The notes beneath the pieces are model-generated. The model was not told the DNA's origin. It made no database searches and saw nothing but the letters and a program-made list of their open reading frames with translations. A DNA stretch of 64,000 nucleotides, taken from NCBI RefSeq assembly GCF_000186865.1, contig NW_008705567.1, positions 807,476 to 871,475 on the forward strand. Direction: 5' to 3'. Source of the DNA: Aureococcus anophagefferens (taxonomy: Eukaryota; Sar; Pelagophyceae; Pelagomonadales; Pelagomonadaceae). Positions within the stretch are counted from its first letter, which is position 1, and the number at the start of each line of letters is the position of its first letter. The translations under genes and the position numbers were made by a program. Shown piece after piece: positions 1 through 64,000 of this stretch.

Positions 1-3000
1 GCGACGGCCCAGTCCGAAGCGACATAAAACCCGGCGGACGCCCGCGTGCACGCCGTGGCGCCGGCGGCGGGGGCGTAGGCGCCCGCGGGGCAACGCGGCG
101 CACGATCTCATGCCGGTGCTCGCGGCGTACGTCCCGCGGGCGCACGCGGTCTGCGCGGTGGACCCCGCCGCGGGCACGGAGGACCCCGCGGACGCGACCG
201 TGCACGTCGTCGCGCCCGCGGCGGCCGCGAAGGAGCCCGCGGGGCAGTCGACGCAGTAGGACTCGCCCGCGAGGCCGTAGGTCCCGGCCGGGCACTCGGA
301 CGCGTCGTCGTCGGCGACGACGAAGCCGGGCGCGCAGTTGGCCGAGGGGGCGGCGGTGGACGGCGACGGCGTCGGTTTCGGGGACGGTTCGGGCGTCGGC
401 GCGGGGCTCGGGGGCGGCGACGGTCGCGGCGACGGCGCGCCGGAGGGCGCCGCCGACGGCGCGGGCGTCGGCGCGGGCGTCGGCGCCGGCGACGGTCGCG
501 GCGACGGCGCGCCGGAGGGCGTCGCCGTGGGTTTGGACGACGGCTCGGGCGTCGGGGCCGGCGTCGGCGCCGGAGACGGCGCGGGATAAAAGGACACGAG
601 AAAGTCGTAGGCGTCGGCGAGCGCCGCGTCGTCGGAGCACGCGAGCGTCAGCGTGAAGGTCTGGCCGTCGAGGTCGCCGTCGCCGGGTAATTCTTTGATC
701 TCCTGGCCGTCGTTGTCCGTGGTCTCCGAAGTGACGAGGTCGCCGTCGCCGTCGACGACGGAGACGTCGAGCGTCTCGCAGCCGTCGCCCTGGAACGTCC
801 ACGACAGGACGCAGGCCTCGTTGAGGACGCAGGTCGACCCGACGCCGACGGACGAGATCCGCAGGAACGCGCCCGTGGGCGCGACGGACGGCCTCGCGCT
901 CGGGGCCGCGGTCGTCGGCGCGGCGGACGGGCGGGGCGACGGCGCGGGCGTCGGTTTCGGGCTCGGGGCGGCCGTGGCGACGGTCGGCGCGAGCGACGGC
1001 CGCGGCGTCGGCGCGGCGGTCGGCGGCGGCGTCGGCGACGGCGACGGCGCCGGGCTCGGCCGCGGCGTCGGCGCCGCCGTCGTCGGGCGCAGCGTCGTCG
1101 GGTTTGTGGTCGGCAAAAAGTCGCAGACGGCGTAGCAGTCGGCGCACTCCGTCGCCGCGGCGCCCGCGCAGAGGCCCGCCGCGCAGGCCGTCGCCTCCGA
1201 CGCGCCCGGCGCCGCGACGTACGTGTCCTCGCTCGCGATCGCGCAGGCCGTCGCGCCGGCGCCGGCGGCGTACGTGCCCGCGGGGCAGGCCTCGCAGGCT
1301 GTGGCCGCGGCGCCGGCGCTGAACGTGCCCGCGGGGCACGGCTCCGGCGCCGCCGCGCCGGCCTCGGCGACGTAGAAGCCCGGCGCCGCGAGGTCGCAGG
1401 TCGCCGCGCCCGTAGCGTTCGCGAAGCGGCCGGCGTCGCAGGCGTCGCAGGCCGACGCGCCCGCGGACGACGCGCGCCCGGCGGCGCACGGCGCGCACTC
1501 CGAGTTCGCGTCGCCGGCGCTGTAGGTGCCCGCGGCGCAGACGACGCAGTCCACCGTGTCCGCGGTCGCGGACCCCGCGCCGCCTGGGCAGCACAAGGGT
1601 GATTCAACGTCGCTTCAACGTGAGTGTTCCGCGCGCGCGCGTTTCGGAAACAGCACCCACGCTTCGAGAGCGCTCCGAGAGATGATCGCTCGTCCAAAAA
1701 TCAGCCGAAACGAGTGGAAAATGGCCGAGATCGGAGCCTTTGAAGTTGGGAATTTCGCTCTCTTGTGCTGCCCTGCAAAGCGCAGCTCAGGCAGTAGAAC
1801 CCGACGGGGCTGTAGGTGCCTACCGAGCATAACGATGTCTCTTCGTTTTCCCGGTCGAAATCTCTCGAAAATCGTCACCGCCACAGGACGCTGGTAGGCG
1901 CCCGCGTCGCAGTCGACGCACGCGGCGTCGCCGTCGCCGTCGACGGTCTCGTACTGGCCCGCCGCGCAGAAGCCGCAGGTCTGGGACCCCAAAGCCGACT
2001 GGCGGCCGGCCGCGCAGTCGACGCACTCCGTCGAGCCCACGGTCGACGCGTAGGTGTTCACGGGGCACATGGCGCAGGCCGACGCGCCGGCCTCGGCGGA
2101 TATTTTTCCGGCCGGGCACGCGGCGCAGCCCGCGCCCGTGACGTCCTCGGAGTAGTAGCCCGGGTCGCACAGCGTATGCGTCGGCGGGACCGTGGGGACG
2201 GGCGACGCCGACGGCGCCGGCGTCGGGATCGACGAGATCGTTGGGGCCGCGGACGGGAGCGCCGTCGTCGGCGTACGCGGACGGCGCCGCGGTCGGGGCC
2301 GCGGACGGCGCGGCGGTCGGGCCGGAGGACGGAGGCGCCGTGGGGCTCGCCGAGGGACGCGACGAGGGGCTCGCCGAGGGCGCGGGCGACGGACCGGGCG
2401 ACGGACCGGCGGACGGGCGCGCGGACGGGCCCGCGGACGGCGCGGGCGACGGCGCGGGCGACGGGCTCGCGGACGGCGCCGGCGCCGGCGCGGGCGACGG
2501 CGACGCCGTCGGCGCGCTCGACGGAGGCGCCGTGGGCGCCGCGGACGGCGCGCTCGACGGCGCGGCGGTCGTTGGTTCGGCCGTCGGCGCCGTCGTCGGC
2601 TGCGGCGCGGGCCGCGGCGTCGGCGCGGGCGACGCCGTCGTCGGCGCGGGCTCCGGCGCCGCGGACGGCTGCGGCGCCGGCGCCGCGGACGGCGACGCCG
2701 ACGGCGGCGACGACGGGCTCGGGCTCGGGTTGCTGGATGGCGCGCCGCTCGGCGCGGAGGACGGCGGCGGCGTCGGCGCGGCCGTCGTCGGCGTCGCCGT
2801 CGTCGGCGACACGGACGGCTCCGGCGTCGGATCTTCGATGCACACCGTCACACAGTCGTCGCAGAGCTGGTTGTTCGGCGGCGAGCCGTTGTCGCAGGGC
2901 AGGCCGCCCTGGGGCTCGTAGCACGCGTCGACGCCGCCCTCGATGCAGACGGGCTTGCTCGTGGAGCAGTAGCAGAAGTACTCCGTGGGCGCGCCGCTCG

Positions 3001-3245
3001 GCGGCCGGCTGGCTCGTCGGCGCGCCCGTGTTGCAGGACGAGCAGTCGGCGCAGAGATCCTGCTCCGGCGGGCTGCCGTTGTCGCAGTCCTGGCCCTGGA
3101 GCGGCTCGTAGCAGCCGCCGTCGGTGCACATGGGCGGGCCGCCGCAGACGCAGACCTGGAGCTCGCGCCGCTCGTCCGCCCAGGGCGACGCGCCCGCGGC
3201 GCCGGCCGCGACGGCGACCAGAACGCTCACGATTCGGCGGAACAT
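1..3245 (-). CDS. Secreted Cys-rich / Pro-Ser-rich protein, 3' part beyond the window
   Basis: Starts at 3245 ([20 protein letters not shown]..., a clear signal peptide) and runs leftward off the window. After the signal come Cys-rich segments of the type CVCGGPPMC...CYEP, a long low-complexity PS/APS-rich linker (about 2200-2840), then repeated CxxCxxGxY modules resembling ephrin-receptor-like/GCC2-GCC3 repeats, and another PS-rich linker (about 340-580 and 900-1110). Likely a secreted or wall-associated protein. Exons inferred: 3245-1902, 1818-1784 (only 35 nt) and 1583 leftwards, separated by a family-C and a family-A introner. Two frame breaks remain: between CSSCNTG and EYFCYC (about 2960-3010) and near position 95; these may be tiny introns, assembly indels or real lesions. 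Function unknown; the family assignment rests only on cysteine spacing. Confidence 0.7.
1584..1783 (-). mobile_element. Introner family A, GC-AG intron in Cys-rich gene
   Basis: 200-nt intron (target copy plus element). The upstream terminus is CAGGGCAGCAC and the downstream one ends GTGCTGCCCAG. Flanks are poorly matched: GCGCTTTG versus GCGGCGCG, so the duplication has decayed or was never exact. Splicing gives [13 protein letters not shown] in frame. Body sense equals gene sense. Confidence 0.85.
1819..1901 (-). mobile_element. Introner family C, GC-AG intron
   Basis: 83-nt intron. Target duplication GCGCCTAC/GCACCTAC (7 of 8). The body contains the family core GACGATTTTCGAGAGAT and ends GCTCGGTAG. 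Frame is kept: [12 protein letters not shown]. Confidence 0.85.
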
Positions 3246-3476
3246 CGGCGTCGATAGAGCATCCCCATGGAGATGGGCGTTTTGTCGGGGCAGCGAAAGA
3301 GGCTTCTTGGGGCATCGTGTCGGCCTTGCACGCAACAAACGGAACCGAGGTCGGGCATCCCCTTCAATACCTAGTCCAACAAATTTGGGTGCCGCCACAA
3401 TGCCCCTCGACTTCTCGGCACGCATGGCGAAATAGCAAGCACAGTCCCGCCTAGCACGCAGCAAAACAAGAAGACC
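3246..3476. promoter_or_regulatory. Divergent intergenic region between two secreted-protein genes
   Basis: 231 bases between the start codons of two oppositely oriented genes that both begin with signal peptides, so it should hold both promoters. It is visibly less GC-rich than the flanking coding DNA. No TATA box or other named element can be assigned with confidence. Confidence 0.4.
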
Positions 3477-4679
3477 ATGCAGCTCCGCGCGTTCAAATTG
3501 CTCGTCGCCGCCGCCGCGTCCGCCTCCGGCGCCGAGTGGCGGGACGACTCCGGCAACGACTGCTCCTCCGACGTCCTCACGGGATCGTGGTGCGCGGCCT
3601 ACGGCGCCGAGCAGTTCGAACAGAAGGACGGCTCCATGCAGAGCGCCTGCGAGGCCGGCTGCGAGGCCTGCGACGGCTACTGCGACAACGCCTCCTGCGA
3701 GGACTCGTCGAGCTGGTACTACAAGAAGGAGTCGAAGGACTGCGACTGGGTCGCCAAGAAGGCGAAGAAGCGTTGCCAGAAGAGCGGCGCCGACCTCGCG
3801 TGCGCGGAGACCTGCGGCGCCTGCGACGAGGAGGACGATGACTGTCCCGCCGACGACGCGTCGTGGTACTACAAGAAGAGCAAGAAGAACTGCGGCTGGA
3901 CCAAGGGCAAGGCCAAGCGGTGCGCCAAGGAGGGCCTCGGCGACCGCACGGGCTACGAGGCCTCCCCGACGTCCTGCGGCTGCGAGACGCCCGAGCCGAC
4001 GTCGTCGACGCCGCGCCCGACGCTCGCGCCCCACGGCGGCGGCGCGGGCCTCGCGAGCCCCGAGGGCCCGTCGCAGCAGTGCGCCGACGACGCCGGCCCG
4101 CCCTGGGCCGACGACGCCGAGACCTACCCGAACGCGCGCTACCACGACGACACGCCGGCGACGCCGTCGCTCCTCGACGGCGGCGCGTGCGCGGCGCCGC
4201 TGTCGGCGGCCTGCGAGGCCAAGGGCGCGCGCGCCGCGTACCTCGACGGCCCCGTCGACTGCGGCGGCGCGGGCTGGTTCTGCCGCATCATGCCCCAGGA
4301 CGGCTGGACGAGCAAGGGCACGCTCGGGGGCGACCTCAACTTCGACCACTGCAACGAGACTGCGAACGACGACCTCACGGGCCACTGCCACGGCTCGACG
4401 GACGACGCGACCTACGGCTGGTGGATCCGCGACCACTGGTTCCGCGGCTACGCGGGGTCCCTCTTCTGCTGCTGCGACTGGGAGCGCACGAAGGGCGTCG
4501 TCTCGCGCTGCGACTACCGCATGCCCGTCGGCGCCTACGACCTCGAGACGTGCCGCGACGCGAACGAGGACCACGGCTACGGCTACGAGGGCCGCTGCAA
4601 GTCCAAGTACGAGCCCTTCGACGACCCCCTCGACTCCACGGACCAGTGCTGGGCCCTCACGTCCTTCGCCGACGTCTGA
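3477..4679 (+). CDS. Secreted Cys-rich protein with two SWYYKK repeats
   Basis: Intronless, 400 aa. The signal peptide is MQLRAFKLLVAAAASASG. Residues about 75-115 and 122-165 are two copies of a motif S-S-W-Y-Y-K-K...KxCxWV/T...K..RC...CxxxCGxC; proteins with this motif recur in diatoms and other stramenopiles as secreted Cys-rich domains. A Pro/Thr/Ser linker follows (about 172-200), then a C-terminal Cys-rich region containing WFCRIMPQ, DHCNET, GHCHGS and CCCDWER, whose paired cysteines suggest a disulfide-stabilised extracellular fold. The start is the first ATG and is immediately followed by the signal sequence. No enzymatic motif is visible and the role is unknown; an extracellular matrix or binding function is an inference. 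Confidence 0.8.
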   Translation: MQLRAFKLLVAAAASASGAEWRDDSGNDCSSDVLTGSWCAAYGAEQFEQKDGSMQSACEAGCEACDGYCDNASCEDSSSWYYKKESKDCDWVAKKAKKRCQKSGADLACAETCGACDEEDDDCPADDASWYYKKSKKNCGWTKGKAKRCAKEGLGDRTGYEASPTSCGCETPEPTSSTPRPTLAPHGGGAGLASPEGPSQQCADDAGPPWADDAETYPNARYHDDTPATPSLLDGGACAAPLSAACEAKGARAAYLDGPVDCGGAGWFCRIMPQDGWTSKGTLGGDLNFDHCNETANDDLTGHCHGSTDDATYGWWIRDHWFRGYAGSLFCCCDWERTKGVVSRCDYRMPVGAYDLETCRDANEDHGYGYEGRCKSKYEPFDDPLDSTDQCWALTSFADV

Positions 4680-4860
4680 GGCCGGCACAAACCTCAAGCA
4701 CCACGACCCGCGACGCCCCGCGTCGCCCCATAACCCCCAAGCACCACGACCCGCGACGCAGCCCCGCGTCGCCGCCCACGACTTTGTGTAATTCCCTCTG
4801 TGTTGAAGTGCATCTTGAGATCATCTTTGCCACAGCTCGGCCTCGGAGGAGGCAGCCCCG

Positions 4861-5958
4861 ATGGCGGCTCCCGCCGCGCCAGTCCTCAAAATCGAGGGTT
4901 CGAAGGTGACGGTGTCATTTGACGTGCCCGCTGCAGCAAGTGTCGCGGTGGTCTACTTTTCCTCGAGCTATGGCAAGGCGTTCTACGACGCGGAGCTCAA
5001 GTCGGTCCTCCCAGATGGTAAGACCGGCAAGGTCATCTCGCTTGCGACGAAGGGCGCCGGCAGGAAGTCAGTGAAGAGCAAGAGCGTCGAAGTCAACAAC
5101 CTCGATGGCGGCGTGGAGTACACAGCCACGGTGTCCTTCCGCGGCGCGGACGACTTCGACTTCGGACCGACTTCGCCGGCGAGCGCGCCGCTCACCATCG
5201 TACCGCCCGTCGCGCCCCAGGCGCCGCTGCTCGAAGCTGTGTCGAGTTCCGAGATCAAAGTGACCTTTGCTGCTCCACCGGACTGCGCTAATGTCAACAT
5301 GATCTTCCAAGCCGTTACGGGTGAGCACGCAGTCAAACCAGATCTCACGCTTCGGCCGCGGGAAGCTGGTGGCTCATGTCTCACAAACGTACAGAGCAAG
5401 CGCCCCAGCATCGTCGTCATGGGCCTCTCGAATGCGATTACGTACAGGGTTGCGCTTTTGGCCTACAACGGCAGCTGCTGGGGTCCGCGAGGCCCGTGGA
5501 GCAAGCCGATGAAGCTCGCGGACCACGTTCCCGAGGCGCCGTGCGCGCCGCTCCTCGACAAGATCACGCAAGACAGTGTCCGGGTGCGATGCGCGCTGAT
5601 GGAGGACTGCACGCTCGTGACCATATTCTTCAAGCAAGGGTCTGTGCGCAAGGTTGTCGACAATAGGACGCACACGCTCTGCCATACAGGGAAGGCCACA
5701 CCAGCTCCTAGGGCCAAGGCAGGCGAGGTCGTCTCAGGACTTCAGCCGGACACAGAGTACGAGGTCTTTGTCGCGGCGAAGAGCGCCTTCGGATGGAGCG
5801 CGGTAGGCCCTTCGTCCAAGTTCCGCACGCTGTCCGACGTCGAGATCACGGGCGCGCGGACCCAGGAGGCGCGCGACGCCGAGCTCCGCAAGAACGCCAT
5901 CGACGTCGACGCCCTCGATCCCGCGCCGGCGGCCAAGCGCCCCAAGAAGGAGAAGTAA
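4861..5958 (+). CDS. Fibronectin type III repeat protein, intracellular
   Basis: Intronless, 365 aa, no signal peptide. Three FN3-like beta-sandwich modules can be read: residues about 5-115 (ending FGPTSPASAPLTI), 118-225 (ending WGPRGPWSKPMKL) and 228-325 (LQPDTEYEVFVAAKSAFGWSAVGPSS is a textbook FN3 C-terminal half). The tail ends in a basic KRPKKEK, compatible with nuclear localisation. The middle of the gene (about 5260-5780) has lower GC than its neighbours. FN3 modules are protein-binding; the partner is unknown. The stop lies 16 bases from the stop of the convergent TMEM138-like gene. Confidence 0.75.
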   Translation: MAAPAAPVLKIEGSKVTVSFDVPAAASVAVVYFSSSYGKAFYDAELKSVLPDGKTGKVISLATKGAGRKSVKSKSVEVNNLDGGVEYTATVSFRGADDFDFGPTSPASAPLTIVPPVAPQAPLLEAVSSSEIKVTFAAPPDCANVNMIFQAVTGEHAVKPDLTLRPREAGGSCLTNVQSKRPSIVVMGLSNAITYRVALLAYNGSCWGPRGPWSKPMKLADHVPEAPCAPLLDKITQDSVRVRCALMEDCTLVTIFFKQGSVRKVVDNRTHTLCHTGKATPAPRAKAGEVVSGLQPDTEYEVFVAAKSAFGWSAVGPSSKFRTLSDVEITGARTQEARDAELRKNAIDVDALDPAPAAKRPKKEK

Positions 5959-5974
5959 AGCACCCCCTTTACCG

Positions 5975-6776
5975 TCACCGCGTCGTGATGTCCTCCATGG
6001 TGTTGTGGCGGCGCTGGAGGAGCTTCCGGAGCTCGCGCTGGGAGCCGCCGGTCTGGTGGAAGAGCGTGACCCAGGAGTCCTTGGCGTAGTAGATGGAGTC
6101 GCCGAGGCGCACGGCCGCGCGGATGTTGACGAAGTAGTAGATCGCCGCGACGATCTTGTGAACGTGCGAGATCGACGTGTAGCGGAGCCCCGCCTGCGTC
6201 GACGTGTCCCACATGCCGTTGTTCTTGCGGAACTTCTTCCGGCCCGCGGCGAGCACGGGCAGCGTGATGATGCGGTAGAGCCCGAGGAACAGCGTCAGGA
6301 AGAAGTACCTGCGGCGGCGCGTCCGGGGGGGGGGCGGCGCCGCGGCCGGCGCGCCGGGCTCGCGCGTGGGGTGGATCCAGAGCACGGCGCGGAACTCGGC
6401 GAGGAGGGCGTCGATGAGCCCGACGCGGAAGGGGTACGTCTCGCCTGCGGCGCGGGCGCTCGCAACGGGCGCGCGCGCGGCGTCGGCGGGCGCGGGCCGC
6501 GCGCAGAGCATGAGGAAGACGACGACGAAGCAGCAGAGCTGGACGAAGAGGTGGATGCCGAACATGGTCGGGTAGCTGTTGTACTCGTCGTACCTGCGGC
6601 GCGGCGGCGTCGCGCGGCCGGCGGTGGTCCGGCGCGGGGCAGCCTCACTCGAGGGTGCTGTTGAGGAGCAGGTCCGTGAAGAGCAGCCCGAAGAGGATCA
6701 CGGACTTGCCCTCGTTCGTGCGCCGCGTCACCTCGTCCTTCTTGACCGCGGGGATGGTCCCATTGGCGCCGCTCAT
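5975..6776 (-). CDS. TMEM138: TMEM138-like ciliary membrane protein
   Basis: Two exons, 6776-6649 and 6593-5975, joined over a 55-nt GT-AG intron (6594-6648); 248 aa. The segment KSVILFGLLFTDLLLNSTLE is followed after splicing by a hydrophobic helix LFVQLCCFVVVFLML, then FRVGLIDALLAEF, a Pro/Arg-rich loop, a third hydrophobic segment YFFLTLFLGLYRIITL, and finally HKIVAAIYYFVNIRAAVRLGD followed by YYAKDSW. The last stretch matches the conserved end of TMEM138 (LAAVLYYYFYKRTAVRLGD...). In animals TMEM138 is a four-pass membrane protein of the ciliary transition zone. The algal protein is longer because of its N-terminus and the Pro/Arg loop. Assignment rests on motif resemblance and topology. 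Confidence 0.75.
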
Positions 6777-7161
6777 CTTCGAACCGGCGCGCACTGGCAA
6801 CACATCGAGTTTTGGCAGTGCAAGGTTCGATCGTTGACCTTTTTTTACGACGCCACCGCGCCTGGACGAGTCCCCGGACGCCTCATTTGGGGTGTTTCGA
6901 GTCTTCCGGGCGACGATTGGGGGCGAGCGAGACGTCCTACGCCGCGTCGGAGTCGCCCGGCCCGCGCGCGTCCGCGCGCGCGGGCCCGAAGTGGCTGCGG
7001 TGCGTTCGCAGAGCCTTCCCGCGACGGCGCCAGGAATGCGTCGAGCGGCCTTGGTGTCCGGGTGTCGAGCCGGCGGCTCAGCTCGGCGTCGTCCCGGACG
7101 GGCAGCCGAAGCGTTCGAACCTCGAGTCGAGAGCTGCGCGCCACGACTGACCGCCGCGACG
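6777..7161. promoter_or_regulatory. Divergent promoter region, TMEM138-like / HELLS-like
   Basis: 385 bases between the start codons of the divergent TMEM138-like and HELLS-like genes. It contains a short T-run (about 6840-6846) and otherwise GC-rich sequence. I see no convincing coding potential or known element in it. Confidence 0.35.
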
Positions 7162-9552
7162 ATGGCCGAGGTTGACTCCGACAAAAATGGAGCCCCGTGC
7201 GCGCGCCGCAACTCCGTGAGCGAGAACGGCGAGCAGAAGACGGTGGAGGACCTCGAGGAGGAGCGCGTGAACGAGCTGCTGGCCAAGGGCGCCGAGGACG
7301 AGGAGGTGCGTCCGCGATCGCGGAAATGTGGGGGTCGGGAGGTCCGGCCCCCGCCGGGCGCGGGGGCATGGAACGTCGGCGCCCGCGCGACCCGCGGCGC
7401 CCCCGCAGGCGGCCCCGACGAGCGCGCCCGTGCTGCTGCAGGCCGCCGCGCGCGCGGAGGCGCGCGGCCGCGTCCGAAGCGCGTCGATAGCGCCGGCCGC
7501 GGAACCCTCGACCCCCCGCAAAATTCGTAGGGCTCGGACAGCCTCCTGGAGCAGTCGTCGCGCCCCGCGGCGAAGAAGGCCCAGCTCGACACGCTGCTGG
7601 CCAAGGCCGAGCAGTATTCCGCGTTCATCGTCAACTCGCAGATGTCCGCCGCGCAGCCCGAGCCCGAGCCCGAGGCCGGGTCGAAGCGCAAGTCGACGTC
7701 CGGCGGCGGGTCGTCGAAGAAGAAGAAGAAGGGCGAGGCCGGCGACGCCGCGGCGGAGATGGCCGAGGCCCAGGCGAAGATGAAGGGCGACCGGAACTTG
7801 GTCCAGCAGCCGACGGGCATGACGGGCGGCACGCTCAAGCCCTACCAGGTCGAGGGCCTGCGCTGGCTCGCGACGCTCTTCGAGAACGGTTTGAGCGGCA
7901 TCCTCGCCGACGAGATGGGCCTGGGCAAGACCATCCAGGTCATCGCCTTAATCGCGCACATCCGCGAGAAGAACGTCAAGGGCCCGATCTGCGTCGCCGC
8001 GCCGCTCGCGACGCTGCCCAACTGGATGAACGAGTTCAAGAAGTGGGTGCCCGGCATCAGCGCGCTGCTCTACCACGGCTCGAAGCAGCACCGCGCGGAC
8101 TTGAGGAAGACGGCCATGGCGACGTCGCTGCAGAACGAGGAGGACTTCCCGGTGATCGTCACGTCCTACGAGGTCTGCATCATCGACCGCGCGCCCCTGT
8201 CCCACTTCAAGTTCAAGTACCTCATCATCGACGAGGGCCAGCGCGTCAAGAACCGCGACTGCCGCCTCGTCCGCGAGCTCAAGAAGCTCAACACGGAGAA
8301 CCGGCTGTTATTGTCGGGCACGCCGATCCAGAACACGCTCGAGGAGCTCTGGTCGCTGCTCAACTTCGTGAACCCGCAGATCTTCGACGACCTCAACGTC
8401 TTCCAGTCCTGGTTCGGCTTCCGCAACATCGGCCAGGAGACGCAGGTCGACGACATCATCGACGACGAGTCCAAGGACCGCATCGTCACGAAGCTCCACG
8501 AGATCCTCCGGCCCTTCCTCCTGCGGCGCGTCAAGAGCGACGTGCTCCGGGGCGTGCTCCCGGACAAGAAGGAGATCGTCGTCTACGCGCCCATGACGCC
8601 CCTCCAGAAGTCCTACGAGGCGCTGATCCTGGAGCGGAAGCTCAAGGACTCGCTCATCGCCGCGGGCATCCCCGCGACGTCGCACGAGGTCTCGGAGCAG
8701 AACATGCTCATGAACCAGCGCAAGAACGCGAACCACCCCTTCCTCTTCGGCGAGCCCCGCGACGCCAACGGCGAGTTTATCGGGGTGGCGACGCCGAAGG
8801 CGCTCGTCAACGCCGCGGGCAAGTTCCGGCTGCTCGAGCGGATCCTGCCCAAGCTCAAGGCGCAGGGCCACAAGGTGCTGCTCTTCTCCCAGATGACGGA
8901 GTTATTGAACATCATCGAGGACTACCTGCGCTGGCGCGAGTGGAACTACTTCCGCATCGACGGCGGCGTCGAGCTCTCGGAGCGCCAGCGGCAGATCGAC
9001 GCCTTCAACGGCGAGGGCCAGGAGTCCAACGAGTACTTCGTCTTCATGCTGTCGACGCGCGCGGGCGGGTTGGGCATCAACCTGGCGACGGCGGACACGG
9101 TCATCCTCTTCGACAGCGACTGGAACCCGCACCAGGACGCGCAGGCGATGGACCGCGCGCACCGCATCGGCCAGAAGCGCGACGTCGTCGTCTACCGCTT
9201 CCTCACGAGCGGCAGCGCGGAGATCGGCATGATGGAGAAGCAGATCTCCAAGAAGAAGCTCGAGCGCATGGCCGTCCAGGGCGGCGACTACAACAAGGCG
9301 GGCCGCCGGAGCCGCGGGGAGCTCACGACGGACGGCCTCCGGTCGCTGCTCAACGACGACGTCAACATCGCGCAGCGCATCGGCGCCGCGGGCGACAACG
9401 CCACGGCCGACGAGATCTCCGAGCAGGAGCTCGACCTCGTCATGGACCGGGCGAAGATCTTCTCGCCCGCCGGCATCCCCACGGAGGGCAAGATGTACGA
9501 CGTCGTCTCGTCGCAGGCCGGCCCGGGCCTCCTCTCGAACCTCGACACCTAG
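7162..9552 (+). CDS. HELLS: HELLS/DDM1-type SNF2 chromatin remodeller
   Basis: Two exons, 7162-7305 and 7531-9552 (GT-AG intron of 225 nt); 721 aa. After a charged, Lys-rich N-terminus come the SNF2 ATPase signatures: LKPYQVEGLRWL, Walker A DEMGLGKT (about residue 174), PLATLPNWMNEFKKW, motif II DEGQR (about 281), SGTPIQNT (about 310), then the helicase C-terminal lobe with LLFSQMTELLNIIEDYL, STRAGGLGINL and QAMDRAHRIGQ (about 585). The pattern NWMNEFKKWVPGISALLYHG, plus the extended linker after FLLRRVKSDV, points to the HELLS/LSH/DDM1 subfamily. This subfamily slides nucleosomes to allow maintenance DNA methylation and heterochromatin formation. Unusually, motif II reads DEGQ where DEGH is typical. 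The tail has no chromatin-reader domain, as expected for this family. Confidence 0.9.
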
Positions 9553-9625
9553 GCGGCGGCTCGGAACGAGCATGCCCCGCCGCCCCCCAAGCACCCGCGA
9601 GAGACGCGCGCGCCCCCCTGCGTAT

Positions 9626-9684
9626 AGCGAGCCTAGGAGCCCGTGAACCGCGTTAGAGCGAGCCTAGGAGCCCGTGAACCGCGT
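9626..9684. repeat. 28-bp direct repeat spanning the TFIIE-beta stop codon
   Basis: The 28-base unit AGCGAGCCTAGGAGCCCGTG plus AACCGCGT occurs at 9626-9653 and again at 9657-9684, a period of 31. The right copy contains the end of the coding region (stop at 9664-9666); the left copy lies in the 3' untranslated region. Confidence 0.85.
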
Positions 9685-11000
9685 CCCGCCCGTCGCGCCG
9701 TCCGCGGCCGGGTCCGCGTTGAACGCGGCCGCGAGGACGTCGCCGATGGGCGTGCCGACCAAATGCGTGTTCGTCAGGCGCTGGAACCGCGAGTTGACGC
9801 GCCGTTTTTTTTTGGCCTCGTCCTCCTGCTTGCGGCCCGGCCGCTTGTTCGACTTGCGGCTGATCTTCGCGTTCAACTTCGCCTCCACCAATTTCCGCTC
9901 GAGCTGCGCGTGGTCCACGGGCGTCTCCGCCGCCGTCTCCAGCCACAACGCCCGCACGTCGTTGGACGCGCCGTGGCGTACGAGGCCGAAGCGCGGCCGG
10001 CCGCCGCAGTCGAGCCGGTCCTCGTTCACCGGCAAAACGCCCGCGTCGAAGCGGTCGCAGTACTCGTTCGCGCTGTGCATCTCCTTGAGGGACGTCGCCC
10101 CGAGCGGCCGCTCGGCGCGCTTGGGCTGGCTGCCCGACGCGTGGACGCGGGACGACACGCGGTGCCAGGCGACGGGCGGGTCCGCGCCGTCGTCGAGGAC
10201 GAACCCGACGGCGTCGCCGCGCCGGACCTCGGTCGTCACGTCCTTGGCCGTGGCCACGGTCCGCGCGTCCCTGGGCTTCGCGTCGCCCGTCAAGCGGACG
10301 AGGTAGGGCGCGCCCCGGGGGAAGAGGCCCACGCGCCGCGTCGTCGCGTCCAGCGTCGCGACGACGGCGCCGCCGACGATCGCCTTCTCCACCTGGGCAG
10401 GACAAGAGAGATTCAACGTCGCTTCAACGTGAGTGTTTCGCGCGCGCGCGTCACGAGAAAAACATCCACGCGTCGAGACCGTTCCGAGAGATGATCGCTC
10501 GTCCAAAAATCAGCCGAAACGAGTGGAAAACGGCCGAGAAAGGAGCCTTTGAAGTTGGGAATTTCGCTCTCTTGTCCTGCCCTGTTCTCCACGTCCCGCT
10601 CCGCGCCGACGTAGCAGTCGAACACCTCCGACGCCACGACGCCGTTGGGCGAATTGTTCACGAAGGTCACCAGGCTCGCCGCGTCGTGCACGTCCTCGTG
10701 CTTGGCCTGGTACTCGTAGTGCGCCTCCATCTCCTCGTCGAACTGCACGCGGACGCGCGCGTTCGCGCGGACCATGGCGTCGACGGCCGTCTCGACGCGC
10801 AAGTCCACGGGCGGCGCCCCGCCCTCGCTCAGCGCCGCGGCGATCTGCCGCGCGCTCAGGGCCGCCGACCCGACGCGCGACCGCAGGAAGTCGACGACGA
10901 CGGCCTGCTTCTCCGCGTTGGACCGCTCGTCCTTGGCGCTCGACGCCGGCGCGTCGGACCGGGCCGTGACGCCCTCCGTCTGCCAGGAGAACGTGTTCAT
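9664..11000 (-). CDS. GTF2E2: Transcription initiation factor IIE subunit beta
   Basis: Two exons, 11000-10593 and 10392-9664, separated by a family-A introner; 378 aa. The first exon carries winged-helix features: a helix-turn-helix region SARQIAAALSEGG, then AHYEYQAKHEDVHDAASLVTFVNN corresponding to the TFIIE-beta core YxxKxxxxVRDKxxLLxLL. The C-terminal KKKRRVNSRFQRLTNTHLVG corresponds to the conserved basic KKRRF...NxHL segment of TFIIE-beta. Known role: with TFIIE-alpha it bridges RNA polymerase II and TFIIH at promoters. The central region (about residues 150-290) is longer and more divergent than in animals. The start MNTFSWQTEG is the first ATG of the open frame that retains the N-terminal region. 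Confidence 0.8.
10393..10592 (-). mobile_element. Introner family A, GT-AG intron in TFIIE-beta
   Basis: 200 nt with perfect duplication GTGGAGAA. Termini CAGGGCAGGACAAG and CTTGTCCTGCCCAG. Body sense equals gene sense. Phase 0. Confidence 0.93.
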
Positions 11001-11301
11001 GGTTTTTGGTGTTTGTTGCGGCTCTGCGACCAAGCTAGGCGCATCATCGGCTCTCGCTGCATGTTGACGGTGCACCGCGGTGAATCTCGGCCCGGGCTCG
11101 GCGAACTCGCCGCGCGCGCGCCCGCGGGGCGCCGCGCGGCTGCGTCCAGCAGCGCGTAACGCCCGCCTTTGCCTGGGACGGGAGGTGGCCAGGGCCGCCG
11201 GGATGGCCTCGGACTGGCGGATGCCGCGGAGCACGCGCGCGAGCTCGACGTCGTTGCGGCGGGCCGCCGCGGCGGCGATGCGAGGGTGGTCGTCGTCGTC
11301 G

Positions 11302-11421
11302 TTACCTCAGGAGGAGCTTGCACATGTCGGTGTGTCCGTTGAAGGCAGCCCAGTGGAGCGCGGTGTTTCCGTAGCTGTCGCGATCACCGACTCGCGCGCC
11401 CGCTTCGAGCAGTATATTACT
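11302..11421 (-). pseudogene. Ankyrin-repeat fragment (3' end of a gene or relic)
   Basis: On the minus strand the frame ending in a stop at 11304-11302 reads NILLEAGARVGDRDSYGNTA, LHWAAFNGHTDMCKLLLR, a near-perfect ankyrin repeat. Upstream the frame is interrupted by a stop (about 11457-11460), and no clear second repeat can be joined, though segments such as HVVALLRSA in another frame are suggestive. GC content is lower than in neighbouring genes, as in the ankyrin gene at the right edge of the window. It is either the last exon of a gene I cannot reconstruct or a decayed copy. Confidence 0.55.
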
Positions 11422-11799
11422 CAGAGGCTCGACTGGTCTTCGGCGGCGCACTACGAAGAAGCGCTACCACATGATTCGAAGTGCCTGTGGTTGACGGGAT
11501 TATCATCTCATCCCGTTCTGATGCGCCGCAGGAGCAGACGAAACTGCAGGTGCTCAAGGGCCACGGATGCGACCCGCCGACTCGGACGCTGTACGTTGAT
11601 CGCTTCACTGAATGCCGGGCCATGGCAATCGCGCCGCCGCGGCCGGCCACCGCCCGGAAACACAGAACGCTTGGCACGTGCGTCGCCTGCACGTCGCAAT
11701 TGCCGTCAGCGATCCATGGGCGAGCCGAGCCGATCATGGCGCGCGCCGCGGCGTCGTTTTGCAGCCGACATTGCCGTGCTTGAGGATCCCGATCTGTGA

Positions 11800-12411
11800 G
11801 TAAAAGTACAATGCACTAGAAAAACAACATGTTTCCCCTAGTTAGGGCTTTGCGCAGGCTCCGCGCACTTCTTCATGTGATGATCCGAGTTTTAGTGCAC
11901 CAAAATTGGTCACGCCCGAGAGACAGGCGCTGCCGAGCCATCGGCAGCGGGTCGGCGAAAATCGGCGCGCGCGCCCCTGCGTTTTAGCAATAGACGCTGT
12001 GGCAAAAAATGTGCCGAAAAAGGGCTGCATGTGGACCCATTCGCACACACTACCATGGCATGATCACTATCTTTTGGGGGTCCACAAGGCGCGCTCGTCC
12101 GCGCGGGGTCCCAGGCAACTCAGCGCGCCAAGCACGGGCAGCCGCAGACTCTGGGATCGCTTCGTGGAGCTCATGGCGCGCTCGAACGTGCTCCAAAGCG
12201 GGTTCCGTAGCCCGCCGCGCCGTCGCGTTCCCAGCGACCGGTGCACCATAACTCGGCTATGCGCGACGAGGGAGCGTCGTCGCGGCGTCGCAAGGTTCCA
12301 CCGGACCCAGCTGACATCGCAGCGGCCATTGCACGGGCGCACCAGAGGCTGCAAAGGAGTCGACTACACTTCAACTTATGATGTTGCTTTTCTAGTGCAT
12401 TGTACTTTTAC
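11800..12411. mobile_element. 612-bp element bounded by 31-bp inverted repeats
   Basis: The sequence at 11800-11830 (GTAAAAGTACAATGCACTAG followed by AAAAACAACAT) is the reverse complement of 12381-12411 with one mismatch. The arms are AT-rich against a GC-rich background, as expected for terminal inverted repeats of a non-autonomous DNA transposon. I see no convincing target duplication and no transposase frame inside. An old MITE-like insertion is the most economical reading; a fold-back duplication is the alternative. Confidence 0.55.
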
Positions 12412-12610
12412 CACGACGACGCGACGCAATCGAGGCCTGATCGCGCGCAGTGCGAACCCGCGTCTGCCACACCTGAGGCGTCCACACGCAGAGAAACTAC
12501 TTCGCGAGAGTCGCGTCGTCGCGCCCGAGCGCGCGCGCGCGAAAGAAACGCGCTGCGACGCCGCTTTGATCGAGCTTGGCGATGTGCAACACCTGTCGCC
12601 GCAGGCAGCC

Positions 12611-13794
12611 ATGGGCGACATCCTCACGAAAATGGCCGACATGTTCAACGGCGAGGAGGCGAGCTACTGCATCGTCGGCTGCGGCCTGCCCGGCCGCGGC
12701 ATGGGCTGGTTCCACGGCCTGCAGCTCGTGAACGGCGACATCGGCGCGGCGCGCGGCGCCCGAGTATCCGCGCCGCGCGGCGTGGACCGCGACGCACCGT
12801 AGGCAAGGCGAAGCTGACGGACGTCGTCGAGCCCTGGTTCCTCGGCGGCGGCAAGGACAGCCCGCCGGGCGTCGAGTTCCAGAAGCTCGTCGGCGAGTGG
12901 GGCGCCAAGGGCGTGTCGTTCCACGCGGCGCTCGACGACGGGTCGGTCTTCGGCAAGGTCTCGAGCGGTCCCAAGGTCTGCCTCATCGCCGGCCGCACGC
13001 CGGACAACCCGAAGTTCTTCCGGCAAGCCATCGCGGCGGGCGCGACGCACATCCTGCTCGAGAAGCCCGGCGCGCCGACGGTCGGCGAGCTCGAGGAGAT
13101 GGCGGCGCTCGCCAAGGAGAAGGGCGTGCCCGTCTTCATGGGCTTCATCAAGAACATCTCGGACTACGTCGAGGGCGCCCTCGCCGCCGCGGCGGCGGCG
13201 CCAAAGGGCGCGGACGTCGAGACGCTCCTCGTCTCGCGCAACGACTACACCAAAGAGAACCTCGGCGAGTGCTTCTCGCGCAACTCCGAGGGCATGCTCA
13301 AGAACATGGCCATCCACGAGATCGCGCTCGCCTGCCAGTTCTGGGGCATGCGGTCGACGAACGTCACGGACGTGCAGCTGAACGCGGAGGGCTGCGAGAT
13401 GCTGACGTTGGGCGGCTTCACGGACTTCAGCAAGATCGACTTCACCCTCGTCAACGACCAGGGCACGAAGGTGCGCATCTCCAGCGACCGCTGCGCCGGC
13501 GACGGCTGCTGCGCGGTCGTCACGGACAAGGCGTCCGGCTCCAAACTCTTCGAGGCCGAGATGGTCGGCGACGAGCGCGCCAAGGACGTCGCCAAGCAGG
13601 CCGCGGCCCACCCGGACTGGTTCTCCTACCTCTACACGCAGGAGGTCGAGTACGCCAAGCTCAAGTCCGTCTGCGCGGCGCACGCGCTCGCGAAGACGAC
13701 GCCGCCGGGCGTCGCGACCATCGAGATCGCCATCGAGGCCCTCAAGCTCGCCGAGTACCTCACGCCCGTGCTCAAGGACAAGCTCAAGGCGTGA
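12611..13794 (+). CDS. Gfo/Idh/MocA-like NAD(P)-binding oxidoreductase
   Basis: Two exons, 12611-12743 and 12803-13794, across a 59-nt GC-AG intron; 374 aa. The N-terminal Rossmann motif is CIVGCGLPGRGMGWFH. Then come CLIAGRTPDNPKFFRQAIAA and the characteristic HILLEKPGAPTVGELEEM (the EKP motif of the family, whose lysine contacts cofactor and substrate), followed by VFMGFIKNISDYV and the C-terminal beta-sheet domain from about residue 165 (NMAIHEIALACQFWG). Known family role: NAD(P)-dependent oxidation or reduction of sugars, inositols or related substrates; the substrate cannot be told from sequence. No targeting signal is evident, so a cytosolic location is assumed. Confidence 0.85.
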
Positions 13795-14116
13795 GACGGG
13801 GCAATCTCGTCCGCCGGACGCTCGACACGTGCTGATTCGCCGCCGCCGCCGCGCGGGCCGCCGCCGCCGCGCCCGCCCCGCTCCCCGTCGCTCGCCCCCA
13901 ACACCGCTCGCGCCGTATGCTAATGCCGCGACCGCGTACTTCTGGGTTGTCACGTGGGCGATCGCTCTCTCGTGCCGACGTCAGGGCTCCGAGTCGGGAA
14001 GTGGCTCCGAGTCGTACAGGAAGGCCTACACTTCAATAGTAGGCCTACAGGACTTCAAGCCTACTTCACTTTCGGGATCCGAAGGGTTGAAGCCACGGTT
14101 AGAGACGCAGCCCACG
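13795..14116. other. Intergenic stretch with short direct repeats
   Basis: 322 bases between two tandem plus-strand genes. The last 130 bases contain short repeated pieces (AGGCCTACA and related CTTCAAGCCTACTTCA; CTCCGAGTCG twice) and drop in GC relative to the coding DNA. No gene is seen; it should contain the promoter of the downstream gene. Confidence 0.4.
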
Positions 14117-15343
14117 ATGGTCCGCGCCGCCGTCTCCCCGAAGCGGTCCCGGGCAAAGAGCCCCGAGACGCCGTCGAAGCGGCCGCGGGACGACGAGGTG
14201 GAATTCACCCGCGAGGCGCTCGAGCCGCGGCGGCAGCTCCTCGCGGACCTGCGGCGCTGGGAGGCCCTGGGAGACCACCGCACGGGCGGCGCCGGCGACC
14301 GCGCGACGGCGGCGTGGCTCGTCGACGAGCTCGCCCGGGCGTCCCTCGCCGCGAGCGTCGACGAGTTCCCCTTCCCGCGGCGAACTCCGGGCGTCTGCTC
14401 CGTGAGCGACGGCGTCAAAACAGTGCCGGGCGTCGCGTACGCCGACGGCGGCGACACGGACCTGCGCGGCGTCGCGGCGCCCGCGTCCCTCGCCGCCGCG
14501 CCGGGCGCGGGGGGCGTCGGCGTCCTGTGGGGCAGCCCCGTCGAGGAGGACAACGACGCCGTCGACGCCGCGCGCGACGCGGGGACCTTCGACGCTATAG
14601 TCGTCGCGACGCGCGGCGGCCTCCGGCTCCGCGACGCCGAGGCCTACGCCGAGCCCTACGGCCCGCCCGTCGTCCAGGTCGACGCGAAGGAGAGCGCCTG
14701 GCTCTTCGCGACGGCCAAGGCGGGCATGCGGCTCGAGGTGAAAGCGACGGTCCGGCGCGACGCGTCGTTCACGTCGAACGTCGTCGCGACCGTCCCGGGC
14801 GCGGACGCGGGCCTCGCCCCCGTCGTCGTCGCCTGCGAGCGCACGGCCTGGCGCGCGGCGACGGGCGAGGCGGGCGGCGCCGTCGCGCTCTGGCTCGCGT
14901 GCGCGCGGTTCCTAGCGACCGCGCGGCCGCGGCGGACCGTCGAGTTCGTCGCCGCGGCGGGGCGCGAGGTCGGCCACCCGGGCCTCGCGCGCCGCCTCGA
15001 CGCCCGCGACGCGGCCGCGGCCCACTGCTGGGTGCTCATCGGCGCGGACGTCGCCGCGAAGGGGTCGGGCGTCGTCTGGCAGGCGTCGACGCGGAGGCGC
15101 CGCGACGCGGGCCTCCGGGCCCTCCGGGCCCTGGGCCAGCGGGACGCGGCGGCGCCCGCCGAGCCCCGCGGCGAGGCCGCCGCGTTCGTCGACGACGGCG
15201 CGGCCTTCGTGGCGTTGTCGGGCGCGGCAAACGGCGAGCTCCACGGCGAAGGCGACACGCTCGCGCGCAACGTCGACGAAGCCAAGCTCGCGCGCCTCCA
15301 CACCATGCTCCTCACGACGCTCCTCGGCCTCGCCGAGGAGTGA
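14117..15343 (+). CDS. M28 peptidase-like protein with degenerate metal site
   Basis: Single exon, 408 aa from the ATG at 14117. The basic N-terminus (PKRSRAKSPETPSKRPR) may be a nuclear signal. The middle (about residues 120-220: VVATRGGLRLRDAEAYAEPYGPPVVQVD) resembles a PA domain, and SFTSNVVATVPG starts an M28-type aminopeptidase fold. However, at the places where M28 enzymes have H-x-D, D-N-x-S-G and E-E metal ligands, this protein reads ACERTAW, TGEAGG and AAAGREVGHPGL, so most zinc ligands are missing. It is therefore probably a catalytically inactive relative or a very divergent member. The true start could lie further upstream because the frame is open to 13835. Confidence 0.55.
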   Translation: MVRAAVSPKRSRAKSPETPSKRPRDDEVEFTREALEPRRQLLADLRRWEALGDHRTGGAGDRATAAWLVDELARASLAASVDEFPFPRRTPGVCSVSDGVKTVPGVAYADGGDTDLRGVAAPASLAAAPGAGGVGVLWGSPVEEDNDAVDAARDAGTFDAIVVATRGGLRLRDAEAYAEPYGPPVVQVDAKESAWLFATAKAGMRLEVKATVRRDASFTSNVVATVPGADAGLAPVVVACERTAWRAATGEAGGAVALWLACARFLATARPRRTVEFVAAAGREVGHPGLARRLDARDAAAAHCWVLIGADVAAKGSGVVWQASTRRRRDAGLRALRALGQRDAAAPAEPRGEAAAFVDDGAAFVALSGAANGELHGEGDTLARNVDEAKLARLHTMLLTTLLGLAEE

Positions 15344-15456
15344 GGCGCATTAGTATCTTCAAGGTGATGTTCAAGCTGCTGAATCGCTTTGTTTGACTCG
15401 GTGCTTGTGGCAGATGACATTGTGCTCTCCGTAGCTGCCTGCCTCACTGCATCGAC

Positions 15457-17449
15457 ATGAGCTCTCTCGACGCTGCCTACGCCAAGTGGGACAACTTAGA
15501 CTTGGACACGGCGTCCGAGGACGACGAGCCGCCGCCGGCGCCCCGGGTGAACTTCGTGCATCAGGGCGCCTCGAAGGTGGTCGATTCCGCGCCGTCCGAT
15601 CCCCTCTACGCGGTGGATCCCGACGCGCCGCCCCCGTCGTCGTTCTACTGCGATCCCTTGATGCCGCGGGTCGAGGACACGTCCGAGGAGCGGTCGTGGC
15701 CCCCGTGCCCGGACCTCGCGGCCGGCCGCGCGGCGCCGATCTCCAAGTACCCGCCGAGCTTCGTGCGCTTCAACAAGAGGCTGTCGGAGCGCAACTGGGC
15801 CTGCTTCGCCGCGGCGCTCGGCGGGTCGTCGCGCTACTACGACGCGCCCGTCCGCGACGGCGCCTACCGCTACCGCCGCTTCGAGAACGCCGGCGTGCCC
15901 GCCGCCGGCGTGCTCGACGGCTGCCACCCGCAGCTCCAGTCCGCGGCCGACGGCTCCAACCGCTGCGACGGCGGCAAGCTCGCGGCCGCGTGCGGCCCGG
16001 CGATCGCCGCGGTTGCGCTCGCGACGCTCAAGGCCACGGTCAAGCCCTCCGTGCTCGGCGCCGCGCTCTCGAAATGCTCGTCGCTCCGGTCGCTCGCGCT
16101 GACGGAGTGCGCCGTCGACGCCGCGATGCTCGCCGCTCTACCGCCGACGATCGAGAGCCTGCGCTTCTCGGAGTGCGCGGGCCTCGACCTGTGTGGAATT
16201 CGACCACTGGTTTGGGTGGTCCTGACCAAGCTTCAGAATTCTCTAGCTCGGTCAAATCGAAGTCGATTCGGCTGATTTTTGGACGAATCGATTGCTCTCG
16301 TCGAGTTCTCGAAGCACAGCCAAAGAGCTTGCGTCGAAACTGTCGCGTACGCACACATTGAAGTAGGGTTGAAGATTTGATTTCCACACAGGCCTCGACG
16401 ACGGCGCGCTCGCGGCCGCGCTCGGCGCCGCGAGGGCGAGCCTCGTCTACGTCGACGTCGAGAAGGGCGGCGGCGCGTCGCCCGGCGCGGCCGTGCCCGG
16501 GCGGCGGGCCGCGGCGGTCCTGCGCGACTGCTCGCTCGCGTTCCTCCGCTTTTCGGACCGGAACTCGGGCAAAGCGCGCGCGTCGATCGTCGAGATGGAG
16601 AGCCTCGCCGGCGCGCTCGAGGGCGACTCCCAGCGTCCTGCGGCCGCGACGATTTTCGAGAGATGTCGACCGAGAGAAAAATCATCACCGACGCGCTCGG
16701 TAGGCGACTCCGCGCTCGCGGAGGCCCTCGAGACGCTCCACCTCGACCCCTTTTGCGACGGGCGCTGCAAGCCGACGGCGCCGCGGCTCCTCGACGCCCT
16801 CGGCGCGTGCCCGAAGCTGAGGGACGTCGACGGCGTCCGCTGCCCCGAGAGCGGGTCGCACCCGACGCTCGCGCTGCTGAACCGGTTCGTCGTCAACCCG
16901 ACGGACCTCGCGAAGCGGCACGCCGCCGCGCCGAAGCTCCGCGAGCTCGTCGTCGTCGGGGACAAGCCCTACGACTTCACGCACTGGAGCGTCTCGGCGC
17001 CGCAGCTCGCGACGTTCAAGCTCTGGGGCGCGACGCTCGCGTCGCTCGTGCTCCAGGAGCAGGTGGCCAGGGGCGCCGTGGCCCAAATCGTCCAGCACAC
17101 GCCGCGCCTCGTCCACCTCTCGCTCGCCATGGCCCTCCGGGACACGCAGGCCTTCTACGAGCGCACGAGAGACTACGACGACGCGCCCGGCGACTACGAC
17201 GACGACCTCGAGGCCGTCGCCGGCTGCTGCCCGAAGCTCCGCGTCCTCGACCTGAGCTCGAACTACGACGACTCCTACGCGGCCTTCTCGGAGCCCGCGG
17301 TCTGCCGGCTCTGCGACGACCTGCGCCACCTGACGGACATCTACATGCACGCGAACGGGCGCAAGTGGAACTTCGGCCGCATCGACACGAAGCGCGGCGC
17401 GCTCCGCGTCCACCACGACGGGAGCTACCGGTGCCCGTTCCACGGCTAA
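15457..17449 (+). CDS. Leucine-rich-repeat-like protein
   Basis: Three exons, 15457-16180, 16392-16622 and 16704-17449, interrupted by a family-B and a family-C introner; 566 aa. The N-terminus is acidic and proline-rich (DEPPPAPRV). From about residue 190 there are irregular leucine-rich units: CSSLRSLALTECAVDAAMLA, ALPPTIESLRFSECAGLD, ALETLHLDPF, APKLRELVVVG, TPRLVHLSLAM, CPKLRVLDLSSNYDDS and LRHLTDIYMHANGRKWNFG. These resemble RNI/F-box-type LRRs, and no F-box is seen. Both introners use GC donors, and splicing restores frame exactly (GLD|DGAL and EGDS|ALAEA). Role unknown; a protein-binding scaffold is likely. Confidence 0.75.
16181..16391 (+). mobile_element. Introner family B, GC-AG intron in LRR-like gene
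   Basis: 211 nt, perfect duplication GCCTCGAC. Termini CTGTGTGGAATTC and GATTTCCACACAG are inverted repeats. Splicing restores GLDDGAL. Confidence 0.93.
16623..16703 (+). mobile_element. Introner family C, GC-AG intron in LRR-like gene
   Basis: 81 nt, perfect duplication GCGACTCC. Starts CAGCGTCCTG, contains GACGATTTTCGAGAGAT, ends GCTCGGTAG. Splicing restores EGDSALAEAL. Confidence 0.92.
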
Positions 17450-17592
17450 GAGTGTGTTCAGGGGAGGTCGGGGCGAGCGGGCGGCGGAGGCCGCGGCGCG
17501 GTCAAAGGGGGGCCGGTGGCTCTTGCTGCGCCGTCGGAGGACCGCGTGGCAGAACTCCGGAGGCGACGCGGCATGGCGGGTCTGGACGCGGC

Positions 17593-18080
17593 CTACCAGA
17601 GCTTGAGCGTCGAGTGGCCCCCCGGCGGCGCGTGGAGCCGCGTCGTCGAGCGGTCCGTGAGCACGTTGCCCGTGTTCTGGCTCGCGCCGTTCGCGAAGGC
17701 GTTGGACCCGTGGCGCGTGTTCGCGCCGAAGGCGAGGGGGGGCGCGGGGCCGCCGGGGCCTCGGTCTCGAAGGCCTCGACGCGCGGGCGCGGAACCGGCG
17801 CGGGCGGAACCAGCGCGGCGCGCGCGGCCGGCGCGTCGTCCCCTTGCGGCATTGGCACCTTGGTCGCCCAGGGCGGACCGTCCGGCGGCGGCGCCGGAGC
17901 CTTTCCCGCGGGCGGCACCATCTCGACGACGACGTCCTCCTTCTTGGCCGGCTCGTCCCACGCGAGAAGCGATCCCAACGACGAACCGCCGCCGGGCGGG
18001 GCGAGGACGCGCGAAGTGGGGCGATCCGTAATCACATTTCCCGTCTCACCGTTGGAGAAGGCGTTGCAGGAGGTGCTCAT
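17593..18080 (-). CDS. SPIRAL1-like microtubule-associated protein (one frame break)
   Basis: The N-terminal part starting at 18080 reads NGETGNVITDRPTSRVLAPP followed by GGGSSLGSLLAW; the C-terminal part in another frame reads NTGNVLTDRSTTRLHAPPGG followed by HSTLKLW and a stop at 17593. Both are copies of the conserved SPIRAL1/HN1 motif (N-x-G-N-x-x-T-D-R-P-S-T-K-V-x-x-x-P-G-G-G-S-S). SPIRAL1 proteins bind cortical microtubules in plants, and the motif pair at both ends is typical of the plant family. The two halves are joined by a Pro/Ala-rich linker containing a run of seven C (plus strand G, 17736-17742), where a one-base change restores one continuous frame. I therefore call one gene with a homopolymer frameshift. 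Confidence 0.65.
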
Positions 18081-18269
18081 GATTCCGCGGCGCGGCGTCG
18101 AGCCACCGGCTTTTTGCCCTGCTTTTTTTTTGCTGTGGCGAAAAGAGGCTCGCCGCACGCGCTCGTCGCCCCGTAAGAGCGCCCCCCCCCGTCCGCCACA
18201 AGAGACGGAACAGGCCCCAGAACACGCGAAGGAGACCGCACGAGCCCTCGCTACGACGAGGACCGCACG

Positions 18270-19403
18270 ATGCGCGACTGGGAGAAGAAGCAAAAAGAAT
18301 ATGAAGAGCGCATGGCCCGGGTGAAGAACGCTAAGCTCCGTACGACCTGCACCATCTGCGGAGCGAAAGCGAAGCTCCCATGCCCCTGCGGAACCGCCCA
18401 GTACTGCAGTGTCGCCTGTCAGAAGGTCGACTGGCGCGAGCGCGGCCACCGGACGGCGTGCAAGAAGATCCGAGACGAGCGCGCGGCGGAGGCGGCGCGG
18501 GCCGAGGCGCCGACGCCCCCGCCGTCGCCGCCAAAGGAGGTGTTCTACGGCCCCGCGCCGCGGTCGCACGCCGACGAAGTCCGCGCGCGCATCGCCGCGG
18601 AACACGAGGCCGCTCGCGCGCGGCGCGAGGCGAACCCGGAGCCCGAGCCGCTGTCGGCGCGATTTGGGAGCCGGTGCCCAGTTTGCTTCGAGGACTGGGA
18701 CGTGAATGAGTGGCAAAACATGCGTCCGTGTTGCTGCCTGAAGGTCTGCGAGTCGTGCCACCACAAGATCGGCTACAAGCCGTGTCCCCTCTGTCGTAAG
18801 CCGGCGCCGAAGACTCATGCGGAGTGTCTGGCTCACATTCGTCGCCACATGGAAAATGATGTGCCAGAAGCGATCAGTCATTTGCAGTGTCGGCGCATGG
18901 GTGCCTACGTAGTCTCGTCCGGAGCCTACAAACCAAGCCGAATCCACGTAGGTTTTTTGGCGGATTGCTACTTTTCTGGTAGCCATGAGCTCGTGATATC
19001 TACCAAGAAGGGTGCGAGATTGTATAAACGTGCGGCAGAGCTCGGAGACGTTAATGCGACGTGGAATCTTGCGATTTTGTACAAAAACGGACAGGGCGTC
19101 AAGATGAACGAGACCAAGGCCATGCAACTGAGTCGCGTGGCCGCGGACCGGGGCCATCCAGTAGCACAGTTCCAGTTGGGAATGGAGATTCTAGGGGAGA
19201 AAAACAAGGAGACAGAACAGGAGGGGCTCCGTTACGTCTGGTTAGCGGCAAAACAAGGCCTTATGGACGCGGAGTTCATCCTGGGCGGTATTTATTCCTG
19301 CGGAGAAGACGCCAACCTCGACGCAGCCAAATTCTGGCTTTCGCGGGCCGCCGCCAAGGGCAGCGAGCAAGCAAAGACGCGCCTGGCGCAACTCGACGCG
19401 TGA
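18270..19403 (+). CDS. MYND-finger / RING / Sel1-repeat protein
   Basis: Single exon, 377 aa. A MYND zinc finger is at residues about 28-65 (CTICGAKAKLPCPCGTAQYC...CQKVDW...GHRTAC). A RING-type C4-variant finger is at about 132-175 (CPVCFEDW...RPCCCLKVCESCHHKIGYKPCPLCRK). At least three Sel1-like repeats cover about 240-370 (GARLYKRAAELGDVNATWNL, AMQLSRVAADRGHPVAQFQL, GLRYVWLAAKQGLMDAEFIL, AAKFWLSRAAAKGSEQA). MYND and RING fingers suggest protein-protein interaction and possible ubiquitin-ligase activity, with Sel1 repeats as adaptor. GC content falls clearly after about 18840, so the Sel1 part differs in composition from the finger part. Confidence 0.85.
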   Translation: MRDWEKKQKEYEERMARVKNAKLRTTCTICGAKAKLPCPCGTAQYCSVACQKVDWRERGHRTACKKIRDERAAEAARAEAPTPPPSPPKEVFYGPAPRSHADEVRARIAAEHEAARARREANPEPEPLSARFGSRCPVCFEDWDVNEWQNMRPCCCLKVCESCHHKIGYKPCPLCRKPAPKTHAECLAHIRRHMENDVPEAISHLQCRRMGAYVVSSGAYKPSRIHVGFLADCYFSGSHELVISTKKGARLYKRAAELGDVNATWNLAILYKNGQGVKMNETKAMQLSRVAADRGHPVAQFQLGMEILGEKNKETEQEGLRYVWLAAKQGLMDAEFILGGIYSCGEDANLDAAKFWLSRAAAKGSEQAKTRLAQLDA

Positions 19404-19435
19404 GATCCCCTAGTAAGGCTAGCGAACAGCTCTCT

Positions 19436-22427
19436 TTACCCCACGTCCGCCATCCAGTCCCCCGGCTCGCCCGCGTCCGCGACGCCCGCGGCGGTGACGG
19501 CGAAGTGCGACGACGGCAGGTCGCCGAAGTCGTCGCGCGCGCCCGTGACGAGCGTCGCGGACCGCTCGCCGGAGGCCGCGCTCCGCGTGAGCCGCAGGCG
19601 CGCCGTCGCGACCTTGGCGAAGGTCGCGTCGTCGGCGGCGACGACGGCGCTCGGGTCGGCGCCGTCGGAGAAGTCCGCGGAGACGTGGTTCGTGAGCACC
19701 GCGGGGACGCCGTGCGCCTGCGACAGCGCGGCGACGGCGGCGAGCGCGTCCGCGAGCGCGGCGCGCCGCTCCCGGGGCGGCAGCGCGCGGACGACGTCCG
19801 CGAGGCAGTCGACGACGAGGAGCGACACGCCGTGGGCCGCGCAGACCTTGGGCGCGTCGCGCGCGAGCGTCGCGAGGAGCACCTCCGCGTCGTGCGCCGA
19901 CGACACGAGCAGGTCCCGCGCGCGGTCCGCGTTTCCGCCGCGGGCCTTGAGGAAGGCGAGCGACGCGCGCGCGGCGCTCCGGCCCTTGGTCTCGACGACG
20001 AGGACCTTCGCGCCGGGCGCCGTCCGCGCGAGCGTGAGCGCGACGAGCGTGTGCGCGAGGTTCGACTTGCCCGCGCCGGCCTTGCCGTGGATCTCGAGGA
20101 TGTCGCCGCGGCCGAGGGCCAGCGCGCGGTCGACGGCCTCGCCGCGCAGGAGGCCGAGCCGCGGCCGCGGCGCGCGCGGCGCGGGCGGCGGCGGCGGCGG
20201 CGGCGTCGCGGGCCGCGGCGCCGCCGCGGGCCGCGCGGGCGACTGGCGCGAGCGCTTCCGCGCGAGCGCCGCGGCCTTGTTCTCCTCGATGCGCCGCTTC
20301 AGCGCCTCGTTCGCCGTGACCGCCGCGCAGGGCGGCCGCGGCCGCGGCTCCGGCTCCGCGGGCGGCGCGGCCGCGGGCGGCGNNNNNNNNNNNNNNNNNN
20401 NNNNNNNNNNNNNNNNNNNNNNNNNNNNNNNNNNNNNNNNNNNNNNNNNNNNNNNNNNNNNNNNNNNNNNNNNNNNNNNNNNNNNNNNNNNNNNNNNNNN
20501 NNNNNNNNNNNNNNNNNNNNNNNNNNNNNNNNNNNNNNNNNNNNNNNNNNNNNNNNNNNNNNNNNNNNNNNNNNNNNNNNNNNNNNNNNNNNNNNNNNNN
20601 NNGCGACGTGATCGCGGCCATCGCCGCCGCGACGGCGGCTCCCGCCGGGACCGCGGGCGGCGGCGCGTCTTGCGGCGCGGGCGCGGGCTTCGGCGGGCCC
20701 ACGCGCTTCGGCACGCGGATGGGTCTCGGGCCCTTGGGCTTCGCGGCCGCGGGTTTCGCGGCCCGCGCGTCGTTCATGAGCTTCGACGCCTTCTTCAGCG
20801 CCGCCTCCGACGGGCAGACGAGCTTGCGCGAGCCCGACGTGACGAAGACGCCCGGCGTGACCGCGGGCGGCTCGTCGTCGACCTCCGCCGCCGGCGCCGC
20901 CGGCTTGGCGGGCGCGGCCACGGGCCGCGGCACGACGATGGGCCTCGGCCCCGCGGGTCTCGACGCCTTCGTCGCCCCGGCGTCCTTCATGAGTTTCGTC
21001 GCCTTCTCGAGCGCGGCGTCCGACGGACACACGCGCTTCCGGGAGCCCGACGTGACGAAGACGCCCGGCGGCGGCGCCGGCGCCTCCGGCTCGGCCGGCG
21101 GCGCGGCGGCTTTCGCCGGGCCCGAGTCGCTCATCAGCTTCGTCGCCTTCTTGAGCGCGGCGTCCGACGGGCACACGAGCTTTCGCGAGCCCGACGTGAC
21201 GAAGACGCCCGGCGGCGGCGCCGGCGGCGCGTCCAGCTCGGCCGCCGGCGCGGCGGCTTTCGTCGGGCCCGAGTCGCTCATCAGCTTCGTCGCCTTCTTG
21301 AGCGCCGCGTCCGACGGGCACACGAGCTTCCGGGAGCCCGACGTGACGAAGACGCCCGGCGGCGGCGCCGGCGGCGCGTCCAGCTCGGCAGTCGGCGCGG
21401 CGGCTTTCGCCGGCTCCGAGTCGCTCATGAGCTTCGTGGCCTTCTCGAGCGCCGCGTCCGATGGCGACACGCGCTTCCGGGAGCCCGACGTGACGAAGAC
21501 GCCCGGCGGCGGCGCCGGCGGCACGTCCAGCTCGGCCGCCGGCGCGGCGGCTTTCGCCGGCTCCGAGTCGCTCATCAGCTTCGTCGCCTTCTTGAGCGCC
21601 GCGTCCGACGGGCACACGAGCTTCCGGGAGCCCGACGTGACGAAGACGCCCGGCGGCGGCGCCGGCGCCTCCGGCTCGGCCGCCGGCTCGGCGGCGTTCG
21701 CCGGCTCCGAGTCGCTCATCAGCTTCGTCGCCTTCTTGAGCGCCGCGTCCGACGGGCACACGAGCTTTCGCGAGCCCGACGTGACGAAGACGCCCGGCGG
21801 CGGCGCCGGCGGCGCGTCCAGCTCGGCCGGCGGCGCGGCGGCTTTTGTCGGCGCGGCGGCTTTCGCCGGCTCCGAGTCGCTCATCAGCTTCGTCGCCTTC
21901 TTCAGCGCGGCATCCGACGGGCACACAAGCTTCCGGGAGCCCGACGTGACGAAGACGCCCGGCGGCGGCGCGTCCATCGTCGCCTCGTTCGTCTCCGGCT
22001 CCGCGGCGGCCGGCGCCTCGGGCCGCGACGCGGGCTCCTCGGCGATCGCGGGCAGCGGCGGCGGCGGCGGCGGCGCGACGGTCGCCACGACCTCGCGACG
22101 CGGCGGCGGCGCGACGGCGCGCGGCGGCCGCCGCGGCGGCGCGACGGCGCGCGGCGGCGCGACGAGCTCGGCGCCGAGCAGGATGACGACCTGCTCGCCC
22201 TTGATCGTGTTCAGCAGATAGTTCGTCAGGCGCACGACGCCGCCGATGCCCAGGCCGCGCAGCGTCACGTTCAGCTTCTGCGCGACGTTGCACGCGATCG
22301 TCGCGTCGCCGTCGGTGAGCGTGAGGCGCAGGCGCTGGTGGTGGTTGAAAGACATGGCCTTGACGCGCAAGCACGGGTTGACGACCGCAGCGCTCTCGGC
22401 CTTGATCTTTTCTATCAATCCTTTCAT
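19436..22427 (-). CDS. RPA70N-like / BRC-repeat / RAD51-like ATPase fusion
   Basis: Starts at 22427 (MKGLIEKIKAESAAVVNPCL) and ends at 19436. Residues about 1-85 match the RPA70 N-terminal OB domain: VKAMSFNHHQRLRLTLTDGD, then LNVTLRGLGIGGVVRLTNYL and NTIKGEQVVILLGAELV. Eight repeats follow (about 21970-20790) with core F-V-T-S-G-S-R-K-x-V-x-P-S-[DE]-A-A-L-x-K-A-[ST]-K-L-M, which fits the BRC consensus FxTASGKxVxVSxxxLxKAxxL. After a 220-base gap, TANEALKRRIEENKAAALAR resembles the RPA32-binding helix of SMARCAL1/XPA/UNG2. The C-terminal 220 aa is RAD51-like: Walker A GKAGAGKS, Walker B SLLVVDCLAD, VLTNHVSADF, and an ending LRLTRSAASGERSATLVTG with HFAVTAAGV. Frame continuity across the gap cannot be proved; strand, open frames and lack of a stop or start on either side support one gene. 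Confidence 0.7.
20383..20602. other. Assembly gap (220 N) inside the BRC/RAD51-like gene
   Basis: A run of undetermined bases between the last visible BRC-like repeat region and the segment leading to the ATPase. The true length is unknown, so the number of repeats and the reading frame across it are uncertain. Confidence 0.99.
20780..21975 (-). repeat. Eight BRC-like coding repeats, mostly 144-147 bp period
   Basis: The codons for the VTSG core recur with spacings of about 164, 144, 147, 147, 147, 144 and 214 bases. Copies are nearly identical at the DNA level, with variation mainly in the Pro/Ala/Glu linkers. The last copy on the gene's strand (lowest coordinates) is the most diverged and has the longest linker. 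Recent unequal exchange or gene conversion among the units is the likely cause. Confidence 0.85.
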
Positions 22428-22611
22428 TGCGCCACGCGTCCGACGCGCCGCGCGCGTCTCGAGACGCGCGCGCGCGCTCGAGACGTGCGCGCGCGCTCGA
22501 GACCGCGCCGCGACGACGACGAGGGCGCCCTTTGAGCGCTCGAGCTCGAGCGGGAACGCGCTGGCTCGGACAGTCGCACCGGCGCGGCGGCCGACGGCGG
22601 AGCTGGTCGGC
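22428..22611. promoter_or_regulatory. 184-bp divergent promoter, BRC/RAD51-like gene and RNF10-like gene
   Basis: The two start codons face away from each other across 184 bases. The region contains a repeated CTCGAGACG/GCGCGCGCGCTCGAGAC motif (about 22460-22503). A shared bidirectional promoter is inferred from the spacing alone. Confidence 0.4.
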
Positions 22612-24824
22612 ATGGAGCGCCAGTCCTCGTCTGGCTGGCGCATCGACGCGCCGAGCTGGACGCCGCCACCGCCAGCGCCGCAGGCCTCGGCGCCAGCACC
22701 GCCGCCGCCACCGGCGCCGACATCGCCGCGACCGAACCCCAAGGAGCCGTCGCAGCGAGGCGGCCGCAGCGGCGGCGGCCGCAGCGGCAGCGGCGGCGGC
22801 CGCGGCGGCCGCGGCCGGGGCCGGGGCAAGGGCAAGGGCCGCAAGGAGCCGCCGGGTCTGCACCGACTCCTGGAGATGGGCTACGACGCCGCCGCCGCGC
22901 GCGAGGCGCTCGCGGCATGCGGCGGCGACGTCGCCGCGGCCGTCGGGTCGCTCGGCTCGGGCTCGCCCGCGCGCGGGTCGCCGCCGCGCGGCGGCGGCCG
23001 CCGCGCGGACCACCTGCTGCGCTTCACGAGCGACCGCGACCGGCCGAGCAAGCCCGCGCCGCGGCCGAAGGCGCGGCCGCACAAGGCGTTTCGGGCAAAA
23101 GGTATAGCGTTCGAGCAGGCCTCGGCGCACCTGCTCGTGGACGCGCCGGCGTGCTCGCCGCTCGTCGCCGACGCCGACTGCGCGCCGGACTGGGCCGACG
23201 TCGTCGCGCTGGACGTCTTCGGGGGCGAGTACGTCGACTGCCCCGTCTGCCTCGGGGCAGGAAAAGAGAGCGACATTCCCAACTTCAAAGGCTCCGAGCT
23301 CGGCCGTTTTCCACTCGTTTCGGCTGATTTTTGGACGAGCGATCGTCTCTCGGAACGGTCTCGAAGCGTGGATGTGTTTTTTGTAACGCGCGCGCGCGGA
23401 ACACTCATGTTGAAGAGAACTTGAATCACCCTTTTCCTGCCCAGGTCTGCCTCGACGCGGCGCGCATGCCCGTGGCCGCGCGCTGCGGCCACGTCTTCTG
23501 CGGGCCCTGCGTCGTGCGCCACGCGAAGATGGACGACGTGAGCCGGAGCGCGCGCTGCCCCTGCTGCGGCGGGCCGCTACGGGTGGGCGACCTGAGGCCC
23601 TGCCGCGTGCGGCAGCGCGACGCGCCGCCGGCCGCGGCGAAACGCGCGATCGAGCTCGTCCTGCTGCGGCGGCCGCGGTCCGCGCGGGCGCCCCGGGCGC
23701 ACTGCGAGCGCGACGACGGGGATCTCTGCGAGCCGCTGGGCAAGCTGACGGCCTGCGACGGCGCGGCCTTCGACCGGGCCTGGGCGCGCTTCGACGACGC
23801 GGCGGCCGCCGCGGCCGCGGCCGCGGACGACTCCGTCGAGCGGCGCGACGTCGCCGTCGCCGTCGAGGCGCTCGCGGCCGTGCGCGCGGCGGCGGCATCG
23901 CGGCCGCGCGACGCCGTCGACGTGCCCTTGGACGCCGCGGAAAAGGCGTATTATTTCTACGGGCGCCGCGACGGCGCCCTCGAGTTCCTGCACCCGCTCT
24001 TCCTGAAGCTGCTCCTCGCGGCGGCGGGCGGCGACAGCGACGCCTTGCCGCGGACGTTGACGGCGACGGTGTCGCACGTCGAGCGCGTCGAGCAGACGGA
24101 GGAGGCGCGGAGGCGGTTCCCCTGGGCGGCGCACGTGCCGCTCGGGACGGACTTTGCTTTGCTCGACGCGACGAAGATCGCCGGCGACGGCGACGACGCC
24201 TGGGCGAAGCGCTGCGCCGACGCGCGCAGGGCCGACGAGGGCCTCGACGCGGGCCTGCGCGAGCGCGCGGACGCGGTGAGAAAGGAAAGGGACCGCGCGA
24301 AGCGCGAGGAGAAGCGCCACGCGAAGCACGGCGAGGCGCGGCTCCCGAAGAAGGCGGACCCCTTCGCCTACTCGCGGAGCGACTTCGGGCGCCTCTCGTC
24401 CGAGGCCGTGCCCATCCCCGGCGCCGGCGCGCGCGTCGGCCGCGACGACGACGACGACTCCGACGACGGCGACGGCGCCGAGGCCGCGCCGGCGCTCGGG
24501 TCGTCGCCGAACCAGATGTCCTTCGCGGCGACCGTGAACAGGGACTTGTTTTCTGTCGCGTCGGCCTTCCCCGAGCTCGGCGGGGGCCGCGCGCCGGCGC
24601 CGGCCCCTCCGCCTCGCTGGGGCCGGCCCGCGGCGCCGCCCGCGGAGTCGGCCGTCGTCGACGACGCGGGCGAGGCCGTCGACTTCGGCGGCTCCGCGGA
24701 CCTCGCCGGCGCGCTCGCGACGGCGCTCGCGGGCGTCGACGCGGCCTCGCCGCCGCGGCGCGGGAAGAAGGGCGGCCGGAAGAAGGTGCTCCTCTCGTCC
24801 GGCGGCGGCCGGCGCTACGACTAA
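22612..24824 (+). CDS. RNF10: RNF10-like RING E3 ubiquitin ligase with UBA-like domain
   Basis: Two exons, 22612-23244 and 23445-24824, separated by a family-A introner that splits the RING finger; 670 aa. After a Pro-rich and Gly/Arg-rich (RGG-like) N-terminus, a UBA-like domain reads LHRLLEMGYDAAAAREALAA followed by CGGDVAAAV. The RING reads CPVCL|DAARMPVAARCGHVFCGPCV with CPCCGGPL. The region EKAYYFYGRRDGALEFLHPL, then TEEARRRFPWAAHVPLGTDF, matches the conserved segment after the RING in RNF10 (YYFYQ...FLHP; EE.R.R...L.HLPLG). RNF10 family members ubiquitylate 40S ribosomal proteins during translation stress in animals. A long acidic, low-complexity tail ends in a basic KKGGRKKVLL segment. 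The UBA-like domain is an addition relative to animal RNF10. Confidence 0.8.
23245..23444 (+). mobile_element. Introner family A, GT-AG intron in RNF10-like gene
   Basis: 200 nt, perfect duplication GTCTGCCT. Termini CGGGGCAGGAAAAG and CTTTTCCTGCCCAG. It splits the RING finger between CPVCL and DAARMP. Confidence 0.93.
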
Positions 24825-24868
24825 CAATTTTCTCGAGGGTGTCGTATATGCAGAGTGCCCCCCCCGAC

Positions 24869-25879
24869 TCACTCGTCGGACCGGACCGAGTCGGCGCGCG
24901 GCGGCGCGTCGAGGAGCGCGCGCGCGTCGTCGCCCGGCGGCAGGACGATGGCCACGGGCCCGGCCGCGCGCGCGGCGTCGAGGCGCTTGAGGAAGTCGAG
25001 GCGCGGCAGCGTCGACGCGCCCATGGCGATCTTGTAGGGCAGCTCCATGCCCAGGTCCCAGAGGCCGTAGCCGCTGAGCTGGAGCGCCTTGGCCGTCGCC
25101 GCGCACTGGACCGAGCCCGCGGACGGCGCTCGCGAGAAGCCGCTCAGGGACGTGTAGACGTCGCCGACGGCGTAGCCGAGCTCGCCGGCGACGAGGGCGC
25201 CCGTCTTGCGGTCGCGGCACTCGAAGGTGTGCATGGTCACGGGCGGCGCGGCGCCGTCGCCCGCCAGGCGGCCCTCGAAGAGCGCTTTAAACGCGCGGAC
25301 GAGCGGCGGGTAGAACCAGCACTCGTCGCCGTGCTGCTCGCGGATGCCCGCGACGACGGCGTCGAAGGACGTGTCCACGGACAGAGAAAATTGCTTCGCC
25401 TTGCGGCGCGCGGACCGCGACACGTGCAGGTCGGGGAAGACCAACGCGCACCGCTGCCGGTGCATCTTCGGCAGGAGCGCGTGGCCCTCGCGGCCGACGC
25501 GCTGGGCCATGGTCAGGAAGCCCCGGGCCATGAGCGCCGCGACGAGCCGCGGCTCGAAGGACGCGGCCCAGCAGAACTCGCCCCGGTAGTGTCTGGACAC
25601 GACGTCCGCGACGCGGTCGAGGTCGCTCCCCGCGGCGATGTAGGGCACGTTGCTCAGCCAGGGGCAGGCGCCGACGATGCGCTTCGCGTCGGCGTCGCCG
25701 TCGGCGGGCGGGGCGTCGCCGCCGCCCGACGACCGCCCGACGCGCCAGGACCGCCGGGAAGCTTTGTGGCCCTTCTTCGACCGGCCCCCGGGGGCCTTGC
25801 GCGACGTGAGAGAGATGAGACTTGACCGCGGCGTGTCCACGGTGCTCGACACGCACAGCTCCGTCATGGTCTTGATCAT
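24869..25879 (-). CDS. aat: Leucyl/phenylalanyl-tRNA-protein transferase
   Basis: Single exon, 336 aa. Conserved Aat features in order: ALVFPDLHVSRSARRKAK (the bacterial L.I.RS.RK segment), SVDTSFDAVVAGIREQHGDE, CWFYPPLVRAFKALFEG (W-I/F-x-P...AY), MHTFECRDRKTGALVAGELG (HS.E.WD...LVGG), then GYGLWDLGMELPYKIAMGAS and LPRLDFLKRL. The enzyme moves Leu or Phe from tRNA to N-terminal Lys/Arg of proteins, creating N-degrons read by ClpS in bacteria. The GELGYAVGDVY version and the WDLGM motif follow the eukaryotic/plant-like branch of the family rather than the E. coli form. The N-terminus (TPRSSLISLTSRKAPGGRSK) is rich in Ser/Arg and could be an organelle transit peptide; that is an inference. Confidence 0.85.
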   Translation of the reverse strand: MIKTMTELCVSSTVDTPRSSLISLTSRKAPGGRSKKGHKASRRSWRVGRSSGGGDAPPADGDADAKRIVGACPWLSNVPYIAAGSDLDRVADVVSRHYRGEFCWAASFEPRLVAALMARGFLTMAQRVGREGHALLPKMHRQRCALVFPDLHVSRSARRKAKQFSLSVDTSFDAVVAGIREQHGDECWFYPPLVRAFKALFEGRLAGDGAAPPVTMHTFECRDRKTGALVAGELGYAVGDVYTSLSGFSRAPSAGSVQCAATAKALQLSGYGLWDLGMELPYKIAMGASTLPRLDFLKRLDAARAAGPVAIVLPPGDDARALLDAPPRADSVRSDE

Positions 25880-26029
25880 TATTTTTGTGGCCCCCGCGCG
25901 AGGATCTTCCGGCGTTCGCGCCGGCCAGCTCTGGGCGCGGCTTTGGCTCCGGCCTCCGTGGCAGGCCAGGAAAGTAGCTAAAAGTCAATGTCGGCAAGTT
26001 GAACACGCACCCTCGCCCGCGGCCGCAAC

Positions 26030-27727
26030 TTAGCACGCCGGCAGCCCCCCGACGCACGTCATCATGCCGGCGACGACGCCCGGCGGCGACGGCGGCCGGA
26101 GCTCGTCCCCCGGCGCGTCGCCGTCGTCGTCCTTCCGCCGGGCGGCCGCGGCCTCGGTCGCCGCGGCGGCCGCGGCCTCGGCGATGCGGCGCTCCGCCGC
26201 GTCCGCGTGCCGCCGCGCGATGCGCGCGCGCTCGTCGGCCCGCGCTCCCGCGCCCAGAAACACGGCCGCGTCGACGGCGGCGTGCTGCTTCGCCGCCGCG
26301 TCCGGGCCCCCCGCTGTTTTCGGGAATTTCAGACCGCCCCGGCACCTCGGGCAGAGCGAGCACTTGGCGAGCCAGGGCCGGAGGCAGCCGAGGTGGAAGA
26401 CGTGGCCGCCCTGGCAGGGCACGCGGACGACGGGCTTCGACGCGAGCGGCGCGAGGCAGATGTCGCAGTCGTCCGCTCCGTCGAAGGTGCCCGGCGCGCA
26501 GATCGACCGCTCGAGCGCGGCGAGGCGCGGCGCCGGCACCGGCGGCGACAGCTTCGAGGGGTCGTCGGGCTCCGCGACGGCGGTGCCCCGCCAGGGCCGC
26601 GCGTCGTCCGTCGACGTCGGCGCGGGCTCCGCCTCGTCCCCTTCCGCCTCGGCGCAGGCGACGTGGTAACGATGAACCGCAAGGCCCCGGCGCCAGACGC
26701 AGACGTCGCCGCCGAGGGCCAGGCCTCCGGCGCACGCGCGGCAGAAGCGGCCGACGTCCGTGCGGTTCGCCGCGCGCACGACGACGTCGCCGCGGCCGCG
26801 GAACCGCGGGAACCGGTCGCGCGCGCGCGCCGGCGGCGGCCGCGCGGCCACGGCCCGCCGCTCGCGGTCGACGTCCTTGACGAAGCACCGCGCCTTGTAG
26901 ACCATGACGCCGTGGCCCGCGGCCGCGTCGCGCGGACGGTCCGTCGAGACCCGCAACAGCTCGACGCCGTCGAGCGCCACGGCGACGTCGCGGCCGCGCA
27001 CGGCGACGGCGACCTCGCGCCAGGGCCGCGACGCCGCCGGCGCGCGCGCCTCGGCGAGCCGCCGGCCGCCCGGGAAGCTGTCGACGACGACGTTGCCCCG
27101 CGAGACGCCCGCGGCGAGCCACGCGTCGCCGACGATCTCGAAGGCGAGGAAGAAGGACTGGCAGACGTGGAGGTGGTCGCCGACGTGGCGCGCGGGCTTG
27201 AACTTGGCCGAGACCTCGTAGGCCTCGCCCCGGGGCGTTCGCGGCGGCGGCGCGCGCGCGAGGCACGGCGACTCGGCGCTCCGGCCCTCGAAAACGTACT
27301 CGCCGCCGCGCACGCGCTCCAGCGTCCCGCGGCCCCGGCGGCTCCAGCCGTCGGGGAAGTCCGGCGGCGGCGGCGGCGCCCTCTTCGCCGGGTACGCGCG
27401 CGGCCCGCGCGGCTCGCGGTTCCCGCGGTCCGCGAGGGGCCGCCGCGCGGGCTCCTCCGCCGCGCGGTCGCGGTTCGCCCAGCGCGGCGTCGACGCCGCG
27501 AGGTGCGCCTCGCGCTGGGCGACGCGCGTCTGCCAGGACGTCGACGGCCGCTGCAGGGCCGCCGCGGCGAGGGGCCGCCGCAGCGTCGCCGTCGTCGCGG
27601 GCCGGCCCGCGGACCGCTTCAGCGTCGTGGGCCGCGTCGCCGCGAAGGTCCCGCCGCCCGTCGCCGCCATGGTCGTCTCCATTGGCTGCCCCGCTCGGGG
27701 CCGAGAGCAACGATGCTTCTTCACCAT
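26030..27727 (-). CDS. RING-H2 protein with lectin-like beta-sandwich and C2HC finger
   Basis: Single exon, up to 565 aa from 27727; in-frame ATGs at 27679 and 27670 are alternative starts. A central segment (about residues 130-285) reads like a jelly-roll or ligand-binding sandwich (GEAYEVSAKFKPARHVGDHL, FFLAFEIVGDAWLAAGVSRG, WREVAVAVRGRDVAVALDGV). A treble-clef-like finger FCRACAGGLALGGDVC...HRYHVAC follows (about 330-365). A RING-H2 is at about 420-465 (CDICLAPLASKPVVRVPCQG, GHVFHLGCLRPWL, CSLCPRC). The C-terminus is Ala-rich coiled-coil-like. The RING implies E3 ubiquitin-ligase activity; the sandwich may recognise substrate. The domain combination is not one I can name. Confidence 0.7.
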   Translation of the reverse strand: MVKKHRCSRPRAGQPMETTMAATGGGTFAATRPTTLKRSAGRPATTATLRRPLAAAALQRPSTSWQTRVAQREAHLAASTPRWANRDRAAEEPARRPLADRGNREPRGPRAYPAKRAPPPPPDFPDGWSRRGRGTLERVRGGEYVFEGRSAESPCLARAPPPRTPRGEAYEVSAKFKPARHVGDHLHVCQSFFLAFEIVGDAWLAAGVSRGNVVVDSFPGGRRLAEARAPAASRPWREVAVAVRGRDVAVALDGVELLRVSTDRPRDAAAGHGVMVYKARCFVKDVDRERRAVAARPPPARARDRFPRFRGRGDVVVRAANRTDVGRFCRACAGGLALGGDVCVWRRGLAVHRYHVACAEAEGDEAEPAPTSTDDARPWRGTAVAEPDDPSKLSPPVPAPRLAALERSICAPGTFDGADDCDICLAPLASKPVVRVPCQGGHVFHLGCLRPWLAKCSLCPRCRGGLKFPKTAGGPDAAAKQHAAVDAAVFLGAGARADERARIARRHADAAERRIAEAAAAAATEAAAARRKDDDGDAPGDELRPPSPPGVVAGMMTCVGGLPAC

Positions 27728-27885
27728 GACGAGGAACTACCAATTAAATCAGCCGACAACCCGTCGGGGCAGCGCGCGCTGTTGGGCTGGGCTAGGTCGG
27801 CGCCCTCGCGTCGCGGTCGCGGCCGAGGCCCTCCGACGCCCCCGGCGCCCGGCGCGCTTTTTGAAAAACCGAGCCCGCCGGAGCC

Positions 27886-30800
27886 ATGGCGCTCCAGGCG
27901 CGGCACCGCTACATCGTGTCGCGCATCAACGAGGCCTTCAAGCTCGACGACGAGGAGATGATCGAGGAGCTCATCCGCAAGGAGAACTTCATCAGCCGCA
28001 TCAACGCCTTCTTCCGCGCGAACGGGCCGACGCGCATCTTCATCTTCTGCGAGAAGCTCGGCGGCAACCGGCGGTCGACGCCCGAGGACGCGGCGGCGCT
28101 CCAGAAGAAGACGTGTTCGCACAACGACGACGTCGCGCTCTACTACAGCGACGGCAGCGACCTCGAGTCGCTGCCGTCGTCGGCCATGGCCAAGGTCGTC
28201 TACTTCATGAAGCGGCCGGGCAAGGAGCGCGACGACAAGGTCGCGCTGGACCCGCTCAAGGCGCAGGACGGCGCGCTCTTCTTCGGCACCATCGGCCAGC
28301 CGCTCCAGTCGCTCGAGGCCATGCTGCGCACGCTCTACAGCCCCATGCTCGCGAGCGACAGCAGGCACGTCTGGGGCGCGTCGAGCGACGAGCACAAGAA
28401 CGAGTTCATGGTCGGCGTCGAGGGCTTCGTGCGCAACGTCCAGGAGAACATCAAGTCGCTCGGCGGCGGCCTGGAGCTGCAGCAGCCGAACCCGGACGTC
28501 GCGGACGTCGACGCCGTCACCGCGGCGGCGGACCCGGCCATCGTGACGCACTACATCGAGCTCCTGGAGGAGTGGTGCGCGTCCATCGAGGTCTACCTCG
28601 GCGACACGGACCGTTCAAGATGGGAGACGACGGACTCCGGGCCCGCGACGGAGCTCGAGTACTGGCGGCGGCGCATGCAGCGGCTCACGTCCATCACGGA
28701 CCAGCTCAAGACGAAGCGCTGCAAGCAGGTCATCGTATTGCTGACGTCCGTGACGAAGCAGCCCGAGGACGCGATGATCAACCGGAACCACATCCTGGGC
28801 CTCATGCGCCGCTGGCGCCAGATCGACGTCTGCATCACCAAGGCCGCCAACGAGGCCAAGGACAACTCCAAGTTCCTGTCGACGCTCGAGCGCTTTCTGG
28901 ATCCGCTCCAGAGCGGCACGCCGGAGACGATCGTCGACTCGATCCCCGCGCTCATGAACGCTTTAAAGATGGTCCACACGATCTCGCGCTTCTTCAACAC
29001 GACAGAGCGCATGACGAAACTGTTCATGAAGATCACGAACCAGATGATCCAGAGCTGCAAGCTCGCCATCAACGGCAAGGACTCGCCGCAGAAGCTCTGG
29101 AGCCGGCCGACGGAGCCGCTGTTGGAGACGCTCGAGTCGTGCCTCCGGCTCAACGAGTTCTACCAGGAGCAGTACCGCGTGACCAAGGACAAGCTGCTGA
29201 CCATGCCCAAGGGGCGCCAGTTCGACTTCGCGGAGGCCCAGATCTTCGGCAAGTTCGACCTCTTCTGCCGCCGCGTCATCAAGCTCATCGACATGTTCTC
29301 GACGATCCAGCAGTTCCACGCGCTCGTGGACCACAAGCTCGAGGGCATGGAGCCGTTGCTCGTCGTCTTCGACCAGATCATCGTCCAGTTCAAGGAGAAG
29401 CGCCACGACCTGCTGGACTACCACAGCAACAAGTTCGACCGCGACTACGTCGAGTTCAACGTGCGCATCGGCGAGCTGGAGACGTCGCTGCAGCACTTCA
29501 TCAACCGCAGCTTCGAGTCGATCTCGTCCATCGAGCAGTCCCTGAGCCTCCTGAAGAAGTACCAGTCGATCCTCCATCGCGAGAACCTCCGGAGCGACCT
29601 CGACTCGAAATTCATGATCATCTTCCACAACTACGGCCTCGAGCTGGCGTCGGTGCAGGAGACCTACGAGAACCACAAGCACAGCCCGCCGACGGCGCGG
29701 AACATGCCGCCCGTCGCCGGGAACATCACCTGGGCGCGGCACCTCCTGCGGCGCATCGAGGACCCCATGAGCCGGTTCCAGTCGAACTCGGCCGTGCTCG
29801 CGTCGAAGGAGTCGAAGCGCATCGTGCGCACCTACAACAAGGTCGCGCGCACGCTCATCGCCTTCGAGTACCTGTGGTACGAGGCCTGGTGCAAGAGCGT
29901 CGGCGCCGCGCGCGCGGGGTTGCAGGCGACGCTCATCATCCGCCACCCGCACAGCCAGAAGCTCTTCGTGAACTTCGACGCGCAGGTGCTGCAGCTCATC
30001 CGCGAGGCCAAGTGCCTCACGCGCATGGGCATCGACATCCCCGAGGAGTCGCGCATGGTGCTGAGCCAGGAGGACCGGTTCAAGGGCTTCTACAACGAGC
30101 TCAAGTACGCGCTCTCCGAGTACGACCGCGTCTGCGGCCGCATCCAGCCCCAGACGGCGTCCGTGCTGAGCCCGCACCTCCAGACGTTGGAGTGCAAGCT
30201 GCGGCCGGGCATGGTCACGCTGACCTGGACGAGCATGAACATCTCCACGTACCAGGCGCAGGTGCACCTCGGGGCGGAAAAGAGTGCGACATTCCCAACT
30301 TCAAAGGCTCCTCTCTCGGTCGTTTTCCGCTCGTTTCGGCTGATCTTTGGACGAGCGATCATCTCTCGGAACGGCCTCGAAGCGTGGATGCTTTTCTCCG
30401 GAACGCGAGCGCGCGGAACACTCACGTTGAAGCGACGTTGCATCTCTCTTTTCCCGCGCAGGTGCACCTCGCGCTGCAGCAGCTCGAGGACCTCATCACG
30501 AAGATCAACGACCTCGTGGAGAACCGCATCGAGAAGAATCTCAAGATCATCGCGCGGACCATCTTGGTGGATCTCCCGGAGGACAAGTCCGTGACGCTCG
30601 ACGAGTTCGTGTCCATGCAGGAGCTCGCGGTGCGGGAGCAGACGGAGATGCTCGTGTCGAAGAATCTCGAAGTAGAAACGGCCGTCGAGGACCTCATCGC
30701 CATGCTCAAGCAGTTCCCCCTGGACCCCTCCGTGCCCGACCTGCCGGAGCCGGAGCTGTCGGCGCTCCGCGTGCACTACAACCGGATGACGTACCAGGCG

Positions 30801-33800
30801 CTGCTCAACTGCGCGCGGAATTCGCTGAACCAGATCAAGAAGCGCGTCTGCGCGCGCGGCGGCACGGGGTTCCTGTTCGTCCAGCGGCCCTTCTTCGAGG
30901 TCGACGTCCAGCTCAGCGTGCCGTCCGTGCGGCTGTCGCCGTCGCTCGAGGACGTGCAGCGCGCGATCAACCGGTCCGCCGTCGCCGTTTTAGGCTGCGC
31001 GAAGCGCATGTGGGACTGGGGCCAGCTCGGCATGCCCGACGAGCGGAAGCGGGCCTTCTTCGACCGCCTGGGCCGCGACACGGAGATCATCAAGGTCGCG
31101 CTGCTGCTCACGGGCGCGCTCCACGCGACGCGGAACCAGGTCGCGGAGTGCCTGGGCACGTTCAAGAAGTACGACTGGCTCTGGAAGGACGACAAGGACC
31201 TGCAGTACCGCAAGTTCGTCGAGGGCAACCCGACGATCACGGACTACGACGTCGAGCTCCGGCGCTTCATGGAGATCGAGCGCGAGATCGAGCGCATCCC
31301 GCCGATGCACAACATCGGCGCGCTCACGCTCAACACGGCGAACCTCAAGCTCCAGCTCCGCGCGGAGTCGCGCCAGTGGAAGATCCAGTACAGCGCCAAG
31401 GTCCACCAGCAGGCGCGCGAGGCCATGTACAATTTGCTCGAGCGCGTCCCGGGGCGGGAAACGAGCGCGACGTTCCCGGGGCTCCTCCCTCGGCCGCGTT
31501 CCCCTCGTTTCGGCCGATGCTTGGACGAGCGATCGTGTCTCGGAGCGGTCTCGTGGATGCTTTTTCCCGGAACGCGCGCGCGCGGCGCGCTCGCGTCGAA
31601 GCGGCATCACCCTTCAGGTACATCCGCGTGACGACGAACAAGCTGCACGTCGAGGTCAAGGACCTCGACAGCCTGCGCTTCGTCATGACCATCCTGCGCG
31701 AGATCCGCGAGCGCGAGTCGTCCATCGAGATGGAGCTGACGCCCATCCTCGACATGTACCAGATGCTCGAGCACTACCTTCCCGGCGGCTTGGTCGACAA
31801 GGACGAGATGGACCAGAAGACGATCATGCGGCCGTCCTGGCGCAAGCTCGTCGACATGGCCGAGGGCATCGCCGACACGCTCTCCCAAATCCAGGGCCAG
31901 TACAAGAAGCAGCTCATCCTCGACGTCCGCGAGTTCGTCGCCGACTGCCGGAGCTTCCGGTCCGACTTCGAGGACAACGGGCCCCAGCAGCCGGGCATCC
32001 CGCCCCAGGAGGCCGTCGAACGGCTGCGGCGCTACAAGGACGAGCTGGGCATCCGCGAGCGCAAGATGGAGATGTACGTCGCCGGCGAGGAAAAAACAGA
32101 CTTCAAACCTCTCTCCCTCGGTCAAATCGAAGTCGATTCGGCTGATTTTTGGACGGGTCGAGTGCTCTCATCGAGTTCTCGAAGCACAGTGGAAGTGCTT
32201 GTGTCAAAACGTTCGAATACCCTCCCATTGAAGTCGAGTTGAAGATTTGATTTGCACACAGGTACGTCGCCGGCGAGGAGCTCTTCGCGCTCCGCACGTC
32301 CAAGTACCCCGAGCTGCTGCGGACGCGCAAGGAGGTCGGGCTGCTCGACCAGCTCTACAGCCTCTACCTCGACGTCATCCAGGCCGTCGACGGCCAGCGG
32401 AGCGTCCTCTGGTCCGACGTGCCCGGCCTGCTCCAGGGCATGATCGACGAGACCGCGGCCTTCGACCTGCGATGCCGCAACATGCCCAAGCGGCTCCGCG
32501 AGTGGCCCGCGTACACGGACCTGCGGACCAAGCTCACGGCGCGACGCCGCGTCCCGCTTTCTGGCCACCGTTTGCGGCCGCCGCGCGGCCCCGCGCGCCG
32601 CCGCGCGCGGCGCCGGCCGCGCCGCCGGAGCGGCCCGGCGGCGAACGCAACGCGCGCGCGCGCGCGCGTCCGCCTCCTCGGACTCCTCCGCCCCCCACAG
32701 GACTTCCAAGAGCTTTTGCCTCTCATCTCGGAGCTCTCGAAGCCTAGCATCAAACCCAGGCACTGGCTAGAGCTCTTCGAGACCATCGGAGCAAGTCTCC
32801 CCTACGACAAGGAGGCCTTCCAATTGCAGGACATCTTCGAAAGTCCTGTGCTTAAATTCCGCGAACAAGCGCGCCCCCGCGTCCGACCATCGCGCGCGTT
32901 TGCCGAACTTCAACATTTTGGTTGAAGTGACATATCTTCGACAAAACTGTCCCGGACGCGCGGCGGGGCATGACTTGCTCTCTCCGGCGGCGGCGCGGAC
33001 CGGGCGGGGGACGCCCGGGCGCCCGCCGGCGCCGCGCCACGGCGGCGGGCATGGCCGCCTCCTCGCTGGGTACGAGGGGCGCCGACACCACCACCACCTG
33101 CCGCCGTCCAAGGACGGCGGCGGCGTCGCCGGCGCCCGCCGCCGCCGAAGGCCGCCTCCGGCGGCGATCTGCCACGCCGCCACCGATCGGAACCGTCTCT
33201 CCCGAAACCTGTCTTCATACCCAAAACATGACCCGAAAAATTTTAGGTCGAGGAGATATGCGAGGGCGCAGATAAACAATTAGGAATCGAGACGAAGCTC
33301 AACGATCTGCGGGAGCTCTGGGCGCGGAACGCGTTCACGTTCAGCCAGTGGAAGGGCCGCGACGTCCCCATCCTGTCCGCCTTCGGGCAGATCATCGACG
33401 ACCTCGAGGAGGCGCAGCTCAACCTGCAGACGCTGCTCTCCATGCGCCACGTGACGCCCTTCCGCGAGGCCGTGACGCTCCAGCTGACGACTTTGAGCGA
33501 CACGACGGACACGCTCGAGCTGTGGATCAAGGTCCAGCTGTTGTGGACGTCGCTCGAGTCCGTGTTCATGGGCGGCGACATCGCCAAGCAGATGCCCCTG
33601 GAGGCGAAGAAGTTCGCCAAGATCGACCGCGACTTCGTCAAGATCATGATCAAGGCCGCGGAGACGCAGATCGTCGTGACGTCGTGCGGCAACGAGTTGT
33701 TGCGCAACACGCTCCCCGTGCTCTACGCGGAGCTCGAGAAGTGCCAGAAGTCGCTCGAGGGCTACCTGGAGCAGAAGCGGTCCACGTTCCCGCGCTTCTA

Positions 33801-36800
33801 CTTCGTGTCGAACCCCGTGCTCCTGCTCATCCTGTCCCAGGGCAGCGACCCGCTCCGCATGCAGCCCTACTACGAGAAGGTCTTCGACAGCGTCAACCAG
33901 GTGACGCACGACCGCCAGGACAAGGGCAAGATCGTCGCGCTGAAGAACATCTCGGGCTCCGACGAGGAGATTGTGAAGTTAGCGACGATCGTCCAGGCCG
34001 CGGGGTCCATCGAGGTCTGGCTCGGCGCGCTCGTCAAGGAGATGCAGCGGTCGCTCAAGGCGCTCTGCGAGGTCGCCGCGGCCCAGTGCGCCGAGCTGCC
34101 GCTCGCGGAGTTCATCGACAGCAACTGCGCCCAGTTCGCGCTCCTGGGCATCCAGTTCAACTGGACCGCGCAGTGCCAGGAGGCCTTGGACAAGTCGAAG
34201 TCGTCGAAGGGCATCGTCGGCGAGACGAACAAGCAGCAGCTCGCCGTGCTCCAGGAGCTGTCGAGCTGGTGTTTGACGGATTTGAAGACGAAGATGAACC
34301 GGCGGAAGATCGAGACGCTCGTGACGATCCACGTGCACCAGCGCGACGTCTTCGCGGATTTGGCGCGCATCTTCAAGGAGCGCAAGCAGCTGGACAGTGG
34401 CGACTTCGAGTGGCTCAAGCAGGCGCGCTTCTACTGGCGCAACGACGCGCGGGACCTCCACGGCAACGCGGCCTGCGTCGTGTCCATCTGCGACATCGAC
34501 TTCCAGTACAACTTCGAGTACCTCGGGTGCAAGGAGCGGCTCGTCATCACGCCGCTCACGGACCGCTGCTACATCACGCTGAGCCAGGCTTTGGGCATGC
34601 ACCTCGGCGGCGCGCCCGCGGGGCCCGCGGGCACGGGCAAGACGGAGACGGTCAAGGACCTGGGCCGCGCGCTCGGCGTTTTTGTGGTGGTCACGAACGG
34701 GGCGGCAAAAGAGAGCGAACTTCCCAACTTCAAAGGCTCCGATCTCGGCCGTTTTCCACTCGTTTCGGCTGATTTTTGGACGAGCGATCATCGCTCGGAG
34801 CGGTCTCGAAGCTTAAATGCTTTTTTTGGAACGCGCGCGCGCGGAACACTCACGTTGAAGCGACGTTGAATCACTCTGTTGCCGCCCAGGTCACGAACTG
34901 CACGGACCAGCAGCGCTATACGGACATGGCCAAGATCTTCAAGGGCTTGTGCCAGGCGGGCCTCTGGGGCTGCTTCGACGAGTTCAACCGCATCGAGCTG
35001 CCCGTGCTCTCCGTCGTCGCGCAGCAGGTGCTGGCGATCACGAACGGGAAGCGCGTCGGCGCGTCGACGTTCACGTTCCCGGGCGACAGCCAGGTCATCC
35101 AGCTCAACCTGAACGTCGGCTACTTCATCACGATGAACCCGGGCTACGCCGGCCGCCAGGAGCTGCCCGAGAATTTGAAGGTCCTGTTCCGGAGCGTGTC
35201 GATGATGGTCCCCGACCGCGAGATCATCATGAAGGTGAAGCTTTGTTCCGTGGGCTACTCCAAGTTCCCCGAGCTCGCGCGCAAGTTCAACGTGTTGTAT
35301 CGCCTGTGCGAGCAGCAGCTCTCGAAGCAGAAACACTACGACTTCGGGCTGCGCAACATCCTGTCGGTGCTGCGGACCGCGGGGCAGACGAAGCGCGACA
35401 ACCCCGAGGACGACGAGGACCTGCTGATCATGCGGACGCTCCGCGACATGAATTTGTCGAAGTTCGTCGCCCAGGACGTGCCCCTCTTCCTGAGCCTGCT
35501 GGGCGACCTCTTCCCGGCCATCTCCATGCCGTCGGGCGGCGGCCACGGCGACCTGCAGAAGGTCGTGTCCGGCGTCGTCGACAAGTACGGCCTCATCAAG
35601 CACCCGTCCTGGAATTTGAAGGTCGTCCAGCTCTACGAGACGACGCTCGTGCGCCACGGCATCATGATGGTCGGCCCGCCGGGGTCCGGCAAGTCGACGA
35701 TCATCAAGGTGCTCCAGGACGCGCTCACGGCGACGACGGGCGTCCAGAACAAGCGCGTGCGCATGAACCCCAAGGCCATCCGCGCGGAGGAGATGTTCGG
35801 CGAGACGGACCGCCTCAGCGGCGAGTGGCTCAACGGCATCTTCGCGTCCATCTGGTCCAAGTTCAACGACCGGAGCCGCAAGGACAACACGTGGATCATC
35901 TGCGACGGCCCCGTCGACGCGGTCTGGATCGAGAACCTGAACACGGTCCTCGACGACAACAAGATTTTGACGCTGGCCAACGGCGACCGCATCCCCATGG
36001 CCGACACGGTCAAGCTCATGTTCGAGGTCGAGGATCTGCGGAACGCGTCGCCCGCGACGGTGAGCCGCGCGGGCATCATCTTCGTCTCCGCGTCGGATCT
36101 GGACTGGGAGCCCGTGCTCCAGGCCTGGCTCGGCAAGCAGGCCCACGGCGACATGCTCCGGGGCCACTTTTCCAAGTACCTGGGGAGCTGCAAGTCGCTC
36201 CGCGAGCCGGGCATCGCCTTCGAGTTTTTACGGGGCTCCTGCGGCCAGCCGCTCGCGGTGACGCGCGTCGGATCCGTCGAGAACACGCTCGTGCTCCTGT
36301 CCGCCCTCCTGAAGCACGCGGAGCTGTCCGAGTCGCAGGACGACGCCGACGGCGAGCTCGAGCGCCTCGTGCTCTTCGCCATCACCTGGGGCATCGCGGG
36401 CCTGCTCGAGGCCGAGGACCGCGCGAAGCTGTGCCGAATTCAACCACTGGTTTGGGTGGTCCTGACCAAACTTGAGAATTTTCTAGCTCGGTCACATCGA
36501 AGTCGATTCGGCTGATTTTTGGACGGATCGTTTTCTCTCATCGAGTTCTCGAAGCACAGTGAAAATTCTTGTGTCAAAACATTCGAATACGCTCACATTG
36601 AAGTCGTGTTGAATATTTGAATTCGGCACAGGCGCGAAGTGGGACGCGTGGCTCCGCGAGGGGCCCGCGGCGTCCGCGAACACGCCGCGCGAGGTCGCCG
36701 ACGGCGAGACCATCTTCGAGTACGCCGTCAACATGGAGACCATGGAGTGGGAGCGCTGGAGCCCCGCGACCTTCAAGGCGCCCCGGGGCGACGTCGACGA

Positions 36801-39800
36801 CTGGAGCTCCGTGCTCGTGCCGACGATGGAGACGTGCCGGTCGACGGCGCTCATGAAGTACATGCAGGAGATGCACCAGCCCGTGCTCCTCGTCGGCGGG
36901 TCCGGCACGGCGAAGACGTCGAACGCGCTCACGTTCTTCGACACGTTCAACGCGGACCACATGCTCCTGAAGAAGATGAACTTCTCGTCCGCGACGACGC
37001 CGGGCATGTTCCGGCCGGGGCGGGAAACGAGCGCTTCACGTTCGCTTCAACATGAGCGTTCCGCGCGCGCGCGTTTCAAAAAAAAAGCATCCACGCGTCG
37101 AGGGCGCTCCGAGAGATGATCGCTCGTCCCAAAATGAGCCGAAACGAGTGGAAGACGACCGAGCGAGGAGCCTCCAAAGTTGGGAGTTTCGCACGCTTGT
37201 CCCGCCCAGGTTCCAGCAGGCCATCGAGGCCGAGCTCGACAAGCAGGGCGGCAAGAACTTCGGCCCGCCGGGGGGCAAGAAGATGACCTTCTTCCTCGAC
37301 GACCTGTCCATGCCCGAGGTCAACGTCTGGGGCGACCAGCCGACGCTCGAGCTCGTGCGCCAGTTGATCGAGACGTCGGGCGTCTGCTTCCTCGACAAGG
37401 ACAAGCGCGGCGACTTCAAGAACATCGAGAAGCTCCACTACGTCGCGGCCATGGACCTGCCGGGTGGCGGCAAGAACGACGTGCCGAACCGCATCAAGCG
37501 CCACTTCTTCACGTTCACGATCATCACGCCGTCCGAGGCGACGATCGAGTCCATCTACGGCCAATTGTTGGGCTCGCGCTTCAACGCCAAGGACTTTGGC
37601 GGGCTCGGCGACTCGTTCCAGGGCTTCGTCGAGCGCATGCCCGCGACGACGATGGCGCTCTTCAAGTGGATGCGCGCGAAGATGCTGCCGTCGCCGACGA
37701 AGTTCCACTACACGTTCACGCTCCGGGACCTGAGCCGCCTCTTCCAGGGCGTGCTGCGCACGCCCAAGTCGACGTTCTCCGGCGACCACGTCATCGTCCA
37801 GCTCTGGCGCCACGAGGCCGAGCGCGTCTTCGCGGACAAGCTCGTGTCGCTCGCGGACGCCCGCGTGAAATCTTCAACCCGACTTCAATGTGAGCGTATG
37901 AAACAGCTTCGACGCGACATTTTCTGCCGTGTTTCGAGAATCCATTGAGAGCCATCGATTCGTCCAAAAATCAGCCGAATCGACTTCGATGTGACCGAGC
38001 GAGAGAATGTCAAAGTTTGGTCGGGACGTCCCGGCTCACCGGTTGATTTCCACACAGGCGGACAAGGACCTCTTCGCGACGGAATTGGACTCGAACACGG
38101 CGACGCTCATCTCGCCGCCGAGCGCGTCGGGCGGCGGCGGCGCGTCGGCGGACAACTCGCGTGCGAACACGGCGTCGGGCGGCGGCAAGAAGGGCGGCCG
38201 CAAGGCCGGGTCCGCGCGCGGCGGCGACTCGGGCGGCGGCCGGCCCGGGTCGTCGCAGCAGCAGAGCTCCGCGGCGTCGCTGGGCGCCGACATCCACGAC
38301 AAGTGCATGGAGCGGGCCCACTTCGTCGACTTTTTGCGGGACGACGAGTACGACGAGGACGGGATCCTCGTCGCGCTCGCGCCGAAGATCTACGAGGTCG
38401 GCGGGCCGCTCGAGAGCCTGCGGGAGCGCACGCTGGGCTTCCTGGGCCGCTACAACGAGGAGCACCCGGGCCGCAAGATGAGTTTGATCATCTTCGACGA
38501 CGCGCTGCTCCACCTCATTCGCATCTCGCGCGTCTTGGGCATGCCGCGGGGCAACATGATGCTCGTCGGCGTCGGCGGCTCCGGCAAGCAGTCGCTGACG
38601 CACCTCGCGGCCTACATGGCCGGGGCCCAGCCCTTCCAGATCTCCTTGACGAAGACCTACAACCTGAATTCCTTCCTCGACGACCTGCGCATGATGTACA
38701 AGGTCTGCGGCAGGGCAGGAAAAGAGAGCGAAATTCCCAACTTCAAAGGCTCCTATCTCGGCCGTTTTCCACTCGTTTCGGCTGATTTTTGGACGAGCGA
38801 TCATCTCTTGGAACGGTCTCGAAGCGTGGACGCTTTTTTGGGAACGCGCGCGCGCGGAACACTCAGTTGAAGCGACGTTGAATCACCCTTTTCCTGCCCA
38901 GGTCTGCGGCCAGCAGCGGCGGAAGGCGACGTTCATCTTCACGGACGCGCAGATCAAGGACGAGAACTTTCTGGAGCTGCTGAACTCGCTGCTCATGACG
39001 GGCGAGATCTCGGGCCTCTTCCCCAAGGACGAGCTCCAGATCATGGCCGGCGAGATCCGCCAGTTCGCGACGAAGCGGCCCGACTACTCGGACACGCCCG
39101 ACTTTCTCGTCAAGAACTTCTTCGACACGGTGCGCCAGAACCTGCACGTCGTTTTATGTTTCTCGCCCGTCAACGCCAAGTTCGCGGACCGCGCGCGCAA
39201 GTTTCCGGGCCTCATCAACGGCTGCGCGCTCGACTGGTTCCTGAGCTGGCCGAGCGAGGCTTTGATCGCGGTGTCCGAGGGCTTCATCGGCGCCATGGAG
39301 ATCCAGTGCGAGCCGGAGACGAAGAAGAACCTCATGCAGCACATGGCCTTCGTGCACCACATGATCGTCGAGTCCTGCGACGAGTACTACATGAAGATGC
39401 GGCGCCGCGTCTACCAGACGCCGCGGTCCTACCTCTCGTTCCTCGCGGACTACCAGAAGGTCTACGCCGTCAAGCTCGGCGAGATCGAGCAGAAGGCGTC
39501 GCGCGTCCAGGTCGGCCTCGAGAAATTGCAAAAGGGCGCCGAGGACGTCGAGTCCATGAAGCTCGTGCTCGCGGACGAGGAGGTGAAGCTCCAGAAGGCC
39601 AACGAGGCGACGACGGAGATGCTCGGCAAGCTCCAGCAGTCGTCCATGGAGGCGAAGAAGGAGGCCGACGCCGTCGGCAAGATCAAGGAGTCCTGCGTCG
39701 CCGACGCGAAGCGCATCGCCGGCGAGAAGGCCGAGGCGGAGAAGGATCTGGCGAAGGCGCAGCCGTTCGTCGAGGAGGCGGAGCGCGCGGTCAACTCCAT

Positions 39801-42800
39801 CAAGCCCAACGACCTCAACGAGCTCAAGAAGCTCCAGAAGCCGTCGGACATCATCAAGCTGATCTTCGACGTCGTCGGCATCCTGAAGATGGAGAAGCTC
39901 AACAAGGTCGAGCTCTGCGAGGTCACGATGGGCATCGGCAAGGAAAAGCGGACGTTCCAGTTCGTCCGCGACTCGTACAAGCTCATGCAGGGCGGGCTGC
40001 TGAGCGACGCGCGCTTCCTGCAGAACATCTTTTATTTTAGCAAGTACGAGAAGGACTTCATCAACGACGAGACCATCGAGCTCATGGCGCCGTACGTCGA
40101 GATCGAGGAGTACAACACGCTCGTCGCGCGCAACGCGTCCAAGGCCGCGGAGGGCCTGTGCGCCTGGAGCCGGGCCATGGGCTCCTACCACGAGGCGTCG
40201 AAGATCGTCAAGCCCAAGCTCGAGGCGCTGCGCATCGCCGAGGCGCGGCTCGCGGACGCGCAGCGCGAGCTCGACAAGGCCGAGGCGAAGCTCCAGGCGT
40301 GCATGGACGTGCTCGCGGGGCTCCAGGCCGACTTCGAGGCCCAGATGGCCAAGAAGGAGCAGATCGAGGCCGGCGCGCTCGCCACCCGCAAGAAGATGGA
40401 GCAGGCGACGGCTTTGATCGGCGGCCTCGGCGGCGAGCGCGCGCGGTGGACCGAGGACAGCCACAAGTTCGACCAGACGAAGAAGGCCCTCGTGGGCGAC
40501 GTGGCCATCGGCTGCGCCTTCGTGTCCTACTGCGGCCCCTTCAACCAGGAGTTCCGCGACTACATCGTCCACAACCGGCTCACGTCGGACCTGAAGAAGC
40601 GCGCGGTGCCCTGCTCGCCGAGCCTGGACATCATCCCGCTCCTCGTCGACGTCGGCGAGATGGGCGACTGGAACCTCGAGGGCCTGCCGACGGACCCCCT
40701 GTCGATCCAGAACGGCATTTTGGTGACGCGGTCGTCGCGCTACCCGCTCCTCATCGACCCCCAGGGCCAGGCGCTGAACTGGATCAAGTGCCACGAGGAG
40801 GCGCGGCTGCCCACCTTCGGCCCGACGTCGCTGAACAACCCGCGGCTCCGGGACCAGGTCGAGTTCACGATGGCCGAGGGCCGCGCGCTCATCGTCACGG
40901 GCATCGAGGAGGAGCTCGACCCCATGCTCGACCCCGTGCTCCAGAAGCAGGTCATCGTCAAGGGCAAGTCCAAGTACATCAACATCACGGACAAGCTCTG
41001 CGAGTACCAGGACGAGTTCATGCTCTACCTGACGACGCGGCTCCCGAACCCGACGTTCAGCCCCGAGGACCAGGCGAAGACGACGGTCGTCGACTTCACC
41101 GTGACCATGAAGGGCTTGGAGGAGCAGCTCCTGGGCCGCGTCATCCAGAAGGAGCAGCGGTCCCTGGAGGAGCAGCTCAACACGGTGCTCGAGGAGGTGT
41201 CGACGAACACGAAGGCGCTGTTACGATTGGACGAGCTCCTGTTGGAGCGGCTGAGCGCGAACTCGGGCAACCTCCTCGACGACGAGGAGCTCATCGCCGT
41301 GCTCGCGGAGACGAAAACGAAAGCCCTCGAGGTCAACGACAAGCTCAACGCGGCCGCGACGACGCGCGAGTCCATCAACGACAAGCGCGAGCAGTACCGG
41401 CCCGCGGCGACGCGCGGCTCCGTGCTCTATTTTACGATCGTCGACATGTCGCAGGTTAACGTCATGTACCAGACGTCCCTGGACCAGTTCCAGGCCTTGT
41501 TCGACGCGGCCATGGACCTCGCGGAGCGCGCGTCGCTCGCGAGCCGGCGCGTCGCGAACGTCATCGACACGATGACGTACCAGGTCTACCGCGCGATCTC
41601 GCGGGGGCTGTACGAGAAGGACCGGCTGTCCTTCAAGCTGCTGCTCCTCTTTACGATTTTGGTGACGGCCGAGCGCCTGAAGCCGCCGGACGTGACTTTG
41701 TTTTTAAAGGGAGGCGCGGCGCTCGACATCAACTCGGTGCGCGCGAAGCCCATGCAGTGGCTCACGGACACCGCGTGGCTCAACGCGATACAGTTATCCA
41801 ACGAGAACGCCATCTTCAAGCAGCTGCCCGAGGAGCTCATGCGCAACGACGCGGCCTGGCGGTCCTGGTACGCGGAGAACGAGCCCGAGGCGCGCGACAT
41901 CCCAATGTACGAGACGGGGCAGGAAAAGGGTGATTCAACGTCGCTTCAACGTGAGTGTTCCGCGCGCGCGCGTTCGGAAATAGCACCCACGCTTCGAGAG
42001 CGCTCCGAGAGATGATCGCTCGTCCCAAAATCAGCCGAAACGAGCGGAAAACGACCGAGATAGGAGCCTTTGACGTTGGGAATTTCGCACCCTTTTCCTG
42101 CCCAGGTACGAGACGCGGTTCACCGCGGACAAGGCGTCCATCGGCCAGTTCTCGCGCATGCTCCTCGTGCGCGCGCTCCGCGAGGACCGCACGATCTTGT
42201 GCGTCAACGACTTCATCCGGGGCATGGAGACGCTGGACGTGGGCGGCTTCAAGCTGCCCGCGCTGGGGCCCAAGTACGTGCAGCCCATCAACGAGACCAT
42301 CGAGATGATCTTCCCGAACATGTCGCCGCCCGTGCCCGTCATCTACCTCTTGAGCGCCGGCGCGGACCCGACGGACTCGGTAGAGACGCTGGCGCGGAAG
42401 AAGAAGAAGGTCGTGACCTGCGTGTCCATGGGCGAGGGCCAGGAGCCCGTCGCGCTCCGGGCGATCAACAACGCGACGGTGAACGGCGACTGGGTGCTGC
42501 TCCAGAACTGCCACCTGGGCCTGCCGTTCATGGACGGGCTCGAGGATTTACTCGCAAAAATCAAGCTCGAGGGCTCGGGCTGCCTGCCCGACTTCCGGCT
42601 CTTCACAGGGCAGGACAAGAGAGCGAACTTCCCAACTTCAAAGGCTCCTTTCTCGGCCGTGTTCCACTCGTTTCGGCTGATCTTTGGACGAGCGATCATC
42701 TCTCGGAACGGCCTCGAAGCGTGGGTGCTGTTTCCGGAACGCGCGCGCGCGGCACACTCACGTTGAAGCGACGTTGAATCACTCTTGTCCTGCCCAGGCT

Positions 42801-44355
42801 CTTCATCACGACGGAGCCGCACCCGAAGTTCCCCATCGGGTTGCTCCAGCTCGCGATCAAGGTCACGAACGAGCCGCCGTCGGGCCTGCGGGCGGGCCTC
42901 ATGCGGTCCTACACGGTCATCATCGACCAGGACCGCATGGAGCGCATCGAGACGGCCCAGTGGCGGTCTTTAGTCTACGCGCTCTGCTTCCTCCACTCCA
43001 TCGTGCAGGAGCGGCGCAAGTACGGGTCCATGGGCTGGTGCATCCCCTACGAGTTCAACGACGGCGACCTCAACGCGTGCCTCACCTTCCTCGAGCGCCA
43101 CCTCTTCCACGGCCAGCTGTCCTGGCCCACGCTCCAGTACATGGTCTCCGAGGTCCAGTACGGCGGCAAGATCACGGACGATCTGGACCGGCGGCTCTTC
43201 AAGACCTACGGCGAGACGTGGCTGACGCTGGCGACGACGAAGCCCGGCTTCAAGTTCAACCCGGAGCAGACGCTCCAGAAGCTGCCCGACGACTTCGTCT
43301 ACTCCGTGCCCGCGGGCGACACGTTCGACGACTTCGCGGCGTTCACGCGGACGTTCCCCGAGGTCGACAGCCCCGAGGTCTTCGGGCTCCATCCCAACGC
43401 GGACCTCACCTTCCGGAACAAGGAGGTGCAAAATTTATTGAACACGATCCTGGAGACGCAGCCCAAGTCGGGCAACGTCGGCGGCGGCCGGACGCGCGAG
43501 GACGTCGTCTACGAGAAGTGCGAGGAGACGCTGTCGCAGATGCCGGCGGACTACGTCGAGGAGGACTCCATGCGGTCCCTGGACCTGAGCCAGCCCCTCG
43601 ACGTGTTCCTGGCCCAGGAGGTGCAGCGGTTCCAGCTGGTGCTCGACGACGTCCGCGCGGAGCTCGGGACGATGCTCGGCGCGATCCGCGGCGAGGTCGT
43701 CATCACGAAGCAGATCATCGACGCCATCAACAGCGTCTACGACGCGCGCGTGCCCCACTTCTGGACCTACAACCCCGCGGGCGACGAGATCTCGTGGCTC
43801 GCGCCGACGATCGGGTTGTGGGTCTCGGGCCTCGCCGCGCGCGACAAGCAGCTCCGGGACTGGCTCGGCGCCAAGGGGCGGCCGAAGACCTACTGGTTCC
43901 CGGGCTGGTTCAACCCGGCGGGGTTCCTCACGGCCGTGCAGCAGGAGGTGACGCGCGCGCACGCCGCGGACAAGTGGGCGCTCGACGGCGTCGCGCTCAA
44001 CTCCGAGGTCACCGAGTACGACCGCGTGGAGCAGGTGCGCAACCCGCCGCCCGAGGGCGTCTACATCTCGGGGCTCTTCCTCGACGGCGCGACCTGGGAC
44101 AAGTCCGTGAACTCGCTCGCGGAGTCCGCGCCCAAGGTCCTCTTCTGCGACATGCCCATCCTCTTCGTGACGGCCGTGACGAAGAGCCAGCGCAAGGGCG
44201 CGGACCTCGGGCCCTTCGGGGGCTTCGTCTGCCCGGTCTACAAGTACGTCAAGCGCACGGACAAGTACATCATCTTCTCCGTGACCCTCGCGTGCCAGCA
44301 GAAGCCCGAGCACTGGATCCTCCGCGGCGTCGCGCTCCTCTGCTTCACGAACTAG
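27886..44355 (+). CDS. DNAH5/8-like: Axonemal dynein heavy chain, DNAH5/DNAH8 (outer-arm gamma) type
   Basis: Complete gene: exons 27886-30261, 30462-31426, 31618-32073, 32262-32538, 32701-32868, 33247-34689, 34890-36420, 36632-37007, 37210-37852, 38058-38702, 38902-41906, 42106-42597 and 42798-44355; 4644 aa, frame kept at every junction. The tail starts at residue 1 (ARHRYIVSRINEAFKLDDEE), followed by a linker region, then six AAA modules with P-loops GPAGTGKTE (AAA1, about 1870), GPPGSGKST (AAA2, about 2155), GGSGTAKTS (AAA3, about 2490) and GVGGSGKQS (AAA4, about 2915). A coiled-coil stalk lies at about 3160-3470, and the C-terminus is GVYISGLFLDGATWDK...PEHWILRGVALLC. Phrases such as SFDEFNRI-type [20 protein letters not shown] and the N-terminal region match DNAH5/DNAH8. 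It drives outer-arm flagellar beating. Ten of twelve introns are introners; 32539-32700 and 32869-33246 are not, and both appear to use GC donors. Confidence 0.93.
30262..30461 (+). mobile_element. Introner family A, GT-AG, dynein intron 1
   Basis: 200 nt, perfect duplication GTGCACCT. Termini CGGGGCGGAAAAG and CTTTTCCCGCGCAG. Phase 0. Confidence 0.93.
31427..31617 (+). mobile_element. Introner family A, diverged copy, dynein intron 2
   Basis: The body retains TCGTTTCGGCCGATGCTTGGACGAGCGATCG but is GC-enriched, and the downstream terminus is shortened to CACCCTTCAG. No clean 8-bp duplication: the downstream exon begins GTACATCC and the best upstream match is GTACAATT 20 bases before the element. 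The donor chosen keeps frame (EAMYIRVTTN). Confidence 0.75.
32074..32261 (+). mobile_element. Introner family B, 5'-truncated, dynein intron 3
   Basis: The upstream terminal repeat and about 25 bases are missing. Instead an 18-bp direct repeat GTACGTCGCCGGCGAGGA flanks the insertion. The downstream end GATTTGCACACAG is intact. Frame is kept (MEMYVAGEELF). Confidence 0.88.
34690..34889 (+). mobile_element. Introner family A, GT-AG, dynein intron 6
   Basis: 200 nt, perfect duplication GTCACGAA. Termini CGGGGCGGCAAAAG and CTGTTGCCGCCCAG. It lies just after the AAA1 P-loop (VVVTNCTDQQ). Confidence 0.93.
36421..36631 (+). mobile_element. Introner family B, GC-AG, dynein intron 7
   Basis: 211 nt, perfect duplication GCGCGAAG. 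Termini CTGTGCCGAATTC and GAATTCGGCACAG are perfect inverted repeats. Frame EDRAKWDAW. Confidence 0.93.
37008..37209 (-). mobile_element. Introner family A, reversed body, dynein intron 8
   Basis: 202 nt, duplication GTTCCGGC/GTTCCAGC (7 of 8). The body is inverted relative to the gene, yet the intron still starts in the duplication and ends CCCGCCCAG. Frame GMFQQAIE. Confidence 0.92.
37853..38057 (-). mobile_element. Introner family B, reversed body, GC-AG, dynein intron 9
   Basis: 205 nt, duplication GCGGACGC/GCGGACAA (6 of 8). Body inverted relative to gene. Ends GATTTCCACACAG. Frame SLADKDLF. Confidence 0.88.
38703..38901 (+). mobile_element. Introner family A, GT-AG, dynein intron 10
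   Basis: 199 nt, perfect duplication GTCTGCGG. Termini CAGGGCAGGAAAAG and CTTTTCCTGCCCAG. Frame MYKVCGQQ. Confidence 0.93.
41907..42105 (-). mobile_element. Introner family A, reversed body, dynein intron 11
   Basis: 199 nt, perfect duplication GTACGAGA. Body inverted relative to gene; termini CGGGGCAGGAAAAG and CTTTTCCTGCCCAG. Frame PMYETRFT. Confidence 0.93.
42598..42797 (+). mobile_element. Introner family A, GC-AG, dynein intron 12
   Basis: 200 nt, perfect duplication GCTCTTCA. Termini CAGGGCAGGACAAG and CTTGTCCTGCCCAG. Frame DFRLFITTE. One of three family-A copies with a GC donor. Confidence 0.93.
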
Positions 44356-44732
44356 GGGGGGTCCGTAAGTCGCCGCAGCTGTGGGTCCGTCGCATCCGGG
44401 GGGGTGGGGGGCTCGCGCGCCGCCGAAGCGCCGCGTCGCGCTTGATGGCGTGCGCGACGACGTTCCCTCGGACGACGACGCTCACCTTCTCGACCCGCTC
44501 GCCCACGTGCGTGAGCTCGACCTATAGATCTCACCCAACATGACACGAATGCCCTTACTTCCACCGCGGCGGCGGCCGCCCTGGGGGGAGCGGCGGCGGC
44601 GGACCGCCTGGATCCTCCGCGGGGCGCCCGGGGAAGCGTGATCTCGGGGCCGTCCTGGCTTTCGACGAACTCGTCGCCGGGCGCGCTCCCAGGGCTCGAT
44701 CGCGCCTTCTTGGTTCGAGGGAGCTAGCTCCC
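44356..44732. other. Intergenic region between convergent genes
   Basis: 377 bases between the dynein stop and the stop of the minus-strand tandem-exon gene. It presumably holds both 3' untranslated regions. I see no gene or recognisable repeat in it. Confidence 0.4.
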
Positions 44733-45980
44733 TCAGGCCTCGACCTGGACCTCCGCGTCGGGTTGCGGCATCGACGTCTCCTCCGCGGCGCGGCCGCGGA
44801 GCTTGCGGACGACGACGGCGAGGCCGAGGACGAGGACGGCCGCGCCGACGCAGAGGCCGACGATGAGCGGCGTGGAGGATTTGTAGGTGGCGTTGCCTTT
44901 GCCGTCCGTTATCGACTCTTGCGTTGTCTCGTCGGGAAGGTAGAAGGTGTCCTCGCCGGCGCCGCCCTACGAAGAACATGTCGAGAACGCGGCGATGGTT
45001 TTTGGAATGGACGCGGGAGACGCTGACGAAGAGGCGGTTGTAGGTGCCTTCGATGACGGTGAGCTTGTCGTTGTTCGCCTCTCCCTACGCGTGCGCGAAG
45101 CGTCGACGCGAGCGTCGGGCCGAGCGCGCGGACGAGGCGACGACGGGTGGGGATCCCGGACGGACGCGGGAGACGCTGACGTAGAGTTGGTTGGCGTCGC
45201 CCTTGACGACGGTGAGCGCGTCTTCGCCGTCGCCGCCCTACGCGCGCGCGAAGCGTCGACGCCAGCGTCGGGCCGTGCGCGCACGGACGAGGCGACGAAG
45301 GATGGGGATCCCGGACGGACGCGGGAGACGCTGACGTAGAGGTAGTTGTATACGCCCTCGACGACGGTGAGCGCGTCCTTGCCCTCGCCTCCCTACGCGT
45401 GCGCGAAGCGTCGACGCGAGCGTCGGGCCGCGCGCGCGCGGACGAGGCGGCGACGGATGGGGATCCCGGATGGACGCGGGAGACGCTGACGTGGAGGTGG
45501 TTGCCGTCGCCCTTGACGACGATCGCGTCGTCGCCGCCTCCTCCCTACGCGCCGCGCTGAGGCGAAGAAGAGCCACGGACGTTTCAGACGCGGGGAGGTC
45601 GCCTCGATTTTGTTGGAAATGCCCTTGAGGAGCACGCAGTCGTCCTCGTCGGTGAGAGTGTTCAAATATTTTGATTCGGTGACGCACGCACCCGTGATGC
45701 CCTCGCAGCACTTGCCGCAGGACCCGCCGTCCGCGAGGCAGTCGGCGCGCTCGGCTGCGGTCTTCTTGAGCGTCTTGGTCGCCGCGGCGCCGTCGCACGT
45801 GTGGCCGCTCGGGCAGGCCGTGCACTCGTTGTTGAGGACGTAGGTGTTCGTCGCGCACTTGTAAGGCCAGAAGGCCACGCACACGTTGTCCTTGACGAAC
45901 CTGGGCGCGGCGCACGCCGTGGCGCAATCGGTGCACGCGGAGCAGGCGTTGGTGTCCCAGCCACAGCGCTCATTCCACGG
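44733..45980 (-). CDS. Type I membrane protein with tandemly duplicated 24-aa exons (5' end lost in gap)
   Basis: The visible 5' exon (45980-45603) encodes a Cys-rich extracellular region (CGWDTNACSACTDCATACAA, NECTACPSGHTC, CGKCCEGITGAC). Then come exons 45544-45476, 45392-45321, 45237-45166 and 45084-45013, each encoding a 23-24 aa unit of pattern GGxGxDALTVVKGDxNxLYV followed by SVSR, all phase 0. The last exon, 44966-44733, encodes GGAGEDTFYLPDETT, a transmembrane helix STPLIVGLCVGAAVLVLGLA preceding VVVRKLRG, and a short acidic tail ending PDAEVQVEA. Introns are 58, 83, 83, 81 and 46 nt. The topology indicates a cell-surface protein with the repeats next to the membrane. The signal peptide should lie in or beyond the 50-N gap. 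Function unknown. Confidence 0.75.
45085..45544 (-). repeat. Tandem exon-plus-intron repeat, about 155 bp unit
   Basis: Three near-identical tandem units, each a 69-72 nt exon followed by an 81-83 nt intron beginning GTCC[AG]TCCGGGATCCCCA and ending GCGCGTAG, plus a fourth exon (45013-45084) with a shorter, diverged intron. Both exon and intron sequences are conserved between units, so the whole exon-intron block was duplicated in tandem. Confidence 0.9.
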
Positions 45981-46030
45981 NNNNNNNNNNNNNNNNNNNN
46001 NNNNNNNNNNNNNNNNNNNNNNNNNNNNNN
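45981..46030. other. Assembly gap (50 N)
   Basis: Undetermined bases that remove the 5' end of the minus-strand membrane-protein gene. Open frame through the gap cannot be trusted. Confidence 0.99.
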
Positions 46031-46221
46031 GCGTCAGGGGGCTTTTGTGCACGATTTTTCGACCTCAACGGCGTCTTCGGGCGCCCTCGATGCGCTCAAC
46101 GCCTTCGGCGCCACCCCCCGAGGCGCGCGTCGGGCGATGGACTCTAAGGGGGGCGGGCAACGCGATCCAACCCCTAAAACGGCGCGAGAGCGCGCGCAAA
46201 GCCCGCGCCGGCGCGCGCGAG

Positions 46222-47077
46222 GAGTCAACTTCCCAATAAGCGAGGCGGACCGGTCGTTAATCGGGAAAAGTACAATTACGGTCGCTACGACGCCGGGGAC
46301 GCCTGGTCTTACCCCGGGGACGCAGGGCCGAAGCCAGAGGCGTCGATGGACGCCATTCGCGCCGTCGGCCCCGGCCCCGGCCGGTCGGCCGGCTGGCCGG
46401 CCGACCGTCGTCGTCGTCGTCGTCGTCGTCGCGCGCGCGCGTGGAGATTATAGCGGAGAGCAAGTCCATGGCTTCCTCGAACGTGCTCTAGACCACCTCC
46501 ATGAAGCTGCGCAGCGCCCAGGCACCGGTTTTGCTCTGGAGCGCCTCCTTGCCGCGCGAAGCGCGAGAAGAAAAATTCGGCGGGATCCAGCGCGCGTAGC
46601 GGTCCAGAACCGGCGCAGCTGTACGTGCCGCTCGCGCGCTGCGTGCAAGAGATCGCGCCCTCGCCGGAGAACGAGCCCGCTCCGCGCAGCCGCCGCCGCC
46701 GCCGCAGAGGCCACTGCCACAAAGTCGCCGCACCCGCCCCGCGCGCAGCGCGGGAGAAAATTTCGACTTCGTCGCTGGCCAGAGCGTAGAAACGACCCTC
46801 GCGAACAGGTGTGAGGTCAGGCACGCAGCCCAGCAAGTCCACCGCGCGCAGCGCGCTGAGATGGTAGCGCCATGCTCTCACTCGGCTGTGGTATTTTTCG
46901 TCCGCACCTTCGCCGGGGTTTGAGAGAGGTACCCCGATCGATTTCGCCGGGGGGCGCCGCCCGAAGCCCAAAACGAAGAGGGTACCTTCCCAAAGCGTCT
47001 AGGAACCCTCCGCGGACGTAGGATTCGCCCGGGGACGTCTTTACGTGCTAGCGGACGCCTTATTGGGAAGTTGACTC
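46222..47077. mobile_element. 856-bp element with 19-bp terminal inverted repeats and CGAG duplication
   Basis: GAGTCAACTTCCCAATAAG at 46222-46240 is repeated in inverted form at 47059-47077, and both ends are flanked by CGAG (46218-46221 and 47078-47081), consistent with a 4-bp target duplication. The interior is low in coding potential, contains a GTC microsatellite (about 46400-46430) and a GGCCGGC palindrome, and shows no transposase. A non-autonomous DNA transposon (MITE-like) is inferred. It occupies most of the gene-free stretch 46031-47359, in which I otherwise see nothing. Confidence 0.6.
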
Positions 47078-47359
47078 CGAGACGGTGATGCCTGAGCAGT
47101 TCTGAGAGCTGTCAAGCTGGTGCCTGATCGACTTGGCCCGGGGTCGGCGAACTCTCGCCCGACAATTTGACCGGGGTACGAGACGCCCCAAACGCGCCCG
47201 CCCGGCCTGGACAAGTGTTTTGTGGGACTCGAACTCGATTCCCACGTCATGGACCACGCGGACCACGAGGGCTACGCCAGCGGCTCGGACGCGACCGTCG
47301 TCCCCGCGCTCCTGCGCCGAGGACCAGATCTTCTCGTGACTCAGCGTCTTACGAAACCC

Positions 47360-48712
47360 CTAGCAGCGCCGGGGCGCCTTCTGGTCGTGGCAAAAGTCGC
47401 GCGCGTCCGCGTTGACGGCGCAGACGCGGAAGTGCTGGCGGAGGAAGTTGCCCTCGCCCGCGATGAGCGCGAAGGAGTCGCCCGGCGCCTCGTCGCTCGG
47501 GCTCGACGCCGGGTCGGCGATCTGGAAGAGCTCGACGGCGCGGTCGCGGCCGTTCTTCCAGTGGCTCCGGTGCTTCGCGCACGGCGCGCGATCGAAGCAG
47601 CAGCTCGCCTTCGTGACGTCGACGACGCGGTGCAGGGCCTTGGCGTCGTTGAGCGCGAACTCCGCGAGGGCCATGGCGCCGGGCGCGTGGCGGAAGCCCC
47701 GGCGGGCCTTGGCCTTGCCGGGCTTCTTCGGCGCGTCGCCGGACTCCGCGTTGAGACTGTCCGCGCCCGGGTGGCCCGTCCAGTCGAGGGGCTCGGGCCC
47801 CATGTCGCGGCGCCGCGGCGCGGGCATGACGCGGTGCGGGAGCACGTGGTTGGGCACGGCGCCGTTGCCCGCGATGTGGAGCAGCTGGTTCACGTCGCGG
47901 ACGTGGAGGATCTGGTCGCTCTCCGTGTAGAACACGAACTTGAAGCCGGCCCACCGCGGGTCGTGCTGGAGGGCCTGCTGCGCCGTGTAGAGCGTGGCGA
48001 AGCCCAGGCGCGACGGCTTCGTGATGTCGAAGCGCTTGAGGACGTCGTAGAAGCCGAGGCCGTTCGCCGCGTCCGTCACGTACGCGTGGTCCGGTTCCGT
48101 CGCGACGCAGACCGTGTACTTGGGGAAGGTCGGCTTCAGGGACTCGAGCGTGAGCTTGAGGTAGGCGCGGCGGCTCTCGAGGGCGCTGTGGCCGCTGTCG
48201 CCGCCGGCCGTCGCGTAGTAGGGCATGATGACGACGACGTCGTCGCGCGCGCGGCCCGACGGGTTCACGGCCGCGCTGTCGTGGTAGGTCCACTCCCTGA
48301 GCCGCCGCAGCGTCCGCGCCCTTAAGCTGTCGGCGTCGGCCTTGAAGCGCCGCTCGTACCAGGAGAGGTGCTCGATGAAGAAGTCGAACATGTCGACGGT
48401 CTTCAGGAGCCGGTTCTTGCGGAACATGGCGTTGGACGCGCCCTCCATGTTCGCCGCGCCCTCGAAGAGGCGCTTCTCCGCGACCTCGGACTTGAGGAAG
48501 ACGGCCCGCGTGCAGAGGAAGGCCGCGCTGTAGGCCTCGCCCGTGTCCGGGCACTCGTAGGTGCCGGCGAAGCGCGACTCGTCGCCGGCCTCCTCGCTGG
48601 CGTTGAGGTGGTGCGTGCGGTCGCGCACCCACGACGCGACGTCCGCGCCGTGCCGCTCCCGCTTCTTCCCGTCCACGGCCGCGAGGGCGACGACGAGCCA
48701 TCGCAGGACCAT
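47360..48712 (-). CDS. Secretory-pathway glycosyltransferase-like protein
   Basis: Single exon, 450 aa. Begins MVLRWLVVALAAVDGKK, a signal peptide or signal anchor. The central part reads DDVVVIMPYYATAGGDSGHS, LKLTLESLKPTFPKYTVCVA, and KFVFYTESDQILHVRD, which looks like a nucleotide-sugar transferase fold: a beta-strand PYY start, a regulatory region, then an E-S-D acidic motif where many GT-A enzymes have DxD. A C-terminal Cys-rich part (KASCCFDRAPCAKHRSHW) follows. N-glycosylation sequons (NAS) occur near the N-terminus. The location would be ER/Golgi lumen. The family is not identified exactly; the glycosyltransferase call is by motif impression only. It shares its MVLRWL start with the gene at 59191. 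Confidence 0.5.
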   Translation of the reverse strand: MVLRWLVVALAAVDGKKRERHGADVASWVRDRTHHLNASEEAGDESRFAGTYECPDTGEAYSAAFLCTRAVFLKSEVAEKRLFEGAANMEGASNAMFRKNRLLKTVDMFDFFIEHLSWYERRFKADADSLRARTLRRLREWTYHDSAAVNPSGRARDDVVVIMPYYATAGGDSGHSALESRRAYLKLTLESLKPTFPKYTVCVATEPDHAYVTDAANGLGFYDVLKRFDITKPSRLGFATLYTAQQALQHDPRWAGFKFVFYTESDQILHVRDVNQLLHIAGNGAVPNHVLPHRVMPAPRRRDMGPEPLDWTGHPGADSLNAESGDAPKKPGKAKARRGFRHAPGAMALAEFALNDAKALHRVVDVTKASCCFDRAPCAKHRSHWKNGRDRAVELFQIADPASSPSDEAPGDSFALIAGEGNFLRQHFRVCAVNADARDFCHDQKAPRRC

Positions 48713-49760
48713 GATTATTACTTGTAGTGGCAGCGTACAATATAGAAATAGTACTTGGCAGCGTACTGCACGAAACACCCCCGGCGACCTGTGTTTTGGT
48801 GCAAATGTGTTACGCAGTTCGGCCGTAACTCGGGCTGCGTCGCGCGCGCGGACGAGCCCTTTTGCCAGGCCCTGGACACCCTCTCGGGGCGGCCCTCCGC
48901 CGCAAGAACGGCGGAAATCGACTCGGGTGGCGCGTTGATGTCGTCGCTCAAAGACGCGATTCGGGGCCGATTTTTGCTCGGGACGACTTTTTGACCCTCT
49001 AGGGCTGCCCGCCGCGCGCCGCGGCGGCGCCAAACTCTGCCCGGGGTACCGCGACGGCCTCGGGAAGCTCTCAAGCGGGGCAAACGACGTCGATCGCGCC
49101 GAGAACGGCTGGGGGGGACTCGGGATTGCCCGAACCCCCGAAACGCGTCCACTCGAGTTCGCATCGATGACGGCGGTTCCATCGATCCCTGGCGGCTGCG
49201 GAGGCCGTCACCATCCACACCAAGACCTGCGAAGCTCTGGCTGCGACTCGGAGTCCCATCCAGATCCCGCGCCACGTTGGCGTGCTCGGGCCGTTTTCGG
49301 CCCCGAGCCGCCATTTTTTCGTCGACGAGAAAACGCTGCGATTGTGCCATTTTTTTGTCTGGACCACCGAGTATGGTCATGGGGAGACGCGCGCGGGCCT
49401 TGAAAGCGCGAAAAACGACTCAAAAGTTGTCGCGTAAGGGCCAGTCCGGGGCTTGAAATCCGCCTCGAAAACCCTTAAATACCTCCCGAAACGCGCCGAA
49501 ATGATCGAGCCCACACTAGCTGCGCTGCGTCAACCTGGGTCTGACCTAGGGCTCCCGCCCGGTGGTCTTGGTTTGCCGCCACACGCCCAGGACGTCGCGT
49601 AAGACGGCGCGCCCCATGCCCAAAACGCAGGTCGCCCTCGGCGTTTTGTGCAGGAAGTAGCGACTCCTCCAGCGGGGCGACGATGCCGTAAACGTGCACC
49701 TAGATTGCACCGCGCGCGCCGTAGGTACCCCCGGAACGTGCTGAGCACAACACGCGCGCG
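48713..49760. other. About 1 kb gene-free region
   Basis: Between the start of the glycosyltransferase-like gene and the stop of the LRR gene, both on the minus strand. The part next to 48713 has a short repeat GGCAGCGTAC (twice, 48728-48765) and low GC, and probably holds the promoter of the former gene. The rest has no frame with protein-like composition and no recognised repeat. Confidence 0.4.
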
Positions 49761-52700
49761 TTAGGTCTTCGAGCCGCCCGTCGTCGTCGACCCGCCGCCC
49801 CGGTCCTTCTTCGCCTGGGCCCGCTTCTTCTCGACGGTCGACGTGCCGTCGGAGACGACCGTGTCGCCGTCGTGCTCGGAGATGCCGTACTTCTTGCAGA
49901 GGCGCGCGGCCTGCTTGGCGAAGACCGTGAGCTCCGCGTCCGTGTAGTTGACGCCCGGCTGGAAGCCCGTGCGCGCCATGACCTCCTGCTCCGTCTCGGG
50001 CCGGTCGTCCGTGTTCGTGCCAAAGAGGTTCGACAGCGCGCCCTTGGCGGCCTTGATGGCCTTCTCCGCCGCCGTCTCCTTGTGCTCCTTGTACTTCTTC
50101 GGGTTGAACTTGATCTTGCGCCGCATGCGCGCGCGCTCGAGCGCGCCCTCGCGCGCGTCCTCCAAACGCCGCGCCTTCTCCTCGTCGCCGCGGAGCCGCA
50201 GCGCCTCCGGGTCGCGGATCGTCGCCTGCTCGAGCTTGAGCAGGGCCAGGGCGTCGCGCGTCGCGGGCAGCGGCGCCTCGTCCTCGTCCCAGACGAGGAG
50301 CTCGGGCTCGTCGCTGTCCTCCGACTCGGACTCGACCTCCTCGGCCTCGTCGCCGTCGGCCGTGCCCGCCTCGCCGGCGACGACGACGGCGGCGCCGTCC
50401 TCGCCGGGCGACGGCGGCGGCTCGTCGCCCGTCAGCAGCGACGGCTGCTCCAGGTCCCCGGAGCCGTCCTCGTCGCCCGCGTGGTCGCTGCTCAGGTCCG
50501 TGAACGCCTCCGACGCGGACTCGGAGCTCAGGTCCACGTCGACGTCGCCGCCGTGCTGGGCGAGCGCCTGCTCCGTGAGCACCTCCTCCCAGCCGTGGGG
50601 GTCGTCCACGGGCAGGTCATGCGGGAACCGGGCCTGCATGCCCGGCGGCAGCAAATTCTCGAACGTCGGCTCGTCCCACACGATCCCGTCCGTCTCCGTG
50701 TGGCGCCAGAAGGGCAGGTCGCTCCACTCGTCGTGGCACTTCTCGAACTTGTCCAGGTTCCAGTGGGCGAGCTCGATGGCCGCGACGCAGTCCGCGGCCC
50801 ACTGGAGCTCGTCCTTGCGGCTCGCCCACCTGGGCAGGACAAGAGTGCGAAATTCCCAACTTCAAAGGCTCCTCTCTCGGCCATTTTCCACTCGTTTCGG
50901 CTGATCTTTGGACGAGCGATCATCTCTCGGAACGGTCTCGAAGCGTGGATGCTTTTCCCAGAACGTGCGCGCGCGAAACACTCACGTTGAAGCGACGTTG
51001 AATCACCCTTGTCCTGCCCTGTCGCCCACTTGTCGCGCGCGCGCCGCCGGACCTCGCGCCGCGTGTACTTCTTCCAGCCCTTGAAGACGTCGTGGACGCC
51101 GAGGCCGGCCCAGGCGGCGCTGATCTTGCGCATCTTCTCGTGCTCCTCGCGGATGACCTTCTCGGCCTTGGCCATCTCCTTGGACGTGTAGCGCTTCACC
51201 AAATCGACGGCGAGCTCCTCCGCGAGCTCCTTCTGCTCGCTGTCGAAGGTGTTCTGGAGGAAGCGGCCGACGAAGCCCGCGGGCTTGAAGCCCCGGCCGT
51301 AGACCTCCTGCTCCGCCTTGTTGCAGGCGATCTTGTGGTCCCGCTCCAGGATCGCGAGCTCGCCGTCCTCGGGCAAATTCTGCAGCGACCGCAGGAGCTC
51401 CTCGATCTCGCGCTGGGCGATCTCCTTGGCGTAGCCCACGGCGGCCTCCTCGCGGGGCTCGAGCTCCTCCCGCAGCTTGACGTAGAGCTTCTTCTCGCGG
51501 TCCGCGCGCCGCTTGTTGATTTTGACCTGCTTGACGTCGTGGTCGCGCTGGAGGTCCGCGACGCGCTTGTCGAGCTTGAGCTTCGAGCTCTTCTCCCAGC
51601 GGTCCTTGCGCCGCTGGTCCATCTCCTTCCGCGCCTGCTTGATGGCCCGGAAGTGGAAGCGCTCCTGGCCCTCCTCGCTGTCGCAGTACTGCTTCGCGGC
51701 GACGCGCGCGGACCTGCGCGGATTCCAAACCTTCAACCCGACTTCAATGTGCGCGTAATCGAACGATTTGGACCGGACTCTTTCGCTGTGCTTCGAGAAC
51801 TCGACGAGAGCGATCGATTCGTCCAAAAATCAGCCGAATCGACTTCGATGTGACCGAGCTAGAGAATTCTCAAGTTTGGTCAGGACCACCCAAACCGATG
51901 GTCGGAATCCACGCTGGCGCGGACTCGAGCGTCTGCTCGATGGCCTGGTCCTCGCGCTTGCGCTGGTCGTGGTAGAGCTTCTCGCGCTGGAGCACGACGT
52001 GCATCTTGAAGATGTCGGCCTGGCGCTCGCACATCCAGCCCTGCTGCGGCGGCACGCAGACCTTGCGCCTGCCGCGCTTGTCGACGCACGCGCACCGCCG
52101 GAAGTAGCACTTCTGGTTCCGGATGTAGACGCGGCCCTCGGCGTCGCGGTAGTTCTCCAACACCTTCTCGATCTCCTCGCGCTGGAAGGGCAGGGACGTG
52201 CAGCGGCCCTTCTTCGCCCGCTTCTCGTCCCAGACGTCCTGGAGCGCGGGGATCGCGTCCTTCCAGAACGCGTCCATGACGATCTGGTACCAGTGGTCGT
52301 CGGAGCGGAAGACGTTGGGCTCGAAGTAGGCCGGGGACGTGACCTTGGGCGTCGTCTCGACGATCTGCTCCATGACGTCCTGGATCGTCGTCACGATGCG
52401 GTGCCGCCGGATGAACAGCGCGTGCTTCTGGCGCCGCTTGAACCAGTCGCGCACGGGGCCCGCGCCCATGATCAGCTTCGCCTGCGTCGGGTACATCATG
52501 CCCGTGTTGCCCTCCATGTGGAGCTCCACGAGGCTCGTGAGCATGTAGAAGTTCCAGGGCAGCGCCGCGATGGGCTTGTTGTGGTCGAGCCAGAGCGCGC
52601 GGAGCTTGGGCATGGTCGAGATCGACTCGGGGATCTCGCCGATCTGGTTCGCGCAGAGCTTGATGGACATCAAGGACTTGGAGCTGCCGATGTTCATCGG

Positions 52701-53819
52701 CAGCGCCTTGAGCTGGTTGTCGTTCGCGCTCAGCAGCGACAGGTTCGCCATGTTCACGAGGCACCGCGGCAGCGACACGAGCTGGTTGCAGTTGAAGGAC
52801 AGCGTGTGGCAGGTCATGCGGCTCAGCGTCTCGGGCACGCGCCGGAGCCGGTTGCAGTCCGCGATGACGCGGTCGAGCTTCGTCAGATTCCCGAAGGTGA
52901 TGGGCAGCGTCTGGAGCCGGTTCGTCGCGATCTGGAGCGACTCGAGGTTCACGAGGTCGCCTAAACGGTTCGGCAGCGCCTCGAGCCGGTTCCGCAATAA
53001 ATTGACGCTCTTGAGGTGGATGAGGTCGCACACGGAGTCGGGCAGCTCCGTGAGCAGGTTCGACGACAGCGTCAGCGTGTCGAGCTTCGTGAGCACGAGC
53101 CCGACCCGCCGCGGGAACTCCGTGAGCTCGTGGGCCACGAGGCGCAGCGCCACGAGGGGCCGGCCGTAGGTCTTGGAGAACTCGTAGAGGTAGGGGTGGA
53201 TCGTGCCCGTGCGCTTGTTGAGCATGTTGAGCTCGCCGGACTCGCCGGCGAAGTCGAAGGCGTCCTTCCACAGCTTCTGGAACGCCGCCTCCTCGGCCTC
53301 GATGCGCGCGATCTCCGCGCGGCGCCGCTCCTCGCGGTGCTTCGCGCGGACGATGTCGACCAATTTCGTCCGGTCCCAGCGCTCGCGCAATTTCCGCGAC
53401 GCGATGTGGGCCCGCTCGAGGCGCAGCGCCGACGCGAACTCGGGCTCGGGCGGCTGGAGCGGCAGGCCCCCGACGACCTGGGGGATGGACCACGTGCTGT
53501 ACGCCGGGTCGTCGCGCTTCGTGTAGTAGTACTCTCCGCTGCGCGCGTCGACGTACTTCTGGAACTCGTGGGTCTCGAGCTGGAGCCTCCGCCGCTTCTT
53601 GCGCCAGATGCTCTGGAGCTTGACCGTCGCCATGTGCTCGTGGACGCTCCCCGTGAGCACCTCCCAGAGCATGAGGGGCCGGTCCACCTTGCTGAACTTG
53701 ACGTCGCCGGGCTTGGCGTAGGCCTGGGGCAGCGTCGGGTCCTCGACCTCGGCCATCATGTTCAGCTGCATGGCGTCGCGGCCCATGAGGGCCGACCGCT
53801 GGCCCCCGCGCCGCGCCAT
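49761..53819 (-). CDS. Large leucine-rich-repeat protein with IQ and WW-like motifs
   Basis: Three exons, 53819-51925, 51713-51030 and 50829-49761, joined over a family-B and a family-A introner; 1215 aa. An IQ-like helix VKLQSIWRKKRRRLQLE (about residue 50) is followed by a WW-like segment (YVDARSGEYYYTKRDDPAYS, then TWSIPQ; the first Trp is absent). Then come about ten typical LRRs at residues 210-470 (LDTLTLSSNLLTELPDSVCD, LIHLKSVNLLRNRLEALPNR, ...). The second half has RRCACVDKRGRR (possible zinc-binding), long charged coiled coils (REELEPREEAAVGYAKEIAQ), and an acidic C-terminus. A start at 53873 is possible, but 53819 (MARRGGQRSALMGRD) fits better. The role is unknown; IQ plus LRR suggests a calmodulin-regulated scaffold, which is an inference. 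Confidence 0.8.
50830..51029 (+). mobile_element. Introner family A, reversed relative to LRR gene
   Basis: 200 nt in the minus-strand LRR gene with body on the plus strand. Perfect duplication GTGGGCGA; intron ends CTGCCCAG on the gene strand. Frame RDKWASRKDEL. Confidence 0.92.
51714..51924 (-). mobile_element. Introner family B, GT-AG intron in LRR gene
   Basis: 211 nt, perfect duplication GTCCGCGC. Termini CAGCGTGGATTCC and GGAATCCGCGCAG. Frame TLESARVAAK. Confidence 0.92.
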
Positions 53820-54354
53820 GGTCGACGGGCCGGGGCTGGGTTGGGCACAGCCTAGGGCCAGTCTATTTAACAATCCTCAACCGGGAGCCGGTTTGGCAGA
53901 CCGCAAGGTAAATGTTGGCTGGCTGGCTGGCTCGGTCGCTGGCAGCCACCCATTTCTTCAATGTAGACGTTGCATGTGCAAATCTTGCGATTTTCGCGCG
54001 GGAATCATGTCAAAATCTAGTTAGGCGCCCGGAGTGGCCCGCCGGGGGTGACGGAAGCGCGAGCGCCGACGCGCGTGGCCGGCGGCCAGCCGGTCGCCGC
54101 AGCCGCCCCAGGACGGCGCGGCGCGCCGTAGGCGCGCGTTGTAGAGGTTGTAGCGAGGGGTCGTTTCGTGGACTGGACGTCCCTGGCTGGCTGGCTGGCT
54201 CGGCCCCCGGCGGCTGGCTGCTGTCTTGGCCTGCCCTTGGCACAGCGTCGATCGGCGGTGCACCGTCTGGATTGTTGCACGGCTCCTTCGGCCTCGCGGC
54301 CGCCGCCGACCTGCCGATAGGGATCAGGCCGACGTGCTCGGCAGACCTTCCACC
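53820..54354. promoter_or_regulatory. Divergent intergenic region with GGCT repeats
   Basis: 535 bases between divergent starts of the LRR gene and a secreted-protein gene. Tandem GGCT units occur twice (about 53914-53935 and 54185-54205). The middle has a lower-GC stretch (about 53940-54020). No gene is seen. Confidence 0.4.
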
Positions 54355-55819
54355 ATGCGACCCTCGCTCCCGAGCACGCTCTTCATCGCGGTGCTGCTCG
54401 TCGTCGACGGCCAGCCGCTCCTCGCGCAGGAGCACACGCTCCCGACGCGGGCGAAGAAGATGTCGCAACGCGTGACGCCGAGGCTGCGGTCCATGGACGA
54501 TTTCACGACCCTCGCCGTCCAGCGCGCCAGCCTCACCCACGACGCCTATCGCGCGGCGGCGCCGTCGACGTGGATCTTCCTCATCGGGGCCTATCGGACG
54601 TTCTACTACGTGCGGCGCTCCGTGAAGAAGTTCGCGGAGCTCACGGCGCCCGGCGACTACGCGGTCGCGCTCGTCTGCTGGGACGACGAGCGCCTCGAGA
54701 ACGTGAAGCTGAACAAGTACGGCTGGGGCTCGAAACAGTTCAACGAGGCGAACGTGCGCGCGGCCTTCGGCGGCGAGAAAACGCTCGCGGCGCGGCTCGC
54801 CGACGACGCGGCCTTCTTCGGCGGGCGCCTCGTCCTGTGTGGAAATCAAATCTTCAACCCGACTTCAATGTGCGCTCATGCGACCGTTTCGACGCAATGC
54901 TTTCTGCTGTGCTTCGAGAACTCGATGAGAGCAATCGATTCGTCAAAAAATCAGCCGAATCGACTTCGATTTGACCGAGATAGAGAGTAACTCTGAAGTT
55001 TGGTGGGGGGGGCCCAAACCAGCGGTTGATTTCCACACAGGCCTCGTCTACCGCGCGTTCGCGCGCCGGGGCGTCCTCGTGAGCGGCGTCACGTGGGAGA
55101 ACTACGCGTTCCTGAACCGCGAGGCCTTCCGCCTCGCGCGCGGCGCGCGGGCGGCCCTCCTCGCGGCGGGCGCCGCGCCGGCGCCGGCGACCGAGATCGT
55201 CGTGCGGTCGCGGCCCGACGTCTGCCTCGAGCGCGGCTTCGACCTCCGGGAGGTGCGGCGCCGCTACGACGCGGGACCGGCGGCGCGGGACCACGTCGCG
55301 TACGGGCAGCTCGTGGACGGCGACATCTTCCTCATGACGTCCTGGGACCTCTTCGAACGAGACATCGCGGGGCCGCTGCTCGACCCGCCCGAGACGCCGT
55401 CGCTCGACGTCTCCATCGCGCTCCGCAACATGTGGCAGTTTACGCGGGCCCACCTGCCCGACCCGGAGGTGAACCCCTGGGCCGAGCTCTACCCGGAGCG
55501 CTGCGCGGCGGGGACCGCGCCGTGCGCGATGCGCATCATGGAGGCCACGCGGGCGCACTGCCTCGTGCGTTTCGGCACGGCATTGCAGAACAGGAGCGAG
55601 ATGGGCAGGCCCATCGACGGCATCCTCGAGCGCCCGACGACGCGCGACCCGGCCCGGGAGGCCAGGTGCCAGTACCCCGCGGCGATCCACTTCCGCGCGA
55701 ACCCGCGGCTCGACAAGACGCCCCCGCTCTCGCGCGCGCTGCCCGGCGGCTTCGGCGCGCTCCGCGACAAGCGCGAGGACCGGGGCATCACCGCCGCGAC
55801 GTGCCCGGACGCGTACTAG
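54355..55819 (+). CDS. Secreted / Golgi glycosyltransferase-like protein
   Basis: Two exons, 54355-54826 and 55041-55819, separated by a family-B introner with GC donor; 416 aa. The signal peptide is MRPSLPSTLFIAVLLVVDGQPLLA. The core reads STWIFLIGAYRTFYYVRRSV, then VALVCWDDERLENVKLNKYG, later ATEIVVRSRPDVCLERGF, VDGDIFLMTSWDLFERDI and CLVRFGTAL. The alternation of beta-strand (FLIG, ALVC, EIVVRSRPD) and acidic positions resembles nucleotide-sugar transferases of unknown specificity found in algae (RxRPDV motif). An enzymatic role in the secretory pathway is inferred; the family is not named. Splicing across the introner restores RLVYRAFARRG. Confidence 0.55.
54827..55040 (-). mobile_element. 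Introner family B, reversed body, GC-AG intron
   Basis: 214 nt in the plus-strand secreted-protein gene with inverted body. Perfect duplication GCCTCGTC. Termini CTGTGTGGAAATCAA and TTGATTTCCACACAG are perfect inverted repeats. Confidence 0.93.
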
Positions 55820-55982
55820 GGCATGCGAGGGTAAAAAGGGGTCGTACGCGGGAGGGGTCCGTCGAGGGGTCGGTTCGCTTGTGTGCATGGCGGCGCGTGT
55901 GTGCATGGGCGGGTGGTGACGATGATGTGCAGGGGCGGCGCGCGCGCTTTCTTTGTGCAGGGCGGCATGGGCGGGCGGGCGC

Positions 55983-56254
55983 CTAGGCGCGCTTTGGCCT
56001 CATGCCGCCGCGGCGGAACGTCGGCACCGGGCGGACGGCGATCGCGAGCTCCTGCGGGGGGGAAACCGGGCGTGGGGGCGCGGTGCGGCGGGCCGCCGGG
56101 GACGCGGCGAACGCGCGGCCCGCTGGAACGTCGCCTCGTCGATGATCTTGGGGATCTGCGCGAGCCGCTGCTCGCAAGACAGCTCCATCTGCGTCGTGTC
56201 CGTAGCTGATGCCAGCGAGGCGGCGAAGGCGACGAGGAGTGCGATGAGCTTCAT
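55983..56254 (-). CDS. Small secreted protein, two exons
   Basis: MKLIALLVAFAASLASATDT is a clean signal peptide. Exon 1 is 56254-56120; a GC-AG intron of 68 nt (56052-56119) ends in a pyrimidine-rich tract and CGCAG; exon 2 is 56051-55983. The mature peptide is about 50 aa (ELSCEQRLAQIPKIIDEATF..., ending GGMRPKRA) with one cysteine. The donor position is my best fit for keeping frame; unspliced reading would give a different Arg-rich C-terminus to 56000. Function unknown. Confidence 0.5.
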
Positions 56255-56584
56255 GGCGGGTAACCTGCGGGGCGCGGCGGGTGCGCGCGCGGCGCTCGGC
56301 GGCGCGAGGGGCGGCCGGGCGGCCGGGTGGGCGTACGATTCTGAGGCTGTCAGCCGTTACCAGCTGTTTTGCGCTTCGAAACGTTACCGGGCGGCGATTT
56401 CGAGCGGCGCGGCGGGGCGGGGCGAGTGCGCGCTGGGAGGTGGGATTGGTGCGGACGCAGCAGAAGCGCACCGAATCCTCGAGCAGATTATTCGCGCAGC
56501 GACAGCAGTCGGTTGAAGGGCAGAAGCGCTTCGCGTGATTGGCTCGGGCCGACGGCACCGACTTCATCTTCGACACGTTGAACC
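56255..56584. other. Intergenic region 5' of the small secreted protein
   Basis: 330 bases between the start of the small secreted-protein gene and the stop of the glycosidase-like gene (both minus). GC falls in its right half. It should contain the promoter of the former gene; no gene or repeat is recognised. Confidence 0.35.
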
Positions 56585-59191
56585 TTACGCGTCCTTCCCC
56601 GCGCCGGAGCCGCGGCTCCGCAGCGCCGCCGACACGAGCGCCACCACCCCGCCGCCCGCGGCCCAGAAGCCGAGGCGGTCGTCGGGGGCCAGGAGCGCCG
56701 CGTCGAAGAGGACCGCGCCCGACCGGGGCCTGGGCAGGACAAGAGAGATTCGACGTCGCTTCAACGTGAGTGTTCCGCGCGCGCGCGTTCCGGGAAAAGC
56801 ATTCACGCTTCGAGACCGTTCCGAGAGATGATCGCTCGTCCAAAAATCAGCCGAAACGAGTGGAAAACGGCCGAGAAAGGAGCCTTTGAAGTTGGGAATT
56901 TCGCTCTCTTGTCCTGCCCTGACCGGGGCCCGAGCGTCACCCGGTCCGCGGCGCCGCAGCGAAAGTCCCAGGGGTCGACGTAGGCGCCGCCCAGGGGCAC
57001 GTCGAGGTCCACCAGGTCCGACGGGTTGTAGAGCGCGACGCCGCGGTCGAAGACGCGCCGGTAGGTGAAGTGCTCCGGGACGCGGTACGCCTCCAACAAA
57101 TCCCGCGTCTCCCGCGGCGCGCCGACGTCGAGGAACAGAACCGGGTGGAGCCAGGGCGCGACGGTTCCCGTCGTCCCGCGGTGGAAGGGGTGGACGCCGA
57201 GCGCCAGCGGCCCAGACGGGTCGCGCACGGCCAGGAGGAACGACGCCCAGTACGCGAGGGCCCAGCCGTGCACATCGCCGTCGCGCTGGTGCTCCTGGGC
57301 GACGGTCTTCCAGCCCGCCTGGCCGACCTTGACGAGGACGCCGTAGCGCCGCGCCGCCGCGTGGGCGGCGACGCGCACGTTCGCGCGCCAGAACTCCGCC
57401 GGCGGCCGCGTCGTCTCGAACGCGCAGCCGTCGCCTACCGGGAAACCTTCGACGCGACGTCGCCGAAAAAAAGGAGCGGCGCCGCGCCCCCGCCGCCGAG
57501 CCAGGAGCCGCAGCCGTCGCCCTCGGCCTCGTTGAAGCCGAAGAAGGACTCCATGTTGAAGCCGTCGAGCGACGCGTCGCCGAGGTGGTCCTGCGTCGCG
57601 TCCATCTCGTAGTGGAGGACGCTCTGCGCCGGCGCGGCCTACGATCGCGCCGCGTCCCCGGCTTGGGACGCCGTCTCCGACCCGTCCCCGCGATCCGGCG
57701 CTCGAAAAACGCGGAGCTCGGAGCCCCGTCTCCTCCGGACGCCCGCGGCGGTCGCGATGCGAAACGCGCGGAGCTTCCGGCGCCGCGCGGGACTGCGAAG
57801 GGCGCCGGCGGCGCGTGGGTCGCGACGGCCCACGCCGCGTCGCGGAGGTCCGCGTCGAGCGTCGCGAGGCGCGCGGCGTCGCGGGCCGCGCGGTCTTTGA
57901 GGTACGCGGCGGATATTTCGCCGATCTGCGCCGCGCGCCAGTAGTAGCTGTGCTTGAGGCCGTTGGCGTAGAGCGCCGTGCCGTTGCCCGCCGCGGCGCG
58001 CGCGGCGGCGAGCCGCGCGCGCTGCGCCGCCGCGGACCGTTCGAGCTTGCAGAGCTTGAACTCGCGGCGGTTGCATTTCTCCCGCCGTTCGTCGTGGCCC
58101 GCGAAGGCGGTCCGCAGGCACGCGCGCGCGCTCTCGCCGCAGGCCGCGCGCGCGCGAAAGGCGGGCCGGAGCTCCGCCGTGTGGAGCGCCGCGCCGTCGG
58201 CGTCGCACGCGCCGTAGACGTTCGCGCCCAGGTTGTCGTACCACGTCCCGTCCAGGCCCAGCGCTTGATCGCGCGACGCGTAGGCCGCGACGCAGGCCGC
58301 CGCGGCGGGCGACGCGTAGTCGAAGGCGTACTGCGGCGGCGCGTAGAGGCAGTCGCGGCCGCCGTCGAGGACGCCGCCGTCGAGGAACGCGGGCGCCAGG
58401 ACGGCCGCGCCCGCGGGGGCCGCGCGGCGGCCGCCCGTCGGCGCGGCGCCGTCGCGCCGGAGCGCGAGCACGCAGGTCCCGTTGGGCCCGCTCCGCGTCG
58501 ATACGACGGTCGCGACCTCGCCGTCGACCGCCACGAGCGACCGCCGCCGGAGCACGCCGCGCCGCTCCGCGGAGCGGTCGCAGAAGCTCGCCTCGCGGTC
58601 CAGCGCCGCCGGGTCGCTCGCGGCGACGGGGCAGGGGTCGTCGAGGCGCCGCCGGCCGTCGCGGTTCCCGCGCGCCGCGAGGCCCGCGCCGCGGCCCCGG
58701 ACGCGGATCTCCGCGGCGCCCGCGGCCGCGCGCGCCGCGAGCGTCGCGGCCTCGTACCAGGCGAGCGTGCCGTCGTCGCGCTCGAGGCGCGCGCGCTTCT
58801 CGGCGTCGCCGTAGCCCAGGCACGAGTCCGCGCCGCGCGGGTTCGTGCCGCGCGGGTTGTGGTAGAGCACGACCTTCGCGCCGCCGGCGCGCGCGAGCGC
58901 CGCGGCGTCGCGCAGCGTCAGCGACCGCTTGAGGAGCGCGTCCTCGACGACGCGCGCGGCGCTGTAGGCACCGTCGGGGCCCGCGACCTCGCCGATGACG
59001 CAGACGACGCGCAGCGCCGCCGCGACGGCCGGCGCCAGGGACAGGCCGCCGAGGCGGTTGCGGTGCACCTGCGCCCAGATCGGGTAGCTCGGCGTCGTCC
59101 GCCAGGCGACGCGCGGGCACCGCGTCGCCCAGGGCGCCGGCTTCGACCGCGAGGCTGCCGACGTTGCGAGGAGCAGCCATCGGAGCACCAT
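56585..59191 (-). CDS. Secreted glycosidase-like protein with C-terminal membrane anchor
   Basis: Starts MVLRWLLLATSAASRSKPAP (signal peptide) at 59191. Exons inferred: 59191 to about 57690, 57638-57521, 57434-56930 and 56729-56585; the last junction is a family-A introner with GC donor. Elements such as WAQVHRNRLGGL, AGGAKVVLYHNPRGTN, AWYEAATLAARA and LDGTWYDNLGANVYGACD recall TIM-barrel putative glycoside hydrolases (GHL-type) in which a DG.WYDN/D strand carries the catalytic acid. After the second intron come VAAHAAARRYGVLVKVGQAG, LLAVRDPSGPLALGVHPF and VALYNPSDLVDLDVPLGGAY (a barrel-capping beta domain). The end LGFWAAGGGVVALVSAAL is a hydrophobic helix followed by RSRGSG, suggesting a membrane or GPI anchor. 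The first intron boundary (about 57639-57690) is uncertain. Substrate unknown. Confidence 0.55.
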   Translation of the reverse strand: MVLRWLLLATSAASRSKPAPWATRCPRVAWRTTPSYPIWAQVHRNRLGGLSLAPAVAAALRVVCVIGEVAGPDGAYSAARVVEDALLKRSLTLRDAAALARAGGAKVVLYHNPRGTNPRGADSCLGYGDAEKRARLERDDGTLAWYEAATLAARAAAGAAEIRVRGRGAGLAARGNRDGRRRLDDPCPVAASDPAALDREASFCDRSAERRGVLRRRSLVAVDGEVATVVSTRSGPNGTCVLALRRDGAAPTGGRRAAPAGAAVLAPAFLDGGVLDGGRDCLYAPPQYAFDYASPAAAACVAAYASRDQALGLDGTWYDNLGANVYGACDADGAALHTAELRPAFRARAACGESARACLRTAFAGHDERREKCNRREFKLCKLERSAAAQRARLAAARAAAGNGTALYANGLKHSYYWRAAQIGEISAAYLKDRAARDAARLATLDADLRDAAWAVATHAPPAPFAVPRGAGSSARFASRPPRASGGDGAPSSAFFERRIAGTGRRRRPKPGTRRDRRPRRRRASSTTRWTRRRTTSATRRSTASTWSPSSASTRPRATAAAPGSAAGARRRSFFSATSRRRFPGRRRLRVRDDAAAGGVLARERARRRPRGGAALRRPRQGRPGGLEDRRPGAPARRRCARLGPRVLGVVPPGRARPVWAAGARRPPLPPRDDGNRRALAPPGSVPRRRRAAGDAGFVGGVPRPGALHLPARLRPRRRALQPVGPGGPRRAPGRRLRRPLGLSLRRRGPGDARAPVRAGQESEIPNFKGSFLGRFPLVSADFWTSDHLSERSRSVNAFPGTRARGTLTLKRRRISLVLPRPRSGAVLFDAALLAPDDRLGFWAAGGGVVALVSAALRSRGSGAGKDA
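56730..56929 (-). mobile_element. Introner family A, GC-AG intron in glycosidase-like gene
   Basis: 200 nt, perfect duplication GCCCCGGT. Termini CAGGGCAGGACAAG and CTTGTCCTGCCCAG. Frame VTLGPRSGAVLF. Confidence 0.92.
57435..57520 (-). mobile_element. Possible additional introner, 86-nt intron with target duplication
   Basis: On the gene strand the intron begins GCGACGGC and the downstream exon also begins GCGACGGC (extending to GCGACGGCTGCG, 12 bases). The intron ends CCCGGTAG, like family C (CTCGGTAG), but its body is not clearly homologous to the other family-C copies. Splicing keeps frame (EAEGDGCAFETT). Either a diverged family-C member or a different short introner. Confidence 0.5.
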
Positions 59192-59289
59192 CGTGTTTCT
59201 GAACCTTGCCGTAAACTTGCAGTAATGGGGGCACAAAAGCGGCCGCGCCGGACGGCCGCGCGCGCGGGGCGCGCGGTTCGTCGCGGGCC

Positions 59290-60270
59290 TCAGGGGCGGG
59301 GGAGGAGGCCCGGCGCGTCGCGGACGGCGTCGAGGTCGTAGGCGTCGTAGGCGCGCGTCGCCGCCGGGGGCGGCGCGAGGAACGCGGGCGCGTCCTCCCG
59401 CTCCTCCGAGTCGGCGTAGTAGGCGACGAGCGCCGCCGGCGCGTCGACGGCGTCGCTGAAGCACGCGGCCTCGTAGGACGCGTCCGCGGCGTCGCCGCCG
59501 TCGCGCCGCGCGTCGCGCGCGTCCAAACCGCGCGCGTCCTCGGCGTCGTCCATGAGTTCGACCTCGCTGTCGTCGAGCACCGCCGCCGGGGGCAGCGTGA
59601 AGTGGAAGACGCGGTCCTCGTCGTCCGCGGGGTCGTCGAGGTCGCTCGACTCGTAGTCCGATCCGGCGCCGAAGTCGTCGACGTCGACGGACTCGTAGTC
59701 GTTGAGCTCCTCGGAGAAGCCGTCGTCGTCGACGTCGCCGTGGGCGCGGTCGAGGCCCTCCTCGGAGAAGTAGTGGTCCGAGTTCGCGGCCGCGTCCGAC
59801 GCCTCGCCGAACGACGGCGCGGGCGACGCCGCGAGCGCGGGCGACAGCACGAGCGGCACGGGCGACGGCGGGCGCGGCGCGCCGTCGTCCCAGAAGCGGC
59901 GGCCGCAGTCGAGCCCCTTCAAGATCTCCGCCTCGACGTCGCTGTCGGGCGTCACCGGCGTCGCGGGCGTCCACGCGGGGCTCCGCGCGAGTTGCGACAT
60001 GAGGCGCCCCACGAGGCCGCTCGCCGGCGGCGACGCGGCCCGCGAGCTGCGCCGCGCGCCGGAGAAGCGCAGCGCCTTCGCCGGGGTCGCGCTCGCGACG
60101 ACGACGGGCGACACGGCTTCCCGGATGTTCCGCATGGCCGCGAGGGCCGCCTGGGCGCTCGCGACCTGGGACCGCATCTTCGCCGCGTCCCGGCTACTGT
60201 AGAACGCGACGGCCGCGGGCACGGCGTCGTCGTGCGCCACGGCCACGGCGCGCCCGATGGGCACCGCCAT
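59290..60270 (-). CDS. Acidic low-complexity protein of unknown function
   Basis: Single exon, 326 aa. Start MAVPIGRAVAVAHDDAVPAA; a helical N-terminal part (AKMRSQVASAQAALAAMRNI), a basic Ser/Arg patch (ARRSSRAASPP), then a long Asp/Glu/Ser/Tyr-rich region (DYESVDVDDFGAGSDYESSD) and an Ala-rich end. No domain recognised and composition-biased throughout, so its status as a real protein rests on the ATG context, the clean open frame and spacing between neighbours. Confidence 0.5.
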   Translation of the reverse strand: MAVPIGRAVAVAHDDAVPAAVAFYSSRDAAKMRSQVASAQAALAAMRNIREAVSPVVVASATPAKALRFSGARRSSRAASPPASGLVGRLMSQLARSPAWTPATPVTPDSDVEAEILKGLDCGRRFWDDGAPRPPSPVPLVLSPALAASPAPSFGEASDAAANSDHYFSEEGLDRAHGDVDDDGFSEELNDYESVDVDDFGAGSDYESSDLDDPADDEDRVFHFTLPPAAVLDDSEVELMDDAEDARGLDARDARRDGGDAADASYEAACFSDAVDAPAALVAYYADSEEREDAPAFLAPPPAATRAYDAYDLDAVRDAPGLLPRP

Positions 60271-60391
60271 GGGCGTCGCAGCGCTCGGAGAGCCCGCGCT
60301 TTCTCAACGTGTTTTCTGCTCCTTTGGCATGTTGCCTTTGGCTTTTACACACCTTGAGTGACTGGGTCTGGGCAGCCTCTGCGGCGCAGGC

Positions 60392-61494
60392 ATGCGCGCA
60401 GGCCTGCTCTGTCTCGCGGCGTGCGCGCTCGGGCGAGAAACCGAGCTCATCCCCAAGGAGGGCGACCCGCTGGCGCCGGCGGGGGACCTCGCGCCGTCGG
60501 CGCCGCCGCTCCTGGACGAGGCGCTGTCGCACGCGCACAACCAGCGGATCGCTCAGCTCGAGCGCAACGCCAACGCGAAGCGCGCGGAGCGCACGGCCTG
60601 GCTCGGCACGGAGGAGGGCGCGTGGCACAAGCACGGTGCGTCCGTTCGCGCGCGCGCGACGCCGCCTATGAGCGCGCGCCGAACGCAGGCATGGTCTACC
60701 CGTGGCTGCTCTTCGCGCCCTACTACCCGTGCCTCTGGACGCTGTCCAAGGTGCCGACGGTGACGCGCCTCAAGGACGGCGGCAAGTGGGTCTGCGGCGC
60801 GCCGGAGCTCGAGGCCGCGCGCGCGGCCGACGAGGCCGCGCGCTGCGTCGCGTACAGCTTCGGCAGCCGCGGCGACACCTACTTCGAGAGCGCGCTCGTC
60901 GAGGCCGCGCCGTCCTGCGAGATCCACACCTTCGACAAGACGACCGTGGCCCAGCCCCACAGCCTCGCGACGTTCTGGGACCCGAAGGCGACGCCCGAGC
61001 CGGACCCCGTGGACCGCTTCTGGTTCCACCGCGGCTACCTGCTGCCCGAGGACGACGCGGCGGTGCCCGGGTGGACGCTGGCGACGATCATGGACGGGCT
61101 CGGGCACAGGCACGTCGACATCCTCAAGGTCGACGTCGAGGGCTGGGAGTTCCGGGTCTTCCAGAACATCTTCAACGGCACGCGCGCGCCGCCGCGCGTC
61201 GGCCAGATCCTGCTCGAGGTCCACCCGGAGCGCTCCTTCGGCCCCGCGGACATCGACGACTTCTTCCGCCTCTTCGAGGACCTCGGCTTCCGGCTCATCT
61301 CCCTGGAGCCCATCGGCGCGAACGTCATGCCGCCGCACCCGGGACAAAAGGAGCAGACCGCGGCCGAGGTCGTCTTCGTCCACCGGTCCTGGACCCCCGA
61401 GGGCTTCGCCCGCGCGCGCCGCGGGCACCCGCGGCAGCACCGGGACCCGCGGCCCGCGGACGTCCGTCGATCGCGCGCGCGCGTCCGAGTTTAG
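60392..61494 (+). CDS. Secreted METTL24/FkbM-like methyltransferase
   Basis: Two exons, 60392-60635 and 60689-61494, with a 53-nt GT-AG intron; 349 aa. The signal peptide is MRAGLLCLAACALG. Motifs: GGKWVCGAPELEAARAADEA, then CVAYSFGSRGDTYFESALVE (the SAM-binding V.SfGsrgd..fE loop of the METTL24/Methyltransf_21-like group), CEIHTFDKTTV (motif II acidic end), HVDILKVDVEGWEFRVFQNI (the K-x-D-x-E-G-x-E motif), and GQILLEVHP. Proteins of this type are predicted SAM-dependent methyltransferases entering the secretory pathway; the acceptor is unknown. Homologues are expanded in microalgae as I recall. The start ATG is the first one giving the signal peptide. Confidence 0.75.
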
Positions 61495-61505
61495 TCGGGC
61501 CGAGT

Positions 61506-62826
61506 TTAGTCCGTCGGCGCCGCGAACATGGGGTTCTTCTCGCCGTAGGAGACGTAGGCGTCGTTCGCGACGGTGTAGGTCGGCTCCGTCGCGTCCGCGG
61601 CCGGATCGAAGTAGACCGCGTGGATCTCCCGCTTGAGCAGGGCGGACCCGCGCCTACCAAGCACGACGGTGACAATTTTTCATTGCTTTCCCACCCCGAA
61701 TCTCTCGAAAAATCGTCACAGGACGCGGACCCGCGCTCCTCGACGACGTCGAACTTGAGCAGCGTCGGCTTGAGCTCCATGCAGCCGAGCGACAGCGCGA
61801 CGGCGAAGAAGTGCCTGCGACGCGCGCGCGGGTCCCCGCGGCGACGCGCGACGCAAGGCGGCGCGACGTCCGAAATGCGTCCGCTTGGGACGGGCCGCAT
61901 CGAGTCCGCCCGAAGGACGCGGGCGCGCGCTCGAGCCGCAGCTTCTTCTTCTCGCCCTTGGCGACGCCGAGCGCGCCCGGCCCGAGGAGGTCGCGGACCG
62001 CCGCGATCATGCCCTTCTCGCCGCCGTGCTGCGACGGCCCCGTGTACCCGAGCCAGAAGCCGTCGTGGAAGTTCGCGAGGGCGTAGACGTCGCCCTTGAA
62101 GCGCTTCTTCCCGACGGTCAGCGTCACGGTGAAGACGGCGGACTGGCCCTCGCAGCCGCCGCACTCGCGCCACGCGTCGTCGGCCTCGGCGTGGTCCCAG
62201 CGGCCGCCCTTGTTCTCGTAGATGTCCGTCGTGTCGAAGGACGTCGCCACGGCGAGCGTCGCGTCGCTGTTGACGGTCCAGACGGCTTTTGCGGTGGCGT
62301 TGCGGTGGAGGTAGCGGCGGGTGGGGGTCGGCTTCTTGACCTCGCACGTCGGGCGCGCGGGCTCGAAGCTCGTGAGCTCCAGCAAATCAAGCCAGTCGAC
62401 GTCGGCGACGACGGGCCGGAGCTCGTCGAGGATCTTGGCCTGGAGCTTCTGCAGCTTCTTCGTCGGCTTTTTTTCCGTCTTCTGCGGAGCCTTGGTCGCC
62501 TTGGTCGCCTTGCTCACCGTCGCCTTCTTTGCCGCGGCGGGCTTCTTCTTCTTCTTCGGCGCGGGCTCCGCCGGCGCGGGCGCGGGCGGGCGCGCCCTGG
62601 GCGTGGCGGCGACGGGGGCCGGCGGGCGGCTCCGCGACGCGCGGCTCGCGCGCAGGCGCGCGACGGCGTCGGCGTCGCCGAGCGCGATGGGCTCCTCGAA
62701 CATCTTAAATTTGCGGTCCGAGTACTTGAACCACAGCGTGTGGGCGTCGCGGCGGGTGACGTAGCCTGCATACCACTCTCCATTCACCTCGTAGTCGACG
62801 TAGTCGCCGGGCTGGGCGTCGTCCAT
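61506..62826 (-). CDS. Tudor-like domain protein with Ala/Lys-rich linker
   Basis: Starts MDDAQPGDYVDYEVNGEWYA and continues GYVTRRDAHTLWFKYSDRKF, a Tudor/PWWP-like barrel of the kind binding methylated histones. A Pro/Ala/Lys-rich linker with KKKKKPAAAKKATV (about residues 85-110, possible nuclear signal) follows. A compact domain then reads WTVNSDATLAVATSFDTTDI, VFTVTLTVGKKRFKGDVYAL, NFHDGFWLGYTGPSQHGGEK. Introns: one near 61813-61927 (apparently GC-AG, exact donor uncertain) and a family-C introner at 61654-61736. The end after splicing is VEERGSALLKREIHAVYFDP and KNPMFAAPTD. The stop is 11 bases beyond the convergent methyltransferase stop region. Nuclear chromatin role is inferred from the Tudor-like N-terminus. 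Confidence 0.6.
61654..61736 (-). mobile_element. Introner family C, GC-AG intron in Tudor-like gene
   Basis: 83 nt, duplication GCGCGGGT (similarity continues for four further bases). Contains GACGATTTTTCGAGAGAT and ends CTTGGTAG. Frame VEERGSALL. Confidence 0.9.
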
Positions 62827-62963
62827 AGTCTCGTGATAGTTGCTTCAAGTGGTGGGCAGCGTGTTCAAATTGAACTTCAATACGGACTTCATTCATTCGA
62901 CGACCTCAGTCGGGGCGCGCGCTATCCAGCTTGTTCGCGCTGCCGTCGTTGCAAGGATCAAAA
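62827..62963. promoter_or_regulatory. 137-bp divergent promoter, Tudor-like / DnaJ
   Basis: Start codons of two divergent genes lie 137 bases apart. The region is comparatively AT-rich. The motif CAAGTGGTGGG occurs here (about 62847) and again downstream of the DnaJ gene (about 63678). Confidence 0.4.
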
Positions 62964-63644
62964 ATGCCGCGCGACGTGCGCGTGTCGCTCTACGACGTCC
63001 TGGGCGTCGCGCGCGACGCGTCCGCAGCGGAGATCAAGCAGGCCTACCGCAAGCGGGCGCTGCTCAGCCATCCCGACAAGAATCCCGGCGATTGCGACGC
63101 CGTCGATCGCTTCCTGCGCGCGACGCTGGCCTATGAGATTCTTCGTGATCCGGCGAAGCGCGAACGCTACGACGACGGCGACGGCGACGAGGCGACGATC
63201 TTCGCCGGCCGCGGCTTCGACGGCGCCTGCGACCTCTTCGACGCGAACGTCGGCGACCGCCTCATGCGCCAGTGGCGGCCCGGCGCGGTCGTGTCCGGCG
63301 TGCTCGTCGCACACGGAAAGCGGACGTGGATCACCATCCACGCCGACGGCTCGACGACGGAGCGCGAGCGGCGGGAGGCGCTCGCGATCGAAGAGGCGCT
63401 GCCCGACTGCGGCCACCGCGGCTGCGGCAAGGCGCCCGTCTTCTTCTCGTCCATGAAGGTCGAGGAGGTCGCCGCCGACGGCACCTTCGAGCTCGCCAGC
63501 TCGTGGAGCGCGAGCTGCGACGCGCGCGTCGCCGCGGACGGCTCGCCGCTCGCGCTCACGCACGCGTGGGGCGCGAGCTGCGAGCGCATGCGCCCGACGC
63601 CCGTCGCCTGGGACACGATGTCCCTGCGGCGGCGCGCGAGGTAA
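62964..63644 (+). CDS. DnaJ (J-domain) co-chaperone
   Basis: Single exon, 226 aa. Residues about 8-70 form a J-domain: SLYDVLGVARDASAAEIKQA, YRKRALLSHPDKNPGDCDAV (with the HPD triad that stimulates Hsp70 ATPase), ATLAYEILRDPAKRERYDD. The rest (about 85-226) has no Gly/Phe or zinc-finger region, so it is a class III (type C) J-protein; the C-terminal part contains conserved-looking CGHRGCGKAPVFFSSMKV and SWSASCDARVAADGSPLALT. Partner Hsp70 and client are unknown. No targeting signal is evident. Confidence 0.88.
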   Translation: MPRDVRVSLYDVLGVARDASAAEIKQAYRKRALLSHPDKNPGDCDAVDRFLRATLAYEILRDPAKRERYDDGDGDEATIFAGRGFDGACDLFDANVGDRLMRQWRPGAVVSGVLVAHGKRTWITIHADGSTTERERREALAIEEALPDCGHRGCGKAPVFFSSMKVEEVAADGTFELASSWSASCDARVAADGSPLALTHAWGASCERMRPTPVAWDTMSLRRRAR

Positions 63645-63755
63645 CGTTTAGTAAATACTTTGGTCGCCATACCAGTCAAGTGGTGGGGAGCTGATTTTGA
63701 TCGCCTGTGCCAGGCTGGGCATCTCTGTGGCGAAAGCGGAATCGAGCGCCAAAAT

Positions 63756-64000
63756 ATGGAGTCGCCGTCGGTTAATGAAGACGCGTGTGTGGCCGTATCG
63801 AACAATAATGAGGAGAAGCTGCGCGACGCGCTTGGGCGCGGCGCGGACCCAAACTTCCGATTTCGCGATTCGAGAGCGGATTTCACTTTGCTCACGTACG
63901 CCGCCTGCTTCGGGTTGGACGGATGCTGCTATTTGCTCTTGGCACGAGGCGCGGACCCGAATCTTTCAGACGGGTGTATAGCACCCCTACACGGTGCCTC
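63756..64000 (+). CDS. Ankyrin-repeat protein, truncated by the window edge
   Basis: Begins MESPSVNEDACVAVSNNNEE (ATG at 63756) and remains open to the end of the window. Ankyrin repeats: KLRDALGRGADPNFRFRDSR, then FTLLTYAACFGLDGCCYLLL, ARGADPNLSDGC, IAPLHGA. It has the standard GADPN ends and A/L spacing of the fold. Composition is AT-richer than most genes here, like the ankyrin relic at 11.3 kb. Likely a cytosolic protein-interaction scaffold; the remaining repeats lie beyond the window. Confidence 0.8.
   Translation, partial: MESPSVNEDACVAVSNNNEEKLRDALGRGADPNFRFRDSRADFTLLTYAACFGLDGCCYLLLARGADPNLSDGCIAPLHGA

Follow-up and report, generated by a model that had tools for sequence, protein, structure and literature searches.

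The DNA analysed here is a stretch of 64,000 nucleotides from Aureococcus anophagefferens (the window), which corresponds to C7:807476-871475 in a 49,050,692-base assembly of 86 contigs. On its minus strand lies a candidate fusion gene that is broken by an assembly gap (Table 1). The first half of the gene, of 608 codons, encodes an RPA70N-type domain followed by eight BRC-type units, and the second half, of 314 codons, runs from a Pro/Ala-rich linker through an RPA32C-type helix to an ATPase core. In a window so rich in G+C, long open frames arise often and are by themselves little proof of a gene; the codon-position G+C (0.71/0.60/0.95 in the first half and 0.81/0.61/0.99 in the second) is consistent with coding in both halves. 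An earlier note on this DNA, made from the letters alone, had claimed the same combination of an RPA70N pattern, eight BRC repeats, an RPA32C-type helix and a RAD51-like ATPase, and this layout is borne out at the positions given in Table 1. The profile searches that it proposed, with PF04057, PF00634 and PF08423, gave signal for all three over the Pfam cut-offs, that of PF00634 being summed over the array.

Table 1. Features of the candidate fusion gene and its surroundings, in positions of the window.
Feature	Position	Strand	Basis or remark
Candidate fusion gene	19436..22427	-	ATG at 22427, TAA ending at 19436; broken by assembly gap
RPA70N-type OB domain, residues 3-89	22161..22421	-	PF04057 28.1 bits, cut-off 26.7
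BRC-type unit 1	21870..21971	-	
BRC-type unit 2	21705..21806	-	
BRC-type unit 3	21561..21662	-	
BRC-type unit 4	21414..21515	-	
BRC-type unit 5	21267..21368	-	
BRC-type unit 6	21120..21221	-	
BRC-type unit 7	20976..21077	-	Best Pfam stretch 460-482
BRC-type unit 8, divergent	20763..20864	-	Isolated unit without Pfam match
Run of 220 N	20383..20602	.	Separates BRC frame and ATPase frame
RPA32C-binding-type helix EALKRRIEENKAAALARKRS	20249..20308	-	Sequence likeness to SMARCAL1
RAD51/RadA-family ATPase core	19439..20146	-	PF08423 33.9 bits, cut-off 22; without visible RAD51 N-terminal domain in read sequence
Walker A, GKAGAGKS	20063..20086	-	Alignment
VVETKG, Lys at RAD51 catalytic Glu position, Glu at D161 position	19982..19999	-	Alignment
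Walker B, LLVVD	19808..19822	-	Alignment
Copies of the GACATTCCCAACTTCAAAGG element	1737, 10546, 23272, 30288, 34717, 38730, 42067, 42625, 50849, 56883		Pattern count

A DNA search of the genome with the whole gene gave at least 105 matches, and no second copy was found among the best 40 of 630 candidates that were scored. Two of the matches are the gene itself, one is its other strand and one is a repeat of BRCA2 (on C31); the remainder fall at query positions 230-486 or 2046-2357, which are G+C-rich linkers, except for three at 1160-1219, 1730-1772 and 2623-2702. The neighbour of the gene, at 18177-19403 on the plus strand of the window, is a MYND-finger/Sel1-repeat gene of a very large family, with at least 199 matches in the genome (102 of 339 candidates scored). 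By eye, look-alike MYND/Sel1 frames (L002:33-1118 and L003:28-1134) also stand beside two very similar DMC1-like genes, L002 and L003, which share a contig at a distance of about 67 kb (C3, at 2616 kb and 2683 kb), and the MYND/Sel1 matches listed include two near these loci, C3:2613224 and C3:2680091. A short dispersed element with the core GACATTCCCAACTTCAAAGG occurs 10 times in the 64 kb of the window, allowing up to 3 mismatches, where 0 copies are expected; the fusion gene itself contains none of these copies, and a stretch like the element was seen by eye beside a RAD51B-like gene (L006). This may be an introner element of the kind known from Aureococcus.

The N-terminal domain is barely above the Pfam cut-off, yet it stands far from shuffled sequence when scored with a profile of the organism's own making: an HMM built on six RPA70N stretches found in this genome, which are domain matches and maybe not each a full RPA1 gene, gave 30.7 bits, and when the same residues were shuffled 2,000 times the highest score was 11.7. 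The RPA70N pattern claimed for the N-terminus is thus upheld. Against PDB sequences, the N part alone retrieved a single chain with E<=1, which belongs to an unrelated enzyme, and the ssDNA-binding OB folds A, B and C of RPA1 had no Pfam match at E<=10 in either read half. RPA70N-type domains are found at seven places in the genome (C3, C15, C22, C5, C23, C7:829636, which is the fusion gene, and C7:990753), six of them over the Pfam cut-off, so that Aureococcus possibly holds an expanded set of these domains.

The repeats that follow have a period of 147 bp over 6.6 copies and match PF00634 with 37.9 bits (cut-off 20.3), a score that is summed over near-identical copies. When five isolated units were scanned, three from the array and two from BRCA2, three matched PF00634 and no other family, with 12.3, 13.7 and 14.9 bits, all under the cut-off, and two matched nothing. 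A six-frame search of the whole genome with PF00634 did not report the array, and is therefore blind to these units; its sole match, on C8, has 19.3 bits, is under the cut-off and lies in a frame that we judge to be non-coding. The strongest argument for reading the units as BRC repeats is internal to the genome and independent of Pfam. A genome search with one unit gave at least 10 matches, and all 10 of the candidates scored are either the eight units of the array or two repeats within the organism's canonical BRCA2 (C31), which are 82% and 73% identical to the query. The claim of eight BRC repeats therefore holds for the array as a whole, with single units under the Pfam cut-off. A profile of six units was also run against PDB sequences and gave 6 matches, the best at E 0.45; two BRCA2 peptides at E 0.54 and 0.9 match just the C-terminal part of the unit, the other four matches are unrelated and three of these rank above both peptides, so this search gives no support by itself to the BRC identity.

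The hotspot of the unit reads F-V-T-S-G-S-R, and relative to human BRC4 the units carry one extra residue downstream of it. Human BRC5 has this same pattern, FxTS.xR, and its interaction is described as very weak (PMC3136434). The cores of the array are near-constant in amino acids and their changes are mostly silent, with a mean dN of 0.03 and dS of 0.26 for the 26-residue core over 28 pairs, which are non-independent and drawn from a short stretch.

The helix in the second half carries the pattern IEEN(K/R)..ALAR, which it shares with SMARCAL1. Against PDB sequences its sole match at E<10 is the SMARCAL1 peptide 4mqv_B, at E 0.41, which is not significant alone. The helix also has the top score among the 101,229 stop-free 20-mers of the six-frame window, with 46 against 37 for the next, and the stretch had been picked out in the earlier note before this scoring was made. 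As a sequence likeness, then, the SMARCAL1-like segment proposed there is confirmed. It had been counted as one of two contacts to RPA, the other being the N-terminal domain, and here only the first part of the proposal stands. The RPA70N domain is a piece of an RPA-type receptor that binds acidic partner peptides, and is therefore not itself a contact to RPA; on this property of the family, we rejected it in that role. By its likeness to SMARCAL1, the helix is a candidate contact to RPA, and the only one in the fusion. None of SMARCAL1, UNG2, XPA, TIPIN and NEIL1 is known to be a RAD51 mediator. All five are among the proteins with RPA32C-binding helices that are named in PMC11387677.

The C-terminal ATPase belongs, in a broad sense, to the RAD51 family, as was claimed from GKAGAGKS and other motifs. 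It has a RecA/RadA core with Walker A and Walker B motifs, it matches PF08423 over the cut-off, and its structural model matches the fold, although this model was built with archaeal rows, which favours a RadA fold; a single-sequence model had a pLDDT of 50.1 and was discarded. The core is preceded by the Pro/Ala-rich linker and the helix. The hallmarks of a RAD51 recombinase, namely the catalytic Glu, the FxxA linker with its pocket and the N-terminal domain, were looked for and not found in the read sequence. A Lys stands at the position of E163, the catalytic Glu of RAD51, and the pocket is changed from F166 to S, P168 to A, L171 to S, L203 to T, A207 to D and M210 to K. The suggestion of a self-regulated recombinase is not supported by these changes, and we rejected it as the best reading; judged by its residues, the ATPase is a divergent paralogue rather than a recombinase open to regulation by the BRC units beside it. 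In a 9-row tree the fusion sits on a long branch and one of the six inner branches is supported. The Rad51 family search had already covered every locus that queries with human RAD51D and XRCC3 returned from the genome, and the fusion gene was among the matches of neither query. In diatoms, according to PMC4647503, canonical XRCC3 is reported for P. tricornutum alone, and RAD51D and XRCC2 were not found; it is therefore possible that the fusion ATPase is a divergent stramenopile paralogue.

The partners that such a protein would need are present in the genome. An RPA32C domain is over the cut-off at three of the four loci reported. A canonical BRCA2 gene, with helical and OB1 domains and two BRC-type repeats, lies at C31:162380-165388; the protein model P0005 represents it (99% identical to the locus) and has 91.6 bits for BRCA-2_OB1 and 38.1 bits for BRCA-2_helical, with no PF00634 match at E<=1. 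As the genome already has a BRCA2, the fusion would not be its sole mediator. The helical and OB DNA-binding domains (PF09169 and PF09103) are absent from both read halves of the fusion in Pfam searches at E<=10, and genome matches over the cut-off were obtained on C31 for both and on C42 for PF09103. The BRCA2 locus adjoins a 21.7-kb run of N, and an 8,262-aa frame there was set aside as an artefact of this run. A second, partial BRCA2 match is found at C42:185463-186983 (query residues 489-992).

For the organism's RAD51, we compared by alignment the positions chosen to represent the pocket for BRC and FxxA motifs, and most of them are retained. It is identical to human RAD51 at M158, Y159, I160, F166, P168, L171, L186, V189, A192, L203, L204 and A207; four other positions are changed, namely A190 (V), Y205 (K), S208 (C) and M210 (L). 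Its linker reads FVTA, where the array reads FVTS. The idea of a mediator that handles both RPA and RAD51, also put forward in the earlier note, gains support from this comparison of sequences.

It has to be considered whether the two halves form one gene. As drawn, they do not read as one open frame, since the BRC frame and the ATPase frame are one base out of register across the 220 N; this mismatch is easily explained, as the true length of the gap may differ from 220 N. The out-of-register frames would also suit two neighbouring genes on the same strand, one for a protein with RPA70N and eight BRC units but no DNA-binding domain and the other a separate RAD51-paralogue gene with the RPA32C-type helix, with the gap hiding a stop and a start. 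The moss BRCA2 is an example of a BRC protein that functions although it lacks the canonical DNA-binding domain (PMC12412785). However, if the gap length is right, a stop, a spacer and a start would all have to fit into about 220 bases, and the sequence on either side of the gap, read in the respective gene frame, is Pro/Ala-rich linker.

Protein models from other strains bear on the same question. P0004 (JL721_6829, strain JL721) shares with the fusion gene the opening residues MKGLIEKIKAES and the closing ATPase, and has Rep-A_N, BRCA2 and Rad51 Pfam matches over the cut-off in one model of 985 aa; in local BLASTP its identity to the first half is 69% (670 columns) and to the second half 88% (314 columns). 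It has eight unit positions, two of which look broken by eye, and its linker, compared by eye, is in other frames than that of the window; errors in this model are possible. In P0003 (JL720) the N-terminus and one unit are joined to a C-terminal remnant of the ATPase, about 89 residues long, with a Rep-A_N match of 25.3 bits, under the cut-off, and no Rad51 match at E<=1. In favour of two genes, P0002 (SO694) begins inside the linker and holds the C-terminal half alone, with frame-shifted stretches and no Rad51 Pfam match at E<=1. The gene differs strongly between the assemblies behind P0003 and P0004, in that units are missing or out of frame; either faulty assembly or true variation of the array may be the cause. 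Two models join the halves in other strains' assemblies, and the single polypeptide claimed earlier is likely, although the window does not show one open frame; the two halves are probably one gene, and two separate genes are unlikely.

We propose that this one gene encodes an RPA-tethered, multivalent loader of RAD51 with a non-recombinase, RAD51-like domain at its C-terminus, a reading that we hold to be evenly poised between right and wrong. The RPA32C-type helix would first dock on RPA-coated ssDNA. The array would then hold several RAD51 monomers through FVTS hotspots that mimic the FVTA linker of RAD51, and it would work by avidity and easy release and not by a tight grip, as the Ala-to-Ser hotspot resembles that of human BRC5, a weak binder. 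The ATPase core probably binds nucleotide but could not accept the following protomer, and would therefore sit at one end of the filament, as has been proposed for RadB, Rad55 and XRCC2; these are paralogues without the N-domain, for which a role in enforcing capping is put forward in PMC7618403. In what is the weakest step, the RPA70N domain may recruit partners that carry acidic RPA70N-binding peptides, or may compete with RPA for them. Engineered fusions of BRC and RPA sequences are described as correcting the recombination defect of BRCA2-deficient cells (PMC3240595), which shows that the two can act together in one chain. In its fullest form, the proposal is of a natural all-in-one mediator: the one polypeptide would dock on RPA, hand over a series of RAD51 monomers held at low-affinity BRC sites, and then terminate the filament by means of its inactive RAD51-like domain; this we offer tentatively, as something possible but rather doubtful.

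The same parts could instead make a RAD51 sink, or anti-recombinase, whose free BRC units titrate RAD51 or strip it from DNA and whose dead ATPase, in which most of the site that would receive another protomer is altered, blocks the growth of the filament. Modules of the FxxA type antagonise RAD51 oligomerisation (PMC3136434) and BRC4 at higher concentrations impedes filament formation (PMC12412785). However, the RPA32C-type helix and the RPA70N domain point to action on RPA-bound ssDNA, the Ser hotspot predicts weak single units (PMC3136434), and the engineered BRC-RPA fusions promote recombination (PMC3240595); we consider the sink improbable. A decaying or strain-variable gene without function, arising by chance fusion with an unstable minisatellite, would account for the broken units of P0004, the shortened P0003, the frame-shifted P0002, the ATPase residue losses and the failure of protein searches with the ATPase or the N part to find relatives outside Aureococcus, each among the 8,000 candidates sharing most words, but it is very improbable given the near-constant array cores, the codon-position G+C of the C part and P0001, an older JGI model of 214 aa (partial ATPase) that is listed at 100% identity to the fusion ATPase, with one difference seen by eye.

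Each module of the proposed RAD51 loader is already known, and it is their combination in one gene that is new among the literature and proteins searched. The earlier note knew of no described protein with this combination, and we likewise found none in the literature searched, which consisted of open-licence PMC texts. If the proposal is true, one chain unites the jobs of BRCA2 and of the RAD51 paralogue complexes, which are separate proteins elsewhere. Since BRCA2-type loading and capping by RAD51 paralogues are carried out by different proteins, their coordination is difficult to study experimentally; a natural chain with loading, capping and an RPA-docking helix would make their coupling testable in one purified protein. 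The array would be an added case of multivalency built on weak, BRC5-like hotspots.

Among the closest known systems are the engineered BRC-RPA70 fusions (PMC3240595; the original is its ref. 12), of which the Aureococcus gene would be a natural counterpart. Both have BRC units and RPA70 sequence in one chain; the engineered ones are artificial and made for delivery to ssDNA, whereas the Aureococcus fusion has just the N-terminal RPA70 domain visible and has an ATPase in addition. With SMARCAL1 it appears to share the IEEN(K/R)..ALAR helix, and with RadB, Rad55 and XRCC2 a RecA core that keeps its nucleotide-binding motifs and has no visible RAD51 N-terminal domain, although the fusion differs in carrying the BRC array, the RPA70N domain and the RPA32C-type helix. 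In the BRCA2 of Trypanosoma brucei, as described in PMC2408642, BRC units have likewise multiplied recently in tandem, all nearly identical except for a diverged final one, but there the array sits in a BRCA2 with its DNA-binding domain. Unit numbers taken from an assembly may be wrong for arrays of this type: for T. brucei TREU927, 15 units had been predicted and 11 were found (PMC2408642). Finally, BRCA2 itself, including that of Aureococcus, has units of the same local sequence, G-V-(F/L)-V-T-S-G-S-R-K; in contrast to the organism's own BRCA2, the fusion has no helical or OB1 domain in the parts read, carries eight units where BRCA2 has two, and adds an RPA70N domain and a RAD51-like ATPase.
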